Assembly: GCF_000024125.1 (NCBI RefSeq)
Contig: NC_013222.1
Location: 2,520,501 to 2,584,500, forward strand
Reading direction: 5' to 3'
DNA from: Robiginitalea biformata HTCC2501
GTDB lineage: Bacteria; Bacteroidota; Bacteroidia; Flavobacteriales; Flavobacteriaceae
Length of the DNA stretch: 64,000 nt
Shown: positions 1 through 64,000 of the stretch, piece after piece
How positions within the stretch are numbered: the stretch's first letter is position 1
Layout: each line of letters opens with the position of its first letter
Notes under the pieces: generated by a model
What the model was told of the DNA's origin: nothing
The model's input: only the letters and a program-made list of their open reading frames with translations
Databases searched by the model: none
Program-made: the position numbers and the translations under genes

Positions 1-337
1 CCTCGTCCGTGTTGAAATTGATGCGGAGCACCCCCCCGAGGGCTGCATTGAAACTCTTGTTGTAGATATACCCGATTGCATGCCGGTTGTAGACCTGTCC
101 GACCTGCCCGATAAAGGGCGTGTTTTCGGTTTCCTGGAACCGGAAGTGTGTCTGCGCCACCCAGAACAGCCGTTTGGAAATCCGGATATTCCCGTAGGTG
201 TTCACCCATACTTTGGAAACCGGCTCTTTGTATTTCGAAGTTTCGGGGAGAATGACATCCTCCTGCGCGCGCACTGCGGCAATCCCGGTGACAACCAGGA
301 CCAGGACCGAAAATATGGAGTTTCTCAGTCCGGTCAT
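1..337 (-). CDS. DUF2490-type secreted protein, N-terminal part (runs off window)
   Basis: About 112 residues are visible. The ATG at 337 is followed by a signal peptide ending near AVRAQ, then a stretch with WVNTYGN and RLFWVAQTHFRF, which resembles DUF2490, a Bacteroidetes family predicted to form a small outer-membrane beta barrel of unknown function. The start codon overlaps the stop of the upstream gene in an ATGA arrangement, so the two are probably co-translated. The family call rests on the N-terminus only; the C-terminal barrel lies outside the window. Confidence 0.7.
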   Translation of the reverse strand, partial: MTGLRNSIFSVLVLVVTGIAAVRAQEDVILPETSKYKEPVSKVWVNTYGNIRISKRLFWVAQTHFRFQETENTPFIGQVGQVYNRHAIGYIYNKSFNAALGGVLRINFNTDE

Positions 338-2280
338 TCCTGCAGGTTTTTTTCGGGAAAAGCCAATTCCAGTCGTTCGGCGACGATGGCCGGGTCGTTT
401 TCCCTCCGGAGCCTGCGTTCCAATCGGGAAGTGTCTTCGTCCCGGAGTTTCACAATGCGGCTAAAGGCGGATTTCAGGAAATTCCCGGCTGCCTCCGCAT
501 ATTCGCAGCTAATTTCAGGATCAATACGCCTGAGGGTTTCCGGGATAAGCACATCCGTATAGGCCGTGGTAATCCGTTTCTTGACCGATTCCTCCATCAG
601 CGTGGCCGTAAAAGGATTCCAGACCTGGTCCGTGTAGGCCTCCTGAATAGCCTGTCGCCTTTCGGGCAACCGGTAGATTTCTTTGGCCAGGCTGTCCAGG
701 GCTCCCAGGCAGCCGAGGAGATCCGTGCCGTAAGCCAGTTTCTCCCGGGCGCTGTCCATCGAGGAATACACCCTCAGCCGGTTCTCAGCGCTTCGCCGGA
801 TGGCTACCAGGGCCTGATGCTCCTGTACGGTACTCCCAGGGACCAATGAATCTGCCAGGGCTTCCAGGTCATCGATCAGGACAATCAGGCGTTCCTCAGT
901 ACGGGCGAATTCCTGCTCCTGCCGCTCGGCATTCAGGCGTGCGGTCAGGAGTTCTTCGATACGTTCCAGGTTTCCCCTGGCGTATCCCACCAGGTTGGCC
1001 AGGTATTCCAGCGTATTGGAGGGTGTCCCCAGCTCCACTTCATCAGTATCCCGGTAATTCTGTGACTCCGTTGTCGTATCGGTGGGCACCTCCCCAATCC
1101 TGCCCGGGGGGCTTCCCGCCCAGAGCCCGGAGATGAGTTGATCCCGGGGGACATATTCGAGAATCCCCATCTCAATATATTCAAGTAGTGATTCAGATGG
1201 ATCTATATAATCACTTTTAAACATACGGGTTACCTCCAATAAAAAACCCACTTCTGAATTGGAGCGCTCCAATATTTTCAATCCGGCATTATCCAATAAT
1301 TCCCGGGCAATCCGGGCGGCGACCGGGATATCCCGCCGGAGTCGGCTAACGCGTGTGGAATCTGCAGGGTTCAAAGGAAACCACGGCACCCGAACGCGGA
1401 AACCCGGGCGGTAGTCCGAATTCCCCAGTGCCGAGAGTATCGTGTCGATGCGGCTGTAATAGTGATTATTCCGGGTCAATAACCTGTTCACCTTCCCACT
1501 TGAAATATCGGTCGTGGGGGTATTCAGTTGTATAAGTTTCAGAAAGCGCGCATCGAGATCGATGGCTCGGGAATTTGCAAAGGACTGACTCCAGACCGGG
1601 ATGCGCTCAGATGAGGCGCCCCTGCTAACATCGATATACCGCAGTCGGCCTTCGTCGAATACCCACTCCTCGCCTACCCCGGCACCCGCATCGGAATACA
1701 GCGTCCAGGTATCGTGGGCCAGGCCGTTGCGAAGAAATCGGCCAACCAGGATGTCTGTGGTGTCCCGCAACCGAAAACTCTGCTGGGGAACCCCATTGCG
1801 GTAGGAAACTGAACTTCTGAATAATTCCCGTGCCACCTCAGATCCGGTTATCCGGCTTACCGTATGAACCCATTGACCGTCCGGCCTGCCCGAAACCAGG
1901 GTGCCGGAGGCCTCGTGTTGTACCCCGCTGACTTTCAGGGTATACTGCAGGCCCACCACATCGGTAATACTGTCCGAGCGGTAGGTTCCAAAGCGGAATT
2001 GCCAGGGACCCCGGGGATTATTCCCGGAAAAAGCCCCCGAAACGGAAAATGAGGTATCCGATTCCTGAAGCAGGGATTGCAAATTCGACCGGCTGAATCG
2101 GAAGGCGCCGTCCAGGATGGTATCCCCGGAATCGACCCGGTATTGATATTGGGCACGACCTTTGTAACTGCCTACTTCCAGTGGGCCGGAATATTCCTGC
2201 AAGGTCTGGGCACCCAAAGGCGAGGTTCCCAGCGTCAGGACAGCCATAAAGGCCAGAAGATGAAGGGTCAGGCGTTTCAC
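334..2280 (-). CDS. Secreted protein with MORN-like repeats and coiled-coil C-terminus
   Basis: The protein has 648 residues. A signal peptide ends near PLGAQ at residue 25. Residues 30-220 contain repeated short strands with G-x-W or GxF turns (GPWQFRFG, DGQWVHTV, DTWTLYSD), reminiscent of MORN-variant repeats. Residues 430-560 are charged and helical, consistent with a coiled coil. No catalytic motif is visible. The start is GTG, chosen because it gives a complete signal peptide; no ATG fits. Its stop overlaps the start of the downstream DUF2490 gene, so both probably act together in the envelope. Function unknown. Confidence 0.75.
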   Translation of the reverse strand: MKRLTLHLLAFMAVLTLGTSPLGAQTLQEYSGPLEVGSYKGRAQYQYRVDSGDTILDGAFRFSRSNLQSLLQESDTSFSVSGAFSGNNPRGPWQFRFGTYRSDSITDVVGLQYTLKVSGVQHEASGTLVSGRPDGQWVHTVSRITGSEVARELFRSSVSYRNGVPQQSFRLRDTTDILVGRFLRNGLAHDTWTLYSDAGAGVGEEWVFDEGRLRYIDVSRGASSERIPVWSQSFANSRAIDLDARFLKLIQLNTPTTDISSGKVNRLLTRNNHYYSRIDTILSALGNSDYRPGFRVRVPWFPLNPADSTRVSRLRRDIPVAARIARELLDNAGLKILERSNSEVGFLLEVTRMFKSDYIDPSESLLEYIEMGILEYVPRDQLISGLWAGSPPGRIGEVPTDTTTESQNYRDTDEVELGTPSNTLEYLANLVGYARGNLERIEELLTARLNAERQEQEFARTEERLIVLIDDLEALADSLVPGSTVQEHQALVAIRRSAENRLRVYSSMDSAREKLAYGTDLLGCLGALDSLAKEIYRLPERRQAIQEAYTDQVWNPFTATLMEESVKKRITTAYTDVLIPETLRRIDPEISCEYAEAAGNFLKSAFSRIVKLRDEDTSRLERRLRRENDPAIVAERLELAFPEKNLQE

Positions 2281-2284
2281 GGGG

Positions 2285-2316
2285 CAAAACTAAGTAACTA
2301 TGCCTACATTCTCCAA
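2285..2316 (-). promoter_or_regulatory. Bacteroidetes-type promoter, possibly leaderless
   Basis: On the minus strand, TAGTTTTG at 2292-2285 matches the -7 consensus TAnnTTTG, with TTG at 2316-2314 and a 21-base spacer, inside the accepted 17-23 range. Transcription should begin a few bases downstream, at or next to the GTG start at 2280, so the mRNA would have almost no leader. Confidence 0.5.
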
Positions 2317-2376
2317 CCCAATCGAAAACATTACGCGATTAAAAGCCTTTCGCTATATTCGGAAAAAGATTCACAA

Positions 2377-3213
2377 ATGAACCGACTGATTTTTAAGATA
2401 ATAGCAGTTATCGGGCTTTTATACGCCCAGGTTGGATGCGCCCAAACGGCGCCGCGTCCGGATTTTGACCTCGAAAACGACCTGTTGCTCGCCCATTTTG
2501 ACTGTAAAACGGATGTAGACGACGTACATAGCGTTGCGGCTACGGCCACCCTGTTGCGGCACCCGGATTTCAGGGAAGTCAGATACCATGCAGTTGCGGG
2601 TGCATACGGGGTTCAGGAAGGCCTTTATGTGCCGGCTGAGGAGCTCTTTGAAGCCGCTTTTGGCACCCATTGGTCGGATGCGCATGCCGATTTCGGGAAG
2701 GCCCTGCTGGAGGTGTACGCCGTCGTTTCAGGCACCCTAAGCCGGGGCGGGGACATCTGGATTCCCGAAGCCGGCCAGTCCGACTTTTCAGCGGCTCTTG
2801 TCCGCCAGGTCCGGCAGCGAAACCCGCAGATCGACACGCGGTCCCGGATTCATATTGTCCAGCACAGCGATTGGAACGAGCGGGTTACCTCCCCGGAAAG
2901 CCTGGCCTATGTCAGGGAGCATACGGATTATCGGAAAATACCCGACGGCAATGCAGAAGGGAACGGGACCCCCGGTTTCCGGAAGGACCAGGCGATAGCC
3001 TGGCGGGAACAGTTGAGTGACCCGGAACTCGTGGCGCTGTGGGAAAGCGCCCAGGCAATCGCCAACCGCTACAACGGAGCATCCGGCCGGTACCTGAATA
3101 AATCGATTGCGGCCGGCGGGCTCGATTTCTCGGATGTGTCCGAGACCTGCTGGATTTTTGGTTTGGAAGGCCTGGAGGATGCAAAAGCCTTCTTTGCCCG
3201 GCTCGCCCAGTAA
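2377..3213 (+). CDS. Secreted protein resembling nucleoside hydrolase / DUF1593 fold
   Basis: The protein has 278 residues from the ATG at 2377, which starts a hydrophobic leader ending near QVGCAQT (lipoprotein or ordinary signal peptide; the lipobox is imperfect). Residues 35-55 contain HFDCKTDVDDVHSVAA. This resembles the calcium-binding Asp cluster of inosine-uridine nucleoside hydrolases and DUF1593 proteins, which use DxDxxxDD near the N-terminus. The rest shows no clear family landmark to me. Longer in-frame extensions upstream were rejected because they would precede the signal peptide. An enzyme cleaving a glycosidic bond is plausible but not shown. Confidence 0.65.
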   Translation: MNRLIFKIIAVIGLLYAQVGCAQTAPRPDFDLENDLLLAHFDCKTDVDDVHSVAATATLLRHPDFREVRYHAVAGAYGVQEGLYVPAEELFEAAFGTHWSDAHADFGKALLEVYAVVSGTLSRGGDIWIPEAGQSDFSAALVRQVRQRNPQIDTRSRIHIVQHSDWNERVTSPESLAYVREHTDYRKIPDGNAEGNGTPGFRKDQAIAWREQLSDPELVALWESAQAIANRYNGASGRYLNKSIAAGGLDFSDVSETCWIFGLEGLEDAKAFFARLAQ

Positions 3214-3241
3214 TGCAGATAGCTCGCCCAATATTGCAAAT

Positions 3242-3273
3242 AAAAAAATAAACCCCGGGCCATCCCGGGGTTT
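3242..3273 (-). terminator. Rho-independent terminator of the FKBP gene
   Basis: A perfect 10-bp stem (3250-3259 with 3264-3273, loop CCAT) is followed on the minus strand by a T-rich tract at 3249-3242. It lies just beyond the FKBP stop. The + strand lacks a comparable T run, so it mainly serves the minus-strand gene. Confidence 0.75.
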
Positions 3274-3327
3274 ATGCGATCGTCGTAAATGTATCCGGGC
3301 GGCCGTAAGCCACCGGAGCATCACTCA

Positions 3328-3756
3328 TTACATGATGGCGACCACTTCCAGGTCAAAGACCAGGTCCTGACCGGCCAGCGGGTGGTTGGCATCCACAACA
3401 ATATTGTCTTCATTGACCTCGGCTACACGGAGCTGCCGCTCGGAACCGTCTTGTCCGCGGGCCACGAGCCCCATGCCTACTTCCGGCTTGATGTTTTCAG
3501 GCAGTTCGGAATTCGGTACGGCCTGGAAAAGCTCTTTCCGGATTTCGCCATATGCTTCTTCTTTTGGAATGGTAATGGTCTTTTTTTCGTTGACCTCCAT
3601 ATCCACGAGGCCTTTTTCGAAACCGGGGATCAGGCTGCCCTCGCCGAGTTTCACCTCCATGGGCTCCCGCTCGAGGGAACTGTCAAATACCTCCCCGTTG
3701 GTCAGTTTTCCGGTGTAGTGCACCCGGACCATATCATTCGCTTTAACTTTACTCAT
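3328..3756 (-). CDS. FKBP-type peptidyl-prolyl cis-trans isomerase (SlyD-like)
   Basis: The 142-residue protein starts with VRVHYTGKLTNGEVFDSS, the classic FKBP opening strand, and has GSLIPGFEKGL and a final FDLEVV strand. Between residues 70 and 120 lies an inserted flap domain as in SlyD, the chaperone-like part that binds unfolded segments. There is no signal peptide, so it acts in the cytoplasm as a folding helper. The His-rich metal tail of E. coli SlyD is missing, as is usual in short relatives. An exact -7 element lies about 40 bases upstream and a strong terminator follows. Confidence 0.93.
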   Translation of the reverse strand: MSKVKANDMVRVHYTGKLTNGEVFDSSLEREPMEVKLGEGSLIPGFEKGLVDMEVNEKKTITIPKEEAYGEIRKELFQAVPNSELPENIKPEVGMGLVARGQDGSERQLRVAEVNEDNIVVDANHPLAGQDLVFDLEVVAIM

Positions 3757-3794
3757 AATTCAATTTTAAATGCAGAATATTTCCTAATAAGCTG

Positions 3795-3802
3795 CAAAGG
3801 TA
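3795..3802 (-). promoter_or_regulatory. -7 promoter element of the FKBP gene
   Basis: Minus-strand TACCTTTG followed by C is an exact match to the Bacteroidetes -7 consensus TAnnTTTG. It would give a 5' leader of roughly 30 bases to the ATG at 3756. No TTG is seen at the expected -33 distance. Confidence 0.5.
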
Positions 3803-3895
3803 GTGGCTCTAAACGCATTAGACGAAAAAATCCCCTTTTTTATACCTTTTTTATGGAATTTCCGGCGATTTTCACTGATCTCGGGATGATTTGAT

Positions 3896-4591
3896 TCAAT
3901 TTTCGCGTGTAAACGGTACAAATCGCACAGGCATCAACGACTCCCGAACGAGTTTTCCATTGCGCTTCTTGCGCAGAAGCACCAGGTCGCGGACCCCCTG
4001 ATGCGGACCGACCGGAATGACCATCCGACCGCCTTCGGCTAACTGGTCTACCAGGGGCTGAGGAAGCGCTTCCGCTCCAGCGGTTACGATGATGGCATCA
4101 AACGGCGCCTGCCGGGGCCAACCGTGGTAGCCATCCCCGATACGCACCTGAATGTTTTCGTATCCAAGCGCCTGCAGCCTCTTGGCGGCTGCTTCTCCCA
4201 GGGGCTCCACAATCTCAATGGTATAGACGGAATCTACCAGTTCAGCCAAAACAGCTGCCTGATAGCTGGATCCCGTCCCGATCTCCAATACTTTATCGCT
4301 GCCCTTGAGGCGCAGTGCCTGGGTCATAAAGGCCACCATGTAGGGTTGTGAAATGGTCTGCCCCTCCCCGATTGGCAAGGGGGTGTCCGAATAGGCCTCA
4401 GCACGGTATTTTTCCGGGACAAACAAATGCCTGGGAACCTTGCGCAAGGCCCGCAGGACCGAGCCTTCTACAATGTCGCGGGACTGGAGCTGTTCCCGTA
4501 CCATCCGCTGCCGGAGCTGCGGGAAGTCGGGTTGCCCCCAGAGCCCTTTCAGTACGCCCAGGCAGAGCGCCAGCGATATCAGGGACTTCAT
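3896..4591 (-). CDS. pcm: Protein-L-isoaspartate O-methyltransferase, exported form
   Basis: The 231-residue protein has the SAM-binding motif VLEIGTGSSYQAAVLAEL near residue 90 and the Pcm signature around PLPIGEGQTISQPYMVAFM. Pcm methylates abnormal L-isoaspartyl residues to start repair of aged proteins. The start at 4591 (MKSLISLALCLGV) opens a signal peptide ending near LWGQ, so this copy should act in the periplasm, unlike cytosolic E. coli Pcm. An upstream in-frame extension to 4642 was rejected because it would bury the signal sequence. The gene is transcribed toward the FKBP isomerase gene, giving two protein-quality genes in a row. Confidence 0.9.
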   Translation of the reverse strand: MKSLISLALCLGVLKGLWGQPDFPQLRQRMVREQLQSRDIVEGSVLRALRKVPRHLFVPEKYRAEAYSDTPLPIGEGQTISQPYMVAFMTQALRLKGSDKVLEIGTGSSYQAAVLAELVDSVYTIEIVEPLGEAAAKRLQALGYENIQVRIGDGYHGWPRQAPFDAIIVTAGAEALPQPLVDQLAEGGRMVIPVGPHQGVRDLVLLRKKRNGKLVRESLMPVRFVPFTREN

Positions 4592-4700
4592 TTCAAACGC
4601 TTTTCTTAAAGATACAAAACAGCGGGAAAAGTCCTGTTGCACCGGGAGGGAACGGCTTCGGATTTAATTTTATATTTACCGGATAACCAACTGACTTCAG

Positions 4701-6929
4701 ATGCATTTTTTTCGCCCCTGCTTCATCGCCCTGGCCGCCTGCCTGGTCTGCATACCTGCAAATGCCCAGGAGGCCATTCAGCCCGATACCACCAACCAGC
4801 AGCGCCCCGCCTATGAGGCCGTCGCCCTCGATGAGGAACCCGTGGTGGACGGGGATGTTCTGGGCGACCCGGTCTGGCAGGCCATTCCGGCCACGGAGGG
4901 ACTCCGGCAGATCCGGCCGAATTACGGCCAGCCGGTTTCCGAGCGCACAGCGGTGCGGGTGGCCTACAGCCGATCCACGTTTTACCTTTCCGTGGTTTGC
5001 TATGATTCGGAACCGGACAAGATCGTGGTATCCGATTCCCGTCGTGATGCCGACCTGAACGACGAAGACAGTTTCCTGTTTATCATCGACACGTATAACG
5101 ACCGCCAGAACGGGTTTTTGTTCGGGACGAACCCCCAGGGGATGGAATACGATGCCCAGATCAATAACGAAGGAAAGGGCAATTTTAACGCCAATCGCCA
5201 GCAGGGCGGCGTTATTGGGGGCACCAATCTGAACTGGGATGCCGCCTGGACCGTGCGCACCCAGGTGGGGGATTTTGGGTGGAGCGCGGAATTCGCCATC
5301 CCGTTCCGCTCGCTGCGATTTGCCAGCGGGTCGGCCAAGAGCTGGGGGATGAATTTCCAGCGAAACATCGCCAAGAATACGGAGACAGCCTATTGGACCA
5401 CCCTCCCGCTGGGCTTTGACCTGAAGCGGTTGTCTCTGGCCGGCCAGCTCAGCGGCCTGGATCTGGTAAACCCGGGCAACCTCAAACTAATCCCGTATGT
5501 CCTGGGCCGGGCCACCCGCGACCGGAGCATGGACCCTATCGAAACCGACACGGATTTTGAGGCCGGTGCCGACATTAAATACAGCATCACCCCCGGCCTG
5601 ACCCTCGACTTGACGTACAACACGGATTTTGCCCAGGTGGAGGTGGACGACCAGCAGGTAAACCTGGACCGGTTCAATCTGTTCTTCCCGGAGAAGCGCG
5701 CCTTTTTCCTGGAAAACGCCGGCCAGTTTACCGTAGGGAGCCCCGGGGAGGTAGACCTGTTTTTCAGCCGTCGAATTGGCCTGGGGGACGACGGCAGCGT
5801 GGTGCCCATCATCGGCGGGGCCAGGCTGTCCGGTAAGGTCGGGAATACCAACGTGGGCTTGCTCAGTATGTTTACGGAAGATGTGGAGGAAGCGGGGATT
5901 GAAGAGAACAATTTTTCCGTGGCCCGGGTTAACCACAACTTCCCGGGAACGCGCTCTTCCCTCGGGGGGATTTTTGTGAGCCGTTCGGGGCTCGGGGCCA
6001 CGGATGACGATTACAACCGGGTGTACGCCATTGACGGTAAATGGGGAATCGGCAACAAGGCCGAGGTCAACGGGTATGTTGCCAAGAGCACCACTCCGGG
6101 CATCGAATCGAACGACCACGCGTTTAAACTCCTGGCCAACTACGACTGGAACGGGTGGAACGTGAGCGCCGGTTATACCGAAGTGGGCGAAGGTTTTAAC
6201 CCGGAAGTCGGGTTTTTACAGCGTACCGCCTTCCGAAAACCCGAACTCCTGCTGTTCAAGGCGCACCGCTTTAAGGATGCCGGGCAACTGCTCGAAATCC
6301 GCCCGCATACCTCGTACCGGGGTTACTGGGACTTTGACGGCAACCAGCAAACCGGTTTCTGGCACATCGACAACCACTGGGTATTCCGCAGCGGTTTTGA
6401 AGTGCACACGGGCATCAACCTCACCTACGAACAGGTGTTCCGGCCCTTTGATATTGCCGGGGTTACCGTGCCGGTTGGGGAATACCCGAACGAAGAGCTG
6501 CAACTGGTGGTGATCACCAACCCGAACAACGCCTTTTCCCTGAGTACCCGTACCTTTATCGGAGGGTATTTTGACGGGAAGCGCATCAGCAACAGCGGGA
6601 CTGCCAATTATCGGGTGGGGGACAAATTCGTCTCCTCCCTGACCTTCAGCCACAACGATATCGGTTTAAGCAACGGGGACGTCACCGCCGTAGTGGGCGG
6701 CCTGCGCCTGGCCTATTCGTTTACCCCAAGGCTCTTTGTCCAAAGCCTGATCCAGCGGAACAACGTGTCGAACATCACTTCGGTGAATGCCCGCCTGGGA
6801 TGGCTGCAAAGCGCCAATACCGGCCTCTTTGTGGTGTTGAACATTGTACGGGACGACGACCTGCCGGATGCCCTGGACAATCAGGTGCTGACCATCAAGT
6901 ATACCCACCAGTTCGATATCCTGAAATAA
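4701..6929 (+). CDS. DUF5916 outer-membrane protein with CBM9-like N-terminal domain
   Basis: The protein has 742 residues. A signal peptide (IPANAQ) is followed by a domain with EEPVVDGDVLGDPVWQ, typical of family 9 carbohydrate-binding-like domains. From about residue 240 onward the beta-strand pattern and NTDFAQVEVDDQQVNLDRF match DUF5916, a family seen mainly in Bacteroidetes and predicted to be a beta barrel. FFPEKRAFFLENAGQF is a very characteristic family stretch. The C-terminal strand (IKYTHQFDILK) is consistent with barrel insertion. Substrate unknown. The gene stands alone on this strand. Confidence 0.88.
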   Translation: MHFFRPCFIALAACLVCIPANAQEAIQPDTTNQQRPAYEAVALDEEPVVDGDVLGDPVWQAIPATEGLRQIRPNYGQPVSERTAVRVAYSRSTFYLSVVCYDSEPDKIVVSDSRRDADLNDEDSFLFIIDTYNDRQNGFLFGTNPQGMEYDAQINNEGKGNFNANRQQGGVIGGTNLNWDAAWTVRTQVGDFGWSAEFAIPFRSLRFASGSAKSWGMNFQRNIAKNTETAYWTTLPLGFDLKRLSLAGQLSGLDLVNPGNLKLIPYVLGRATRDRSMDPIETDTDFEAGADIKYSITPGLTLDLTYNTDFAQVEVDDQQVNLDRFNLFFPEKRAFFLENAGQFTVGSPGEVDLFFSRRIGLGDDGSVVPIIGGARLSGKVGNTNVGLLSMFTEDVEEAGIEENNFSVARVNHNFPGTRSSLGGIFVSRSGLGATDDDYNRVYAIDGKWGIGNKAEVNGYVAKSTTPGIESNDHAFKLLANYDWNGWNVSAGYTEVGEGFNPEVGFLQRTAFRKPELLLFKAHRFKDAGQLLEIRPHTSYRGYWDFDGNQQTGFWHIDNHWVFRSGFEVHTGINLTYEQVFRPFDIAGVTVPVGEYPNEELQLVVITNPNNAFSLSTRTFIGGYFDGKRISNSGTANYRVGDKFVSSLTFSHNDIGLSNGDVTAVVGGLRLAYSFTPRLFVQSLIQRNNVSNITSVNARLGWLQSANTGLFVVLNIVRDDDLPDALDNQVLTIKYTHQFDILK

Positions 6930-6958
6930 GGCCGCACTCCGGCCCGGGCTTGCGGGCA

Positions 6959-7891
6959 CTAACGGGCTACCCGGGATCTGCGAAATCGGCGGAGGCTGAT
7001 GGTCTTGTGTTTTGTGCTGATAAAATAAACACCGGTGAGCAGCACCAGGGCAGCCACCACGGATTGTAATGTGATAGGCTCATCCAGGAAGTACCAGCCC
7101 AGGAGCATCGCCACAATCGGGTTTACGTAGGTGTTGGTCGACACTTTTTCGGGCGAAACCACCTTCAGCAGGAAGTTGAATGCCGTAAATGCCACAATGC
7201 TGCCAAAGAGAATCAGCAGCAGCATGGCCCAGAGCGTATCCGCCTGCCATTCCAGGGGGTTGCTCAGGGGCTCCCGGAAGCACAGGCTCATGACCAGCAG
7301 CATCCCTCCGCCCATTAGCATCTGGTAACCCGTGTTTACGAAGGAATTCCCGGGTAAATCAGCCTTGCCAACAAACAGGCTCCCATAGGCCCATGCCACC
7401 ATGGCGGCAAAGATCATGAGAATCCCGATCCAGGCGTCCGGGTGCCGCGTGGTGGCGTCCTGGCTTACGAGCAGGTAGATCCCGAGAATCCCCAGGGCTA
7501 CACCCACCAGGGAGATGGGGCGCAGCCGATGGCCCTGCAGGAGCCACATCAGGAGCATCACGAGCAGGGGCTGGGCCGCAATGATCAGGGCAGCAAAATT
7601 CGTATCCACGAATTTCAATGCCCAAACCACCATCCCGTTGCCGAAACTCAAAAAAAGGAACCCCGCTAGTCCCGTGTTCAGCAACTGGCGCCGCGTAATG
7701 CCCAGTTTTTTTCCCATCAGGGCCGCTATTCCAAAAATCAAAACCCCGGCAATCACAAAACGGATGCCGGCCAGTAAAAAAGGAGGCAGTTCGTCCACGG
7801 CCACCTTATTGAGCAGGTAGGTAGACCCCCAGATAACGTAAATAGCGAAAAATGCCGCAAAGATGAGCGGGGCCTGGGATCGGTTTTCCAT
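6959..7891 (-). CDS. EamA/DMT-family transporter
   Basis: The 310-residue membrane protein has about ten hydrophobic segments in two EamA repeats. The first repeat begins FAIYVIWGSTYLLNKVAV, the usual N-terminal helix. The second contains the motif-rich helix VNPIVAMLLGWYFLDEPI, a strong hallmark of drug/metabolite exporters such as RhaT and YdcZ relatives. The substrate cannot be told from sequence. It is convergent with the DUF5916 gene, with only 29 bases between the stops, and no T-rich terminator is visible there. Confidence 0.92.
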   Translation of the reverse strand: MENRSQAPLIFAAFFAIYVIWGSTYLLNKVAVDELPPFLLAGIRFVIAGVLIFGIAALMGKKLGITRRQLLNTGLAGFLFLSFGNGMVVWALKFVDTNFAALIIAAQPLLVMLLMWLLQGHRLRPISLVGVALGILGIYLLVSQDATTRHPDAWIGILMIFAAMVAWAYGSLFVGKADLPGNSFVNTGYQMLMGGGMLLVMSLCFREPLSNPLEWQADTLWAMLLLILFGSIVAFTAFNFLLKVVSPEKVSTNTYVNPIVAMLLGWYFLDEPITLQSVVAALVLLTGVYFISTKHKTISLRRFRRSRVAR

Positions 7892-7944
7892 GGCGCAATA
7901 TTAATGCAAACCCCGCTTTCAATCGGCAAGGCGCCCGAACAATT

Positions 7945-9141
7945 TTATTCGGCTGAAGCCATCTCCTGTCCGTCGTAGACAATCCGGTAAATGGCATTCC
8001 CGAAATCGTCGGAAACCAGTAGCGATCCGTCTTCCAGAAACATCAGGTCTACCGGCCGGCCCCAGCGGGTCTGGTTCTCGTGGTTGAGCCACCCGTCAAT
8101 AAAGGGTTCATATCCAACCGATTCGCCATCCTTTAGCTTCACCAGGGTCAGGCGGTATCCCGATTTTTCGCTGCGGTTCCAGGAGCCGTGTTCGGCAATG
8201 AGCAGGTGGCCCTGATAAGCCTCCGGGAACATGTCCCCAGAAACGAATTTAACGCCCAGGGGAGCTACGTGGGCGCCCAGGTTTTGCACCGGGGCGACAA
8301 AATCGTCACAGGGTCGCTGGTCGCCGAAGTCCGGGTCGGGAATTGTCCCTCCATGGCAAAAGGGATATCCGAAATGCTGCCCCGTTTCCGTAACCCGGTT
8401 CAGTTCACAGGGCGGGATGTCGTCCCCCATCATATCCCTGCCGTTGTCGGTGAACCAAAGTTCTTCCGTTTCAGGGTGCCAGGTAAATCCCACGGTATTG
8501 CGGACCCCCCGGGCCACAATTTCCCGATTGCTGCCATCCGGGTCCATCCGCGTGATGGTTGCAAACCGTTCATCCACTGAAGTACTGTCGCAGATGTTGC
8601 AGGGTGCCCCCACAGGCACGTACAGCTTGTCGTCCGGTCCAAAGGCGATGTATTTCCAGCCATGGTGGAATTTATCCGGGTAATCGTCATACACAACCAC
8701 GGGGTCCGGCGGGTTGTCCAGCCGGTCTTCAATGCCATCGAAACGCAACAACCGGTCTACCTGGGCCACATACAGGGAGCCGTTCCGGAAGGCTACCCCG
8801 TTGGGTACCTCCAGGGTGGTATCCAGGACAATGGTCCGGTCTGCCCGGTAATCGCCGTCTTCGTCTACCAGGGCATAGAGCTTGTTGGTCCCCCGCGTAC
8901 CCACAAACAGGGTCCCCTTGTCGCCCATCGCCATCGAACGGGCGCCCTCCAGGTCTTCCGCAAAGGTATGGGCGTAGAAGCCCGGCGGCAGGTTCAGGCT
9001 GTCCAGGGGCAGGTTCGAGGTAAACTCCGGACGCGCTTTGGTTGCGTCCTCCGGTTGTTTGGGATCCTCCCCGCAGCCAGCCAGCAGGAGCAAAGCCAGG
9101 CAGGCAGTTCCGTAAAGTGTCAAATGGTGTTTCAAATCCAT
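7945..9141 (-). CDS. PQQ-type sugar dehydrogenase / sorbosone dehydrogenase-like lipoprotein
   Basis: The 398-residue protein starts with a lipoprotein signal (LLLLAGCGEDP). The beta-propeller has landmarks of soluble glucose/sorbosone dehydrogenases: ARSMAMGDKGTLFVGTRG, FHHGWKYIAFGPDDKLYVPVG, ARGVRNTVGFTWHP, ELWFTDNGRD and LIAEHGSWNR. The repeated GxR-N-x-V-G-F and TDNGRD motifs line the cofactor face in that family. It probably sits in the outer membrane facing the periplasm and oxidises an aldose or related sugar, but PQQ dependence is not shown and no pqq genes are in the window. Confidence 0.88.
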   Translation of the reverse strand: MDLKHHLTLYGTACLALLLLAGCGEDPKQPEDATKARPEFTSNLPLDSLNLPPGFYAHTFAEDLEGARSMAMGDKGTLFVGTRGTNKLYALVDEDGDYRADRTIVLDTTLEVPNGVAFRNGSLYVAQVDRLLRFDGIEDRLDNPPDPVVVYDDYPDKFHHGWKYIAFGPDDKLYVPVGAPCNICDSTSVDERFATITRMDPDGSNREIVARGVRNTVGFTWHPETEELWFTDNGRDMMGDDIPPCELNRVTETGQHFGYPFCHGGTIPDPDFGDQRPCDDFVAPVQNLGAHVAPLGVKFVSGDMFPEAYQGHLLIAEHGSWNRSEKSGYRLTLVKLKDGESVGYEPFIDGWLNHENQTRWGRPVDLMFLEDGSLLVSDDFGNAIYRIVYDGQEMASAE

Positions 9142-9313
9142 GGTGTAAATTTTCCCCTAAAATACAACATACGCCCCGCAATTGCAGATGCCGGCTAAAC
9201 TATCCGGCTGCGGGCTTCAGGTTCCCGGGGGGAATTCGTAAATTTTGCGGCATCCACAAAGGCCGGGGAGAAATCCCCGGACTTTGGCCAAATTAACATC
9301 GAAACAAGGAACT

Positions 9314-12300
9314 GTGAGTAAAGGGATTAAAATTGACGATGAGAAACACTGGTATAAAGATGCCATAATCTACGAATTGCATATCAAGGCATTTTTTGAC
9401 AGCAACGGGGATGGAATCGGGGATTTTCAGGGCCTGATCCAGAAACTGGACTATCTTGAGGACCTCGGGGTTACGGCCATCTGGGTCCTCCCCTTCTACC
9501 CTTCCCCACTGCGGGACGACGGTTACGACATCGCCGATTACTACAATATCAACCCCTCCTACGGAAAACTCAGGGACTTCAAGCGGTTTATCCGCGAAGC
9601 GCACAACCGCGGACTCAAGGTGATTACCGAGTTGGTAATCAACCATACCTCCGACCAGCACCCCTGGTTCCAGCGCGCCCGGAAGGCACCCCCCGGTTCC
9701 CGCCACAGGGATTACTACGTATGGAGTGACGACCCTGGAAAATACAAAGATGTCCGCATCATCTTCACGGATACCGAACCCTCCAACTGGACCTGGGACC
9801 CGGAGGCCAAAGCCTATTTCTGGCATCGGTTCTTTTCCCACCAGCCCGACCTGAATTTCGACAGCCCGGACGTACAGCAGGAGGTCTTCGACATTATGGA
9901 TTTCTGGTGCGAACTGGGAGTGGATGGATTCCGGCTGGATGCAGTCCCCTACTTGTTCGAACGGGAGGGCACCAATTGTGAAAACCTGCCCCAGACCCAT
10001 GAATTCCTCAAAAAACTCCGGGCACATATCGACAGCAAGTACGACAACAAGCTCTTTCTGGCCGAGGCGAATATGTGGCCCGAAGACAGTGCGGCTTATT
10101 TTGGCAAGGGCGATGAATGCCATATGAATTACCACTTCCCGATTATGCCGCGCATGTTCATGGCATTGAAAATGGAGGACCGCTACCCGATCATCGACAT
10201 CATCGACCAGACTCCGGAAATTCCCCCAACCTGCCAATGGGCCATCTTCCTGAGGAACCACGATGAATTAACCCTGGAGATGGTAACCGACGAGGAACGG
10301 GATTACATGTATAAGGTTTACACCAAAGACCCCCAGGCCAAGATCAATGTGGGGATCCGCCACCGCCTGGCACCCCTGCTGGAAAACAACCGAAGCAAGA
10401 TCGAGCTGATGAATGTACTCCTGTTTTCCCTTCCGGGTACGCCGGTCATCTACTACGGGGACGAAATCGGCATGGGGGACAATTTTTACCTGGGAGACCG
10501 GGACGGCGTTCGCACCCCCATGCAGTGGACCGGGGACCGCAATGCGGGTTTTTCCACTGCAAATCCCCATAAACTGTACCTCCCGACCATCATCGATCCG
10601 GAATACAAATACGAGGCGGTCAATGTGGAGTCCCAGCAAATCAACAGTTCCTCCCTCCTTTGGTGGATGAAGCGGATTATCGGCATGAGGAAACGCTACA
10701 AGGCGTTCGGGCGGGGGAACATAGAGTTCCTGGCCCCGGCCAACGCAAAGATAATCGCATTTATCCGGGCTTATGAAGGGGAACAGATACTCGTATTGTG
10801 CAACCTGTCGCGTTTTGCCCAGGCCGCCGACCTGGAACTCGGAACATTCGAAGGGCATACCCCGGTGGAGGTTTTCAGCCGGAACCGTTTTCCGCGAATC
10901 GGCCGGGAACCGTATTTGTTTACCCTGGCGCCTTTCGGCTACTATTGGCTCTCACTGGAGCAGGACGAACGCCTGGTGGAAGCCGGCCCCCCGCCCCGCT
11001 TAAAAGCCGACAAATGGAGTGGCCTGATGTCGAAGCCCCTTCGGAAAAAACTCCAGGAGGAAGTATTGCCGCGCTATCTGGATAACGCAGACTGGTACGC
11101 CGGGAGGAACCGGATTCGACAGAGCCTGGAAATCCGCAATTCGGCCGCCTTGCCCCTTCGCGGCTTGCCGAGCCGGTGGCTCGTGGTAAAAACCAGTTAT
11201 AACGACGGCCTGCCGGAACACTACCAGTTGCTGGTGGCGTGGATCCCGGAGGCCCGGCGGGAAGCCCTTCGCGACCTGCCGGATGCAGCGATACTCGCAG
11301 AGATGCAGCTCGGTTCGGAACCCGGTGTCCTCATCGATGCCATTTACGAGGAGCCTTTCCGGATGGCCCTTCTGCAATGGGTGCGGCAGGGGAAAAGATT
11401 CGAAACTGACGGGGGCGAACTGCACTTCAGCCGCGGCAAAAGGAAATTCCCGGCCCCTTCGGACCCCATGAAATCCCGGATCCTGCCTTCCGGCCAGACG
11501 TTCAGTTCCCTGCAATACGACGACCGCTACCACCTGAAACTCTATCGCCGACTGGACGATACGCTCAACCCGGATCTGGAACTCGCCCATTTCCTCTCGG
11601 AGGAAACCACGTATGAGCATGTCCCGGATTATCTGGGGGCAGTGACCTTTTCAGCAGCGGGAAGGACTACGCTGGCCCTGGGATTGGCCCAGGAACTCGA
11701 CCCCAGCCAGGGGACGGCCTGGGAATATACCCGGGATGCCTTCCACATGTTTTTTGAACGGGCCCTGGCAGCCGGGGAGGAAACTAAATTCAAGCCACCA
11801 AAAGGCGGCCTGACGGATCCGTTGCGTTTCGAAGACCTTCCGGAACTGTTGAAAGATCTGATGGGGAGCGCCCTGCCCGAACGCATTGTGCAACTGGGAG
11901 AGCGCACGGCCGGACTGCACCGGGCCCTGGCGTCCCAACCCGGGCGGGAAGGCTTTGAACACGAGGCCTTTTCCCTGCACTACCAGCGCTCGGTCTATTC
12001 CTCCCTGCAGGGATTGACCCGGGATGCATTTGACAAGCTTAGGAAATCCCTCAAGCGGCTCCCCGAGGAAATCCAGGAGGAAGCCCGGGAGGTGCTGGGC
12101 CTGAAGAACGACGTCCTCCAGTGTTTCAAACGGATATTCTCCCATAAAATGGAGGCGGTTAAAATCCGAACACATGGGGATTTCCACCTCGACCAGGTCT
12201 TGTGGACCGGTCGGGATTTCCTGATTCGGAATTTTGAGGGCGAGCCCATGCGGCCTTTCTCGGAACGCAGATTGAAGCGCTCCCCCCTAAGGGACGTCGC

Positions 12301-12634
12301 GGCCATGATCCGTTCGTTGCATTATGCAGTTTACGGCGCCTTACACGAAAGCGACTTGCTGGGCGGCGAAGGCAATGAAATTCAGGAATACTGGGCGCAA
12401 ATATGGAATCGGGCCAGTACGAGGCTCTACCTGAGCGGATACCTGAAATCCCTGGACGGTCCGGGCTTTATCCCCGAGGACCCCGACGACTACCGCATCC
12501 TGTTGGAAACCTTCCTGCTGGAAAAGGCGGTGTACGAACTCGGGTATGAACTGGAACACCGCCCGGACTGGGTGTTGATCCCATTGAGAGGAATTCGTTC
12601 CGTGCTCCGGGAAGCCGGGTTTCTCAGTTCCTGA
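9314..12634 (+). CDS. treS: Trehalose synthase fused to maltokinase (TreS-Mak)
   Basis: The 1106-residue fusion has a GH13 TreS domain at residues 1-550, interconverting maltose and trehalose: GDGIGDFQGLIQKLDYL, nucleophile D209 in DGFRLDAV, acid/base E251 in FLAEANMWP and D317 in LRNHDEL. The C-terminal half is a maltokinase (residues 580-1106) with HGDFHLDQ at about 954. Such fusions make maltose-1-phosphate for GlgE-type alpha-glucan synthesis; no glg gene is in the window. The expected DFEGEP metal motif reads NFEGEP (N973), a possible loss of a magnesium ligand. GTG at 9314 was chosen because AAGGA precedes it by four bases; a TTG at 9245 would add 23 unlikely residues. Confidence 0.93.
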   Translation: MSKGIKIDDEKHWYKDAIIYELHIKAFFDSNGDGIGDFQGLIQKLDYLEDLGVTAIWVLPFYPSPLRDDGYDIADYYNINPSYGKLRDFKRFIREAHNRGLKVITELVINHTSDQHPWFQRARKAPPGSRHRDYYVWSDDPGKYKDVRIIFTDTEPSNWTWDPEAKAYFWHRFFSHQPDLNFDSPDVQQEVFDIMDFWCELGVDGFRLDAVPYLFEREGTNCENLPQTHEFLKKLRAHIDSKYDNKLFLAEANMWPEDSAAYFGKGDECHMNYHFPIMPRMFMALKMEDRYPIIDIIDQTPEIPPTCQWAIFLRNHDELTLEMVTDEERDYMYKVYTKDPQAKINVGIRHRLAPLLENNRSKIELMNVLLFSLPGTPVIYYGDEIGMGDNFYLGDRDGVRTPMQWTGDRNAGFSTANPHKLYLPTIIDPEYKYEAVNVESQQINSSSLLWWMKRIIGMRKRYKAFGRGNIEFLAPANAKIIAFIRAYEGEQILVLCNLSRFAQAADLELGTFEGHTPVEVFSRNRFPRIGREPYLFTLAPFGYYWLSLEQDERLVEAGPPPRLKADKWSGLMSKPLRKKLQEEVLPRYLDNADWYAGRNRIRQSLEIRNSAALPLRGLPSRWLVVKTSYNDGLPEHYQLLVAWIPEARREALRDLPDAAILAEMQLGSEPGVLIDAIYEEPFRMALLQWVRQGKRFETDGGELHFSRGKRKFPAPSDPMKSRILPSGQTFSSLQYDDRYHLKLYRRLDDTLNPDLELAHFLSEETTYEHVPDYLGAVTFSAAGRTTLALGLAQELDPSQGTAWEYTRDAFHMFFERALAAGEETKFKPPKGGLTDPLRFEDLPELLKDLMGSALPERIVQLGERTAGLHRALASQPGREGFEHEAFSLHYQRSVYSSLQGLTRDAFDKLRKSLKRLPEEIQEEAREVLGLKNDVLQCFKRIFSHKMEAVKIRTHGDFHLDQVLWTGRDFLIRNFEGEPMRPFSERRLKRSPLRDVAAMIRSLHYAVYGALHESDLLGGEGNEIQEYWAQIWNRASTRLYLSGYLKSLDGPGFIPEDPDDYRILLETFLLEKAVYELGYELEHRPDWVLIPLRGIRSVLREAGFLSS

Positions 12635-12812
12635 GGGCCTTCATGTCGATCACAAACCGGTATTTGACATCGGCTTCGATGACGCGCATGCAAGCATCGT
12701 TGATGTCCTGCATGCGAATTAGTTCAATGTCAGAAGTAATCTGGTGTTTACCGCAAAAGTCAGGCATCTCCCGGGTCTGGGCCAGGCCACCGATCAGAAA
12801 GCGCGTAAGCCC
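12624..12812 (-). pseudogene. C-terminal remnant of a zinc-type alcohol dehydrogenase
   Basis: Minus-strand reading gives about 58 residues ending at a TGA at 12624, including FLIGGLAQTREMPDFC, IELIRMQDINDA and VKYRFVIDM. This is the exact order of the C-terminus of YjgB/CAD-type NADP-dependent alcohol dehydrogenases (GGxAETQEMxDFC, then DVRYRFVID). The match stops abruptly near 12812, and the remaining 300 residues, including the zinc and Rossmann parts, are absent. The remnant overlaps the treS stop by 11 bases. It is best explained as a relic of a deletion. Confidence 0.8.
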
Positions 12813-12851
12813 TTGCGGATTTCAATTTTATAGCGTGCAATTTCTCTATCC

Positions 12852-13268
12852 TCAAACGAGTTGGGCTTCCAGGTGGATCTTTGCATTGAGGAGGTTGGAA
12901 ATCGGGCACACTTCCTTTGCCTTCTGGGCGGTTTTTTCAAATGCCTCTGCCTGCATTCCGGGTACTTTCCCACGGAGGTTCAGGTGAATGTCGGTTACCT
13001 TCCCGTCCTCAAAATGGACTTCGGCCGAAACGTCCAGGCTATCTGGTGTGTACCCTTCTTCCCCAATGAGAAAACTGAGTTGCATGGCAAAACAACCTGC
13101 ATGGGCTGCGCCGACCAGTTCTTCAGGATTCGTCCCTTTGGTATCTGCAAACCGGGTATTAAAGGAATAAGGGGTTTGTTCCAATACGCCGCTGGCACTG
13201 CTGAGGGTGCCGCTGCCTTCTTTGCCGCCCCCTTTCCACAGGGCGCTTGCTTTACGGGTAAATTTCAT
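12852..13268 (-). CDS. OsmC-family peroxiredoxin
   Basis: The 138-residue protein matches the OsmC/Ohr fold: TNPEELVGAAHAGCFAMQLS carries the first redox cysteine and EVCPISN the second. The E-E-L-V-G-A-A-H-A-x-C pattern is diagnostic for OsmC, which reduces organic and fatty-acid hydroperoxides. An early RKASALWKGGGKEGSGTLSS segment matches the family N-terminus. The protein is cytoplasmic with no signal peptide. It lies just upstream of the alcohol dehydrogenase remnant in the same direction and may once have been co-transcribed with it. Confidence 0.93.
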   Translation of the reverse strand: MKFTRKASALWKGGGKEGSGTLSSASGVLEQTPYSFNTRFADTKGTNPEELVGAAHAGCFAMQLSFLIGEEGYTPDSLDVSAEVHFEDGKVTDIHLNLRGKVPGMQAEAFEKTAQKAKEVCPISNLLNAKIHLEAQLV

Positions 13269-13466
13269 GGTTCTGTGTTATGGTTAAAAATATTTGCCCA
13301 CGAGAACTGATGTCCTCCGCGGTTTAAAGCAAGATAATAAAAACGAAAGGTTCCCAAAGGCCTATGCTTCTTTTGAGGTGCCCGGCCATTCGATAACGCC
13401 TTAACCCGCGGGAACTCCTCCCTGTAACACTTCGGATTCCCGGTCGTCTTATCTATAAAGGCAAGC
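13269..13466. other. Intergenic stretch upstream of osmC
   Basis: No convincing gene is seen. A 72-codon minus-strand open frame crosses it (13265-13483) but has no recognisable domain, signal or start context. The osmC promoter should be here; only a weak AT-rich -7-like TATTTTTA is seen near 13287. Confidence 0.4.
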
Positions 13467-13577
13467 ATGAAACGGCTCAACATGAATTACGATTGGCGAC
13501 AGCTAACATACGACCGCAGGAATGGCTGGAACATTGGCCGTAAATTCCTTGCAGATACCGTATATTCGAGCAGGTAA
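13467..13577 (+). CDS. Possible 36-residue basic microprotein
   Basis: The reading frame starts MKRLNMNYDWRQLTYDRR and ends in VYSSR. It is rich in Arg, Tyr and Trp and has no membrane segment. It is the first of three consecutive small + strand frames before a strong terminator at 13972. Support is positional only; coding status is unproven. Confidence 0.25.
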   Translation: MKRLNMNYDWRQLTYDRRNGWNIGRKFLADTVYSSR

Positions 13578-13604
13578 AAGGCGGAAACCGCAATTCCCTG
13601 CCCC

Positions 13605-13724
13605 ATGGAACAGGCATTTTTCGAAATGATCCTTTGGATACTGCTCACCTTTGTCCTGGCAGTACTACTCCCCGCTTGCCTAATCTGGTACCTCTACAGG
13701 AAATACCGCAACCGGCATCGCTAG
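13605..13724 (+). CDS. 39-residue single-pass membrane microprotein
   Basis: The frame reads MEQAFFEM, then one clear transmembrane helix (ILWILLTFVLAVLLPACLIW) and a basic tail YLYRKYRNRHR. A hydrophobic helix followed by a positive C-terminal tail is the usual form of small bacterial membrane proteins with the N-terminus outside. It begins 27 bases after the 36-residue frame. Function unknown; it may be a regulator or toxin-like peptide, but nothing in the sequence decides. Confidence 0.5.
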   Translation: MEQAFFEMILWILLTFVLAVLLPACLIWYLYRKYRNRHR

Positions 13725-13754
13725 GCCGTAACTTTCGGCCTGAATTCCCCTTCG

Positions 13755-13859
13755 ATGGCATTCCTTCGTTTTTATTCGTTACTCACAGTTATACTACACC
13801 CCACCGGTGCGCAGCCACGGTACCATAGGGTTCATTCGGTGAAATTCTTAAATGTTTAA
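13755..13859 (+). CDS. Possible 34-residue secreted peptide
   Basis: The frame begins MAFLRFYSLLTVILHPTGAQ, which resembles a short signal peptide with an Ala-x-x cleavage site, followed by a 14-residue basic remainder (RYHRVHSVKFLNV). No family is recognised. It is the last of three small frames in a row before the terminator and could be chance. Confidence 0.25.
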   Translation: MAFLRFYSLLTVILHPTGAQPRYHRVHSVKFLNV

Positions 13860-13885
13860 CATAATAATATAAAGTTTAAACATTT
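13850..13885. promoter_or_regulatory. AT-rich inverted repeat
   Basis: AAATGTTTAA at 13850-13859 pairs with TTAAACATTT at 13876-13885 around a 16-base AT-rich loop. It could be an operator for a dimeric regulator or an RNA hairpin upstream of the terminator at 13972. The intervening stretch to 13971 holds no other feature that I can support. Confidence 0.35.
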
Positions 13886-13971
13886 ATTGGCTATTCCCCG
13901 GGAATTCCAGGGCTATCCACGTGATTGATACGGTAGTGATGCCCGAGTAATTGTTGGGAGACTATTAAATT

Positions 13972-13998
13972 AAAACCGCCCGGATTGGGCGGTTTTTT
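13972..13998 (+). terminator. Rho-independent terminator
   Basis: The stem AAAACCGCCC (13972-13981) pairs with GGGCGGTTTT (13987-13996) across a five-base loop and is followed by further Ts. It ends the + strand microprotein region. Because of the A tract on the other side it could also stop the minus-strand gene ending at 14067. Confidence 0.85.
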
Positions 13999-14066
13999 AT
14001 TTATACAACCATCACGAAACCGGGCAGCGTTATCGCCTACTACCTACCCGATTGACTCAGGGCTGG

Positions 14067-14294
14067 CTATACCTCGATGCGGCCCTGCAGGCGCTTTTCA
14101 ACCTTGCGCTTAATGGCCGTGAGGTTTTTCATTACCTCCATCAGGTGCTGATCCCTTGTTTTCTTATACACTTCGTTAATCTCGAGAATGAGTTTCTTGA
14201 GGTCCCGGGAAGCCTGCACCCGATCGCTGGTCGTAATGCGCGACCATTTGCGGTTTTCGAATTCTGAAGCTTTTTGTAATAATTCGGTAGTCAT
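14067..14294 (-). CDS. Small conserved-looking helical protein
   Basis: The 75-residue protein is highly charged and predicted all-helical (LLQKASEFENRKWSRITTSD, then DLKKLILEINEVYKK and MEVMKNLTAIKRKVEKRL). It has no signal peptide or membrane segment. The clean ATG, even codon use and flanking terminator support a real gene. I do not recognise the family; a DNA- or protein-binding helper is possible. Confidence 0.65.
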   Translation of the reverse strand: MTTELLQKASEFENRKWSRITTSDRVQASRDLKKLILEINEVYKKTRDQHLMEVMKNLTAIKRKVEKRLQGRIEV

Positions 14295-14526
14295 GATACT
14301 GGTTCTGATTTTATAGCAATTCTCGAACCCGGCTGTTGGTCACGGTTTTTTTCCGCCTTTTTTCATGGCCGGAAATTAAAATACGGCCAATCCCCGACAA
14401 CGATCCGCAACCCGGATTCCTTAAATAATTCCCCGAATTTAATATTTCTCTACAGACAGCTAAACACATTAACAAAAGTTTAATGTATTCGGCCTGAGGC
14501 GGCTAAAAGAACGGTTCTTTCCGACA

Positions 14527-15282
14527 TCAATGCATATAACTCCCGGCATTCATATCGACGGTGGTGCCCGTGGCGTGGTCCATTTTGCCGCTGCACATAA
14601 AGGCCACCAGGGGGGCGATGTCCCCGGGAACCGTCAGGTTGGGCAAAGCGATTTCATCCTGCAGTATTTTCTCGCCTTTCTGGCGAATAAACGTTTCCGC
14701 CATTTCGGTACGGGTAAAACCCGGGGCAATGGTGAACGCCACGATCCGGTCCCGCCCGAAGGCTCGCGCCACGGATCGGGCCAGGGAAGTCAGCCCCCCC
14801 TTTGACGCGGCATATCCCAGAAAATCTTCGGTCTCACCCCGGAAGGCCGCCCGGCTCCCGATATAGACCAGTCGGCCGCCACCCCGCATTTTAAAATGCT
14901 CCAGGGCCAGTTTCGTAAGCAATCCGCAAGCGTCCAGGTTAATAGCCAGGGTCTTTCGCCATACCTGCCACCAATCTGCAGTTGCCATTTCCGGCGGGTG
15001 CGGCAGGAAAACACCTGCATTGAGCACCAAAGCATCCAGGTGGCCCAATGCCTCCAGGCTTTTACGGAAGAGTTCCTCTGTTTCCGCCGGGTTCTCGAGG
15101 TTGGCAGCGAGGGTCGCAACTTTCGAATCCGGATGTGCTTTGGCCAACGACTCGGCAGCTTCCCGGTTTTTGTTATAGTGGGCGATGATACGCCCCCCCT
15201 GCCCGAGAAGTTCCCGGGCTACCGCCGCTCCGATACCCTGGGAAGCCCCGGTAACCAGTATATTTTGTCCTTTCAGTTCCAT
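14527..15282 (-). CDS. SDR-family oxidoreductase (FabG-like)
   Basis: The 251-residue short-chain dehydrogenase has the nucleotide-binding TGASQGIG at residues 11-18, the NAG motif at 88-90 and the catalytic S143, Y157 and K161 (GYAASKGG). The overall length and late FTRTEMAE segment match the classical 3-oxoacyl-ACP reductase type. These enzymes use NAD(P)H to reduce ketones. The gene is not next to fatty-acid genes, so its substrate is open. A 15-base palindrome (14506-14520) follows the stop. Confidence 0.9.
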   Translation of the reverse strand: MELKGQNILVTGASQGIGAAVARELLGQGGRIIAHYNKNREAAESLAKAHPDSKVATLAANLENPAETEELFRKSLEALGHLDALVLNAGVFLPHPPEMATADWWQVWRKTLAINLDACGLLTKLALEHFKMRGGGRLVYIGSRAAFRGETEDFLGYAASKGGLTSLARSVARAFGRDRIVAFTIAPGFTRTEMAETFIRQKGEKILQDEIALPNLTVPGDIAPLVAFMCSGKMDHATGTTVDMNAGSYMH

Positions 15283-15452
15283 CAGGCAGTTTCACGCTTA
15301 AATTTCTGTTGGGAAAGTAGGCAGATTGGACTGGAATTCCAATGGAAATTGACAGCGATGGGAATGCCCCGGGCGATACCCTTGTATTATTGCTGAATCA
15401 GCCGGGTAGCGTTCGGGATCCGTTAGATCTGGAATTCATTTCAAAAAAGGTC

Positions 15453-15481
15453 TTGAAAATAGCACAAACTGTCTACTTTTT
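15453..15481 (+). promoter_or_regulatory. Candidate promoter of the HELGH peptidase gene
   Basis: TTG at 15453-15455 and TACTTTTT at 15474-15481 are 18 bases apart. The -7 element has one mismatch to TAnnTTTG. It would give a leader of about 75 bases to the ATG at 15564 and argues against the longer frame beginning at 15342. Confidence 0.35.
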
Positions 15482-15563
15482 TTCGTATTCTTTTAATCAA
15501 AATGATTCAGCTATCACAGATCCCAAATGGCAAACCCCCGGGATCTCAAATCATAAAACTGGC

Positions 15564-16112
15564 ATGGCAAACCGCATCCCCGAATTCCTGACAACACCAT
15601 TTCAGAGGGCCCGCTCTCAGTATCCCGAACTGGCCGGGGTCCGCATCCGTCTCAGACTGCTCAGTAGGCCCGGCCGATCTACCATGACAGCCCGTCCAAC
15701 CTTTTGGTCGTTGTTTGCGGGCAGGAAGGCGCGCACCTACATCATCCGGATTAGTCCGACGGTTCAATTTGGAAATAAAACCGAATCATTGGCCGTTCTG
15801 CCGGCAGAGGTATTGGAGGGATGGTTTGCCCACGAATTGGGTCATGTAGTGGATTATTCGCGCTACAGCGGTTTTGGTTTGCTTGGGTTTGGCCTGAGAT
15901 ACCTGTTTTCCCCTTCCTTCAGGCGGGCTGCCGAATTCCGGGCAGATTACCACGCCGTATCGAACGGGTTACAGGAATCCATCCTGCGGACCAAGAATTT
16001 TATCCTGCACGAGGCGGACATACCCGAAGCCTATAAGGCCCGTATCCGGCGATTCTACAGTTCCCCGGAAGAAATCGAAGCCCTGGTTCAGGAGCTGGCT
16101 GCGGATTCCTGA
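15564..16112 (+). CDS. Putative zinc metallopeptidase with HELGH motif
   Basis: The 182-residue protein has HELGH at residues 90-94 in the context EVLEGWFAHELGHVVDY, and EFRAD at 124-128. HExxH followed about 30 residues later by ExxxD is the gluzincin zinc site, in which two His and one Glu bind zinc. A short hydrophobic segment (FGLLGFGLRYLF) sits between them, which could associate with membrane. There is no signal peptide with the chosen start (MANRIPEF). I cannot assign a peptidase family; the small size suggests a minimal gluzincin. The 3' end overlaps the convergent GH3 gene by 25 bases. Confidence 0.7.
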   Translation: MANRIPEFLTTPFQRARSQYPELAGVRIRLRLLSRPGRSTMTARPTFWSLFAGRKARTYIIRISPTVQFGNKTESLAVLPAEVLEGWFAHELGHVVDYSRYSGFGLLGFGLRYLFSPSFRRAAEFRADYHAVSNGLQESILRTKNFILHEADIPEAYKARIRRFYSSPEEIEALVQELAADS

Positions 16113-17638
16113 CCTGTACCCTGGTTCCGGACAAATTCCTCCCACTGGGAAAACTTATCGGGATCCATGACACGTTCCATCTTAACCTGTCCCCCCTTCT
16201 TTTTTTGCGACTCGTTCCAGCCGTAGAAGATTTCCGGGTCCACAACCTGTACCTTCACCCCCTCAAGCGCTTTGGACCTCGCCACCCGATAATTCTTATT
16301 GGCTTCCTGGAGGTGGTTGTCCAGGGAGGAGGCCAGTTCCTTTGAGTCTCTGGAATCCCGGCTGCCCAGGTACCAACAATGGTGAAATCCGTCGTCCAGG
16401 CGGATCGCCGCCAGGGTGTATTCCGGGATGGCCATGTCAAAGGTATTTTCCAGGTGCTGCACCCCGGCATCCAGTTTTTGCACCGATAATTGGGAGCCCA
16501 CTGTGTTCAGGAAGAATTTGGTCCTTCCCGTAATATGGATTTCCGCCCGGCCGGTATCCGAGAATGCCACCGTGTCTCCGATCAGGTAACGCCATGCCCC
16601 CGAAACCGTACTAATTACCAGGGCGTAATCTGTATCGGCTTCCACCTGGTCCAGGCCCAGGCTGGGGGCCTCCTGCCGTATGCTCCCGTCTTCTTCCAGA
16701 TTCTCGGGGACGAAAGGAACGAATTCAAAGTAAATTCCATTATCCGTGAGCAACTGCATTGCGTCGGTTTCCGGCCGGGTTTGCAGTGCCAGGAAACCTT
16801 CCGAAGCCAGATAGGTATCGATGACGGTAATTTCCCGGCCCATAAGCGACTGAAAACTCTTCCGGTACGGGCCAAAGGCCACCCCCCCGGAGGTATATAC
16901 CCGAAGGTTGGGCCAGATTTCATGGATGTCCCGGAGCCCGTGGGTGTCGATGACCTTGCGAAGCATCAGTTCAATCCAGCTGGGGATACCGCTCAGAGCC
17001 CCGATGTCCCAATCAGAGGCACGGTCGGCAATTCGCTGAACGCGGTCGTCCCAGTCGTCGATCCGGGCAATTTCCTCCCCGGGTTTATAGTAACTCCGGA
17101 ACCAAAAGGGAATATTCCCGGCACTGATACCTGAAATCTCGCCTTCTCGAAATTCCCCCTGCTCCTGTAAATCCGTGGAGCTCCCGAGCATCAGAATCTC
17201 TTTTTCGAAGAATTCCGAAGGCAGGTCAAAGTTGCGCAGGGATAATACCTGCCGGATCCCGGCATTTCGGATGCTCTTGATCATCTCGTCGGTTACCGGG
17301 ATCCGCTTACTGCTGCTGCCGGTGGTCCCGGATGAGAGCGCATAGTAATCCGGTTTGCCCGGCCAACTGATATCCGGGGATCCGTCCAGCTGTTTTTTCC
17401 ACCAGCCCTCGTGCATCCGGTTGTAGTCAAAATAGGGTACCTGTTCCCGGAATGCCTTGCGTATGTCGTCGGCCCCTAATAAGGCATCAAACCCATGGTG
17501 TTTCCCAAATGCCGTATCCCTCGCCTTCTCAAGCAAGCTGCGCAGTTGCGACTCCTGTTGATCCAAGTGGTTCTGATCCGGTTTTATGATGGCCCCGGCC
17601 TCGATGGCCTTCTTGATGATAGCTCCCAGTAATGGCAT
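16088..17638 (-). CDS. GH3-family acyl-acid-amido synthetase-like protein
   Basis: The 516-residue protein follows the GH3 (auxin-responsive promoter) family: N-terminal helical region, VPYFDYNRMHEGW, then the adenylate-binding YYALSSGTTGSSSKRIPVT, a central YTSGGVAFGPYRKSF and IDTYLASEGFLALQT, and a late ALEGVKVQVVDPEIFY. In plants GH3 enzymes adenylate a carboxylic acid and conjugate it to an amino acid. Bacterial members are common in Bacteroidetes, with unknown substrates. No carrier or peptide-synthetase gene adjoins it, so a stand-alone role is likely. Confidence 0.9.
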   Translation of the reverse strand: MPLLGAIIKKAIEAGAIIKPDQNHLDQQESQLRSLLEKARDTAFGKHHGFDALLGADDIRKAFREQVPYFDYNRMHEGWWKKQLDGSPDISWPGKPDYYALSSGTTGSSSKRIPVTDEMIKSIRNAGIRQVLSLRNFDLPSEFFEKEILMLGSSTDLQEQGEFREGEISGISAGNIPFWFRSYYKPGEEIARIDDWDDRVQRIADRASDWDIGALSGIPSWIELMLRKVIDTHGLRDIHEIWPNLRVYTSGGVAFGPYRKSFQSLMGREITVIDTYLASEGFLALQTRPETDAMQLLTDNGIYFEFVPFVPENLEEDGSIRQEAPSLGLDQVEADTDYALVISTVSGAWRYLIGDTVAFSDTGRAEIHITGRTKFFLNTVGSQLSVQKLDAGVQHLENTFDMAIPEYTLAAIRLDDGFHHCWYLGSRDSRDSKELASSLDNHLQEANKNYRVARSKALEGVKVQVVDPEIFYGWNESQKKKGGQVKMERVMDPDKFSQWEEFVRNQGTGQESAASS

Positions 17639-18058
17639 ATGTCGTTAAAAATACAAAGGCCCGGTCAACCCGATGTGCCAGGGCGGGGTAAAAATGCTCG
17701 GTATTACACCCTGCCTCCCTCCTATTCCATCAGTTTCAGCAGGCGCAATGCAAAATTCAGAAAAAACTTCAAATTTTTAGAATTTGTATTAAAGCGCTAA
17801 AAATCAGTTATATAGATCTGATCTGAAGCAATACAATATGTTAAAAAATGTTTAAGACAGTACCTTTTATAACATAGTACTGTAACAAAAGAATTCCTCA
17901 CCCGTCTTATAGATGTAATACCGCAACAAGGCAACCAATTATGACAGCAAGAGTAAACATTATCAATAACAGGTTCCAGCTACTGATGCTGGGATTCGGC
18001 TGGAGCCGGCGTCCTGTGCGACTTACAAAATCAATCCATCAATTAAAAAATAACAATC
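17639..18058. other. Gene-poor stretch upstream of the peptide pair
   Basis: The 420 bases are AT-rich relative to the neighbours and hold the GH3 promoter on one strand and presumably that of the peptide pair on the other. It contains an inverted repeat (17857-17883) and a 49-codon frame starting at 17941 that runs into the first peptide gene in another frame and is probably not coding. Confidence 0.4.
17857..17883. promoter_or_regulatory. Perfect 7-bp inverted repeat, operator-like
   Basis: ACAGTAC at 17857-17863 and GTACTGT at 17877-17883 are separated by 13 AT-rich bases. The 20-base centre-to-centre spacing places both halves on one DNA face, as for a dimeric repressor site. It lies about 175 bases upstream of the first 37-residue peptide gene. 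Confidence 0.35.
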
Positions 18059-18172
18059 ATGAAAGCAATGAACTTAGCCACACCGACTGAAGCAAGACGT
18101 TTCCGGAGTTTTTCCAATTTTAAATCGAGCAAGCGCGTGCGCTGGTCCGAATCCCGGAACTTCGTCTACTGA
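18059..18172 (+). CDS. 37-residue basic peptide, copy 1 of a tandem pair
   Basis: The peptide begins MKAMNLATPTEARRFRS and ends SKRVRWSESRNFVY. It shares 23 of 37 aligned residues with the next frame without gaps, and the leader before each ATG is similar too, so both frames are under protein-level constraint. It is strongly basic (nine Lys/Arg to two Glu) with a terminal Tyr and no signal peptide or membrane segment. I do not recognise a family. Roles as an RNA- or DNA-binding microprotein or as a modified-peptide precursor are both open. Confidence 0.65.
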   Translation: MKAMNLATPTEARRFRSFSNFKSSKRVRWSESRNFVY

Positions 18173-18204
18173 CAAATCCATCGACAATCAAAAAACAAAT
18201 CGTC

Positions 18205-18318
18205 ATGAAACCTATTGTTAATCAAACCCCTACCGAAACCAGAAGGTTTGCTTATTTCTCGAGTTTCCGGGATAGCAAACGCGTCCGGTGGAGCGAGAAT
18301 CGGAACTACTTCTATTGA
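18205..18318 (+). CDS. 37-residue basic peptide, copy 2 of a tandem pair
   Basis: The peptide begins MKPIVNQTPTETRRFAYFS and ends SKRVRWSENRNYFY. Conserved positions with copy 1 include TPTE, RRF, F-S-x-F, the block SKRVRWSE, RN and the final Tyr. The terminator at 18361 follows the stop by 42 bases, so the pair probably forms one short transcript. No modifying enzyme or exporter gene adjoins it. Confidence 0.65.
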   Translation: MKPIVNQTPTETRRFAYFSSFRDSKRVRWSENRNYFY

Positions 18319-18360
18319 TAGCCCCCCTATTATTAGCTCCTCCCAGCCCCATGGAAAAGA

Positions 18361-18387
18361 AAAAGGCCCGCTCATCACGGGCCTTTT
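18361..18387. terminator. Bidirectional terminator
   Basis: AAAAGGCCCG (18361-18370) pairs perfectly with CGGGCCTTTT (18378-18387) around CTCATCA. It lies between the convergent peptide pair and the minus-strand lipoprotein gene and can serve both. Confidence 0.85.
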
Positions 18388-18408
18388 GCTTTGTATATGC
18401 TCGGGGAT

Positions 18409-19206
18409 TTATAACTCAAATTCCTCCTGTACCCCGTTCGGATACGTAAGAATTGCGAGGTTGTCGCATTGCCCGTCTCCCAGGTCGGCGATGATAGAAA
18501 GGCCGTTTTTCCCGAGGGTCATTACGCCGCTTACCAAGTACCCGCATTCAAAATTTCCGGTCAGCGGGCTGGTGATAGCAACCGTATAGGTGTTGCCGTC
18601 TTTCAACAGCGTCCAGTCCCCCTCGATCGAAAAAGTACTGTCCGCCAGCGTTTCCCCAAAGGTAATGGCCAGGGAGCGCGTTCCGCTTTCGCTGATGGTA
18701 CTGCCGTCCGCAAAATCCAGGGTCATATCACTCACGATGGTCATGGAGACCGAATTGCCTTCGCTGGCAGTCAATGTGAACGACCGCGTCCCGTTAACCT
18801 CAATATCCCCGACATAGAAACTGTCGTAGACGGCAGTAAACGATGCGGTTTCAGGATCTGTTCCATAGGTCACTACCAGGGTACCGTTCACATTTTCCGT
18901 CCCATTGAGGACGCAGTTGCCGAAAGTGGCAGTAAAACCGGTTTCCGTGTACTCCGCCTGATAGCATTCGTTAGCGGCGCTTTTGCCGGAATTGCTGTTG
19001 CCGTTCTGGAACAGTTCCGCCAGGGCGGTATCCGCTACCCCGGTCCATTCCTCGGTCTCCAAGACCGCCTGGAATTCCTCCTGGGAGAGTTGCGCCTCCT
19101 GCGGGATGTCCTGTTCGTCGGCATCCGAGCTGCAGCTCTGGAGGAAAGTAAGGGTAATGGCTGCCATAGCCGCGGCTGTGTAGGTAAACAATTTTTTTGA
19201 TTGCAT
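18409..19206 (-). CDS. Lipoprotein of unknown function
   Basis: The 265-residue protein from the ATG at 19206 has a lipoprotein signal ending LQSCSSDADE. The mature part starts with an acidic helical segment, then from residue 80 shows repeated beta strands of Thr/Ser-rich type (TATFGNCVLNGTENVNGTLV and similar), suggesting a small beta sandwich or barrel. Four Cys in the mature part could form disulfides. No domain is recognised. An upstream in-frame extension to 19308 was rejected because it precedes the signal peptide. Confidence 0.7.
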   Translation of the reverse strand: MQSKKLFTYTAAAMAAITLTFLQSCSSDADEQDIPQEAQLSQEEFQAVLETEEWTGVADTALAELFQNGNSNSGKSAANECYQAEYTETGFTATFGNCVLNGTENVNGTLVVTYGTDPETASFTAVYDSFYVGDIEVNGTRSFTLTASEGNSVSMTIVSDMTLDFADGSTISESGTRSLAITFGETLADSTFSIEGDWTLLKDGNTYTVAITSPLTGNFECGYLVSGVMTLGKNGLSIIADLGDGQCDNLAILTYPNGVQEEFEL

Positions 19207-19346
19207 AGGATTCGTTTCGAAATTACATCCCATAAAACGCGTTGCCGACCGGTTTAGTACCCGACGCCCCCCATTCTCGATAAAATGCACCTGGCCGATA
19301 CCCAGCAAGTTGCTCCGGATGGGATGGAGGTCACGGGATGTTTAGG

Positions 19347-21578
19347 CTAGAACCTGAGCTGGAGGTTCGCCCGCACAAAAAACGGGGTTCCGGGGGTAAA
19401 ATGAATCTCCTCTACGGGTTGCGTTTCCCCCGCCAACCGGCTCAGGGTGGCAAATTGGGTCTCTTTCCAACGGGTGTCGAAAAGGTTTTCAACAGTTAGC
19501 CCCAGGGTAATTGCCCCCCGGGTGTAATTCAAATTGGCATCCGTAACAAAATAACCGTCAGCCACCAGGGAATTCGACTCATCCGCCGGCCGATCCGCAA
19601 TAAACCGATAGCGGATCCCTCCGGAAAAAGGCCCCAGGTCGCGTAAAGACAGGCTGCCCGAAGATGTTAATTCCGGTGCCAGGGGAATCCGGTCCGCTCC
19701 GGCAGGGGCCTCCGTACTCCTGGCATAGGTATAATTGACATCGCCCCGGGCAAACAGGTGGTCCGTTATCTGGGCCTGGATGGCGGCTTCCAGTCCCAGG
19801 CGGCGGGTCCTGCCGCTGGGTTCAACAATCCCGGCATCCCCTACATACACAAACTCCTGTTCCAGGAACAGGCTCCAGAGGTTTGCGCTGAGAACCAGCC
19901 GGTCCAGCGGCCGGTACACGGAGCCCACCTCGAGGCCCAGGGCCCCGGGCAGGGTTTCTTCCCCTCCCCGGGCAACCACTACCCGGGTGTCGTTGGAATG
20001 GTATCCCAATCCCGCCTTCCCCACAAATTGAACTTTGCGGGAAGCCTGGTACAGGGCATTGAATTTCGGGGCCAGGAACCAACCGGGTTCCACGGCCCGG
20101 GCATACGTTTGTGGGAGCCTGTCCCGGTATTCAAACCGCAGGTGGTCCAGGCGCAGGCCGGGGACCAGGGTCCACCGCCCCAGCTTCCAGCTGGCCTCGG
20201 CAAAGGCAAAGCCATTGAATTCGTCAACATCGCCATAGGCCAGGCGCTCCAGCAGCGTCTTGCGGTTGGCTGTCCGGGACAGGGAGACCTCGTCCACGTC
20301 GTCGTATCGGAATCCAATCCCCAGGTCCAGATACCCTTTTCTGGGCGTGCCTTCACCGTGAAAGCTATGCCTCCAGACGGTTTGTCCGCCCAAGAGCAGG
20401 CGTTTTTCCTGTTGGCGGATCTGATCGCCGTTTACGGGATCCTCCAGGAAAAAGGTAAAATTGGAATACAGGTCAAACTGGTAGCCGGTTACATAGGCCG
20501 ATGTCCGCAGGCTTTGATGCGGGCTGTATTGCTTTCGGTGCGACATCCAGATATTCGTCCGGGAAGTACGCCCTCCTTCCGTACTGTCAATGGCTCCGAA
20601 TCGGGAGATTTGGCCGGAAACCACTGCCCGTTCCGGAATCTGCCCGGAGGCGTCCCACTGGCTTTGGAAGTGGCTCGCTGTCAGGGTGAGCGACTCGTCC
20701 TCCCGGTTGTCGAACCGGTAGCGGCCCATCAGATTCACCCGGCTGAAATTCTGGGAGGCTTCAAAGACCCCGTCGGAAAAGAGTATTTCCCCGGCCAAAT
20801 AGGCCTGGGAGTGGTCCGTGTCGGCTACCCGGATCATCCCCAGTCCGCGCAGGGTATTAAATTGCCCGGCTTCCAGGGTTACCCGGTTTTGAGGGAGCCG
20901 GTCCCTGAGTTTAAAAGAAATGTGTCCGGCCGTATTGAAATTCCCCACGCCAGCCCGGTAGGGGCCTTTCCCAAAATCGATGTTTTCGATGGTTTCCGGG
21001 ATGATAAAATGCAAATCCGAATACCCCTGCCCGTGGGCATGCGAGACCATGTTAACGGGCATCCCCTCCACGTCGATTGCCAGATCGGTTCCGTGGTCGA
21101 TATCAAAGCCTCTCAGGAAAATCTGCTCAGCTTTGCCCCCTCCGGCATGCTGGCCGATGACCAGCCCGGGTACCCGCCGCAGTATTTCCTGGGAGGACCG
21201 TACGGGGTTTACCGCCAGGTCGGCCCGAGCCAGGTTGTTCAGCGGGTTCAACCGGGCTACCAGGACAACCTGTTCCAGCCCCACGGCAGCCGGTTGCAAT
21301 ACCACAGTGATGCCCTTTTCAACGTGCAGGGCCGTAATCGTGCGTTCGTCCGAGGCGAAACCCAGGCTGTAGAGTAAAAGCCGGTCGCCCACATCCACGT
21401 TGTCCAGTTCAAAATAACCGGCCGCATCCGCATATACGTAGGATCCCGTGGCGGGATGGTAAATGGCGGCAGCTTCGAGGGGGTTTCCATCCGGATCGGC
21501 AACGCGTCCCCGGATATGGTGGGCATTCAGGGATGCCGACAACAATAACAACAGGATGCAATAATATACTTTGTACAT
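19347..21578 (-). CDS. TonB-dependent outer-membrane receptor with CarboxypepD_reg-like domain
   Basis: The 743-residue protein has a signal peptide (SASLNA), a carboxypeptidase-regulatory-like domain (HIRGRVADPDGNPLEAAAIY) at residues 20-95, a plug (NPVRSSQEILRRVPGLVIG, FLRGFDIDHGTDLAIDVEG) and a 22-strand type barrel ending in the aromatic C-terminus QLRF. It imports a scarce ligand using TonB energy. There is no SusD partner, so a metal or small chelate is more likely than a glycan. It ends a long minus-strand run of molybdenum cofactor genes, 53 bases after an amidohydrolase gene, which makes an oxyanion or cofactor-related ligand conceivable but unproven. Confidence 0.93.
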   Translation of the reverse strand: MYKVYYCILLLLLSASLNAHHIRGRVADPDGNPLEAAAIYHPATGSYVYADAAGYFELDNVDVGDRLLLYSLGFASDERTITALHVEKGITVVLQPAAVGLEQVVLVARLNPLNNLARADLAVNPVRSSQEILRRVPGLVIGQHAGGGKAEQIFLRGFDIDHGTDLAIDVEGMPVNMVSHAHGQGYSDLHFIIPETIENIDFGKGPYRAGVGNFNTAGHISFKLRDRLPQNRVTLEAGQFNTLRGLGMIRVADTDHSQAYLAGEILFSDGVFEASQNFSRVNLMGRYRFDNREDESLTLTASHFQSQWDASGQIPERAVVSGQISRFGAIDSTEGGRTSRTNIWMSHRKQYSPHQSLRTSAYVTGYQFDLYSNFTFFLEDPVNGDQIRQQEKRLLLGGQTVWRHSFHGEGTPRKGYLDLGIGFRYDDVDEVSLSRTANRKTLLERLAYGDVDEFNGFAFAEASWKLGRWTLVPGLRLDHLRFEYRDRLPQTYARAVEPGWFLAPKFNALYQASRKVQFVGKAGLGYHSNDTRVVVARGGEETLPGALGLEVGSVYRPLDRLVLSANLWSLFLEQEFVYVGDAGIVEPSGRTRRLGLEAAIQAQITDHLFARGDVNYTYARSTEAPAGADRIPLAPELTSSGSLSLRDLGPFSGGIRYRFIADRPADESNSLVADGYFVTDANLNYTRGAITLGLTVENLFDTRWKETQFATLSRLAGETQPVEEIHFTPGTPFFVRANLQLRF

Positions 21579-21631
21579 GATTTGGTGCTTTCCCTTATGT
21601 ACGAAGCCAGATCAAAAAGGTTCACTCCCGC

Positions 21632-22723
21632 CTACCGGTCCGGAAAGAGCGAGGTATCCAATCCGGGTAGTAATTTCAAAGCATTTTCGTAGTATAGTTT
21701 CCGAAGTACGTCATCCGGGAGGTCCAGCCCGTACATGGCCCAAAAGGCGTGGTATTTCTTGTAATAGGGAAAGTATTCGTCATCCGTTTCAAGCACACGG
21801 AAATACGTCGGGTATTCGGAGGGTTGCCAGGCGTCTTTCCCAAAAACTACCCGGTCCTGGTAGTCGATAAAGAATTTCCGGGCCCTCCGGGGCTGCCTGC
21901 CCAATTCGGCGATGACGGCCCCGATCCCCACGTACATATTGGGCATCTCGTCCAGTAAATCCGATAGCGTATCCAGGTCATTGGCATACCAGCCCATATG
22001 GGCATTGACAAACCGGGTATTCGGATGCTTTTTAAACATCCGGTGCTGCTCGTCGATAATCTGCTGCCAGGGCGCGGGGTCCGTATTGCTCCTTTTGCGG
22101 CGCGGCCGGAGTTTGAGCTCGAGCCAGCGTTCGTTGAGGGAATCCATCGGGTCCCAGAAGGAACGCGGGTCTGCGGAATGGATGAGCACCGGAATCCCCA
22201 GTTCGGCGCATTTTTCCCAGATCGGGTCCAGCCGGGGATCATCCACGGCAACCCGGTCCCCGTTTATATCGGTATTCCGCAACCCGAGGCTTTTGTATAT
22301 TTTAAGCCCGCTTGCCCCGTTTTCAACATCCGCTTGGAGTTGTGCCGCGGCACGCTGCCCCCAGCCCGGGGCTCCCACACTGTCAAAATCCACATTCGCA
22401 AAGATAACGAAGCGGTTTGGGTAATGGGCCCGGACATTGGCCACAGCCCTTTTGAGGTGTTCTCCGGATCCACCGCTGAGATTCACCATCACCGCCATAT
22501 TCAGCGAATCCATTGCCGCGACCAACTCGGACAGGTCCTGTGTCGGCATGCGGAAGTGGTGGCTGTGCATATCGATAAAGGGAAATTTGGCTTGCTCGGT
22601 TGGGTGGGCCGGAACGACCAGTGTGGAAGTAGGGTTGTATTGTTCAAAGCCCATTTCCTGGGCGTTTACCAGGTAAGTTAGCAAGGCTGTACAAAGTGTC
22701 AGGAGGTGTTTTGGTTGCATCAT
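21632..22723 (-). CDS. Secreted amidohydrolase (TIM-barrel metal-dependent hydrolase)
   Basis: The 363-residue protein has a signal peptide ending LVNAQ, then PFIDMHSHHF with the N-terminal metal-binding HxH of amidohydrolase family 2. Further family landmarks are PVLIHSADP and RFVNAHMGW, which carry later metal-ligand histidines, and the C-terminal VVFGKDAW. Such enzymes hydrolyse or decarboxylate ring compounds. Export to the periplasm is unusual for the family. It sits between the mocA-like gene (39-base gap) and the TonB receptor and may act on what the receptor imports. Confidence 0.85.
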   Translation of the reverse strand: MMQPKHLLTLCTALLTYLVNAQEMGFEQYNPTSTLVVPAHPTEQAKFPFIDMHSHHFRMPTQDLSELVAAMDSLNMAVMVNLSGGSGEHLKRAVANVRAHYPNRFVIFANVDFDSVGAPGWGQRAAAQLQADVENGASGLKIYKSLGLRNTDINGDRVAVDDPRLDPIWEKCAELGIPVLIHSADPRSFWDPMDSLNERWLELKLRPRRKRSNTDPAPWQQIIDEQHRMFKKHPNTRFVNAHMGWYANDLDTLSDLLDEMPNMYVGIGAVIAELGRQPRRARKFFIDYQDRVVFGKDAWQPSEYPTYFRVLETDDEYFPYYKKYHAFWAMYGLDLPDDVLRKLYYENALKLLPGLDTSLFPDR

Positions 22724-22762
22724 TTGGTAAATATATACTGTTCAGGTCTTTTCTATTCTGGT

Positions 22763-23440
22763 CTATTTTATTCGGGAATCCCCGGGCTTGCCGGCCGCCC
22801 CGGGCGCGTCAGCCCCTTTACCGGCCCCGGGTATCTCGGGCAACCCGGCAATTTTGCGGAGTTCCCGGTACTTCTCGGGGGTGTCCATGTCCCGGCCTGC
22901 CAGCCCCGGTTCCAGGAGCAGGGTTTCCGAAGCAGCGCTTCTGATCAGGCTGCTGGCCCCTCCACTCCGGCCCGGGGAGCGAAGTGCCTCAAAAAAGGAG
23001 CGCCGGAATATAGCAGGTACGCCCCCGCCTTCCGGGTAACGGGTGGCGACGATGCCCGGTTCGTTACTCTGAAAATTGGACAGCAATCGCAACAGATAGG
23101 TCTTGGAAACCAGGGGTTGGTCCGCCAGGAGTACCAGGAGGCCTTCCAGGTCCGGGCGGGTTTCCAGGGCCGCTTCCAGGCCGCAGCGGATACTGCTGCC
23201 CATTCCGGAGGCCCAATCGGGGTTTTCACGGATGCGGGCAGAGGAGTTCCTGAGATTTTCGGATAGCTCCCGGTGGTGTGCCCCGGTAACTACTACCGGG
23301 GGCGGCAGCCCGGCTTCCTCAACGGCATGGAGGATGGCGTCCAGTACGGTTCCCCCGGACCATGGCAGCAAGGCCTTGGGGCGGCCCATTCGCCGGGATT
23401 CCCCCGCGGCAAGAACGATGGATGCGATTCCCGGGGCCAT
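22763..23440 (-). CDS. mocA: MocA-like nucleotidyltransferase (molybdopterin cytidylyltransferase family)
   Basis: The 225-residue NTP transferase has VLAAGESRRMGRPKALLPW, the nucleotide-binding signature with R-x-M-G-x-x-K, and VLLADQPLVS, the metal site. This matches the MocA group, which adds CMP to Mo-molybdopterin to make MCD for xanthine-oxidase-type enzymes. The ATG overlaps the XdhC stop by one base (TGATG), a coupling typical of mocA-xdhC pairs. The C-terminal 25 residues are low-complexity (Gly, Ala, Pro). Confidence 0.85.
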   Translation of the reverse strand: MAPGIASIVLAAGESRRMGRPKALLPWSGGTVLDAILHAVEEAGLPPPVVVTGAHHRELSENLRNSSARIRENPDWASGMGSSIRCGLEAALETRPDLEGLLVLLADQPLVSKTYLLRLLSNFQSNEPGIVATRYPEGGGVPAIFRRSFFEALRSPGRSGGASSLIRSAASETLLLEPGLAGRDMDTPEKYRELRKIAGLPEIPGAGKGADAPGAAGKPGDSRIK

Positions 23441-24447
23441 CAACTGTGGATTTTCCCGTCTTTTTCACGTAGGGGCACCGGATTCGATTCCCGGATAACC
23501 GATAGGATTTCGGCCAGGATGGATAGGGCGATTTCCTGGGGGGTTTCCGCCCCGATATCGATGCCGGCAGGTCCGTGCAACCGATCAAAAAATGCGTTGT
23601 CCGGAGCCTGGAGTCGATCCATCAGGTCCCCCAGGAGGCGTTCCCGGCGGGAAGCCGGGCCCAGGACGCCCAGGTAGGCGGGACGGGATTCCGTCAGCCG
23701 GATCAGGTATTTTAAGTCTTTGGTATAACTGTGGGTCATCAGCACCACGGCTGTTTGCCCGTCCATTTCAGGCGGATCCCACTGCTCGGGAATCACTGCC
23801 CGGAACTCCGCGGCCCCGGGAAAATACGACTGGGTCCTGGCCTCGTCGGCTGCAACCGTGACACAGACCTCCCAGCCAGCCTGGGCTGCCAGGGCTGCCA
23901 ACTGTACCGTGTCGTGTTCCCCCCCAAAGAGCTCCAGGCGGAGCCTGGGCGGCAGTTCCTGGCGAAAAACGGACAGGGTATCGTCCGGCGAACCATCTCC
24001 GAAGGCATAAGCCCCGCCGGGAGTTTCCATCACGGTCAGCATGCCCTCACGGCTTCCCACTTCGCGTGTATAGGACGAACGCAAACGCAGGGGTTGCCGA
24101 TCGCGGACGCGTTGCCGGAAAGCCTTAAGGAATGCCTTTGACGGCCGGAAGGGTTCCAGCAGGATATACAGGATGCCTTCGCACCCGAGGCGGTAGCGGC
24201 CGTCGTAGGTCATCATTTTGGGCTTGCCCGTCTGGAAAACCTCCTGCGATTGCAAATGCACCTCTTTTTCCACGCAGCCCCCGCTCACCGCGCCGTAGGC
24301 GGCCCCGTTTTCCAGGAGCAACATCCGCACCCCGGGGCGGCGGTATGAGGAACCATCCAGGTCCACCACGGTTGCGAGCACCGTTTTATGCCCGAGTTCC
24401 GTTGCCCGTTCCCAGGCTTCGACAATTTGTATCAATTCGTGCGTCAC
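23440..24447 (-). CDS. XdhC-family molybdenum cofactor insertion protein
   Basis: The 335-residue protein has the N-terminal XdhC domain (TVLATVVDLDGSSYRRPGVRM, GAVSGGCVEKEV) and a C-terminal Rossmann-like domain (AVVLMTHSYTKDLKYL, YLGVLGPASRRERLL, LHGPAGIDIGAETPQEIALS), all diagnostic of the XdhC/CoxF family. It sulfurates or inserts the cofactor into xanthine dehydrogenase or CO/aldehyde dehydrogenase-type enzymes. The start is GTG at 24447, one base after the moeA stop. No target dehydrogenase is in the window. Confidence 0.93.
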   Translation of the reverse strand: MTHELIQIVEAWERATELGHKTVLATVVDLDGSSYRRPGVRMLLLENGAAYGAVSGGCVEKEVHLQSQEVFQTGKPKMMTYDGRYRLGCEGILYILLEPFRPSKAFLKAFRQRVRDRQPLRLRSSYTREVGSREGMLTVMETPGGAYAFGDGSPDDTLSVFRQELPPRLRLELFGGEHDTVQLAALAAQAGWEVCVTVAADEARTQSYFPGAAEFRAVIPEQWDPPEMDGQTAVVLMTHSYTKDLKYLIRLTESRPAYLGVLGPASRRERLLGDLMDRLQAPDNAFFDRLHGPAGIDIGAETPQEIALSILAEILSVIRESNPVPLREKDGKIHS

Positions 24448-24448
24448 T

Positions 24449-25645
24449 TCACTTAAATTTAAATGGTATCCACTTTACCGTTGCGCCTTTGGCATAACCG
24501 GATTTCGTCGGTTCGATACAGAGAAAGCCCTCGGCCCTGGCCAGGCTCAAAAAATCTCCGGAACTGTTCATGGGCACTTCCGCTGCCCAGAGCGTACCTT
24601 CCCGGTTCTCCACCGTTGCCAGGCGAAATTGGGTCAGCCCGCTTGTATTCTCAGCCGGGGCGATGAGCCGGGCCTGCTGCCCGTTATTGTCAAAACCGAA
24701 GCTTTTCAGCAGCCAGTCCCTAAAATACAAATGAAAGCTCAGAAACGTTGAAACGGGATTCCCAGGGAAGGAAAATACGAGGTTTTCCCCTCCGGCGCCC
24801 ACCCCGAACCAAAACGGCTTACCGGGACGCTGGGCCACCCGGTGAAAACATTTACGTACCCCAAGCGCCTCCAGGACTTCTGGCAAATAATCGAACTTAC
24901 CTTTGGACACGCCCCCGCTGAGCAACAGGATCCCAGGCTCGCTGAGAACCTTTTCAAGCTCCATCCGGATGATTTGGGGGTCATCTGCCAGGTGGATTTC
25001 TTCCGGGACGATCCCGAATTCGGTAAGGGCTGCCCGCAGTGCCCGGGTATTTGATTTACGGATCTGGTGGGGTTCGGGTTTTTGATCCACGTCCACCAAT
25101 TCGTCGCCGGTGGATACCAGCGTAACGGCAGGGAGGCTGTAAACCTTCGGCTTGCCGACACCCACCGAGGCGAGAACGGCAATTTCCGAGGGGCCAATCC
25201 TCGTGCCGGGCTCCAGCAAGACGGATCCTGCATCCGCATCGCTCCCGGCCGGGTGGATACTCTGGCCTTCAGATGGATCGGATTGGATGGTAAACGCCCC
25301 GGCTGAACTCAGGAGGTCTTCGTACCGCACCACGGTATCCGCTCCTTCCGGCAATACGGCCCCTGTGGCAATTTCGATGCAATTGCCGGCCCCGGAAAGC
25401 CGGTGCCTGGGGTCGCCGGCCCGGGCCATCCCCTGGATGCGGTATTCCCGGTGCCCGTCTCGGAAATCCCGGTGGCAAATGGCTATCCCATCCATAGTCG
25501 CCCGATCGTACGGGGGCAGGGGGCGGTCTGCAACAACGAGCTGAGCGAGATAACGTCCGCAAGCATCGTCCAGCCGGACAGTTTCAGCTGCCAGGGTCCA
25601 TCGCTCGGCCATTACGGCCTCATAGGCTTTCCCAAAACTTATCAT
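24449..25645 (-). CDS. moeA: Molybdopterin molybdenumtransferase MoeA
   Basis: The 398-residue protein opens with FGKAYEAVM and has LPPYDRATMDGIAI, the MoeA signature, then AGSVLLEPGTRIGPSEIAVLASVG, TGDELVD, LLSGGVSKGKFDYL and FSFPGNPVSTFLSFHL. MoeA inserts molybdate into adenylated molybdopterin in the cytoplasm. The start at 25645 aligns with the family; an extension to 25735 adds 30 residues of no family likeness. It is coupled to xdhC. Confidence 0.95.
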   Translation of the reverse strand: MISFGKAYEAVMAERWTLAAETVRLDDACGRYLAQLVVADRPLPPYDRATMDGIAICHRDFRDGHREYRIQGMARAGDPRHRLSGAGNCIEIATGAVLPEGADTVVRYEDLLSSAGAFTIQSDPSEGQSIHPAGSDADAGSVLLEPGTRIGPSEIAVLASVGVGKPKVYSLPAVTLVSTGDELVDVDQKPEPHQIRKSNTRALRAALTEFGIVPEEIHLADDPQIIRMELEKVLSEPGILLLSGGVSKGKFDYLPEVLEALGVRKCFHRVAQRPGKPFWFGVGAGGENLVFSFPGNPVSTFLSFHLYFRDWLLKSFGFDNNGQQARLIAPAENTSGLTQFRLATVENREGTLWAAEVPMNSSGDFLSLARAEGFLCIEPTKSGYAKGATVKWIPFKFK

Positions 25646-25706
25646 CGGGAGGTTGTTTTCTGATTCGTCATATATAATACGCGCATCTTTTCTTAAAGTT
25701 TCAGTC

Positions 25707-26483
25707 TCAGGGCAACATTTCAAACCCCATGCCATTGACCAGCAACACCCGGAGCCCCACCAGAAATACCAGGACGGCCGTTACCATCCGGATACCATTG
25801 GCTGTGAACCGGTTCAGGGTGAGGCGGATGCCGATTTGCCCGCCGGCCAGTACAGCGGCCATCAACGCCAGCGCCGGTATCCAGGAGACAGTGAAGGTCC
25901 CGGCAGTTACAAGCCCTGCCAGGCCCGACAGGGAGTTGACCAATATAAAGAAACTCGCCAGGGCGGCAATTTTAATAGGCAGGTCCCACTTCAGGTGGTT
26001 TAGGACGGGGGCGAGGAATATCCCTCCGCCTATGCCCACCAGGCCTGAGAGCATGCCAATAGCGCCTCCCAGCAGATAGGTTAACGAACGGGTGTACCGG
26101 TGTTTTTTGGGAATTCGGAATCGATGCCGGACCGATTGGTACCCCAGTGCCAGGGAGGAAATCAACAAGGCTGCCCCCAGGATACCGAAAAAAACTTGTT
26201 CCTCCAGCCGGAAGCTTGCGCCCATATAAGCCAGCGGGATACTCGCCAGCGTAAAAGGGATACAGAGGTTCCAATCCAGGTGGCCCCTTTTGTAAAAGAG
26301 CCAGACACTGCCGCTGACAACGGTGAGGTTGCAGAGCAGCGCAATGGTCCGGATTTCATAAAATTCCGCGAGGCCCAGGCTCAGGATGGCCAGGTAGGAG
26401 GATCCCCCTCCAAACCCTGCCGAGGCATAGAGCAGGGCGATCGTGAAAAAGGCCAGAACCAGCCAGATCAGGTCGGGATGCAT
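25707..26483 (-). CDS. TSUP (TauE/SafE)-family membrane permease
   Basis: The 258-residue protein has about eight membrane helices. LLYASAGFGGGSSYLAILSL near the N-terminus and IGMLSGLVGIGGGIFLAPV in the second half are the two paired G-rich repeats that define the family. TSUP proteins move sulfite, sulfoacetate or other sulfur anions. Its place between moeB-like and moeA, with a one-base overlap to the former, suggests it handles an anion linked to cofactor sulfur chemistry or a molybdoenzyme such as sulfite dehydrogenase. That is inference. Confidence 0.88.
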   Translation of the reverse strand: MHPDLIWLVLAFFTIALLYASAGFGGGSSYLAILSLGLAEFYEIRTIALLCNLTVVSGSVWLFYKRGHLDWNLCIPFTLASIPLAYMGASFRLEEQVFFGILGAALLISSLALGYQSVRHRFRIPKKHRYTRSLTYLLGGAIGMLSGLVGIGGGIFLAPVLNHLKWDLPIKIAALASFFILVNSLSGLAGLVTAGTFTVSWIPALALMAAVLAGGQIGIRLTLNRFTANGIRMVTAVLVFLVGLRVLLVNGMGFEMLP

Positions 26484-27553
26484 CACTGGCTTTCCACTTT
26501 TAATTGCCGCATCCCTCCGGAAATCCAGAAAAAAGGAGTTGACGGCCACCGGGACTGCAGTTCCCGGCACGCCCGCCGGCTCCTCGGCCCGGTCTCGCAG
26601 ATCAGGTAAACCGGGTTGCCTGAAGAAAAGTCCGGTGCATCCGATGCTATTCGTTTCATTGGAATATTCCGGGCGCCGTCCAGGTGGTGGCTTTCAAATT
26701 CCCCGGGTTCCCGTACGTCCACCAGGAGATGTGCAGCCCCCTCCTTTCGCAACCGCAGGTATTCGCTCCCGCTAACCGCATCCGGCTTCCCTTCGCAGGA
26801 AAGCTGATAGGTGGCAGACAGGTCGTCGGGGACGGTTCGGTTCGCATCTTTTTGGATGGCTATGTGCAGGGTTTGCTGTTTGCGGGCATCGTAAAGCAGC
26901 AACTTGCCAGCGCATACCCCTTCCTGGCCGCAAATCGCCTTGACCGCCTCGAGAGCCTGCATGGTCCCGATCAGGCCCGGAAGCACCCCAAGGGTTCCGA
27001 GCGTATCGCAATCCGGTATTTCTCCTGCCGGCGGCGGAACCGGGAAAAGGCACCGGTAGGTGGGGCCGCCCCGATAATTGAAAACGCTCACCTGCCCCTC
27101 AAAGCCGTGAAGGGCCCCATATACCCAGGGAATTCCAAGCATCAGGCAGGCGTCATCCACCAAAAACCGGGTTGGCAGGTTGTCCGTGGCATCCACAACC
27201 AGGTCGTAATTCCCAATTAATTCCAGCGCATTGGTGGGATTCAGGAAGGTGTCGCGGATATCCAGTTGGGTATCCGGGTTCTGGGCGCGCAGTACTTTTT
27301 CCAGTTCCCGGACTTTGGCCATTCCCACGCTCGCCGGGCCGTAGGCAGGCTGCCGGTGCAGGTTGCTGGTTTCAACGACATCCCCGTCTACGAGCCCCAG
27401 CCGCCCGATACCCATGGCATTCAGGTAGGTGGCCGCCGGAACCCCCAGCCCGCCGGCACCGATTATCAAAACGGCAGCTTCCGACAGGGCCCGTTGCCCT
27501 TCCGGGCCAAAATCTTCCAGGCGGGTCTGCCTGTCGTACCGGTCGGCGCTCAT
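26483..27553 (-). CDS. MoeB/ThiF-family adenylyltransferase with C-terminal rhodanese domain
   Basis: The 356-residue protein has an E1-like domain (residues 1-245): VLIIGAGGLGVPAATYLNAMG, the ATP-binding loop, and VVDATDNLPTRFLVDDAC. A rhodanese domain follows (270-356) with the active-site loop CETGPRSR. This is the MOCS3 layout: it activates the MoaD C-terminus and passes on sulfur. The zinc-binding CxxC pairs of E. coli MoeB are not intact: the first reads TYRC and the second is absent. It starts at 27553 with an ATGA overlap to mobA; an upstream extension lies inside that gene and was rejected. Confidence 0.92.
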   Translation of the reverse strand: MSADRYDRQTRLEDFGPEGQRALSEAAVLIIGAGGLGVPAATYLNAMGIGRLGLVDGDVVETSNLHRQPAYGPASVGMAKVRELEKVLRAQNPDTQLDIRDTFLNPTNALELIGNYDLVVDATDNLPTRFLVDDACLMLGIPWVYGALHGFEGQVSVFNYRGGPTYRCLFPVPPPAGEIPDCDTLGTLGVLPGLIGTMQALEAVKAICGQEGVCAGKLLLYDARKQQTLHIAIQKDANRTVPDDLSATYQLSCEGKPDAVSGSEYLRLRKEGAAHLLVDVREPGEFESHHLDGARNIPMKRIASDAPDFSSGNPVYLICETGPRSRRACRELQSRWPSTPFFWISGGMRQLKVESQ

Positions 27554-28158
27554 CGTTCCTTGAGTTTTTGCAGGATGGCCTCGCGTTCCCGCGGGTCGTT
27601 CGCATTGGCCAGGACAGTGTCTTCCTCGGCTACCACCAGGCGAATATCCGATTGCAGGAGGAATTTTCTCGGGCAGCTGGAGGTGGCGTTTTTCAAATAA
27701 TCCTTGGCAGCGCGCAGCGCAGAAGGTTCCCAAATAGCAGCCAGGGGTTCAGGGAGTCCGGATGCCTCCGTTGCATAGGCCGTCGCCACTTTATTGGGAT
27801 CCCTGCGACTTACCAGAAATTCCAGGGATTCTCTGTCCATCAACGGGAGGTCGCAGGCCAGCACGAGCCAGGCGGCGTCCGGAAAATCGGCGTGGGCCGA
27901 TAAGATGCCGTTCAAAGGGCCCCGATACCGGTCCTGGTCTGTCAGTGTCCGGTAATTACCCGGTATATCTGCGGCCTGGTCGGAACGCAGGCTCAAAAAG
28001 GCCTTTTCGCAGACTTCCTCCAGGAGGGCATAGGCATACTCCCGCTGGGGCAGTCCGTGATAGTCCATTGCCCCTTTGTCGCGGCCCATGCGGTTGCTTT
28101 TACCGCCAGCGAGTACCAAACCATATAGGGGTGCATTTACTGTCATGTGCATAGTCAT
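27550..28158 (-). CDS. mobA: Molybdenum cofactor guanylyltransferase MobA
   Basis: The 202-residue protein has LVLAGGKSNRMGRDKGAMDY, the GTP-binding signature, DQDRYRGPLNGILSA, and VLACDLPLM, the metal site. MobA attaches GMP to Mo-molybdopterin to form the MGD cofactor used by DMSO-reductase-family enzymes. Several in-frame ATGs (28158, 28152, 28146) are possible starts; 28158 is taken. It overlaps the MoeB-like gene by four bases. With mocA in the same run, both dinucleotide forms of the cofactor seem to be made. Confidence 0.92.
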   Translation of the reverse strand: MTMHMTVNAPLYGLVLAGGKSNRMGRDKGAMDYHGLPQREYAYALLEEVCEKAFLSLRSDQAADIPGNYRTLTDQDRYRGPLNGILSAHADFPDAAWLVLACDLPLMDRESLEFLVSRRDPNKVATAYATEASGLPEPLAAIWEPSALRAAKDYLKNATSSCPRKFLLQSDIRLVVAEEDTVLANANDPREREAILQKLKER

Positions 28159-28259
28159 TTTAATCTGGATCCAAGCCGCCACATGCTAAGTTTCCAATTT
28201 ACCGTCCCGTTCCCAGTTTCCTTTCCCGATACCGGATTTTAGCTACAGACCGGAGGGGG

Positions 28260-29243
28260 TCACCCCCCGATGGACGACATGGAACTCCCGGTTACAGGCC
28301 CGAATTGCTCCTGGGCCTCAAAACCATCCTTTGCCCGTTGCCCGAGGATTTCCTCCAAAAGGGCGCGAATCTGCAGGGAGGTTGCCCCCTGCCGGAGCGG
28401 ATCCCGGATATTGGCTACAGGTTTTCCGTACAAACAGGTTATCAGGTCGCCGGTGGCGGTAATGCGCAACCGGTTGCAACTGCCGCAGAAGGTCCGGCTG
28501 AAGGCCGGAATGATCCCGAAACTACCAGCGTGTCCGGGAATTTGGTAATTGACGGAGGTAGCAGTCATCGGCCCGGGGATCTTTTCGAATTCGGGGTACT
28601 TTTCGCGGATATGCCCGAGGATTTTCCTGTGGTTCCATTCCAGGCCCTTGAAATCGCGGCTGCCCCCGTTAAAAGGCATCTCTTCCAGGAAACGGACCCG
28701 GACCGGGAATTCGCGCTGGAATTCCATCATCGGGTAGATATCCGATTCATTCTGACCCTTGAGGACCACAAAATTAATCCGCACTTCCATCCCGGAATCG
28801 ACGAGTTTCATGATATTGCCATAAACCTTGTCAAATTCGTCCCGGCGGGTGATCCTGGCAAAAGTTTCCGCCTGGATGGCATCCAGGCTGATATTCACGC
28901 TCTGAATGCCCAATTCTTTCATCCGGTCGATATGCGGCCCGATGAGCGTAGCGTTTGAAGTGACTGAAATTTCGCGAACCTCCGGGAGTCCCCCCAGGTG
29001 GGCAAACAAATCCATAACGCCTTTCCGGACAAAGGGTTCTCCCCCTGTAATCCGTATTTTATCGACGCCCAGGCCAGCCAGAATGCTGCACAACCGCTTC
29101 ATTTCCTCTACGGTCATCAGGTCCGACTTTCGCGCAAAATCGATACCGTGTTCCGGCATGCAATAGTTGCACCGCAAGTTGCACCGGTCCGTTACGGCCA
29201 GGCGGACATAATTGATAACCCGGTTGTGGTTGTCTATCAGCAT
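28260..29243 (-). CDS. moaA: GTP 3',8-cyclase MoaA
   Basis: The 327-residue radical-SAM enzyme has CNLRCNYC (Cys 21, 25, 28) for the N-terminal iron-sulfur cluster, RITGGEPFVRKG for SAM binding, and FCGSCNRLR with a later Cys for the second, GTP-binding cluster. It ends in the conserved GG. MoaA makes the first intermediate of molybdopterin from GTP. The partner MoaC is not in the window. It lies nine bases after moaD. Confidence 0.96.
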   Translation of the reverse strand: MLIDNHNRVINYVRLAVTDRCNLRCNYCMPEHGIDFARKSDLMTVEEMKRLCSILAGLGVDKIRITGGEPFVRKGVMDLFAHLGGLPEVREISVTSNATLIGPHIDRMKELGIQSVNISLDAIQAETFARITRRDEFDKVYGNIMKLVDSGMEVRINFVVLKGQNESDIYPMMEFQREFPVRVRFLEEMPFNGGSRDFKGLEWNHRKILGHIREKYPEFEKIPGPMTATSVNYQIPGHAGSFGIIPAFSRTFCGSCNRLRITATGDLITCLYGKPVANIRDPLRQGATSLQIRALLEEILGQRAKDGFEAQEQFGPVTGSSMSSIGG

Positions 29244-29252
29244 GGTTCTATC

Positions 29253-29498
29253 TTACCCCCCGCTTACCGGCGGAATTAATGCAATTTCGTCAAAATTCGT
29301 GATTTTATCCCCATCCCCGGCGTAGGATTTGTTTACGGCCACCGCCAGGGAACTCAGCCCCCCGAGGTCCGGGTACATTTTCTTCAGGTAGGTTTTCAGG
29401 TCGGCCACCGTCTGTAGCCGGCCCGCCTGGTTCATGGGGATGGACAGGGAGCCATTGCCAACGATATCGCGGGTAACTCCAAATAGCAATACGGTCAT
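29253..29498 (-). CDS. moaD: Molybdopterin synthase small subunit MoaD
   Basis: The 81-residue ubiquitin-like protein starts MTVLLFGVTRDIVG and ends ALIPPVSGG. The terminal GG is the residue pair that is adenylated and turned to thiocarboxylate for sulfur transfer. The P-P-V-S-G-G ending is diagnostic. It is the first gene of the cofactor run. MoaE, its large-subunit partner, is not seen. An upstream in-frame extension to 29573 was rejected. Confidence 0.93.
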   Translation of the reverse strand: MTVLLFGVTRDIVGNGSLSIPMNQAGRLQTVADLKTYLKKMYPDLGGLSSLAVAVNKSYAGDGDKITNFDEIALIPPVSGG

Positions 29499-29635
29499 TG
29501 GGGTGTGTATTTGAATTGTCGTCTCGATACTCAAAAGTACCAAAAATTCACCCGATGCCCGGCCGTTTAACAAAATCTTAGATGTGGAATACTAGGATGG
29601 GGATTTATACGTTTTCCATGGAAATCAAGAGAACC

Positions 29636-30733
29636 ATGAAAATGCATATGATCCGCACCTTTTTGTTAATCTTCGGACTTACCGGGATGTTCCTTTCCTG
29701 TGGAAACGCAGACGACGACGTATCCTTTGACCTGAACGGCAACGGCGACCTGGGCCTGGGCAAACCGGTAGACGATTGTCTGGATTTTGGCCCGAACGAA
29801 CTCATCCTGTCCATTCAGGACCAGTATACGACCCTCCCGGGAAAAGTATCCGTATTCTTCCGGGTGTCCGATGAATTCGGCAACCCGGTGGCTGGCCTCA
29901 CGGCCGACCAGTTCACCATCTACGAGCAGGGCCGGAACGACGATTGCTTCAGTACGATATCCTCCTCGGAATCCCAGTCCCGAATCTCCCCGAATTCGCA
30001 GATTTTTCAGAACCACACACTCCTTGTGCTGGACCTGAGCAACAGCGTCCTCAGCGGCAGCCTCACCGAACTGAAGTCTGCCTCCGCGAGTTTTATCGAT
30101 AATGTGATGCCGGCTGTACCTGCCGAATCCTTCCAGATGGCGATCTACTGGTTTGACGGCGAAGATGTCCTGCACGAGCTCAACCCGCTGACCTCGTCAC
30201 GGGAAGAGTTGATTGCGGCCGTGGAGTCTATCGATTCAGATTTCAGCAATGACCCGTCTACCGACCTGTACGGTGCGGTCATCAAAAGTACGGACCTGGC
30301 AACCGACCTGCTCCGGGACAGCGAACAGAACAACACCATCGGGGCGGCGTCCATCGTCCTGTTTACCGACGGCACCGACCAGGCATCCCGCTATTCGGAA
30401 AGCCAGGCGCTTGACAAGGTGGAAAAAGCAAACTCCAACATTTCCTTCTTTACCATTGGCCTGGGGGCCGAAATCGACAGCGAGGTACTGGAGGAAATCG
30501 GGAAGACATTCAGCGTGTTTGCGGGGAACAAGGAAGAACTCGAGGTCACCTTTAACCAACTGTCCCAAAAGGTCTCCGAGCGGGCGAACAGTTTTTACCT
30601 GTTTGAATATTGCAGTCCGAAACGCGACGGCAGCGGGGAGAACAACCTGGCCATCCGCGTTCAGCACGGTGGGCTGCAGGGTGCCGTCCAAACGTCTTTT
30701 GACGCTTCCGGCTTTACCGCTGGTTGCCAGTAA
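29636..30733 (+). CDS. VWA-domain lipoprotein
   Basis: The 365-residue protein has a lipoprotein signal ending GMFLSCGNAD, a region with PGKVSVFFRVSDEFGNPV resembling a beta-sandwich domain, and from about residue 120 a von Willebrand A domain. The MIDAS motif is DLSNS (Asp-x-Ser-x-Ser), with a later conserved IVLFTDGTD. VWA domains bind partners through a divalent metal. It is probably anchored in the outer membrane. The last part (FEYCSPKRDGSGENNLAIRV) has Cys pairs. No partner gene adjoins it; the start could instead be at 29618 or 29648. Confidence 0.85.
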   Translation: MKMHMIRTFLLIFGLTGMFLSCGNADDDVSFDLNGNGDLGLGKPVDDCLDFGPNELILSIQDQYTTLPGKVSVFFRVSDEFGNPVAGLTADQFTIYEQGRNDDCFSTISSSESQSRISPNSQIFQNHTLLVLDLSNSVLSGSLTELKSASASFIDNVMPAVPAESFQMAIYWFDGEDVLHELNPLTSSREELIAAVESIDSDFSNDPSTDLYGAVIKSTDLATDLLRDSEQNNTIGAASIVLFTDGTDQASRYSESQALDKVEKANSNISFFTIGLGAEIDSEVLEEIGKTFSVFAGNKEELEVTFNQLSQKVSERANSFYLFEYCSPKRDGSGENNLAIRVQHGGLQGAVQTSFDASGFTAGCQ

Positions 30734-30756
30734 ACCGCACGCAACTAAAGCATTGG

Positions 30757-30784
30757 AAAGACTCCCCCCGGGAGTCTTTTTTTT
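30757..30784 (+). terminator. Rho-independent terminator of the VWA lipoprotein gene
   Basis: AAAGACTCCC (30757-30766) pairs perfectly with GGGAGTCTTT (30770-30779) over a three-base loop and is followed by more Ts. Confidence 0.9.
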
Positions 30785-30885
30785 GTGATACCAGGTAGGG
30801 TAAATACGGGATCACCTGTTATATAAGTACATAGGCAACCTTCCATCCTGAATCAACGAGACGTATCACTCAAAAATACCCTGTC

Positions 30886-31053
30886 ATGGATGTACTCAAC
30901 CAAATTGTGAAGGAAAGTGCCATCGGCCCGTTTACGGCCTGGCTTAAAAGCCTTGTGATCAGCTTATTTGTCGCAATTGTCGTTACCCTGGTAAGTATGC
31001 TGGTGATCCTGCTGATGCACGGGTCTACCACGGTCATCACCTATGGGTACTAA
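30886..31053 (+). CDS. 55-residue single-pass membrane protein
   Basis: The frame starts MDVLNQIVKESAIGPF, has one strong membrane helix (LVISLFVAIVVTLVSMLVIL) and a short polar tail ending VITYGY. It has its own space between a terminator and the convergent M14 peptidase gene. The amphipathic N-terminus followed by a single helix is typical of small inner-membrane proteins. No family recognised. Confidence 0.6.
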   Translation: MDVLNQIVKESAIGPFTAWLKSLVISLFVAIVVTLVSMLVILLMHGSTTVITYGY

Positions 31054-31075
31054 CCGCCTCTCCCGGAGATAACTT

Positions 31076-32542
31076 TCAACGCAGGATCATACTGTTCTTC
31101 CCCGATCCTTTGCGGCTGTCCGGTTCGTACAGGAAGCCATTGACCACAACGTAGCGGACCGAACCCTCCCGGGTCAGGACAAAGGTGGGATTGTCCCCCA
31201 CATCCCAGCGGGGTTCCGGCAATTCAAAGGATGCACCTACCACTTGTATCGGATACGGGGTGGAAGTGGCCTTTTTAGGCAGGTCCGCCACGCGGACATA
31301 GGTGATCCCCTGCCCGAGCAGCTCCCAGAAATCCAATTTCCCAACAGCTTCCAAATTCGGGAGCACCTGGCTGTATACTTTACCAGCCCCGAGCCGATAG
31401 CCCGACGCGTTCAGAGTTTCATAGCCGTAGTATGTGGACAGGTCCCCCTGGTCGGTAATGCGGCTGCTGTACCAGAAATCCTCATGGTCCGGGGTGTCTA
31501 CCTCAAACCGGTGGATCCCCAGGTCGATTATATAGTCCTTCCCGAGTAGCGGATACGTGACCTGTTCGATTTTCAGGTCGAAGAGTTTCCGGTCGTTTTC
31601 CGGGATTTCCTCGTAGGCTTCCAGGCCAACGTTGCGGTAGCTTCCCGATCCGATGGCGTAGATCGCCGAGAGGATGGAAACGTAATTCAATTTGCGGATT
31701 TCCTGCTTTTCAGGGTCTTCCGGATAGCCACCGGATTCAATGAGGATGGCGCTTGTCCCCCACTTCTGGATGTTGTCCCCGAATGCCCGGGGTTCAAAAT
31801 CGTCGTTGTATTTTCCAACCTGCCCGGGGGCATACCGCTGGATAATCCGGTTCATATATCCAATCACCTGCATGGCGCGGCTGCGAACCTCATTGATTGC
31901 CTTCTCGTAGTTGTAGGCCGGGGCCAGGTAGGAGATGGTGGCCGGTTTCGGGGTGCGCTCGGCATTGTAGTAGGTACTCTGGTCGTGCAGGTTAAAGCCG
32001 AATTCCGCTTCCAGGCTGTCCCGCACCCGTTTAAGGGTTTGGCCTTCCGGGGATTGCAGCCGCAGGGCATCCCGGTTGATGTCGATGCCAAGGGTGTTGC
32101 GTCGCTGGTAGACCTCCGCCCCGTCCGGATTGAGCATCGGCAGGAAGTGCAGCCGGACCGAATCCAGGAGTCGGGATTTCTCGTCGGCAAACTCCGGGGC
32201 TCCCAGGAAGTTCAGGATGTCGAATATGGCCTGGGTGGCCGTGGGTTCGTCCCCGTGCATCTGGGACCACAGGAAAATGTCTGTTTGCCCGTCCCCCAGG
32301 CTAATGAGCCGCAGGGGTCGGCCTTCTATGGAGGTCCCGACGCGGTTGACCTCAAACCCGGGTTTGACGGCCAGCGCGTCGATCAGCGGTTGGATATCCG
32401 CGTGCTTGATTCTTCGTTTTCCCAGGCTCGGTTCCCGGTAGGTTTCATAACTGTCGTAAAACCGTTCCGTAAAGGATTCCGTTTGCCCAGAGACAGGCAA
32501 AACAAACAGGCAAAGCGTTAAAAGCGGTAAGATGTATTTCAT
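31076..32542 (-). CDS. M14-family zinc carboxypeptidase, secreted
   Basis: The 488-residue protein has a signal peptide ending PVSGQ. The zinc site HxxE is HGDE at 96-99 in WSQMHGDEPTATQ, followed by FLPMLNPDGAEVYQRR and GIDINRDA, which bind the substrate carboxylate, and a later NLHDQ with the third ligand. ILIESGGYPED may hold the catalytic Glu. The C-terminal 150 residues form an extra domain. It follows an amidase gene by five bases, so it may trim peptidoglycan-derived peptides, though a general peptide substrate is equally possible. Confidence 0.9.
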   Translation of the reverse strand: MKYILPLLTLCLFVLPVSGQTESFTERFYDSYETYREPSLGKRRIKHADIQPLIDALAVKPGFEVNRVGTSIEGRPLRLISLGDGQTDIFLWSQMHGDEPTATQAIFDILNFLGAPEFADEKSRLLDSVRLHFLPMLNPDGAEVYQRRNTLGIDINRDALRLQSPEGQTLKRVRDSLEAEFGFNLHDQSTYYNAERTPKPATISYLAPAYNYEKAINEVRSRAMQVIGYMNRIIQRYAPGQVGKYNDDFEPRAFGDNIQKWGTSAILIESGGYPEDPEKQEIRKLNYVSILSAIYAIGSGSYRNVGLEAYEEIPENDRKLFDLKIEQVTYPLLGKDYIIDLGIHRFEVDTPDHEDFWYSSRITDQGDLSTYYGYETLNASGYRLGAGKVYSQVLPNLEAVGKLDFWELLGQGITYVRVADLPKKATSTPYPIQVVGASFELPEPRWDVGDNPTFVLTREGSVRYVVVNGFLYEPDSRKGSGKNSMILR

Positions 32543-32547
32543 GGATG

Positions 32548-33225
32548 CTATTTTTCGGGCGCGGGTTTCAGTCCCAGATCCCGGACCGAATTTCGGATTT
32601 TTTTCATGAATTGCCTTCCGGGATCCGTTTTTTCCGTCCGGTACCCGCTGTCTTTTTCCAACCAGAGCGGGTGCCCTTCGAACCGGGTATACTCGTAATG
32701 TCCGATCAGGTATTGGATGTTATGGGTTGCGGCTAATTGGCGTACCAGCCATTCATTGGCCAGGAGTTGCGCTTTTGTGAGCGGGGTCTCCGGAGTGCCC
32801 CCCACATTCTCGATGCCGATCGCACAATGGTTCAGCCCTATCACATGCCGGGCCATCAGTGTATCCGGCATCAATTGCAGGATACTGCCGTCCCGGTCTA
32901 CCAAATAGTGGGCCGAGACGTTCAGGGCGCCCGCCGAGGTGATGTCCCCGCGCGTATCCGGCAGTCGGGGCGGGTAAAATGCATCAAATGACTCCTCCAG
33001 AGTGGGGATGGCCGTCCAGTGGAGTACGATCATCCGGGGTTCAATACGGGCATCCTCCTGCTCCATCCCATACCGGTCCCTGAGGTAGGCACCGGTCAAT
33101 TCCAGTCGCTCCCGGTCAAAACGTATCGGGCGGTCCGACAATAAGGGGCGGTACGTACTGCAGGCCGTTGCAACCAACAGGATCACCAAAATTACAGCTG
33201 GGAAGGCATAGTTTTTCAATGGCAT
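32548..33225 (-). CDS. N-acetylmuramoyl-L-alanine amidase (amidase_2), lipoprotein
   Basis: The 225-residue protein has a lipoprotein signal ending ATACSTY. The amidase_2 core shows the zinc ligand His in MIVLHWTA, LNVSAHYLVDRDGSILQLM, ARHVIGLNHCAIGIENVGG and a late TDPGRQF. These enzymes cut the bond between the sugar and stem peptide of peptidoglycan, also in recycling (AmpD family). Anchoring in the envelope suggests work on the wall itself. It starts one base after the stop of the 3D-domain gene. Confidence 0.92.
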   Translation of the reverse strand: MPLKNYAFPAVILVILLVATACSTYRPLLSDRPIRFDRERLELTGAYLRDRYGMEQEDARIEPRMIVLHWTAIPTLEESFDAFYPPRLPDTRGDITSAGALNVSAHYLVDRDGSILQLMPDTLMARHVIGLNHCAIGIENVGGTPETPLTKAQLLANEWLVRQLAATHNIQYLIGHYEYTRFEGHPLWLEKDSGYRTEKTDPGRQFMKKIRNSVRDLGLKPAPEK

Positions 33226-33226
33226 A

Positions 33227-33652
33227 TTATTCTGTATTTACCTCTTTCCGGAGATTTTCGCGAGCGGGCACCCGGTAACGGATAACGCGTTTTTTACGGC
33301 CCCATTCCCGCGCGCCTTTCACATCCTCGCCCATATACAGGTCGATGTGCCGTTTAAAGCGACGGTTCATCTTATCCTTGACCAGGAAGGTCCCGGGAAG
33401 CCCCTGGATTTTAACTTCCGTGTTATGGTCAAGGCCCAGGGCAATAAGGTCCCGGGAAACTGCAATGCATTGCATCCCGGGCCGGAGCGTATCACCCCAT
33501 GCGGTCAGGGAAGGGTTTCCGGAAGTTTGCCAGGGCACCGAATTATAAGCCGTCACCGTCACCTCGAGTTCCTTCCAGGCATATTCCGGCCCGGAACAGG
33601 ATATCAGGAAAAAGAGCAGGAATATCAGGCTGGCAGGTGGGTTATGTCTCAT
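33227..33652 (-). CDS. 3D-domain lipoprotein (MltA-C-terminal-like)
   Basis: The 141-residue protein from 33652 starts MRHNPPASLIFLLFFLISC, a lipoprotein signal. The mature part is a 3D domain: VTVTAYNS, AVSRDLIALG, then VKDKMNRRF and HIDLYMG, with the three conserved Asp of the name. In MltA this fold helps cut glycan strands by lytic transglycosylation; free 3D proteins are thought to act on peptidoglycan too. With the amidase and M14 peptidase it forms a three-gene operon. The upstream extension to 33790 was rejected. Confidence 0.88.
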   Translation of the reverse strand: MRHNPPASLIFLLFFLISCSGPEYAWKELEVTVTAYNSVPWQTSGNPSLTAWGDTLRPGMQCIAVSRDLIALGLDHNTEVKIQGLPGTFLVKDKMNRRFKRHIDLYMGEDVKGAREWGRKKRVIRYRVPARENLRKEVNTE

Positions 33653-33943
33653 GGCCCAAACACGCATCTTGGAAATTAAAGATACGCTATCCCTGCGAAA
33701 CCTTCCGGGGAATGCGGCCAGCCCCTGGTCTCCCGACAAAATGATGGGGTATAAGGACCTGAAGGGACGCATGGAACACGTGCCGTTCACCGAAGAAATC
33801 CCCCCTTATATATCCTACACCACAACCTGCGGCCGTTTCACAACAAAATATTTGCCCTGCGGAATGCCCGGCGTATGTTTACACTGTTCAAATGAAATAA
33901 ACGGAGTTAATTTTTTTCATTTTCATATAGTGTTCTCGTAAAA

Positions 33944-33974
33944 GGGTCCTGGTTAAACAACCAGGGCTCTTTTT
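33944..33974 (-). terminator. Terminator after menB
   Basis: An 11-bp stem (33944-33954 with 33959-33969, two G-U pairs, loop AACA-type) lies just past the menB stop and is followed on the minus strand by a short T run. A T tract on the + side would also allow termination in the other direction. Confidence 0.65.
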
Positions 33975-33998
33975 AGTTTCAGGCCATTCGCACCGACT

Positions 33999-34841
33999 TT
34001 ACGGAATCCACTGGTCCTTCCCGAAATCGGGTTTCCGCTTCTCCAGGAATGCATCCCGCCCCTCTTTGGCTTCGTCCGTCATATAGGCCAGCCGGGTGGC
34101 TTCTCCCGCAAAAACCTGTTGGCCAACCATACCGTCATCCGTGAGGTTCATGGCAAATTTCAGCATCTTGATCGAGGTCGGCGACTTGGCCAGTATCTCA
34201 CGGGCCCACTGGTAGGCGGTCTGTTCCAGTTCGTCATGGGGTACCACGGCATTGACCATTCCCATTTCGTAGGCTTCCTGTGCCCGGTAATCCCTGCCCA
34301 GGAAAAAGATCTCCCGCGCCCGCTTCTGCCCGACCATCTTGGCGAGGTAGGCCGAGCCATACCCCCCGTCAAAACTGGTGACGTCCGCATCAGTCTGTTT
34401 AAAAATTGCGTGTTCCGCGCTGGCCAGCGTCAGGTCGCAAACCACATGCAGGCTGTGTCCCCCTCCTACTGCCCATCCGGGCACCACGGCAATGACTACC
34501 TTGGGCATAAAACGGATCAGGCGTTGCACCTCCAGGATGTTCAGGCGGTGGTAGCCGTCCTCGCCCACATAACCCTGATGCCCCCGGGCCCGCTGGTCGC
34601 CCCCGCTGCAAAAGGCGTACACCCCGTCTTTTGGGGAAGGCCCCTCGGCAGAAAGCAATACCACCCCGATCGAACGGTCTTCCATGGCGTCGTAAAACGC
34701 CCGGTACAGTTCGCTGGTGGTTTTCGGGCGAAAGGCATTGCGCACCTCGGGACGGTTGAAGGCAATCCGCGCAACCCCGTCGCATTTGCGATAGGTAATA
34801 TCCTCAAATTCTCCTGCTGGTTTCCAATCGGGTGATTCCAT
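33999..34841 (-). CDS. menB: 1,4-dihydroxy-2-naphthoyl-CoA synthase MenB
   Basis: The 280-residue crotonase-fold enzyme has FNRPEVRNAFRPKT, FCSGGDQRARG (the oxyanion-hole region), GWAVGGGHSLHVVCDLT, and FDGGYGSAYLAKMVG, which carries the Ser/Asp residues specific to MenB rather than other enoyl-CoA hydratases. The C-terminus DFGKDQWIP is also MenB-like. It closes the second ring of menaquinone. No other men gene is in the window, so the pathway is dispersed or lies outside. Confidence 0.96.
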   Translation of the reverse strand: MESPDWKPAGEFEDITYRKCDGVARIAFNRPEVRNAFRPKTTSELYRAFYDAMEDRSIGVVLLSAEGPSPKDGVYAFCSGGDQRARGHQGYVGEDGYHRLNILEVQRLIRFMPKVVIAVVPGWAVGGGHSLHVVCDLTLASAEHAIFKQTDADVTSFDGGYGSAYLAKMVGQKRAREIFFLGRDYRAQEAYEMGMVNAVVPHDELEQTAYQWAREILAKSPTSIKMLKFAMNLTDDGMVGQQVFAGEATRLAYMTDEAKEGRDAFLEKRKPDFGKDQWIP

Positions 34842-34973
34842 GTTTTGGCATTATAGGATTAGTGGTTATTCGTCCCGTAAAGATACGCCCTGATGGTGAA
34901 AATACACTGGAGGGCCGCGAAAGGGCCGGAAGGGTTCAACAGGGCCCTTTCCGGCTGGCCGCCCGCCCCTCAA

Positions 34974-36503
34974 CTACATCCGGGCCGCAAACAATTGCGA
35001 GATCTTCAGGCGGAGACGGCGCTCGTAGTCCTCCTGAAGCCAGTCCCGATAGTTCTTGGTGTTGTTCATAATGCAGTAGGAATACTGCTTGATGCGATAC
35101 TCGATTTCATCGCGAAGTTCCCGGGCCAGTATGCGGGCGTCAAATACATCCTCACTGTTCTCCACGCATATCCGGGCATGCTGTTCGATGCTTTTCTCGA
35201 GTACCAGCTTCGATTTCTTCCCCTGGGCAAAAATCTTTTTGTACTCCTCCTTTACGTCGAAGTCAATATCCGAGGATCTCCCGAATTTTTCCCGGAGTTC
35301 AGCAGGCATTTCATAGACGAATTCCCGTTCGATCTCCTCGTCGTTACGGATGTTTTCCAGGTAGAAATCGGGGAAATGGAAAATTTCCTGCCAGTCTACC
35401 GGGGCATCCCAGGGCCCGAACCGTGCGATGTTGTTCCCGAGGTCGATGACGGTGAATTCCTCCTTGTCCTTGAGGATCCGCGAACCGCGTCCGATCATCT
35501 GGAAATACAGGGTCAGCGAACGCGTAGCCCGGTTCAGGATGATCGTTTCCACGCTGGGTTCGTCAAATCCCGTGGTCAGGATACTGACCGAGGTGAGGAT
35601 TGCATCGGGGGTATTGGCAAACCAATCCAGGATTTCCCGCCTTTCAGAGGCCGAGTTCTTATTGTCCAGATGACGGATCGGGTAACCGGCCCGCTTAAAC
35701 GTTTCATAGACGTATTTGGAGGTGCTGATCCCGTTGTTGAAGATCAGCGTCTTGGTACCCTTGGCGAGTTCCTCGTAGGCACCGACCAGTTTGCCGAGCA
35801 TTTGCTGGTTCCCGTATAGCGCATCCGAGGACTTCACCGTATAATCCCCGCTGATGCCTAATTTCAGGGACTTCAGGCTGACGTCATAATTGTACAGGTT
35901 CGCCTTGGCCAGAAACTTTTTCTCAATCAGGGAGGCGATGGATTCCCCGACGATCAGCTTCTTGTAGTGGTCCTTCATCGGCAACTTGATGTTGGAGCTG
36001 AGCGGGGTGGCGGTTACGCCGAGTATCACCGATTTTTCAAAGTACTTGAAAAGTTTCCGGAAGGAATTGTAATGGGCCTCGTCGATAATCACCAGGCCCA
36101 CGCCTTCCAGGGTTATCGCCTTTTCCTGCAGGCGGTTGTTCAGGGTTTCGACCATGGCGACATAGCATTCGTAATCGTCGCTCTCGTCGAGTTCCTTTAC
36201 CTCACTGTTGATGATCTTGTTGTTAACGCCGAAGCCTGAGAGCATTCGGGAAGTCTGGAGGCTGAGCTCGATTCGGTGCGTCAGCACAACTACCTTCTTG
36301 CCTGTCTGCCGGATGTAGCGGCGCGCAATCTCCGAAAATACGACGGTTTTCCCGCCTCCCGTAGGCAACTGGTAAAGGAGGTTGATATCATCCGGGGATT
36401 CCTCGAGGCATTTGAAAATCTTGCCCAGGTCTTCCAGCTGATAGTCGTAAAGGGTTTTTTCGGTAGACTCGGTTTGTGCGCTCAAAAAGGTCGTTTTAGC
36501 CAA
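34974..36503 (-). CDS. SF2 DEAD/DEAH-type helicase (restriction-helicase-like)
   Basis: The 509-residue protein has the Walker A LPTGGGKTVVF, motif II DEAH in VIIDEAHYNS, motif III GVTATP, motif V TTGFDEPSVETIIL and motif VI QMIGRGSR. The N-terminal YDYQLEDL matches the Q-like entry of SSL2/type-I-restriction-style helicases. The C-terminal 130 residues are helical and charged. There are no methylase or specificity genes beside it, so it is more likely a stand-alone DNA or RNA helicase than part of a restriction system. Confidence 0.92.
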   Translation of the reverse strand: MAKTTFLSAQTESTEKTLYDYQLEDLGKIFKCLEESPDDINLLYQLPTGGGKTVVFSEIARRYIRQTGKKVVVLTHRIELSLQTSRMLSGFGVNNKIINSEVKELDESDDYECYVAMVETLNNRLQEKAITLEGVGLVIIDEAHYNSFRKLFKYFEKSVILGVTATPLSSNIKLPMKDHYKKLIVGESIASLIEKKFLAKANLYNYDVSLKSLKLGISGDYTVKSSDALYGNQQMLGKLVGAYEELAKGTKTLIFNNGISTSKYVYETFKRAGYPIRHLDNKNSASERREILDWFANTPDAILTSVSILTTGFDEPSVETIILNRATRSLTLYFQMIGRGSRILKDKEEFTVIDLGNNIARFGPWDAPVDWQEIFHFPDFYLENIRNDEEIEREFVYEMPAELREKFGRSSDIDFDVKEEYKKIFAQGKKSKLVLEKSIEQHARICVENSEDVFDARILARELRDEIEYRIKQYSYCIMNNTKNYRDWLQEDYERRLRLKISQLFAARM

Positions 36504-36540
36504 TTTTTTGAACCTTCCCGGTGCGGAAGGCTGAATTTTG

Positions 36541-36548
36541 CAAAACTA
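36541..36548 (-). promoter_or_regulatory. -7 promoter element of the helicase gene
   Basis: Minus-strand TAGTTTTG followed by CA is an exact match to TAnnTTTG, about 37 bases before the ATG at 36503. No TTG is found at the expected -33 position. Confidence 0.5.
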
Positions 36549-36602
36549 GCCGATTTTTAAGGTTTGAAGAAATTTCTCGCCAGGATTTCTCAACAACGAC
36601 CG

Positions 36603-37532
36603 TTAATAACCCCGCTCCCGGGATACCTCGTTGGCCAGTGGGCCACCGCCCAAAAGCGCGCGGTAATTGGCAATAACCTGAGCGGCAACCGATTCGGGCT
36701 CGGAAACACTCGCTACGTGCGGGGTCATCGAAATCCCCGGGTGGTTCCAGAAGGGATGGCTGTTTGTCAATGGCTCCTGGGAAAACACATCCAGGCAGGC
36801 CTGGGCAACCTGCCCCGTACGGAAGGCCTCCAACAGGTCTTCTTCATTGAGCAGCGGGCCCCGGGCCACGTTGATCAGCCGGGCCCCAACGGGCAGCTGG
36901 TCAAAAACACTTTGGTCCAGGATACCCCGGGTCTTGGGGGTTAGCGGAAGCAGACACACCAAAATATCGGATTCCGAGAGGAAAGCCTGACGGCCTTCCG
37001 GCCCTTGAAAAACCGGATACCCGGTGGCGGGTTGCGACCGGGCGGTCCAGCCCCGCACGTCGAAACCGGTGCGCACCAACAAATCTGCCACTGCTTTTCC
37101 GAGGGTGCCCAACCCCATGATCCCCACCCGGACATCTTCAATCCGGTTGTAGGGCCGGGGGTTCCAGCGGTTGCTGTACTGGTCGAGGGTGTAGGCCGGC
37201 AACTGCCGGAGTCCGGACAGGATCTGTGCCAGCACATATTCCGCCATATCGGAGGCCAGGTAAGGGTCCACGACGCGCAGGACAGGCAGGCCTTCGGGCA
37301 AATCGGGATCTTCGAGAATAAAGTCCACCCCGGCGCCCAGGCCGTGGATACCCAGTAAATTCGGGTACTCCCAAAGGCTTCCCGGCGGGTGTTTCCACAC
37401 GCCGACCATGCGAATGGCTTCCCTGGGGTGTGGTTGGTGGTAATCGTATAGCGGAATCTCCGGCGCCACAGCCTCCAGGGCACGGATCCAGGAGTCTGTC
37501 CGGTCGTCATTTCGAAGGATTGCGATTGCCAT
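36603..37532 (-). CDS. ghrA: Glyoxylate/hydroxypyruvate reductase A-like 2-hydroxyacid dehydrogenase
   Basis: The 309-residue protein has the NAD(P)-binding GIMGLGTLGKAVADLL, the substrate-binding HGLGAGVDFIL, the catalytic RGPLLNEEDLL (Arg), LDVFSQEPL (Glu) and TPHVAS (His). MAEYVLAQIL and the general length match the GhrA subgroup that reduces glyoxylate and hydroxypyruvate with NADPH. It lies 26 bases after the DUF6155 gene in the same direction. Confidence 0.9.
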   Translation of the reverse strand: MAIAILRNDDRTDSWIRALEAVAPEIPLYDYHQPHPREAIRMVGVWKHPPGSLWEYPNLLGIHGLGAGVDFILEDPDLPEGLPVLRVVDPYLASDMAEYVLAQILSGLRQLPAYTLDQYSNRWNPRPYNRIEDVRVGIMGLGTLGKAVADLLVRTGFDVRGWTARSQPATGYPVFQGPEGRQAFLSESDILVCLLPLTPKTRGILDQSVFDQLPVGARLINVARGPLLNEEDLLEAFRTGQVAQACLDVFSQEPLTNSHPFWNHPGISMTPHVASVSEPESVAAQVIANYRALLGGGPLANEVSRERGY

Positions 37533-37558
37533 ATGGTTGTTTTTAGCAGTTCGGCCCC

Positions 37559-38071
37559 TTAGAGGGATAATTGTTCATTTCGATCCAGAAAGTCCTCCGC
37601 ATTCGGCCAGCCTGCCTTTTCTATTTCCGCGATCAAGGCGGCATGGCGATCGCTGAAATCACCAAAAATACCCTGGTGTACCAGGTAGGCGGTCCAATCC
37701 AGATAGGATTTATAGATGCTGCGGTAAAAGGCATCCGGGCAATTGCGGGTTTTTTCGAAGGCTGCCGCAATTTCCAGGTTGTAAGCCATCAGGTCTGCCA
37801 GCAAGTGCGGTTCCATCCCGAGCTTCCCGAAATGCCGGATGTAATTTTTGGCCACCGACCTCCGGGCCTTGGGGCGCCTTCTCCCCTGGGGAAAATATTC
37901 CCTTCGAATCTTCTCCTTGGCTTCCATCAGGAGTTTGTCCTCTTTCGGATTAAAAACAAAATCGTAGTAGGTCTTGACCTGCGGAAACCGGTCGTAAAGG
38001 TCGAGTAGTTGTTCGGAAAGTGCTTCCCGGTCCAGTCCGGCCACGTATTTTTTCAGGGCTCTTTTGCTCAT
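37559..38071 (-). CDS. DUF6155-family protein
   Basis: The 170-residue, all-helical, cytoplasmic protein begins MSKRALKKYVAGLDREALSE. FPQVKTYYDFVFNPKEDKLL and FPQGRRRPKARRSVAKNYI are landmarks I associate with DUF6155, a family common in Bacteroidetes and without known function. It probably forms a transcript with ghrA. Confidence 0.8.
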   Translation of the reverse strand: MSKRALKKYVAGLDREALSEQLLDLYDRFPQVKTYYDFVFNPKEDKLLMEAKEKIRREYFPQGRRRPKARRSVAKNYIRHFGKLGMEPHLLADLMAYNLEIAAAFEKTRNCPDAFYRSIYKSYLDWTAYLVHQGIFGDFSDRHAALIAEIEKAGWPNAEDFLDRNEQLSL

Positions 38072-38243
38072 GGCGGCCTAATTTACGGGTTCTCGTGTAA
38101 AACCGGAGCGCCCGGAGCGCCCGAAAATCTTAAAACTTTGCGAAATTCTCATAAAATATGTATAAGTAAGGTACGGGTCTTTTGGAAAAGAGCGAAGAAA
38201 AGCTTATAATGAGAAGATGTTAACTTAAACCCTTTATACGTAC

Positions 38244-39107
38244 ATGAGGCAATTAAAAATTGTCAAGCAGGTCACTAACCGGGAGTCCAAATCGCTTGAC
38301 AAGTACCTGCAAGATATAAGTAAAATTGATCTGATAACCGCCAATGAGGAAGTAGAACTCGCACAACGCATCAAACAGGGAGACCAACTCGCACTGGAGA
38401 AGCTTACCAAAGCCAACCTCCGGTTTGTGGTGTCCGTAGCCAAACAATATCAGAATCAGGGGCTCAAGCTGCCTGACCTGATCAATGAGGGCAATGTGGG
38501 CCTGGTAAAGGCCGCGAAGCGTTTTGATGAAACCCGAGGGTTTAAGTTCATCTCCTACGCCGTTTGGTGGATTCGTCAATCCATTCTGCAGGCCCTGGCC
38601 GAACAATCCCGTGTTGTAAGGCTGCCTCTTAACAAGATCGGCTCGATCAATAAGATCAAAAAAACATTTTCCTACCTGGAGCAGGCCCACGAGCGCCCAC
38701 CTTCTGCAGAAGAGATCGCCAAAGAACTCGATATGACGGTGAGCGAGGTCAAGCAATCCATCAAGAATTCCGGAAGGCATGTCAGCATGGATGCCCCGCT
38801 TCGCGAAGGCGAAGATTCCAATTTGTACGATGTACTTCGTTCGGGAGAGTCCCCGAAACCGGACAAATCCCTGATGCTCCAGTCTTTGAACACCGAGATT
38901 AACCGGGCGCTGGAAACCCTGTCGCCCCGCGAGGCGGATGTGGTGAAACTTTATTACGGAATCGGAGACCAGCAATCGATGACGCTGGCCGAAATCGGAC
39001 AAACTTTTGACCTGACCCGTGAACGGGTCCGGCAAATACGCGAAAAAGCCATTCGCAAGCTGCGCCACCATTCCAGGAGCAAGTTGCTCAAAGCGTATTT
39101 AGGATAG
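38244..39107 (+). CDS. rpoD: Primary sigma factor RpoD (short Bacteroidetes type)
   Basis: The 287-residue protein has region 1.2 ([12 protein letters not shown]), region 2 ([34 protein letters not shown]), region 3 and region 4 ([33 protein letters not shown]). The long region 1.1 and the non-conserved insert of proteobacterial RpoD are absent, as is normal for the main sigma of Bacteroidetes. It directs RNA polymerase to TTG/TAnnTTTG promoters, such as those found in this window. It is followed by a strong terminator. Confidence 0.96.
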
Positions 39108-39145
39108 ATTGCATAAGCGAAGGGTGTTCGGACACCCGAAACCAT

Positions 39146-39174
39146 AAAAAAAGCGGCCCCAGGGCCGCTTTTTT
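39146..39174. terminator. Bidirectional terminator after rpoD
   Basis: A-rich 5' arm, stem AAAGCGGCCC with GGCCGCTTTT around 39149-39171, and a T run. A second small hairpin (GGGTGT with ACACCC, 39122-39137) sits just upstream. It serves rpoD and the acidic peptide genes on the other strand. Confidence 0.85.
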
Positions 39175-39190
39175 CAATACACACTAAACA

Positions 39191-39292
39191 TTATGAACAG
39201 CTAAGTCTGCTGATGTCAAAATCCAGCAGGATTTCATTCAGGGCCTGGATAAAGTCCATATAGGCCGCATTGTCTTCATTGTAATTTGCCAT
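39191..39292 (-). CDS. 33-residue acidic peptide, second of a tandem pair
   Basis: The frame begins MANYNEDNAAYMDFIQALNE and ends SRLSCS. The core Y-x-x-F-x-x-L-N-E-I-L also occurs in the frame 43 bases upstream, so the two are paralogous. It is predicted as one amphipathic helix with an acidic face and a near-terminal Cys. No family recognised and no neighbour that would modify or export it. The terminator at 39146 follows. Confidence 0.55.
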   Translation of the reverse strand: MANYNEDNAAYMDFIQALNEILLDFDISRLSCS

Positions 39293-39334
39293 AGTTTCGG
39301 GGATTTGGGATTCCACTAATTATAAGCGTCCGGG

Positions 39335-39433
39335 CTAGAGGTAGTCCAGCTCGGCCAATTCATTCAAACTTAAAATTTCATTTAACTCTCTCAGGAATGT
39401 GAGGTATTCCTCGCCGTAGGTATCGTATAACAT
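39335..39433 (-). CDS. 32-residue acidic peptide, first of a tandem pair
   Basis: The frame begins MLYDTYGEEYLTFLRELNEI and ends LAELDYL. It shares seven of twelve residues with the second copy over the Y-x-x-F-x-x-L-N-E-I-L block, plus similar bases (ATCCCA, CCGAAAC) before the start. It is acidic and helical. Two related small frames in series ahead of a terminator make translation likely. Function unknown. Confidence 0.55.
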   Translation of the reverse strand: MLYDTYGEEYLTFLRELNEILSLNELAELDYL

Positions 39434-39583
39434 GGTAAGCTTGGTTTCGGTTACTAGTTATTTTGAGATCTGGGATACTCATTAACACTGGATTAAACCT
39501 AAATGAAATCCGGAGGACGTCCAATATTTTGTGGTGAAAACGACTATTGTTGTTGGCAAGGTTATTTTCCCGGTGGTAAGGCC

Positions 39584-40783
39584 CTAAAAACCGGCCTGGT
39601 AGCGCAACCCGGCCTGAATTGCCAGGAAAAACGAACCGGGTTCCAGGACCAGTTCCTGTCGGGCAAGCCCTAATTGCGCCCGGTAGCGGTTTCTTCGGGA
39701 GGCACCGGTAAACTGGTATTCCAACTGCACTTGCTGGGATTCCACAAAAAACAATGATTCGGCCAGGAGCTGATCCCCGGATCGCAATTGCTGTAATTCC
39801 GGGTTGAATCCGTAAACGGCCCGCAACCCGAGATAATGGGTGGCGTGATCCAGATATCTGCGGGCCAGGATACTTCCGGAAAATCCCGGATCCCGGTCCC
39901 GGAAAACACTTACAAAAGGTCGGAAATTCAGGTAGTAATTCCCCCTGTACAGGCCAAAGGATCCGGTAATCAGCCGAACGGAAGTCTCCCTGAAATCGAG
40001 GTGCCGCCCTCCCAGGGATACCTCCATGGCCGAGGGAAGGTTTGCGAATAGCTCCACCCCTGCCCGGTGAACGGGGTAGGTCGGGGCTGCGGAGTAACCG
40101 TAATTAAGATAGGCGTAGAAGGTTTTGGACACCCGCGGATACAGATCCAATTCATACTGGACGCCATGCGTATTGAAGCGATTGCTGTAATTGATCCGCG
40201 GGATAACCTTTCCTACAGGGGTTTGGCGCTCGTATTCCAAAGTAGCATATACCATCGGATCGAAGGTATTGTCAAAGACCTGCAATTGGTTTTCAAGGCT
40301 GATGCTGTTCTGCCAGGATCCCGCCTCTTCCCGGGGTGTTTGGCTCGATTTGGAATCGAGGATTTCCTTGCGGATACGCGTAATTGCACTGTCCGGCCCC
40401 AGATACATCAGCGCCTTGTTTGCCAGCCCCAGGGCGAGGCTCCTGTTCCCGGCGTATTGTTCATTGCGGATGGCAGCCAGCCAGGATTCCGTATGCAGGC
40501 GCTCCCGGGACGTCACCCGGTTCAGGTGCCGCCGGGCCTGGTCGTAATTCCCCTCCCAACTATACGTCTTTGCCAGCAGGGTCTCCACATCGGTATATTC
40601 CGGGTAATCCGTTAAGACGGCCGCCAGGGTATCCCTGGCCGGGCCGGTTTGACCCGAGAAGGCCAGGGTCTGGGCGTATTCCAAAACCACATCCGGGTCA
40701 TACCCGGACCGCTGGCCCTGAGTACTGAGGCAGATGCCGGTGGCAAACACACATACTTTGAATATTTTCCTCGAAATAATCAT
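39584..40783 (-). CDS. TPR plus YaiO-type outer-membrane beta barrel
   Basis: The 399-residue protein has a signal peptide (CLSTQGQ), tetratricopeptide repeats at about 30-140 (LEYAQTLAFSGQTGPARDTL, KTYSWEGNYDQARRHL) and a C-terminal barrel at 160-399 of YaiO type, rich in alternating aromatic strands and ending GLRYQAGF. TPR followed by an outer-membrane barrel is also the layout of PgaA, the exporter of poly-N-acetylglucosamine. It is the last gene of a six-gene run with a glycosyltransferase, which suggests it is the export pore. Its ATG overlaps the previous stop by one base. Confidence 0.88.
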   Translation of the reverse strand: MIISRKIFKVCVFATGICLSTQGQRSGYDPDVVLEYAQTLAFSGQTGPARDTLAAVLTDYPEYTDVETLLAKTYSWEGNYDQARRHLNRVTSRERLHTESWLAAIRNEQYAGNRSLALGLANKALMYLGPDSAITRIRKEILDSKSSQTPREEAGSWQNSISLENQLQVFDNTFDPMVYATLEYERQTPVGKVIPRINYSNRFNTHGVQYELDLYPRVSKTFYAYLNYGYSAAPTYPVHRAGVELFANLPSAMEVSLGGRHLDFRETSVRLITGSFGLYRGNYYLNFRPFVSVFRDRDPGFSGSILARRYLDHATHYLGLRAVYGFNPELQQLRSGDQLLAESLFFVESQQVQLEYQFTGASRRNRYRAQLGLARQELVLEPGSFFLAIQAGLRYQAGF

Positions 40784-43110
40784 CACTGCTGGTTTTGTGA
40801 AAGCAACCGCCGGGCCCGGTCCATTTTGTCCTTCAGGGAGTTGCTACCCCCCAGGTTTGCCTTTATAGCTGGCTCCAGGTACTGCGCTTTCTGGTGTTGC
40901 CCGGACCAGAAGTACACATCGAGCAGGGCGGAATACCCGTCCGGGTAAACCGGGTATTTCTGGACAACCTGCTGGAGGATGTCCTCGGCCGTCCGGTAAT
41001 CCCCCTCCCAGGCGTGTATCCTGCCCAAAAGAATTTCACTGTCCACGTGGCCCGGCACCCGGGTTAGGATATACTCGCACAGCAATCGGGCCCGGTCCCG
41101 CCGCCCTTCAAAGGCCAGGCCCCTGGCAATGTCGTAGGCTTTATCCAGATCGGAACCGCTGAAGACGCTGTGGATCCAGACCATCTCCTTCTTCCCCGGC
41201 TCCCGGATCAGTTTTTCGTAGGGGGCAGCGGACTCCGGTATCAGGGCATTGTTTTCCAACACATAGCGTTCGGCCGCCTTCTGGAACCGGAACCGGGATT
41301 CGATCTCCTGCCCGGTTTCACCTGCCGCCTCTCGTGGCTGAAGACTTCCGTCGAGGCCAATCGCCCGGCCATCCATGTAGGCGGTTTTACCGTCGATAAC
41401 CCCCCTGAGACCGCTGTGGTCCCTATAAAGGGGAATAGGTTTCTCCTTGCGCCCGGATTCCCCGGGAATCAGGGATCCTCCCATCCAGGCGGCCTGGGCA
41501 GGCAACTGAAGGCCGTAATAGCGGGAAAGGCTCCCCAGGATGGAGGGTGCCACATCCAGGTGGGAGGCGACTTGTTCAAAAACGCGATTCCCCTTGAGCA
41601 GCGGGCTGTACACCAGGAGCGGGACGCGGTACTGGTCCAGGGATTCGCTCGCAGGCAGTCCCAAGGGGCGATGCGTACCGGTAATTATAAAAAGCGTATT
41701 TCCAGCTGCAGGAAGTCTGCTGAATTTTTTGAGGAATTTGCCGATTTGTCGGTCCGTATAGGCCATGGCGGCGATTAAATCGCGGTTTTTTCGCACAATC
41801 CGGCGCTGCCGGGCATCCAGGCCGGAGCGATCGAGGATTTGGGATACCCGATCCTGGTAGGCATCCGCATCGGGGATCAGATAGGGCCTGGAAGTGCTGA
41901 GTGTCTGTAGGATATCAAGACGTGGGACGCTACCCGCAGAGTATGATTCCAGGTACCGGTCAAACAAATCACCATCCGGATAACCAAGGGAAATACCCGC
42001 AGCATCGGGATCCTGAAGGGCGTATTGGCTTCCGAAAGCCTTGCGGTCCGTGAGCTCGTCAAGGCGTTCCTCGTACAGGAAACGGTCCCAACCGTTCAGG
42101 GAGGCATTTCCGCCATATTGAAAACTGGTCCTGTATCCATTTTTTCTGAGCAGGGAAAACATGGTCATCCGGTTGGGACTGTGCGGGGCATCTGTAAACC
42201 CTCCGGGGCCCTGGGGCAACGAACCGGATACCAACATCGGGGCCTGGCTGCTTTCCCGCGCATTGCTCAGGTAGTTTTCCCAGAAAAGGGATTGGGTTCT
42301 CAGGGAATCCAGAAATGGGGTAAATGCCCGCAACGGCGCATCTTCCCCTATAAAATCCCGACTGAGTCCCTCGACGAGGAGTATTACTACATGCGGCTCC
42401 TCCTCCTGCCAGTTTACATACGGGCCCAGGGGGTCGGGCGGCGACCAGGTCCGGTAAAACGGGTTCGGGTCGGATCCCTCGTACACCTCCCCTGCCGTCA
42501 AAGCCCGGATAAACTCGCTTCCCACAAATTCTACCTTGTTCCTGTTTACGGGCTTCCGATCCGACCAGAGCGTTGCCAGAAATAAGGTAAACAATAGGAT
42601 TGTAAACGGATACATCCCGCTGATTGCCCGGTAAAAACGCTTGCTTGACCGATAGGCCAACCGGTACGCGGTACCAAGCACTACCAGCGATATCGCGCAG
42701 GTCAGGACCATTTGCGTCGGCGAGAAAACACCCCGCAACTGGGACGCGAACTCCCTGCCGGCCAGGTCAAACACCCGGATAAAATACTCGGTCAGGAGTA
42801 CCTCTGCCAGCAACAGGGCAAGAAAGAACCCTGCCGCAGACCGGAAACCCCACCCGGGGCGTTTCTTCTCTATCGCCTTGAAAACAAAGGCATAGAAGAA
42901 GGCAACCAGTGCCGTAAAGCCCAGATGATGGACCAGAAGCAACAATAAATTGCTATTGAGAAAACTGTCGAGTACCCCGAATTCATAAAGCCGGACCTGC
43001 TGATAACCTGCCAGCAGGATCAGACTGGCATAAAACCCGATTACCAACCGGACGTAATCGCGGAGGTATCGTTTTCCCGGACGGGCGCTAAAGAGGGATG
43101 GCCATTTCAC
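40783..43110 (-). CDS. LtaS-like alkaline-phosphatase-fold membrane protein with C-terminal TPRs
   Basis: The 775-residue protein has four to five N-terminal membrane helices (22-180), a periplasmic sulfatase/LTA-synthase-type domain (240-560) and TPR-like repeats (660-775; ILLGRIHAWEGDYRTAEDIL). The first metal-site Glu is E247 in LLVEGLSRDF, the nucleophile region is ARESSQAPM, and SHLDVAPSIL matches the conserved later helix. The expected Asp-His is Thr479-His480 (ITGTHRP), so a metal ligand seems lost. Relatives transfer phosphoglycerol or phosphoethanolamine to envelope glycans. The start is GTG, four bases past the glycosyltransferase stop. Confidence 0.85.
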   Translation of the reverse strand: MKWPSLFSARPGKRYLRDYVRLVIGFYASLILLAGYQQVRLYEFGVLDSFLNSNLLLLLVHHLGFTALVAFFYAFVFKAIEKKRPGWGFRSAAGFFLALLLAEVLLTEYFIRVFDLAGREFASQLRGVFSPTQMVLTCAISLVVLGTAYRLAYRSSKRFYRAISGMYPFTILLFTLFLATLWSDRKPVNRNKVEFVGSEFIRALTAGEVYEGSDPNPFYRTWSPPDPLGPYVNWQEEEPHVVILLVEGLSRDFIGEDAPLRAFTPFLDSLRTQSLFWENYLSNARESSQAPMLVSGSLPQGPGGFTDAPHSPNRMTMFSLLRKNGYRTSFQYGGNASLNGWDRFLYEERLDELTDRKAFGSQYALQDPDAAGISLGYPDGDLFDRYLESYSAGSVPRLDILQTLSTSRPYLIPDADAYQDRVSQILDRSGLDARQRRIVRKNRDLIAAMAYTDRQIGKFLKKFSRLPAAGNTLFIITGTHRPLGLPASESLDQYRVPLLVYSPLLKGNRVFEQVASHLDVAPSILGSLSRYYGLQLPAQAAWMGGSLIPGESGRKEKPIPLYRDHSGLRGVIDGKTAYMDGRAIGLDGSLQPREAAGETGQEIESRFRFQKAAERYVLENNALIPESAAPYEKLIREPGKKEMVWIHSVFSGSDLDKAYDIARGLAFEGRRDRARLLCEYILTRVPGHVDSEILLGRIHAWEGDYRTAEDILQQVVQKYPVYPDGYSALLDVYFWSGQHQKAQYLEPAIKANLGGSNSLKDKMDRARRLLSQNQQ

Positions 43111-43114
43111 GCGA

Positions 43115-44542
43115 TCATGCTTTTGCAAATCCTTTCCGGACCTGGGAGCCCCAGCCGGAATTGATCTTGAATAGTTTCTTAAAATTTCCGCGAATGGAGG
43201 ACCATACCACCACCGGGTGGAATACCACCGGTTCCACCAGGGCACAGAACAGGAGCGTGAGAATATCGCGCGTCCGGGTGTATTGGTTGTAAGACCATAC
43301 GTCCCAGAGGACCGCATAGAATGAAAACATGGCCGCAAAGGCGTAAACCGTTGCCGTAATCGCCACAAAAAATTCCCAGTTCAAGATTCCCAGGTAGGCG
43401 AAGGCCAAAATGGAAAAGAAACCGGTGAACTCCAGGATGGGTGCCAGCCATTCGTAAAACAACCAGTACGGATAGCTCAGCATGCCCAGCCTGCCGTATT
43501 TCGGGTTAAAGAACATATCCCGGTGCCGATAGAGCGTCTCCAGGTTCCCGCGGGACCACCGGTCGCGCTGGTTAATGAAGATCCCCAGGTCTTCCGGCAC
43601 CTCGGTCCAGCAGAGCGGATCGGGTATATAGGCAACTGTATATGGGGTGTCGTTGTCGTGCATCAGGCGTCGCATCCGGAACACGATCTCCATGTCCTCC
43701 CCTACCGTGCCCGTGTCGTAGCCCCCCGCTTCCAGTGCAATCTGCCGGTCAAAAAACCCGAATGCCCCGGAAATAATTAACAGGCTGTCTATCCGGCCCC
43801 AGGCCATCCTGCCGAGCAGGAATGAACGGGTGTATTCCAGGAGTTGGAAGCGGGCCAGCCAATTCTTCGGCAGGCGGATCTCCTCGAGGGTACCCCCGTC
43901 GATCTTACAGGAATTGGCTACCCGTATAACCCCGCCAACGGCGATAACTCGTTTGCTGGTGTGTTCGTAAAACGCCTTCACCACGTGCAGGAGCGCGTCC
44001 GGGAGCAGCAGGCAGTCCACATCGATACAACCGATGTATTTGCTTTCCGAAAGTCGCATCCCGGTATTGAGCGCATCGGATTTGCCCCCGTTTTCCTTAT
44101 CGATGACGGTCAATTTCTCAAAGGACCGTTGCCGGGATTTATACACCCCCCGGATGGGTTTACAGGGCCACTCCGGGTCAATGTCCATCGGGACCCGTTC
44201 CAGGTCATAGGCAGCCACCATTTTCTCAAGGGTATCATCCTTGCTGCCGTCGTTTACTACCATAACCTCGTAGTTTACATAGCGTAGGGACAGCAAGGAG
44301 CGGATGTTTTCCACAATGGTCAACCCTTCGTTGTATGCTGGGGCAATAATCGTGATACTCGGCGCCAGCGGGGAGGCCATGGTCCGGGAGATATCGCCAA
44401 TACTGTTCTTATGCCTGTAGTGGATGGAATTCCTGGTGGACAAGTACCCCATGATGGTAAAAAGGGTAAACAGGACCACCGTGAACAACAGGAAGACGAT
44501 GTTGATATAGTCCAGCAATATGTCGAATACTTCGCTATTCAT
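43115..44542 (-). CDS. Membrane glycosyltransferase family 2, processive synthase type
   Basis: The 475-residue protein has one N-terminal membrane helix, a GT-A domain with NDGS (97-100), DVD (174-176), GED (281-283) and QRDRW (325-329), and four C-terminal helices. D, DxD, ED and QxxRW are the set found in processive synthases (cellulose, hyaluronan, PgaC), which build and translocate a polysaccharide in one step. The sugar cannot be told. Its start overlaps the HEAT gene stop by eight bases. Confidence 0.93.
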   Translation of the reverse strand: MNSEVFDILLDYINIVFLLFTVVLFTLFTIMGYLSTRNSIHYRHKNSIGDISRTMASPLAPSITIIAPAYNEGLTIVENIRSLLSLRYVNYEVMVVNDGSKDDTLEKMVAAYDLERVPMDIDPEWPCKPIRGVYKSRQRSFEKLTVIDKENGGKSDALNTGMRLSESKYIGCIDVDCLLLPDALLHVVKAFYEHTSKRVIAVGGVIRVANSCKIDGGTLEEIRLPKNWLARFQLLEYTRSFLLGRMAWGRIDSLLIISGAFGFFDRQIALEAGGYDTGTVGEDMEIVFRMRRLMHDNDTPYTVAYIPDPLCWTEVPEDLGIFINQRDRWSRGNLETLYRHRDMFFNPKYGRLGMLSYPYWLFYEWLAPILEFTGFFSILAFAYLGILNWEFFVAITATVYAFAAMFSFYAVLWDVWSYNQYTRTRDILTLLFCALVEPVVFHPVVVWSSIRGNFKKLFKINSGWGSQVRKGFAKA

Positions 44543-46538
44543 CCGTAGGGTTTATCCCGGGTCTATCCGCGGTTGGTTTGGTTGCCACCCGGTTATCCGG
44601 GCCAGGTTTTTGCGGCCTGATGGCCTCAAAGTCCGGCGTAAAGTCGATAAATTGACCGCCATATCGCGTGGGTTTGGCGCCGGTCTCCCCCGGTTCCTCC
44701 GCCTCTGTTGCGGCAGGGGGCTGATGGTCGCAATCGGCCTTCCGGCCAGTCCGTGGAGAAGCATCCCCTAATTTTTCAGTCAACTGCCGGATGGCTTCCC
44801 GGACGGCTTTCCGGACTTCGGGTTCCGGGTCATCGGCCAGGGAGTTTAAATACGCCAGCTCCTTTTCTTCTCCCACTTCGGGAATGGCGGCAAGCAGGAT
44901 CAGCTTGGATTCCGCATCGCAATGGTTGTAGAATTCCCGGACGATAGAAAATGTATCCCCAGGGTCTCCCTCCCGCGGGGCCGCCTGGAAATACTCCAGG
45001 TTGTCCGGGGCAGCATCCGGCTCTCCGTCCAGTTCAAACGCGGGCTGTCGGAAGTCATCCCGATTGCCTGGAGCCGGTTCTTCCGGGGCCTCCTCGAGGA
45101 TTTCGGCCGTTACGGGCAGGTTTCGGAAGGGTTGAATGTCCCGGGGTGCCGGCGGGGCTGATTCGGTTACCATGGGCAAAAATTCAGGTACGGGATTTTC
45201 CGCCGGGGACTCCGAGATGTATTCGTTGAGGATGGCATCCAATTCCTGCAACAGGCAGATATCGAACAGCGCCAGATCCTCATCCGTGATTTCCTCTTCG
45301 TGTGTCTCCTCGACGTCAATAGTGATTTCCTCCGCCCCGGCAACTTCCAATTCGTAAAAATTTCCGTCCTCATCACCAACCACCTGTTCATCGCGCACTT
45401 CCAGTTCGTCAGCCCGGGAGGTCGTTTCCGGCTGCGGGGTGGGCGCAACCATTTCTTCCACAGGCGCTTCCAGATTGGCCTGGGGAAGTACCGAATCGGG
45501 CACCAGTCGGTTCAGGACACTGCGGGCTTTGGAACGCACGATGAAATTGGTATCCGATTGGGCCTGCTGCTGCAGGAAGTCGCAATCCCCGGGGTTGCCA
45601 ATGGTTTCCAGGGTGTTTAATATGGACAACTTCACGGCCTCCCCGGACTTTTTGAACAAGGCCTTCAGGGGGGCGCGGGCCGACTCGAAATGAAACTCCC
45701 GGATGCATTCAATAGCCGCGACCTTTACGCTCTGGTCGCGGTGCCGAAGCAATTGCAGGATGGCGGCTTCCGCCTCGTTCTGACGAAAATGCCGGATCAA
45801 TCGCAGGGAAAACAACACCACGTGCTTGTTTTCGGATACGAGCCAGTCGCCAAATCGCGGCGGTTGGTAGTCCTCCCGATGCTGAAGGATCTCCAGCAAC
45901 TTGAGTTGCTGCCATTCCGAAATGCCGTACCGGGTGGTATCCAGGAAATAGGCCATTCCCTCTTTCCGGAGCGTGACGGTGGCCAACTCGGCCTGTTTGC
46001 GGATTACCCCCCTCCGGTCGTTGATAAACTTCCTGATAAAGCCGTACGCCTGGGTCACCCGCATTTCCGTGAGTTGGCGTATCCCCCGGGAAACGCGCTC
46101 CCATCGCCAGCTATTGAGCATTTGGTAGGCATCCTGGTCCAGGCCCAGGTCCTGGTAGAGCCGGAACAGCCGGTCGCGGGCATCTCCGGAGACATCCAAC
46201 CGCAAGTCCATCAGGACTTCCGTGAGCACCCGGCGGTTTTTCGGGGTTTTGAGCATCTCCCGTATTTCCAGTTTCATCCGGATATACGTTTCCCGAAGCT
46301 CCGTGTCGTTTTCCTGTTCAAAAAACAGGAAGTTGCTGATCATTGGGGCCAGTTCGCGTTTTTTCTCCAGATTGGATCGTTCCCGGCGGGTATTCCGGTT
46401 GCGCAGCCAGAAAATCAGCAAAAAATACAGAAACCCCAGCCCGCCGAAAAGCAAACCGAGGTCCCAGAGTAAATCCGTATGGATTTCAGGGGCTTCCAGC
46501 AATCGCAGGGGGTAATATGTAATAGACAGGTTTATCAA
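44535..46538 (-). CDS. Membrane-anchored HEAT-repeat protein
   Basis: The 667-residue protein has one N-terminal membrane helix (LLFGGLGFLYFLLIFWL, about 26-42), then helical HEAT-like repeats at 100-340 (QSVKVAAIECIREFHFESA, VKLSILNTLETIGNPGDCDF). An acidic low-complexity linker (EEITIDVEETHEEEITDEDL) follows, and another HEAT-like pair near 560-620. The orientation puts the repeats in the cytoplasm. It lies between the lone receiver and the synthase, so it may connect signal to enzyme. The start seems to be TTG, overlapping the receiver stop as TTGA. Confidence 0.85.
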   Translation of the reverse strand: MINLSITYYPLRLLEAPEIHTDLLWDLGLLFGGLGFLYFLLIFWLRNRNTRRERSNLEKKRELAPMISNFLFFEQENDTELRETYIRMKLEIREMLKTPKNRRVLTEVLMDLRLDVSGDARDRLFRLYQDLGLDQDAYQMLNSWRWERVSRGIRQLTEMRVTQAYGFIRKFINDRRGVIRKQAELATVTLRKEGMAYFLDTTRYGISEWQQLKLLEILQHREDYQPPRFGDWLVSENKHVVLFSLRLIRHFRQNEAEAAILQLLRHRDQSVKVAAIECIREFHFESARAPLKALFKKSGEAVKLSILNTLETIGNPGDCDFLQQQAQSDTNFIVRSKARSVLNRLVPDSVLPQANLEAPVEEMVAPTPQPETTSRADELEVRDEQVVGDEDGNFYELEVAGAEEITIDVEETHEEEITDEDLALFDICLLQELDAILNEYISESPAENPVPEFLPMVTESAPPAPRDIQPFRNLPVTAEILEEAPEEPAPGNRDDFRQPAFELDGEPDAAPDNLEYFQAAPREGDPGDTFSIVREFYNHCDAESKLILLAAIPEVGEEKELAYLNSLADDPEPEVRKAVREAIRQLTEKLGDASPRTGRKADCDHQPPAATEAEEPGETGAKPTRYGGQFIDFTPDFEAIRPQKPGPDNRVATKPTADRPGINPTDE

Positions 46539-46912
46539 TACGCCCGTTGTCTCAGTAATTTTCCTACCCGCACAAGGAGTTCGGACGGGCTGACCGGCTT
46601 GGACACAAAGTCATCCGCCCCCATTTCAAAGGCATTCAGGACGTTTGATTCATTCCCGGCCGTGGACATAATGATTACGGGGGTCGAATCCTCGAGCTCA
46701 TTGCGCAGGAATTCCACCAGCTCAATCCCCGAAAAATAAGGCATCATGATATCGCTGATAATGATATCCGCCTTTTGGCTTTCCAGATACTCCTTAACCT
46801 GCCGTCCGTCGCGGGCATGCGATACAGCGTACCCCCCCTTTTCCAGTCGGAATTTGAGCAGGGAAGCCAGCATTTCGTCGTCTTCTGCAAGTAATATTTT
46901 CTTTTCAGCCAT
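46535..46912 (-). CDS. Stand-alone response regulator receiver
   Basis: The 125-residue CheY-like receiver has the acidic pair D11/D12 (LLAEDDE), the phosphorylated D54 in IIISDIMMP, and K105 in FVSKPVS. There is no output domain, so it must act by protein contact. It follows a hybrid kinase with Hpt (eight-base overlap) and precedes the HEAT gene (four-base overlap), so it is the likely end of that phosphorelay and may bind the HEAT protein or the synthase. Confidence 0.93.
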   Translation of the reverse strand: MAEKKILLAEDDEMLASLLKFRLEKGGYAVSHARDGRQVKEYLESQKADIIISDIMMPYFSGIELVEFLRNELEDSTPVIIMSTAGNESNVLNAFEMGADDFVSKPVSPSELLVRVGKLLRQRAY

Positions 46913-48635
46913 GACCCTGATCTTTTTTCAATTTTTCCACCTCCCGCTCCAACTGGGCTTCTAACCGGGGAAAATCCTCAGCGAGCTCGTCGAATCGTTG
47001 TCCGATTTCCCCCAGGCCCGTCTCTTCCTTGCTTAGCTGATGTATGGCCTCCACATGTTCCAGCCAGTATCCGGCACGGACCATCCGCAGGCCTGACTTT
47101 ACCTTGTGTGCCGCAGCGGTGATTTGCGCATAGTCGGCAGTAGGGAGGTGCAACCGGATTTTCCCGATGAATTCCAGCAGGTTATTTTTGAGCAAGCCAA
47201 TCAATTGCTCCAGGACGTCCATATCCCCTGAGCATTCCGCCCATAGTGCCTGTACATCAATCTTCCCCAGTTTTTCGGGGCGCGAATGGGCTTCGTTTGG
47301 GACAACCCTTCCATTTTGGAGGTAAAACTCAAGCCTCCCGAAAAGCTCGGCAGGGACATAGGGTTTTAAAAGGACATCGTCGATACCGCTTGCCTTCCGC
47401 CGTTCTTCGTCCCGGGCGGTGAAATCGGCGGTTACCGCGATGATTGGGATATTCTGCAAACCCGGCTCGGAGTGATTGCGGATTTGCCGGCTCAATTCAA
47501 AACCGTTTGCCTGCGGCAGGTGCAGGTCCATCAGGATCAGGTCTACCGGGTTCTTCTGAAGTAAGGCCATGCCGTAGGCAGCCTGTTCTGCCCGGTAAAC
47601 GTGGCACCCCCAGCTTTTCAGCCGGGTCTCAAGCAGTTTCATATTCAGGGGGTTGTCTTCAAACACCAAAATGCGCTTCCCTTCCAAACGCTTTTCATCC
47701 GGCGATTCAGGCTCCTGCAGGGTGCCCGGTTCCGGGGAGGTGGTTCCCAGGGTGTACGGCAGGCGGAAACTAAAGCGCGATCCGCTTCCCGGCTCGCTTT
47801 CCGCCCATATGGCGCCCCCCTGCCGCTCGATGATTTTTTTTACGATACTGAGCCCCAGTCCTGTGCCGATTCCCTGGGTCTCCCCGGTTTGCCCCCCCTG
47901 GTGAAAAGGGTTAAATATCAGGCCGAGGTCTGAGGGCTGAATCCCGGGACCGGTGTCTTCGACTTCCCCGTGGAGCGTACAGGTCCGTTTGCGCCATTCG
48001 CAGCGCATCCGCAGGGTGATGTGACCGGAGGCCGTAAATTTGATGGCATTTCCGAGTAGATTCATCAGTATCTGCGACAATTTGGAAGGATCCCCCAGCA
48101 ACAGGTCGGGCAGGTCCCGGGCAATTTCCGTTCGAAAGGCCACATTGTCGCGCACTATCAGGGTTTTGCAGAGGTACCCCACCTCCCCGAGCACCTGCTT
48201 CGGGTTAAACGGAATGCTGGTCGCTTTCCAGGTACCCGATTCGATAGTTGAAAATTCCCTGAGTTCATTGACGATTTCCAGCAATCCGTGGGCTGCCGAC
48301 CGGATAGCGCCGACGTATTCCGCTTCCCGTTCCCCCAGCGGGCTTTCGGAAAGCAGGTCGGTAAATCCGATGATCCCGCTAAGGGGCGTACGGATTTCAT
48401 GGCTGACGGTTGCAATCAGCATTTGGGAGTCCCTGGAGGCCTCGGGCAATTCGGCTGACGCCTCCTCCCCGGCCCCCGGATCCCAGATTTTGTCTTCCAA
48501 TTGCCTGCAAAATGCTTCAAAACGACTTTTGAGGGTTTTGGCTTCCCCGATGCTCATCTGGTCAAAAGAAAAACCATCAATGGCAGATCGCAATTCGGCT
48601 ATTTGCTGCAGGAGGCCTTGAGAACTTGTGGGCAT
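46905..48635 (-). CDS. Cytoplasmic hybrid histidine kinase with receiver and Hpt domains
   Basis: The 576-residue protein has a short N-terminal coil (1-65), a dimerisation domain with H79 (TVSHEIRTPLSG), an ATPase domain (N box near 192-197, DTGPG at 228, GTGLGLSIV at 258), a receiver with D370 (LILMDLHLP) and an Hpt domain with H510 (AAHKVKSGLRM). There is no membrane helix or PAS domain, so it senses internally or through a partner. The chain H79, D370, H510, then D54 of the next gene is a complete phosphorelay as in BarA or ArcB. It is first in the six-gene run. Confidence 0.94.
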   Translation of the reverse strand: MPTSSQGLLQQIAELRSAIDGFSFDQMSIGEAKTLKSRFEAFCRQLEDKIWDPGAGEEASAELPEASRDSQMLIATVSHEIRTPLSGIIGFTDLLSESPLGEREAEYVGAIRSAAHGLLEIVNELREFSTIESGTWKATSIPFNPKQVLGEVGYLCKTLIVRDNVAFRTEIARDLPDLLLGDPSKLSQILMNLLGNAIKFTASGHITLRMRCEWRKRTCTLHGEVEDTGPGIQPSDLGLIFNPFHQGGQTGETQGIGTGLGLSIVKKIIERQGGAIWAESEPGSGSRFSFRLPYTLGTTSPEPGTLQEPESPDEKRLEGKRILVFEDNPLNMKLLETRLKSWGCHVYRAEQAAYGMALLQKNPVDLILMDLHLPQANGFELSRQIRNHSEPGLQNIPIIAVTADFTARDEERRKASGIDDVLLKPYVPAELFGRLEFYLQNGRVVPNEAHSRPEKLGKIDVQALWAECSGDMDVLEQLIGLLKNNLLEFIGKIRLHLPTADYAQITAAAHKVKSGLRMVRAGYWLEHVEAIHQLSKEETGLGEIGQRFDELAEDFPRLEAQLEREVEKLKKDQGHG

Positions 48636-48774
48636 GGGATTGGTTTATCCGGTTGGTATTATCGGTGAACTACGTAAAAATCCGCAAATGCCTTAGGGCC
48701 TACAATTAAATGTTCCCTATATTGCCCAGCGTGTTGTCAAACCCCTTTATTTGTTGGTAAAACCCTATTTTAAT

Positions 48775-50067
48775 ATGAAGATTTTACGTTTTATCCCCTT
48801 CTTCCTGTTGATCCTTGCCTGCGGCGAATCCGAAAAGCCGGCCGAAACCTCCCTGGAGGAAAAAGCCCGTGCCATACACGATGCGGTCATCACCATCGAT
48901 ACCCACGACGATATCAATGTCCGTAATTTCACCGACAGCATCAATTACACGCAGCGCCTCGAAAGCCAGATAAACCTGCCGAAAATGGAAGAGGGCGGCC
49001 TGGATGTGGCCTGGTTCATTGTCTATACCGGACAGGATACCCTGACAACGGAGGGTTATGCCGCAGCGGCTGAAAATGCGATGTCAAAATTCGAGGCCAT
49101 CCACCGGCTCTGCGAAGAGATCGCCCCGGACCAAATCGGGTTGGCCACAACGGCCGGGGAGGTTCGTGAAATTCACGAATCGGGTCGGAAAGTTGCCATG
49201 ATCGGGGTTGAGAACGCCTACCCCATGGGTACGGATCTGGGCAATTTTGAACGCTACTACGAGATGGGGGCCCGGTATGTTTCCCTCTCCCACAACGGCC
49301 ACAGCCAATTCTCGGATTCAAATACCGGGGAAGCCGACGGAGTTTGGCTCCACAATGGTTTAAGCGACCTGGGCAAAGAGGCTGTAAAAGAGATGAATAG
49401 ACTTGGGATTATGATTGATATTTCCCATCCCTCCAAAGCGGCCTCCCTGCAGATGCTTGAATTGTCAAAGGCCCCGCTGATCGCCTCGCATTCTTCGGCC
49501 AGGGCGCTTTGCGACCACAGCCGGAACCTGGATGACGAGCAACTCAGAAAATTGCAGGAAAATGGCGGGGTGGTGCAGACCGTGGCTTTTGCTAGCTATC
49601 TGGATGCCGATAAGAGCGCGGCGCGAACAGAATACCTCAGGGGCCTGCAACGGCAGGTAGCGGATTCCCTGGGCCTCGAATGGTACGACCGCTCCCAGTT
49701 CCGCAAACTGACAGAGGAGCAGCGCAATGCCTTTTTCGGCTATTATTCCCGTGTGCGCAACCTGGCCGACAGCATTGCCGCCACCCAACCGGATGCTCCG
49801 CCAGCCGTGAATGTATCGGATTTTGTGGATCACATCGACTATATGGTAGACCTGATCGGGATTGACCATGTGGGGATCAGTTCGGATTTTGACGGGGGCG
49901 GCGGGATCGAAGGCTGGTCGGATGCCTCCGAAACCTTCAATGTTACCCTCGAACTCGTAAAGCGGGGGTATACCGAGGAAGAAATTCGCAAACTCTGGGG
50001 GGGCAATTTGCTACGGGTCATGGAAGAAGTCCGGGCCGTAGCGGAAAACTGGGATCAGGAAGACTGA
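48775..50067 (+). CDS. Membrane dipeptidase (peptidase M19), lipoprotein
   Basis: The 430-residue protein from the ATG at 48775 has a lipoprotein signal (LLILACGES). The M19 metal site is visible: ITIDTHDD near 50 (His-x-Asp), MIGVENAYPMG (bridging Glu), YVSLSHNGHSQFSD and IDISHPSKAASLQML, and LIASHSSARALCDHSRN. These zinc enzymes hydrolyse dipeptides including D-amino-acid ones. HVGISSDFDGGGG near the C-terminus is also typical. It probably faces the periplasm. Its stop overlaps the convergent thioesterase gene by 13 bases. Confidence 0.94.
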   Translation: MKILRFIPFFLLILACGESEKPAETSLEEKARAIHDAVITIDTHDDINVRNFTDSINYTQRLESQINLPKMEEGGLDVAWFIVYTGQDTLTTEGYAAAAENAMSKFEAIHRLCEEIAPDQIGLATTAGEVREIHESGRKVAMIGVENAYPMGTDLGNFERYYEMGARYVSLSHNGHSQFSDSNTGEADGVWLHNGLSDLGKEAVKEMNRLGIMIDISHPSKAASLQMLELSKAPLIASHSSARALCDHSRNLDDEQLRKLQENGGVVQTVAFASYLDADKSAARTEYLRGLQRQVADSLGLEWYDRSQFRKLTEEQRNAFFGYYSRVRNLADSIAATQPDAPPAVNVSDFVDHIDYMVDLIGIDHVGISSDFDGGGGIEGWSDASETFNVTLELVKRGYTEEEIRKLWGGNLLRVMEEVRAVAENWDQED

Positions 50068-50459
50068 TGCTCCCGGGCCAGGCGATCCTTGACGTATTCC
50101 ACCTTGGTTTTGCCGTGAGGGAGGGGCTTCCCGTTTTCGTCCAGATTGACGACTATTAACTGGTCGACCGTCACAATCGTCTCGTGGTTCATCTTGTTCC
50201 TGGCCTCGCAACGCAGGGTCAGGGAGGATTGCCCGAATTTGACCACCTCGATGCCTATTTCGACGATGTCACCGGATTCGGCCGTACACATGAAGTTGAT
50301 CTCGGACATGAATTTGGTGACGACTTTCTTGTTTTCCAGCTGGATAATGCTGTAAAGGATGGCCTCTTCGTCGATCCAGGAAAGCAAGCGCCCCCCGAAC
50401 AACGTGCCGTTGGCATTTAAATCACCGGGTTTCACCCATTTTCTCGTATGGAATCGCAT
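50055..50459 (-). CDS. Acyl-CoA thioesterase, hotdog fold (YciA-like)
   Basis: The 134-residue protein has DLNANGTLFGGRLLSWIDEEA, the family motif with the catalytic Asp and the GG turn, and MSEINFMCTAESGDIVEIGI. These match the YciA/acyl-CoA hydrolase group, which releases free acids from CoA esters. An exact -7 element lies 20 bases upstream. Cytoplasmic. Confidence 0.92.
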   Translation of the reverse strand: MRFHTRKWVKPGDLNANGTLFGGRLLSWIDEEAILYSIIQLENKKVVTKFMSEINFMCTAESGDIVEIGIEVVKFGQSSLTLRCEARNKMNHETIVTVDQLIVVNLDENGKPLPHGKTKVEYVKDRLAREHQSS

Positions 50460-50478
50460 TGCTGAACTGTATTTACTA

Positions 50479-50486
50479 CAAAGATA
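50479..50486 (-). promoter_or_regulatory. -7 promoter element of the thioesterase gene
   Basis: Minus-strand TATCTTTG is an exact TAnnTTTG match, giving a leader of roughly 15 bases. No TTG at the -33 distance. Confidence 0.5.
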
Positions 50487-50614
50487 TTTGAAGCCTGTAC
50501 GGAGCCGTGTTGCGTTTTTGTTAATTCTGGGCAGAATTCAGGAATCACAAAATTTGTTAATCTCAAAATAAATTTTTCATAATTCCGATGGCTGAACGCT
50601 AAGGAGTTGGTACT

Positions 50615-50704
50615 TTGGAGGACACCAAAACTGAACGAGCTGTGTATACACTGGTCAAAATTGCCATTTCCCTGGCCCTTTCAATCCTTTCCTGGGTGAT
50701 CTGA
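50615..50704 (+). CDS. Possible 29-residue membrane microprotein
   Basis: From TTG at 50615 the frame reads MEDTKTERAVYTLVKIAIS, then continues hydrophobic to the end (LALSILSWVI). AAGGAG lies eight bases before the start, a rare strong ribosome site for this group. It overlaps the 3' end of the aldehyde dehydrogenase gene on the other strand by 24 bases. TACTTTG at 50611 could instead be a promoter. Coding status is doubtful. Confidence 0.25.
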   Translation: MEDTKTERAVYTLVKIAISLALSILSWVI

Positions 50705-52078
50705 CCCCGTTGATGCGACGATATAAACGGTCTTCGCATTCACGAATTCCCGAATGCCCAGGGCCGAGAGTTCCCTTCCGTAACCGGATGCTTTGACACC
50801 CCCAAAAGGCAACCTGGGATCGCTTTTGACCAATTCATTGATAAATACCGCACCTTCTTCAATTTCGGGCACAAGGCGTTCCGCCCGCGCCGTATCCCGC
50901 GTAAAGAGCGAAACCCCCAAGCCGTATTGTGAATTCCCCAATAGGTCCAGGGCTTCGTCTTCGTCATCAAATTCCGTAACTGCGAGCAAAGGCCCGAATG
51001 TCTCCTGGTCAAAGGCCGGCATCCCCGGCTGTACGCCGGTCAGGATGGTGGGCTCAAAAAAGGCTCCGTCCCGCTTGCCGCCACAGGCCGTATGGGCCCC
51101 CTTGTTCACACTTTCCTGATATTGCGCCTCCAGATCCCGGGCCAGATCTTCCCGGGCCAGCACGCCGATGTACGTGTCGGGATCCTCCGGATCCCCGGAC
51201 TTCAGGGCTTTTACCCGGTCCACAAGGGCTGCAACAAAGCCGTCCGCGATCTTCCGATGGACGAGCAGCCGTTTCCCGGCGATGCAGCTCTGGCCCGTGT
51301 TTTGGAAACGCGCCTGGATACAGGTTTCAAGGGCGGCATCCAGGTCTGCGTCGTCAAAAACCACCAGGGCATTATTCCCTCCCAGTTCCAGGAGGGACTT
51401 CTTGATCCGGGAGCCGGCCGCCCGGGCCACTGCACTGCCTGCTCCCCCACTCCCCGTAAGGCTGACCGCCTTGACGGCGGGATGGTCCAGGAGGGCTTCC
51501 ACCTGGTCACTTCCGATTTTCAGATGGCGGAAGACCCCTTCGGGATACCCGGCCTCCCGGAATACGGATTCTATGGCTTCCCCGCATAACCAGACGTTGG
51601 ACGCGTGCTTCAACAGTGCGGTATTGCCCGCAGTGAGGGTCGGGGCGGCAAACCGGAAAACCTGCCAGAAAGGGTAATTCCAGGGCATTACCGCCAAGAC
51701 AGTCCCCAGAGGGTCGTAGCGTACATAACTGCGGTCCGCATCGGTTTCGATAAGCGTGCGCGCCAACTGGGACGGGGCTTCCCCGGCGTAGTACCTGCAC
51801 ACCCAGGCGCATTTTTCTATCTCCGCAAGGGATTGCGTTATGGGTTTGCCCATTTCGGCCGTGATGGTTTGCGCCAGTTCCGATTTCCTGCTGAGCAGGA
51901 CTTCAGAGGCGCGTTCCAGCAGGCCGCACCGTTCTGCTACCGGCACCTTGCGCCATGCCAGAAATGCTTTGTGGGCGCGTGCCGCCGATACGGCTACCTC
52001 TTCCACCGATAGTGGCCGGAAGCTCTGAATGACCTCCCCGGAATAGGGATTGACGGAATGGACTGTTTCATTGCTCAT
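50681..52078 (-). CDS. NAD(P)-dependent aldehyde dehydrogenase (succinate-semialdehyde type)
   Basis: The 465-residue protein has PLGTVLAVMPWNYPFWQVFR, LELGGNNALVVFDDADLDAA with the general-base Glu, and FQNTGQSCIAGKRLLVH with the nucleophilic Cys. RLPFGGVKASGYGRELSALGI closes the domain. The length and these blocks match succinate-semialdehyde dehydrogenases such as GabD/YneI. The start at 52078 (MSNETVHSVNP) fits the family; the longer frame to 52282 does not. Substrate not certain. Confidence 0.92.
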   Translation of the reverse strand: MSNETVHSVNPYSGEVIQSFRPLSVEEVAVSAARAHKAFLAWRKVPVAERCGLLERASEVLLSRKSELAQTITAEMGKPITQSLAEIEKCAWVCRYYAGEAPSQLARTLIETDADRSYVRYDPLGTVLAVMPWNYPFWQVFRFAAPTLTAGNTALLKHASNVWLCGEAIESVFREAGYPEGVFRHLKIGSDQVEALLDHPAVKAVSLTGSGGAGSAVARAAGSRIKKSLLELGGNNALVVFDDADLDAALETCIQARFQNTGQSCIAGKRLLVHRKIADGFVAALVDRVKALKSGDPEDPDTYIGVLAREDLARDLEAQYQESVNKGAHTACGGKRDGAFFEPTILTGVQPGMPAFDQETFGPLLAVTEFDDEDEALDLLGNSQYGLGVSLFTRDTARAERLVPEIEEGAVFINELVKSDPRLPFGGVKASGYGRELSALGIREFVNAKTVYIVASTGSDHPGKD

Positions 52079-52357
52079 TGGGTGATCTTTAATTGGGTTT
52101 ACTCCATTAGGACCCCAGACAGGCACCTTGGAAATAGCCGGTATCAAGGGCACCATTCCTCCCTGTCGGCCCATTGAAATGTACGGATGTAAAATACGGA
52201 ATCCAACCGCAGTTGCCGGTCTTTTTTGGCAGAGCTGCGCGTCCGATCCTCCGCAGGCCCCGGAATCCCTGCGAGTGTTCATAAAGCAGTTAACAGCTCG
52301 GGGAGGCCATCCGGCAGGGGCCCGGGAGAATGCCTAATTTTAAAAAAACTTCTCGTC

Positions 52358-52765
52358 ATGAGCACCCGATCGTCCGAATTAATCGGGATCCGGCCGCACA
52401 TTCCCCAGGCCGTCCTGCATCCCGAGATGACCCAAGACGAAGAATTCCAGAATGCCACATTGCGACCCGTTATCAAATTGCAGAACGACCTCCTGTTGGC
52501 CGCTTTCCGCAATTACGCGGTAAAGCACAAAGGGTATTTCTTTGAGCTGGGGCTGGAAAAAAAGCTTCACTACATAGAAAATGCCATCCAAAAGGATATC
52601 AAATTCCGAAATTCCCTGAAAGGCATGGTCATTGGGCAATTTACCCTGGAGGAATACGAGCGGTATATCACCAGTTCATCCAGCCTGAACAAGCGGATGA
52701 TGCAAATGGTTGTCGAGCGGCTCAAGGACCAGGTCCAGTTGTTGGAAACCCCCTCACTGGTTTAG
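52358..52765 (+). CDS. Conserved-looking 135-residue protein, unknown
   Basis: The protein begins MSTRSSELIGIRPHIPQAV and is mostly helical, with LRPVIKLQNDLLLAAFRNYA, LGLEKKLHYIENAIQKDIKF and MVIGQFTLEEYERYITSSS. There is no signal peptide or membrane part. Similar short proteins in flavobacteria are sometimes labelled glyoxalase, but I see no glyoxalase motif here. Its stop overlaps the convergent DUF2461 gene by 12 bases. Confidence 0.7.
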   Translation: MSTRSSELIGIRPHIPQAVLHPEMTQDEEFQNATLRPVIKLQNDLLLAAFRNYAVKHKGYFFELGLEKKLHYIENAIQKDIKFRNSLKGMVIGQFTLEEYERYITSSSSLNKRMMQMVVERLKDQVQLLETPSLV

Positions 52766-53437
52766 CAGCGATTCCCCGTTCAGATTTGTAGTCAGTATTT
52801 GGCTCATCAGGTCGAACCAGGGCCTTACAGCCAGGTAACTCGTATCCAGCTCTTTGATAAACCCCGGGGATACAACCTGCGCATCGGTGAATTCCCGGAC
52901 AAAAATAAATTGCTTGTGCCGGATCAGGTCGATGGCCTCGTGGTCCCGGCTGAAACCTTTCGGGGCCGTCTTGACGGCATCCCCCTGCAACTCGCCCCAG
53001 ATGCGCCTGAACCCGGGGTCGTTAATGCTTGCCCGAAATTCGGTTGCGTCCAGTTCCAGTTCCTTCCGTATCCGGAGCAAATCCGGGGGTCGCGGGTCCC
53101 AGAACCCCACGGCTGCGAAGGTTTCGCCCGGGCGGATCCTCAGGTAGTACCCGCCGCGCAGGTGGGCACCCGCCCGGGAAAACGAGCCTGCAAAATGCGG
53201 TTTGTAGGGAGTTTTGTCGGATGAAAAACGCACGTCCCTGTAAATTCGGAACATCTTTACCCGTTCAATTTCATCGTGCTTTCTGAGGTTATTCGCCACC
53301 TCGTCGAAAAATTGCCCTACCTGGCCCTGGATTTTCCGGAACCGGGGCTTATGGGCTTCAAACCATTCCCTGTTGTTATTCGCTTTTAATTCCCCGAGGA
53401 ATTCCAGTACCCCGGGTGTAATACCTGGTTGATCCAT
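52754..53437 (-). CDS. DUF2461-family protein
   Basis: The 227-residue protein has FLGELKANNNREWFEAHKP at the start, IYRDVRFSSDKTPYKPHF, GGYYLRIRPGETFAAVGFW and LIRHKQFIFVREF, all in the expected order for DUF2461. The family is widespread in bacteria and fungi with unknown function. Cytoplasmic, full length. Confidence 0.93.
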   Translation of the reverse strand: MDQPGITPGVLEFLGELKANNNREWFEAHKPRFRKIQGQVGQFFDEVANNLRKHDEIERVKMFRIYRDVRFSSDKTPYKPHFAGSFSRAGAHLRGGYYLRIRPGETFAAVGFWDPRPPDLLRIRKELELDATEFRASINDPGFRRIWGELQGDAVKTAPKGFSRDHEAIDLIRHKQFIFVREFTDAQVVSPGFIKELDTSYLAVRPWFDLMSQILTTNLNGESLLNQ

Positions 53438-53534
53438 ACCACAAAAGTCTTGATGCTTCGTCCGACAAAGCGCAACTGCCGGGCCGTTTTGCTAAAGTTA
53501 AGCAAATATGGCCGGGCCCGTTAATATTAATACC

Positions 53535-53542
53535 TACATTTG
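53535..53542 (+). promoter_or_regulatory. -7 promoter element of cysE
   Basis: TACATTTG followed by GG is an exact match to TAnnTTTG, 22 bases before the cysE ATG. It fixes the start at 53564, since a TTG at 53540 would lie inside the promoter. No TTG at the -33 distance. Confidence 0.55.
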
Positions 53543-53563
53543 GGAAGCATAGCGATAGGGATA

Positions 53564-54358
53564 ATGGACAAAAATGAAATCATCCGATCAATCGAAGCAC
53601 ACAAGGACAATCCGGCCTTGAAATTCAGATTGAAACGACGAAGCGAAGAATTTACGGATCGGCTCTTCCTCACCTTGTTCGACCAGGAAACCCCGGTGAA
53701 GGAAAATCTGGAACAGCTGGAACAGTCTTTTGAAGAGCTGGTGGAACTGGCCTGTTGGGAAAAGGACAAACCCTGCAGTGAAGTCTGGGCACAATATGTG
53801 GGACTCTTACCGGAAATCCTCGAAAAGCTGAACCTGGATGCCCGGGCGATCTCTGCCTGCGACCCGGCATCGCTTTCGCTGGAAGAGGTGTATATGGCGT
53901 ATCCGGGATTTTATGCGATTGCCATCTACCGCCTGGCCCACGAGCTTTACAGGATGGGTTTCCCGCTCGTGCCGCGGCTGATGACCGAATATGCCCACAG
54001 CCGGACGGGAGTCGACATCAACCCGGGGGCACAAATCGGTCGGTCCTTCTTCATTGACCACGCCACCGGGGTGGTCATCGGGGAAACGGCCGTGATTCGC
54101 GACCATGTAAAAATCTACCAGGGGGTAACCCTTGGGGCCCTTTACGTGGCCAAGAATTTACAGCAAACCAAAAGGCACCCCACCATTGAGGACCATGTCA
54201 CGATTTATGCAAATGCGACCATCCTGGGGGGAGACACGGTCATCGGGGCCAATTCGGTCATCGGGGGAAATGCCTGGCTTACGGAATCCGTCCCGGCTAA
54301 TTCCACCGTGTTCCACACCCCGGAAATCCGCATCAAAACCGAAAAGCATGCCGGGTAG
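53564..54358 (+). CDS. cysE: Serine O-acetyltransferase
   Basis: The 264-residue protein has an N-terminal helical domain and a C-terminal left-handed beta helix of hexapeptide repeats: [39 protein letters not shown] and [19 protein letters not shown]. The His in FIDHATG and the preceding Asp are the catalytic pair of CysE. It makes O-acetylserine from serine and acetyl-CoA, and often binds cysteine synthase through its C-terminus; here the tail ends EKHAG instead of the usual Ile, so complex formation is uncertain. cysM follows with an 11-base overlap. Confidence 0.94.
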
Positions 54359-55232
54359 CCTGGAAGATCTCATCGGGAATACGCCACTGGTTCGCAGCCG
54401 GAAGCTCGTCGAGAACCCGGATGTTGCCCTGTATTTCAAACTCGAAGGGCAGAACCCGGGGGGAAGCGTCAAGGACCGGGCCGCCCTGAATATGATCCGC
54501 AGTATGCTCAGCCGGGGGGAGATCGGCCCGGAAACCCGGCTTATCGAAGCCACCAGCGGGAATACGGGGATTGCCCTGGCCATGATTGCCAGGCTCTACA
54601 ACCTGGACCTCGAGCTCGTAATGCCCGCGAATGCCACGGCAGAAAGGGTTCAAACCATGCGGGCCTACGGGGCCAAAGTGACCCTCACGCCCCAGGATGT
54701 GGGAATTGAAGGGGCCCGGGATTACGCCGAGGAGAAGGTGCGGGATGCCGGCTACAAAATGTTTGATCAGTTTGCTAACCCCGATAATTGGAAAGCCCAC
54801 TACCAGACTACCGGTCCGGAAATCTGGAGGGATACCCGTGGGGCTATCACGCATTTCGTGTCCTCGATGGGAACCACCGGGACCATCATGGGTACGAGTG
54901 CGTACCTAAAAGAAAAGAACCCGGATATCCAGATAGTCGGCGTCCAGCCCGACGACCAGGCGAGTATCCCGGGAATCCGCAAATGGCCCCAGGCCTACCT
55001 GCCAAAAATTTACCGGCCCGAGCGGGTAGACCACATCCTGGAGGTCACCGAGAAGGAGGCGCGCGATATGGCGCGCCGTCTGGCTTCAGAGGAAGGTATT
55101 TTTGCGGGGATGAGCAGTGGCGGGGCGGCTGCCGCAGCCGTTCGGCTGGCTTCCGAGCTCGACAGCGGGCACATCGTATCCATCGTCTGCGATCGTGGCG
55201 ACCGGTATCTCTCCTCCGATCTATTCGAATAG
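54348..55232 (+). CDS. cysM: Cysteine synthase (CysM type)
   Basis: The 294-residue PLP enzyme has [29 protein letters not shown] with PLP-binding K42, and [14 protein letters not shown] for the substrate carboxylate. [20 protein letters not shown] binds the cofactor phosphate. It converts O-acetylserine and sulfide (or thiosulfate for CysM) to cysteine. The [14 protein letters not shown] form favours CysM over CysK. The start at 54348 is inside the end of cysE; a longer frame from 54132 is antisense-like noise. Confidence 0.95.
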
Positions 55233-55235
55233 GCC

Positions 55236-55266
55236 ATAAAAAAAACGCCCGAAGGCGCTTTTTTTA
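55236..55266. terminator. Terminator after cysM
   Basis: An A tract, the short stem CGCC-CGAA-GGCG, and a long T tract just past the cysM stop. A and T runs pair further. It also lies past the end of the convergent minus-strand gene. Confidence 0.8.
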
Positions 55267-55285
55267 CTCGGGTCGTCAACCGTGG

Positions 55286-55858
55286 TTATTTAGATGAAGT
55301 GGATTCGTCCGACATCAGTTCGTAGGAATCGATGTAGAAATTCACCTCATTTCCTTCGTTATCCGTGTAGATCATACTTTCGGACACTTTCAACCTGTAG
55401 TCGTCCTTCTTCAGGGAAACAGCTTCCAGGATTTTCAGGGACGCCCCTTCGTCGATGGCGACAAAGATTTCCTCATTGTTGGTCACCAGTACAAAATCTG
55501 AGTAATTGTCGCTGGTGCTCGGTTTGGTATACCGGAACTTGAGGGTTTCGTCAAAGTCGCTGTCCGTATCATTGTCGATCCAGACCTGCTTGGTAATGTG
55601 CTTTTCCGGGTACACCCGATCCTGGTTTACCTGATTCTTATCTTCTTCGCTAAGAGCCACTTCCTGCGACCGCATGGTCTGGATTTTGACCTTGTTGGTC
55701 ATTTTTTCAGTACCCTGGTCGATTGTATAGGATTTCACAGTGGTCTCCGAACTGATCATCTTGTCGGCCTGCTCATCCATCTGCCTTTCCTGGGCGAATC
55801 CCAGCACAGGCAATGCAAAAAGTGCAGCGGTCATTAAATAGTTTTTATAGCGTATCAT
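55286..55858 (-). CDS. Secreted protein of unknown function
   Basis: The 190-residue protein has a signal peptide ending LGFAQ, an acidic and Lys-rich mature part without Cys, and mixed strands (LKFRYTKPSTSDNYSDFVLV, EVNFYIDSYELMS). The pattern suggests a small beta-rich periplasmic or surface protein. No domain recognised. It lies 101 bases downstream of dps in the same direction, separated by a run of degenerate short repeats. Confidence 0.75.
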   Translation of the reverse strand: MIRYKNYLMTAALFALPVLGFAQERQMDEQADKMISSETTVKSYTIDQGTEKMTNKVKIQTMRSQEVALSEEDKNQVNQDRVYPEKHITKQVWIDNDTDSDFDETLKFRYTKPSTSDNYSDFVLVTNNEEIFVAIDEGASLKILEAVSLKKDDYRLKVSESMIYTDNEGNEVNFYIDSYELMSDESTSSK

Positions 55859-55898
55859 TCTGTTATTGGGTTTTATAGTTAATAGTTCGTTCTGTATT

Positions 55899-55960
55899 GC
55901 GAATTGCGAATCCTGCGAATTGCAGATTCTTCAAATTGCAGATCCTCCAAATCCCGGATC
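55899..55960. repeat. Degenerate tandem 16-17-base repeats
   Basis: Four imperfect units follow each other: GCGAATTGCGAATCCT, GCGAATTGCAGATTCTT, CAAATTGCAGATCCTC and a partial CAAATCCCGGATC that reaches the dps stop. They fill most of the space between dps and the next gene. Confidence 0.6.
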
Positions 55961-56465
55961 AGGCAACTGCTTCTTTCGTCTCCTTGAGCCGCTCGGCCGG
56001 TGTTTTATTCCAGGCATCGAGCATCCAGCTCATCTTTTCCAGTTCACGGATATAGGCTCCTATCAAATCGATGGTCCCTTCATCCCCCACGGCATCCGCC
56101 TGCTCCACAACCTTGGTCATTTGCCGAAGCAGCACCTCATGGGCTTTGAGCGTTTCCTCTACCATCTCGGTATCTTTCAGGGAACTATCGCTCTCTTCTA
56201 TGGAAGAAGCCTCCAGGTAGGCACTCAGGTTACTCATCGGATGGTACCGCAGGGTCAGGATGCGTTCTGCGATCTCATCGATCTTGGTCCTTGCATCCTC
56301 GTAAAGCTCCTCAAACTTTTCGTGCAAATCGAAAAAGTTCTGTCCGAGAATATTCCAGTGAAAATTCCGCAATTTCTGATAGTATACATGGTAATCCGCC
56401 AGCAGTGTATTGAGCTCCACCACTACGGGCAATAACTTCTCTTCGTTGATATTCAGGTAATTCAT
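55959..56465 (-). CDS. dps: Dps-family ferritin-like DNA-protection protein
   Basis: The 168-residue protein has NFHWNILGQNFFDLHEKFEE at 34-53, with the His, Asp and Glu of the Dps ferroxidase site formed between subunits, and four-helix-bundle character throughout. It oxidises and stores iron with peroxide and may bind DNA, though the N-terminus has few Lys. The upstream 266-base gap holds direct repeats of GACTTGTTTA near 56472-56492 that may be regulatory. Confidence 0.94.
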   Translation of the reverse strand: MNYLNINEEKLLPVVVELNTLLADYHVYYQKLRNFHWNILGQNFFDLHEKFEELYEDARTKIDEIAERILTLRYHPMSNLSAYLEASSIEESDSSLKDTEMVEETLKAHEVLLRQMTKVVEQADAVGDEGTIDLIGAYIRELEKMSWMLDAWNKTPAERLKETKEAVA

Positions 56466-56731
56466 TGTGATGACTTGTTTACGACTTGTTTATGTATGAT
56501 AAAAAACCCGGTTGCATTTTAGGGTGCCAACCGATGTATTCCACTACTTAATATACAAGTTAAACACCTGTAAGCAAGCCACTTAACAAGACTTAACAAG
56601 GATTATGAAGAATTTGGTTAATAAGTGTTAATCTCACACCGGATCTTGTGAAGATCTTAACAAGTCGTTGGTATAGGTTTACGAAGGGAAATGATGAAAT
56701 CTGCCGGGCGGGAGATGCCTGTCAGGCCGGA
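56466..56731. other. Intergenic region upstream of dps
   Basis: AT-rich. Contains two copies of ACTTGTTTA about 11 bases apart just before the dps start and further TTAACAAG repeats near 56580-56600. No open frame with support. The repeats could be regulator sites for stress control of dps. Confidence 0.4.
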
Positions 56732-57823
56732 TCAGAGCCAGCCTTTCCTGCGAAAATAGACAATGAGGGCGATGAATATGACCCCCATGACGCCCCAGAC
56801 TGCAAAATAGCCGTACCGCCATTGCAACTCAGGCATGTATTCGAAATTCATCCCGTAAATCCCGGCAATAAAAGTCAATGGGATAAAGATGGAAGCCATG
56901 ATGGTCAGCACTTTCATCACCTCGTTCATCCGGTTGCTGACGCTGCTCATATACATATCCATCAGGCTGAAGGCCATCTCCCGCTGGAGTTGCAGGGTTT
57001 CGTGTATTTCATTTGCGTGGTCCAGGGCATCCCGCAAAAATAGCCGGGTGTCTTTGGTTATCATCGGGGAATCCGATTCGATCAACCGGGTAATCAGATC
57101 CCGCACAGGCGCTATCCACCCGCGCAGCGAAATGATTTCCTTCCGCAATTGCTGGATCCGGAATGCCGTTTCCGAATTCGGTTTCAGGTACACCTCGTCT
57201 TCCAGGGCATCCAGCTTATCTTCGGTAACCTCCAGCACCAGGAAGTAGTTGTCTACCAACGCGTCCAGCAGCGCAAAAAACAAGTAATCCGCACCGCGAC
57301 TGCGAATGCGGCCTGTATGGGCTTCCAATCGCTGCCTCACGCCGTCAAATACGTCCTCGGCAATTTCCTGGAACACGTAAACGCGATCCTGTTGAAGCAC
57401 CAGAGCCACGTGTTCCTTGACGATTTTCTTATCCCCGTTGAGGTATAGCATTTTAAAAACCCCGAATATATACCCTTCATACTCATCGATTTTCGGGCGT
57501 TGCTCCGTATTGACGATATCTTCTACCGTCAGGGCGTTCAGTGCGGCCATTTGCCCCAGGCGGCTCATCACGGATTCGTCGCTCAGCCCGACGACGTTGA
57601 CCAACTGTGTGGTGCCCCCGGGTGTCTTTTCCAGATCTTCGAGACGTTCCAAGGTGGATTTTTCATAAGTATCCTCGTTGTACACCAGCAGGTCGATACT
57701 CGAGGTTCCGCCCGAACGCTCTCCCAGATAGGTAATCGTGCCGGGGGCTTTGCCGATCTTGCGGCGGCGCTGCCGGGGTTTGCGGACCTTCAGTCCGATT
57801 TTTGAAGGGATTTTACGGGCCAT
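56732..57823 (-). CDS. corA: CorA-family magnesium/cobalt transporter
   Basis: The 363-residue protein has a large N-terminal cytoplasmic domain and two C-terminal membrane helices. The signature YGMNFEYMPEL lies between them, containing the GMN selectivity motif. The tail RRKGWL is basic. It conducts Mg2+ or Co2+ as a pentamer. The first 35 residues are rich in Arg and Lys, somewhat longer than in other CorA proteins. Confidence 0.96.
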   Translation of the reverse strand: MARKIPSKIGLKVRKPRQRRRKIGKAPGTITYLGERSGGTSSIDLLVYNEDTYEKSTLERLEDLEKTPGGTTQLVNVVGLSDESVMSRLGQMAALNALTVEDIVNTEQRPKIDEYEGYIFGVFKMLYLNGDKKIVKEHVALVLQQDRVYVFQEIAEDVFDGVRQRLEAHTGRIRSRGADYLFFALLDALVDNYFLVLEVTEDKLDALEDEVYLKPNSETAFRIQQLRKEIISLRGWIAPVRDLITRLIESDSPMITKDTRLFLRDALDHANEIHETLQLQREMAFSLMDMYMSSVSNRMNEVMKVLTIMASIFIPLTFIAGIYGMNFEYMPELQWRYGYFAVWGVMGVIFIALIVYFRRKGWL

Positions 57824-57849
57824 AGAGCACTTTTTCCAAATTTAATAAA

Positions 57850-58674
57850 CTAGGCGGTTCCATTTTTGAATTCCACGTGCATCAGGTGAAGGCCGGAAGC
57901 GGGAACGATGGAGTCGCTCATCCAACCCTGACCTTCATCCAACACCTTTACCAGCGTTTCCGGCTGCAATTCCTGCCGGCCCACTGCCGCCAGGGCTGCC
58001 ATCATCAGCCGCACCTGGTTCCGGCCGAATCCCGGGGCCCGGACCTCCAGCATATGTGCGGTGAACCCGGTATCCCCTTCGGGGTCTTTGCCTGCAACCA
58101 CCCCATCCATCGGGGAACCCACACCCAATCGGCACCGGGTAACCCGGCGGACGTATTTTTTATCTTCAGACGGGCTCGCGGTAAAACAGCGAAAGTTGTG
58201 CATGCCTTCAAAAAGCGGGGCGGCTTCCCGCATCCTGGTAATATCCGGCGATCCCGGCAGGAACCCCACAAATGGCGTCCAATAGGCGTCCGGATGATTC
58301 CCCGTCTGGAAATAATAGCGGTATGTTTTACTGGCACAATCCCGGATCGGGTTAAAGCCGGGAGGCACAGGCCGGATGGAATTGACGCGTATATCCGGGG
58401 GGAGATTCTCGTTCAGCGCATCAGCCAACACCCCGAAAGGCGGCAATTCCGGGGCTCTCGCAATCACCTGTACGGCAAAATCCCGCGCAGAGACACGGGC
58501 ATCCGTCCGGCCGGCACCCAATATCTTAACCGGCGTATCGGGCAGCACAAACCGGAAAGTCTTCCGGATCATCCCGGCCACGGTTCGCTGGCCGGGTTGT
58601 TCCTGCCATCCGTGGAAGCGGAATCCCAGAAAGGCGATTCGTATCAAAAAATGGTGTTCGGGCGTCTTGTGCAT
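57850..58674 (-). CDS. truA: tRNA pseudouridine synthase, TruA family
   Basis: The 274-residue protein has FLGFRFHGWQEQPGQRTVAG, GAGRTDARVSARDFAVQV with the catalytic Asp in GRTDARV, and SKTYRYYFQTG. Later GFGRNQVRLMMAALAAVG matches the family. TruA makes pseudouridine at positions 38-40 of tRNA. HNFRCFTAS lies in a place where the family has a Phe-rich contact. It is slightly diverged from canonical TruA, so a paralogue with another target is possible. Confidence 0.9.
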   Translation of the reverse strand: MHKTPEHHFLIRIAFLGFRFHGWQEQPGQRTVAGMIRKTFRFVLPDTPVKILGAGRTDARVSARDFAVQVIARAPELPPFGVLADALNENLPPDIRVNSIRPVPPGFNPIRDCASKTYRYYFQTGNHPDAYWTPFVGFLPGSPDITRMREAAPLFEGMHNFRCFTASPSEDKKYVRRVTRCRLGVGSPMDGVVAGKDPEGDTGFTAHMLEVRAPGFGRNQVRLMMAALAAVGRQELQPETLVKVLDEGQGWMSDSIVPASGLHLMHVEFKNGTA

Positions 58675-58832
58675 CGGCTTCTTTGCAAGTTAAACTAAAA
58701 AACCTCTAACCGGGAAGCGGTTTTCACCACAACTTCCGGCACCTTGGCAACATTCGATGTTGTTCGTCGAATTCCCTGAAATATTCAATTTCCCCGGCCG
58801 TTCTTAAACCAAATCAAAATTTCCCCGAATCT

Positions 58833-59333
58833 GTGAAAGCCCTGAAGAAGCTTTTTATCCCATCCCGGTTTATTTCCTGGAAAACGTGCCTGTATGCCAC
58901 CCTGGCGGTTTTGCCCGTCCTCATCATTTTAAATTTTTACGGCCTGTATTCCAACCAGTTCTACGTGCTGAAAATCGACAACTACATCCTCCCGTTGTTC
59001 AGCATCCTTCATTTTGTTTACCTGTATGCCATCCAGTTCAAGGTACGCGAAAACGAATATTCGGATCCCCAGCTCAGGAACGTGGAGTACGGCATGTACG
59101 CCGTTTTGTTTATCTATTTCTTTAAGTGCACGGATACGCTGTATATCCTGATGAGCTATAACGACTACGATGCGCACATCATACCGGGCACCTTTTTGCC
59201 CATGGGCATTTTCATCTTCTCCCTGCACTTACTGCTTATCGCTCTTACAGTTTCCGCCTTTTATTTCCGGCGTACCCTGGTGGGGCCGTTCAACTTTGAC
59301 CAGGTCAATGAAAATATCGATTCCTGGCAATGA
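58833..59333 (+). CDS. Four-helix membrane protein of unknown function
   Basis: The 166-residue protein has four hydrophobic helices (ATLAVLPVLIILNFYGLY, ILPLFSILHFVYLYAI, YGMYAVLFIYFFKC and IFIFSLHLLLIALTVSAFYF) and a polar C-terminus. It starts at GTG. I do not recognise a family. A terminator follows 27 bases after the stop, so it forms its own transcript. Confidence 0.7.
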   Translation: MKALKKLFIPSRFISWKTCLYATLAVLPVLIILNFYGLYSNQFYVLKIDNYILPLFSILHFVYLYAIQFKVRENEYSDPQLRNVEYGMYAVLFIYFFKCTDTLYILMSYNDYDAHIIPGTFLPMGIFIFSLHLLLIALTVSAFYFRRTLVGPFNFDQVNENIDSWQ

Positions 59334-59359
59334 GGCCGGGAATGATGTGTTGTGGCAAG

Positions 59360-59389
59360 AAGGCCCCGGGAAGGTTTCCGGGGCCTTTT
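59360..59389. terminator. Bidirectional terminator
   Basis: AAGGCCCCGG (59360-59369) pairs with CCGGGGCCTT (59378-59387) over an eight-base loop, with T run on the + side. It lies between two convergent genes. Confidence 0.85.
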
Positions 59390-59440
59390 ATTAGTTGCGT
59401 ATCAATCAGGCGGGAACAGCCGCCCGGGTGATGAAAGGAA

Positions 59441-60937
59441 TTATAAGCCCCGGATAAAGCTCCCGTACAAATCGCCAAAGCGATATCCTTCCGTAAACCG
59501 GTTTTTACTGAGCTTCTGATGCGCCACGAGCCCCCAGAGGATTACCTCTTTTATAAAATATTTCTCCTCCGCCTCCAGGTCGGGCTGGTATTTGCGGAGT
59601 AAATCCTCAAGGGGTTGGACACTGTCCAGGGCGTCCCGGTAGGCACCGTCCGGCAAGTCGTCTTCGAGTTCCAGGCCCTCGCCTTCAAAAAACCATTGAA
59701 CCAACTCATCGTAGGGGCTTTGCGCATCCTTGTGCTCCAGCTTTTTGATCTCAGGAAAATGTGTGGCAAATACGGATTTCACGGCATCTTCAATGAGTTG
59801 GAGTGCCACGGAGTCCGCCCCCTCCTGTTCCCCTTCATAGACCAGCTCAATCTTCCCGGTAATGGCGGGGACTACGCCGAGGAAGTCGCTGAGACGTACC
59901 GTGGTACGGGTATCGCCATTGCGCAGCATCCGCCGTTCCGCCGTACTGACCAGGTTTTCCAGGGCCGTTATACTTGTCCGTGCACTTACGCCGCTTTTGC
60001 GGTCTACATACTCACTCTCGCGGGCTTCAAAACTGATTTGCTCCAACAGGTCCCTGGCCGAATCGGGAATGCCGATGCCGGCAGCCTGGGCCTCATCCAG
60101 GCCGGCTTCCTGCTCGGTAATTTTCCGGGCCGTATCGATATCTTCCGGATAGTGGGTAAGAATCTGGGATCCGATCCGGTCCTTCAGCGGGGTCACGATA
60201 CTCCCGCGGTTTGTGTAATCTTCCGGGTTGGCCGTAAATACGAATTGCAGGTCCAGGGGCAGGCGCACCTTGAAACCCCTGATCTGCACATCCCCTTCCT
60301 CCAGGATATTAAACAGCGCTACCTGGATGCGGGATTGCAGGTCCGGCAATTCGTTGATGGTAAAAATGCACCGGTTGGCGCGGGGAATCATCCCGAAATG
60401 TATCACCCGGTCGTCTGCGTAGGACAGTTTCAGGTTGGCTGCCTTGATGGGGTCTACATCGCCTATCAGGTCGGCCACCGTCACATCCGGGGTAGCCAGT
60501 TTTTCATAAAACCGCTCCGAACGGTGGATCCATGCAATCTCGGTTTTATCCCCGTTTTCGGAAATCGTATCCCGGGCATACCGGGAAATCGGCCGGATGG
60601 GGTCGTCGTGAATCTCGGAGCCCGCCACTTCCGGTACCCACTCGTCCAACAGGCCAACCATAAGCCGGGCCAAACGGGTTTTAGCCTGGCCGCGCAACCC
60701 AAGCAGGTTGATGTGGTGGCGGGACAATAACGCTTGTTCCAGTTGGGGTATCACCGTGTTTTCATATCCCCAGACCCCTTCGAAGGCAGGCTTCCCAGAT
60801 CGGATCCTGTCTATCAGGTTCGCCCTGATTTCATCGCGTACAGGACGCGGCTGGTAACCGGATGCTTTTAAGTCTCCCAGGGTGCGAATATCCGGGGCAT
60901 CGGATCGTAGATTTTCCATAGTGTATGCTTCTTTCAT
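59441..60937 (-). CDS. MoxR/ChlI-like AAA+ ATPase
   Basis: The 498-residue protein has the Walker A variant LLGLRGQAKTRLARLM, ANRCIFTINELPDLQSRIQ and FVFTANPEDYTNRGSIV (sensor 1 region), as in MoxR and magnesium-chelatase I subunits. The gap of 13 bases to an upstream VWA gene makes a MoxR-VWA pair, which usually act as a metal-insertion or folding chaperone. The C-terminal 150 residues are acidic and helical, longer than in short MoxR. ATG at 60919 is an alternative start. Confidence 0.9.
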   Translation of the reverse strand: MKEAYTMENLRSDAPDIRTLGDLKASGYQPRPVRDEIRANLIDRIRSGKPAFEGVWGYENTVIPQLEQALLSRHHINLLGLRGQAKTRLARLMVGLLDEWVPEVAGSEIHDDPIRPISRYARDTISENGDKTEIAWIHRSERFYEKLATPDVTVADLIGDVDPIKAANLKLSYADDRVIHFGMIPRANRCIFTINELPDLQSRIQVALFNILEEGDVQIRGFKVRLPLDLQFVFTANPEDYTNRGSIVTPLKDRIGSQILTHYPEDIDTARKITEQEAGLDEAQAAGIGIPDSARDLLEQISFEARESEYVDRKSGVSARTSITALENLVSTAERRMLRNGDTRTTVRLSDFLGVVPAITGKIELVYEGEQEGADSVALQLIEDAVKSVFATHFPEIKKLEHKDAQSPYDELVQWFFEGEGLELEDDLPDGAYRDALDSVQPLEDLLRKYQPDLEAEEKYFIKEVILWGLVAHQKLSKNRFTEGYRFGDLYGSFIRGL

Positions 60938-60950
60938 TTAACCGCCTGGA

Positions 60951-62099
60951 TCAGCCTCTCAGGCGTTTTTTGCGGTTCGTTTCATAGTCTTCAAAAATGG
61001 TTTCCCCAAGTCCCTTCAGTCCTGTAAAGAGGGCTTTCCCTTTATTCGCCTCGGTAAAATGGCGGACGAACTGCATCAGGTAGGGGTCCCGGGCAATCAT
61101 AAATGTGGTGATGGGAATGTGCAGTTTCCGGGCCTGGGCCGCCATGTTGTAGCACTTTTCCACGATGAAATCATCGAGCCCCACACTGTTCTTGTAATAC
61201 GTGCCGTCTGCCATGCGCAGGCAGGAAGGCTTCCCGTCCGTGATCATAAAGATTTGCTTGTTCGTATTTCGCTTGCGCCTCAGCAGGTCCATGGCGAGTT
61301 GCAGTCCCGCCACCGTATTGGTGTGGTAGGGACCAACCTTCAGATAGGGAAGCTCCCGGACACTGATCGGCCAGGCATCATTGCCAAAGACCAGGATGTC
61401 CAAGGTGTCCTTAGGGTATCTTGTGGTAATCAATTCTGCCAGGGCCATGGCTACTTTCTTGGCCGGGGTAATGCGGTCTTCCCCGTACAGGATCATACTG
61501 TGGCTGATATCGATCATCAGCACGGTGCTCATCTGCGCCTTGAAATGGGTGTCTTCCACAACCAGGTCGTCTTCGTCCAGGCGGAAATTATCCATCCCGT
61601 GGTTGACCTGGGCATTCCGAAGACTTTCAGTCATCGATATCTGCTCCAGGGAATCCCCGAATCGGTAGGATCGGAAATCCCCCGTGTGTTCATCCCCCGG
61701 CCCCGCTTTACCCGTGCGGTGGTTGCCGCGTCCGCGACGGCGCAATTTTCCAAAGATTTGTTCCAGGGCCCGTTGCCGCAACATCCGCTCCAGTTTGGAG
61801 GTTATGGACAGTGATGGGTCGCCGGACGCCCCTTCGCCATCCCCCTCGCCATCCGGGCCAAATTGGGGTTCCTCCCGGAGAAACCCTTTGGCTTTCAGGT
61901 CTTCGATAAAATCGTCAATGGTGTAGTCCTCGTCGGTTAGCTCGTATTCCCTGTCCAGCTCGCGCAACCAGTCAATGGCCTCGTCCACATCCCCGGAAGT
62001 ATGGGTGATGAGTTCCTGGAAGATGTCGAAGAGCTTCTCGAAAGGGCTGAGGTCTGGGGCCTGGTAAGAAGTAAACCGGAATCCTTTTCTTTTATTCAT
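60951..62099 (-). CDS. VWA-domain partner of the MoxR-like ATPase
   Basis: The 382-residue protein has a helical N-terminus, a Gly/Arg-rich linker (LRRRGRGNHRTGKAGPGDEH), then a VWA domain at 190-370 with the MIDAS DISHSM (D-x-S-x-S) and FMITDGKPS. Such proteins, like the ChlD/BchD subunit, bring a substrate to the ring ATPase. There is no signal peptide, so the pair works in the cytoplasm. No target enzyme gene lies beside it. Confidence 0.9.
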   Translation of the reverse strand: MNKRKGFRFTSYQAPDLSPFEKLFDIFQELITHTSGDVDEAIDWLRELDREYELTDEDYTIDDFIEDLKAKGFLREEPQFGPDGEGDGEGASGDPSLSITSKLERMLRQRALEQIFGKLRRRGRGNHRTGKAGPGDEHTGDFRSYRFGDSLEQISMTESLRNAQVNHGMDNFRLDEDDLVVEDTHFKAQMSTVLMIDISHSMILYGEDRITPAKKVAMALAELITTRYPKDTLDILVFGNDAWPISVRELPYLKVGPYHTNTVAGLQLAMDLLRRKRNTNKQIFMITDGKPSCLRMADGTYYKNSVGLDDFIVEKCYNMAAQARKLHIPITTFMIARDPYLMQFVRHFTEANKGKALFTGLKGLGETIFEDYETNRKKRLRG

Positions 62100-62156
62100 A
62101 GCTGCAAGCTTAAAATTAAGACAATTCGTGCAGCCCAGTCAACAATTTAAGAAAAC

Positions 62157-62777
62157 TTAACGCCTCTGCCGATGCCGCTCCGCGAGCAGGCGTTCAATAT
62201 CCGCCATCCGGAAACCCTTGGCCTGCAACAGGATGAGCCAGTGAAATAGCAGGTCGGCACTTTCATTCAGGAAGCGGTTATCGTCGGATCCCATAGCTTC
62301 AATGACCGTTTCAACGGCCTCCTCCCCTACTTTTTGTGCCACTTTGGCCGTACCCCGTCGGAGTAGTCCGGCCACATAACTGTTCGCTTCCCCCCCGGGC
62401 GTATCGGCCTGCTCTTTTCTGCTGGCGATGATGGCTTCCAGTTCCGGCAGAAAGTCTTCGTCGCCCGGATTGGCTTCATCCCAACAGGTGTCTGACCCCG
62501 TATGACATACCGGCCCGGTGGGCCTGGCCCGGATCAGGAGTGCATCCCCATCGCAATCCACCCGGACATCCACAAATTCCAGAAAGTTCCCGCTGGATTC
62601 CCCCTTGGTCCAGAGCCGCTTTTTACTGCGACTGTAAAACGTGACCTTCCCGGAGGATTTTGTAGCTTCCAATGCCTCGGCATCCATATACCCCAGCATC
62701 AAGACCGCCCGGGTATTGGAGTCCTGGATAATGGCTGGCACGAGCCCGCCGGTTTTTTCAAAGTCAATCGATTTCAT
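62157..62777 (-). CDS. hisI: Bifunctional phosphoribosyl-AMP cyclohydrolase / phosphoribosyl-ATP diphosphatase
   Basis: The 206-residue fusion has the HisI domain (MLGYMDAEALEATKSSGKV, FYSRSKKRLWTKGESSGN, VDCDGDALLIRARPTGPVC) with Zn/Mg-binding Cys and Asp, and a HisE domain (KVAQKVGEEAVETVIEAM) with the MazG-like E-x-x-E. It does histidine steps 2 and 3. It lies 13 bases after hisF. Confidence 0.96.
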   Translation of the reverse strand: MKSIDFEKTGGLVPAIIQDSNTRAVLMLGYMDAEALEATKSSGKVTFYSRSKKRLWTKGESSGNFLEFVDVRVDCDGDALLIRARPTGPVCHTGSDTCWDEANPGDEDFLPELEAIIASRKEQADTPGGEANSYVAGLLRRGTAKVAQKVGEEAVETVIEAMGSDDNRFLNESADLLFHWLILLQAKGFRMADIERLLAERHRQRR

Positions 62778-62790
62778 AGTACAATTAAGT

Positions 62791-63546
62791 TTATATCCGC
62801 ACCGGGATGCCTTGTTCCCTCAGGTAGGATTTCAATTCCGGGATCGGGATTTCGCCAAAATGGAAAACACTGGCCGCCAGGGCCGCGTCGGCGTTGCCCC
62901 TGGTAAACGTATCGGCAAAATGGCTTTTAGTCCCTGCCCCGCCGGAGGCAATCACGGGTACCGCCACCTCTCGGGCCATCCGGGCCAGCGCCTCGTTGGC
63001 AAAGCCGTTCTTGGTGCCGTCGTGGTCCATGCTGGTAAAGAGGATTTCCCCTGCGCCCCGATCCACGACCTCCCGGGCCCAGCTAAACAATTCCAGTTCC
63101 GTGGGTACCTTGCCGCCCACCAGGTGGATGCGCCACAGGCCATCCATCCATTTGGCGTCCAGGGCTGCAACGACGCACTGGGAACCGAACTTTGCCGCCA
63201 GTGTATCGATCAGTTCCGGGGACCGGACCGCCGATGAATTTACGGAAACCTTGTCGGCTCCGTTGTGCAAAAGTACATCCACGTCGGCAACCGAAGAAAT
63301 CCCGCCCCCGACGGTAAATGGGATATCGATCCGTTCGGCAACCCGGCGGACCAGGTGGGCCAGGGTTTTACGTTTTTCCTCCGTGGCCGAAATGTCCAGG
63401 AAAACCAGCTCGTCAGCACCTTCGCGGGCATACGCCTCGGCCAGGTCCACCGGATCGCCGGCGTCGCGCAGGTCCACAAAATTGACCCCCTTAACCGTTC
63501 GGCCGTCTTTGATATCCAGGCAGGGAATGATTCTTTTGGCCAGCAT
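62791..63546 (-). CDS. hisF: Imidazole glycerol phosphate synthase cyclase subunit
   Basis: The 251-residue TIM barrel starts [20 protein letters not shown] with the catalytic Asp in CLDI, has [20 protein letters not shown], and a second catalytic Asp in [12 protein letters not shown]. It closes the imidazole ring with ammonia from HisH, which is not in view. It begins two bases after the stop of a DinB-family gene. Confidence 0.97.
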
Positions 63547-63548
63547 CC

Positions 63549-64000
63549 TCAGGAATTTTTGGTTGTCAGGTCCAGCCCGTCGTAAAAACCGAGTTGCTGC
63601 CCGGTACCAGCCTTGACGATAAAGGCAATCTGCCCGGTATGATAGCTCAGGTGTTCAACGGCGTGGATCACCAGGCCCATCCCGCTGAATGTAAACCCCT
63701 GGACATTTCGTTTTTCCAGTAAATCGGCTGCCTGGGCACCGCGGATAACGGCTTGGGCCTCACGCACGGTTTCCTGAAAGCCGGCCCATACCTCGGCCCT
63801 CCCGGATTGCTGCACGGCTTCGAACTCCATATCCCGCTCCCGGCTGTCGGGTGCTCCGCCCAGGCCACTGATAATGTATTGCCGGATATTCCCCGACAGA
63901 TGCAGCATCAGGTTGCCCACCGAATTCAAAACGCCATGCTCGCGGTGCCAGAACAAACCGTCCGGGACCTTCTCCATGCAAATGGCGAGCATTCGCACAG
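63549..64000 (-). CDS. DinB-family protein, N-terminus cut by window edge
   Basis: About 150 residues are visible. [17 protein letters not shown] and [20 protein letters not shown] carry the His ligands of the DinB/YfiT four-helix fold, which binds a metal and is often a thiol-linked transferase. The frame is open through the window end, and a GTG at 63998 is probably not the true start because the family has about 20 more residues. It is tightly coupled to hisF, an unusual neighbour. Confidence 0.85.

Follow-up and report, generated by a model that had tools for sequence, protein, structure and literature searches.

We have analysed six genes on the minus strand of Robiginitalea biformata HTCC2501 that form an operon at positions 48635–39584 of the window, by which we mean the whole stretch of 64,000 nucleotides under study (Table 1). 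The genes are closely packed: the kinase and receiver genes overlap by 8 nt, the receiver and HEAT genes by 4 nt and the HEAT and GT2 genes by 8 nt; a gap of 4 nt separates the GT2 gene from that of the LtaS-like protein, which in turn overlaps the YaiO gene by 4 nt. TTG is the start codon of the HEAT gene, and GTG that of the genes of the LtaS-like and YaiO proteins. A preliminary description of this DNA had reported six minus-strand genes with overlaps or a four-base gap at the junctions and had assigned domains to each of them. The coordinates bear out the first claim and Pfam and NCBIfam matches the second, with the Hpt domain of the kinase falling slightly below its Pfam cut-off (20.8 against 24.6 bits).

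Table 1. Genes of the operon and the two small genes next to it, in coordinates of the window
Feature	Position	Strand	Basis
Hybrid histidine kinase: N-terminal hairpin, HisKA (H79), HATPase, REC (D370), Hpt (H510)	46905..48635	-	Domain matches, residue check
Lone receiver, D54 phospho-acceptor, without output domain	46535..46912	-	Domain match, residue check
Membrane-anchored HEAT protein, hydrophobic segment 27-45	44535..46538	-	HEAT_2 match, hydropathy, synthase adjacency
GT2 processive-type synthase, PgaC/IcaA-like	43115..44542	-	Domain, NCBIfam and motif matches
LtaS-like (sulfatase-fold) membrane protein with C-terminal TPRs, probable pseudoenzyme	40783..43110	-	Sulfatase-fold match; T479, S287
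TPR and YaiO outer-membrane barrel	39584..40786	-	Domain matches
Microprotein A, 32 aa	39335..39433	-	Same strand, downstream of YaiO
Microprotein B, 33 aa	39191..39292	-	LNEIL core common to A and B

Hydropathy revealed no hydrophobic membrane segment in the hybrid kinase, which we thus regard as soluble, and every residue of a putative multistep phosphorelay is in place (H79, D370 and H510 in the kinase, D54 in the receiver). The HEAT protein has, by hydropathy only, a single hydrophobic segment, and the basic residues that follow it suggest that the HEAT part faces the cytosol. Four genes of the genome match HEAT_2, three of them above the Pfam cut-off. The GT2 protein carries the DxD (D174/D176), GED (TED-like; D283) and QxxRW (Q325) motifs. 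At the end of the operon, the family match of the YaiO barrel (2e-59) predicts a TPR-containing outer-membrane exporter, and this gene is the sole YaiO match in the genome. Such domain content supports the earlier view of the locus as a synthase and export operon of the Pga/Bcs type, and the six genes probably provide for the synthesis and export of a sugar polymer.

Conservation of the gene order

Is this arrangement peculiar to R. biformata? Our set of loci (numbered with L below) comprised all 20 relatives with a strong GT2 match among 59, together with 80 named loci, which were the best 80 of at least 580; removal of 10 loci more than 98% identical to another left 90 non-redundant ones. 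Since the first 20 loci and the window supplied the sequences for the profiles, those loci match by construction. The HEAT gene lies directly upstream of the GT2 gene in 89 of the 89 non-redundant loci with enough flank. Upstream of GT2, 79 of 84 loci have a receiver gene in the same orientation, at a distance of 3.6 kb at most; the misses are L035, L036, L070, L100 and L115, and the degenerate receiver of L080 is counted among the 79. The LtaS-like protein is present in 65 of 82 loci and is fused to GT2 in 10 of the 82 (the fusion in L154 also includes the TPR part), YaiO lies within 9.5 kb in 74 of 78, and a match to the kinase profile is nearby in 62 of 78. The complete order of six genes was found in 36 of the 90 non-redundant loci, a count which includes Hpt-reduced kinases; contig ends truncate some of the other loci. 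One locus, L070, is frame-broken throughout and was excluded from the comparison of relay components. Zobellia, Maribacter, Eudoraea, Flavobacterium, Polaribacter, Chryseobacterium, Sphingobacterium, Mucilaginibacter, Pontibacter and Niabella are among the hosts of the named loci.

The family reaches far beyond these. About a quarter of the Bacteroidota genomes sampled (99 of 392, with GT2 E-values up to 1e-80) contain the synthase, and 40 of these 99 places, picked to favour distant ones, made up a distant set. Pfam HEAT_2 recognises the gene that precedes GT2 in 39 of the 40, although most of these HEAT proteins are less than 25% identical to the first one in the set; a same-strand receiver occurs within 2.5 kb before GT2 in 27 of the 40. 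Four other GT2 loci, taken as a control, had no HEAT or receiver match in flanks of about 1.5 kb. Natural fusions of receiver and HEAT or of HEAT and GT2 were sought with our own profiles and none was found in 140 loci. Strict patterns of the GT2 motifs failed in 35 of the 140 loci, chiefly the DxDC pattern, and simple ORF calling was unreliable in some (L141, L146, L150). The gene set is real and widespread, and the case that the preliminary description had named as fatal to its reading, an order found only here, does not hold: the order is conserved across Bacteroidota. A literature search on the module or its control, judged by titles and the beginnings of abstracts, brought up no paper on it.

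The same description had suggested that the receiver may switch the synthase through the HEAT protein. One amendment is called for here: the near-invariant partner of the synthase is the HEAT protein and not the receiver. Loci L035, L036 and L080, which are without a working receiver, still have the synthase, the HEAT protein and the exporter, and in the distant set 13 of 40 loci are without a same-strand receiver close upstream. The receiver is therefore not needed for the machine to exist. We also counted changes at otherwise invariant sites in the lineages that have lost the relay. In L035 and L036 these amount to 7 and 9 of 40 sites in HEAT (controls reach 4), 15 and 14 of 193 in GT2 (controls reach 5) and 1 of 41 in YaiO, and in L080/L082 to 3 of 40 in HEAT and 5 of 193 in GT2, both within the controls, and 4 of 41 in YaiO, above the controls (up to 2), in both cases on long branches. 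The pattern is thus suggestive for the first lineage, in which HEAT and GT2 stand out and YaiO does not, but not for the second, in which it is YaiO that stands out. Changes at HEAT F70 and GT2 G216 occurred in both lineages and were considered as candidates for convergence. We rejected them: a one-site overlap is, by our estimate, about what chance gives, and at position 216 distant receiver-bearing loci, inspected by eye, already have D, N or K.

Might the HEAT protein be a scaffold that places the synthase at the peptidoglycan or another site of the cell, with the receiver deciding where the machine is and not how much it makes? The persistence of HEAT–GT2 in loci without a receiver would fit such a role, as would weak matches ahead of the membrane segment of HEAT to LysM in L158 (E 0.0017) and to SPOR in L165 (E 0.0083), both of which are peptidoglycan-binding domains. 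However, these matches are below the Pfam cut-off and each occurs in one of 40 members, and the HEAT protein of R. biformata has merely about 26 residues ahead of its hydrophobic segment. We consider localization as the sole function unlikely and prefer to see in HEAT a component through which the activity of the synthase is set.

The predicted phosphorelay and c-di-GMP

A phosphorelay onto the lone receiver, as had been proposed at the outset, is supported by the pattern of gene loss among relatives. All 38 non-redundant close loci that combine a kinase gene with an intact receiver, a set to which the window belongs, retain the Hpt histidine. Nine of the 38 lack the kinase core or the HisKA histidine (L027, L029, L032, L050, L054, L060, L064, L074, L086); L029, L032 and L050 retain the N-terminal hairpin and the Hpt, the latter confirmed by Pfam in L050, and in L054 and L060 the Hpt part alone was found. 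Some relatives have only a small Hpt protein left of the kinase, and others none of it; counted by parsimony on one GT2 tree, kinase loss took 8 changes. In loci that have lost the receiver gene and kept the kinase gene, the Hpt histidine is lost in three cases of three, being replaced by Glu in L035 and L036, whose loss is one event because they are sister genomes, and by Arg in L166, where the translation was judged by eye. The HisKA histidine is still present in L035. L166 comes from a genome of the same genus and is without the receiver, HEAT core, synthase, LtaS-like and YaiO genes. In L080 all that is left of the kinase is its N-terminal hairpin, joined to a receiver whose Asp is replaced by Ser. 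Since the Hpt histidine is kept with the receiver and lost without it, the step from Hpt to receiver is the one under selection, and this supports a predicted phosphorelay which ends on the lone receiver. In a FastTree of the short receiver sequences, the lone receiver of the window appears to group with other module receivers, apart from those embedded in kinases, and a few other receivers of the flanks fall elsewhere.

Lone receivers can serve as phosphate sinks, and the receiver of the module, dispensable as it is in some lineages, might be such a sink or signal to a remote partner, the signalling genes being in the operon for co-expression only. We regard this as rather improbable: across the phylum the receiver stays with HEAT–GT2 more steadily (79 of 84 loci) than does the kinase-profile match (62 of 78), and the Hpt histidine disappears together with the receiver. 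A relay that acts on the synthase complex remains the reading which we prefer.

The usual switch of such machines is c-di-GMP. A domain search of the whole R. biformata genome gave no match to GGDEF or PilZ, so that the lack of both, first claimed for the operon, holds genome-wide; judged by these two domains only, the synthase complex has no c-di-GMP receptor. GGDEF occurs in 134 of the 247 genomes sampled from the phylum, none from the family or order of the window. A GGDEF protein is encoded near the synthase in 7 of 140 loci, always on the same strand and always in distant lineages: as a REC-GGDEF-REC fusion in L137 and L141, and as a separate protein in L142, L146, L147, L148 and L149. 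Four of these seven loci (L146–L149) have no upstream receiver, and 9 of the 13 receiver-less distant loci are also without a nearby GGDEF. The distribution of GGDEF and receiver gives a hint that the two may stand in for each other, receiver or cyclase, as inputs to a single machine. In R. biformata, which seems to lack the usual messenger, the phosphate-passing relay probably replaces it.

The LtaS-like protein and the neighbours of the operon

The LtaS-like protein with TPRs was correctly identified in the preliminary description, but in this genus it looks catalytically degenerate. The window copy has S287 at the position of the nucleophile and T479 in place of the metal-binding Asp, with H480 following, and by these residues it falls outside the LtaS type. 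Active relatives have a Thr nucleophile and an Asp-His metal pair, which align with LtaS-family structures; the class of 18 'active' loci is defined by these residues, so that all 18 possess them. The degeneracy was found in Robiginitalea and several other genera.

Could the degenerate protein retain enzymatic activity through an altered active site? In its favour, all 19 degenerate loci have Thr, Ser or Asn in place of the metal Asp, and 16 of the 19 keep the following His. On the other hand, the residue at the nucleophile position is not constant (S, A, G, N, T, P or D), and in L035, L036 and L067 the catalytic domain is wholly deleted while the membrane and TPR parts remain. When loci were compared at matched GT2 identity (78–84%), the catalytic domain was the best conserved part among active loci, with 78% identity, and fell to 45% among degenerate ones, level with the membrane part (69 and 41%) and the TPRs (62 and 45%); YaiO (53 and 50%) and HEAT (56 and 53%) showed little difference. 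This fall to the level of the membrane and TPR parts indicates a loss of catalytic constraint which leaves a scaffold. We find continued catalysis very unlikely, and the LtaS-like protein of this genus is probably a pseudoenzyme. The number of inactivations varies with the tree, being 5 changes on one GT2 tree and 2 both on the tree of the LtaS-like protein (ALP) itself and on a GT2 tree free of outgroups.

Between YaiO and microprotein A, relatives have a GDPD-like gene with a start resembling a signal peptide (Pfam 1.9e-7). It occurs in 13 of 18 active and in 0 of 22 inactive loci, an association with a Fisher value of 7e-7 when kinship is ignored and not significant on the tree, where it comes down to at most one or two independent pairs. 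Together with the LtaS match, this neighbour suggests that the active enzyme may give the polymer a decoration of the glycerophosphate type.

Two unannotated microproteins follow YaiO on the same strand. Of 44 close loci, 40 have microprotein A; in the other four (L045, L060, L079, L084) the contig ends, according to the gene listing, before that place. B was found, by a strict pattern, in 28 of the 44; both are absent from 87 distant module loci and from 19 other loci of the sigma factor. Pairwise codon differences in A are 11106 synonymous against 3500 nonsynonymous (42 sequences), with 21 of 32 columns invariant, and in B 2719 against 3164 (24 sequences), with 9 of 33 columns invariant. Both persist in L166, where the synthase is absent, and their link to the operon is therefore tentative. 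The convergent sigma factor beside the operon is a paralogue; a second copy, 84% identical, lies elsewhere in the genome.

Relation to known systems and a proposed mechanism

How does the operon compare with known synthase-dependent systems? BcsG belongs with the enzymes of the EptA/LtaS type. In the E. coli type II Bcs system, a GT2 synthase is joined by BcsG, which transfers phosphoethanolamine in the periplasm and is recruited to that synthase, by the TPR-porin BcsC and by BcsE, a cytosolic regulator with degenerate REC* and GGDEF* domains (PMC11470070). The two systems share a GT2 protein, a partner of the LtaS/EptA type, a cytosolic regulator of the receiver type and a TPR-porin. The nearest precedent is BcsE, whose degenerate receiver and GGDEF domains likewise accompany a synthase of the GT2 family (PMC11470070). 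In contrast to Bcs, however, the synthase of the operon has no PilZ domain and the six genes include no BcsB or BcsQ; instead there is a receiver with an intact Asp, a kinase with Hpt, a HEAT subunit and a YaiO barrel. The LtaS-like partner forms one protein with the synthase in some relatives, and in this genus it seems to be dead. From LtaS, LtaP and VP1736, with which it shares the fold, by sequence, and in active relatives the Thr nucleophile and Asp-His pair, the LtaS-like protein differs in its C-terminal TPRs, in its partnership or fusion with GT2 and, in the window copy, in the missing Asp.

With PgaABCD the operon has in common a PgaC-like GT2, a TPR-barrel exporter and the proposed control through a partner protein. 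In Pga, the partners PgaC and PgaD bind c-di-GMP, and the complex of the two is stabilised by it (PMC8461298). Could this simply be a Pga system with exchanged regulators, whose product is poly-N-acetylglucosamine? The exporter and the nearest NCBIfam model of the GT2 protein, PgaC/IcaA, point in that direction. Yet the match reaches 140 bits, far below the curated cut-off of 422; the operon has HEAT in the place of PgaD and a receiver in that of c-di-GMP, the PgaB deacetylase is missing from the six genes, and the barrel is of the YaiO type. We therefore doubt that the product is this polymer. The GT2 protein also scores only 35 of the 699 bits of the CelA/BcsA equivalog, and by scores and missing subunits the operon, to judge from its sequence, is a member of neither Pga nor Bcs.

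On balance we think it reasonably likely that this is an operon for synthase-dependent secretion of an exopolysaccharide, with a built-in phosphorelay in place of c-di-GMP control. According to the model we propose, GT2, as its motifs suggest, would polymerise and extrude the sugar chain. The HEAT protein, given its near-invariant adjacency, would be an obligatory cytosolic co-subunit or scaffold of GT2 and would occupy the place held elsewhere by PgaD or BcsE. The soluble hybrid kinase would pass phosphate from REC to Hpt and on to the lone receiver, the last step being the one that gene loss supports, and the receiver would set the state of the HEAT–GT2 complex, as a removable switch on HEAT. 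The LtaS-like/TPR protein would sit at the periplasmic exit of the synthase, a position favoured by the natural fusion; in relatives it probably adds a phosphodiester group, likely phosphoglycerol, to the polymer, and in R. biformata it may be reduced to the role of a scaffold. By analogy with PgaA and BcsC, the YaiO TPR-barrel would carry the chain across the outer membrane.

More tentatively, the operon may represent a class of Bacteroidota machines in which a receiver gates the synthase directly via a HEAT co-subunit, replacing or alternating with diguanylate cyclases: some deep-branching members have a REC-GGDEF-REC or GGDEF protein at the same place, and GGDEF-free branches keep the bare receiver. 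If the receiver does gate the synthase via HEAT, this would be a route to the control of matrix export without c-di-GMP, and the natural losses point to residues for mutation. The fusion of GT2 with the LtaS-like protein and the neighbouring phosphodiesterase predict a polymer decorated with phosphodiesters in Zobellia and many Maribacter, in contrast to an undecorated polymer in Robiginitalea.

Genes beside the operon

Beyond the YaiO end of the operon lie two microproteins, A and B, which share an LNEIL core and are both placed downstream of YaiO in close relatives as well. Neither of them (32 and 33 aa, respectively) matched any Pfam family. Microprotein A is clearly under purifying selection, and B less clearly so. 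The convergent sigma-70 gene is a paralogue of a second copy in the genome, with 84% identity, and the operon-adjacent copy was found at 92-97% identity in all 11 close loci having that flank. Elsewhere in the family and order, 19 of the 20 genomes searched (G004 apart) gave sigma-70 matches, none of them above 84%. In L166, a locus of a same-genus genome, most of the operon has been lost by natural deletion; what is left over is a decaying kinase, a scrap of the HEAT gene, both microproteins and the sigma paralogue.

Features at the operon and at related loci (L-number coordinates are within the locus)
Feature	Location	Strand	Remark
Microproteins A and B	window 39191-39433	-	32 and 33 aa
Sigma-70 gene	window 38244-39107	+	convergent with operon
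Operon remnant	L166:8100-12500		same-genus genome
GDPD-like gene	L050:15157-16449		operon-adjacent
REC-GGDEF-REC protein	L137:5133-6695		directly upstream of HEAT-GT2
REC-GGDEF-REC protein	L141:5407-7032		directly upstream of HEAT-GT2
~390-aa protein	L127:10770-11960		near distant module
~390-aa protein	L128:2007-3155		near distant module
~390-aa protein	L152:5311-6498		near distant module
HEAT protein	L158:9173-10618		weak N-terminal LysM match
HEAT protein	L165:6376-8289		weak N-terminal SPOR match

Variation among related loci

A GDPD-like gene adjoins the operon in L050 and 12 other non-redundant loci, and within our sample this neighbour is confined to loci whose LtaS-like enzyme looks active. 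The two loci with REC-GGDEF-REC proteins represent deep lineages. In L145, L159 and L161, where nothing matched the LtaS-like TPR protein, the YaiO proteins are about 940-1010 aa long, and the one scanned, that of L145, is TPR-rich. By eye, the three ~390-aa proteins resemble one another; that of L127 had no match in Pfam. Through their weak domain matches, the HEAT proteins of L158 and L165 hint at a peptidoglycan anchor.
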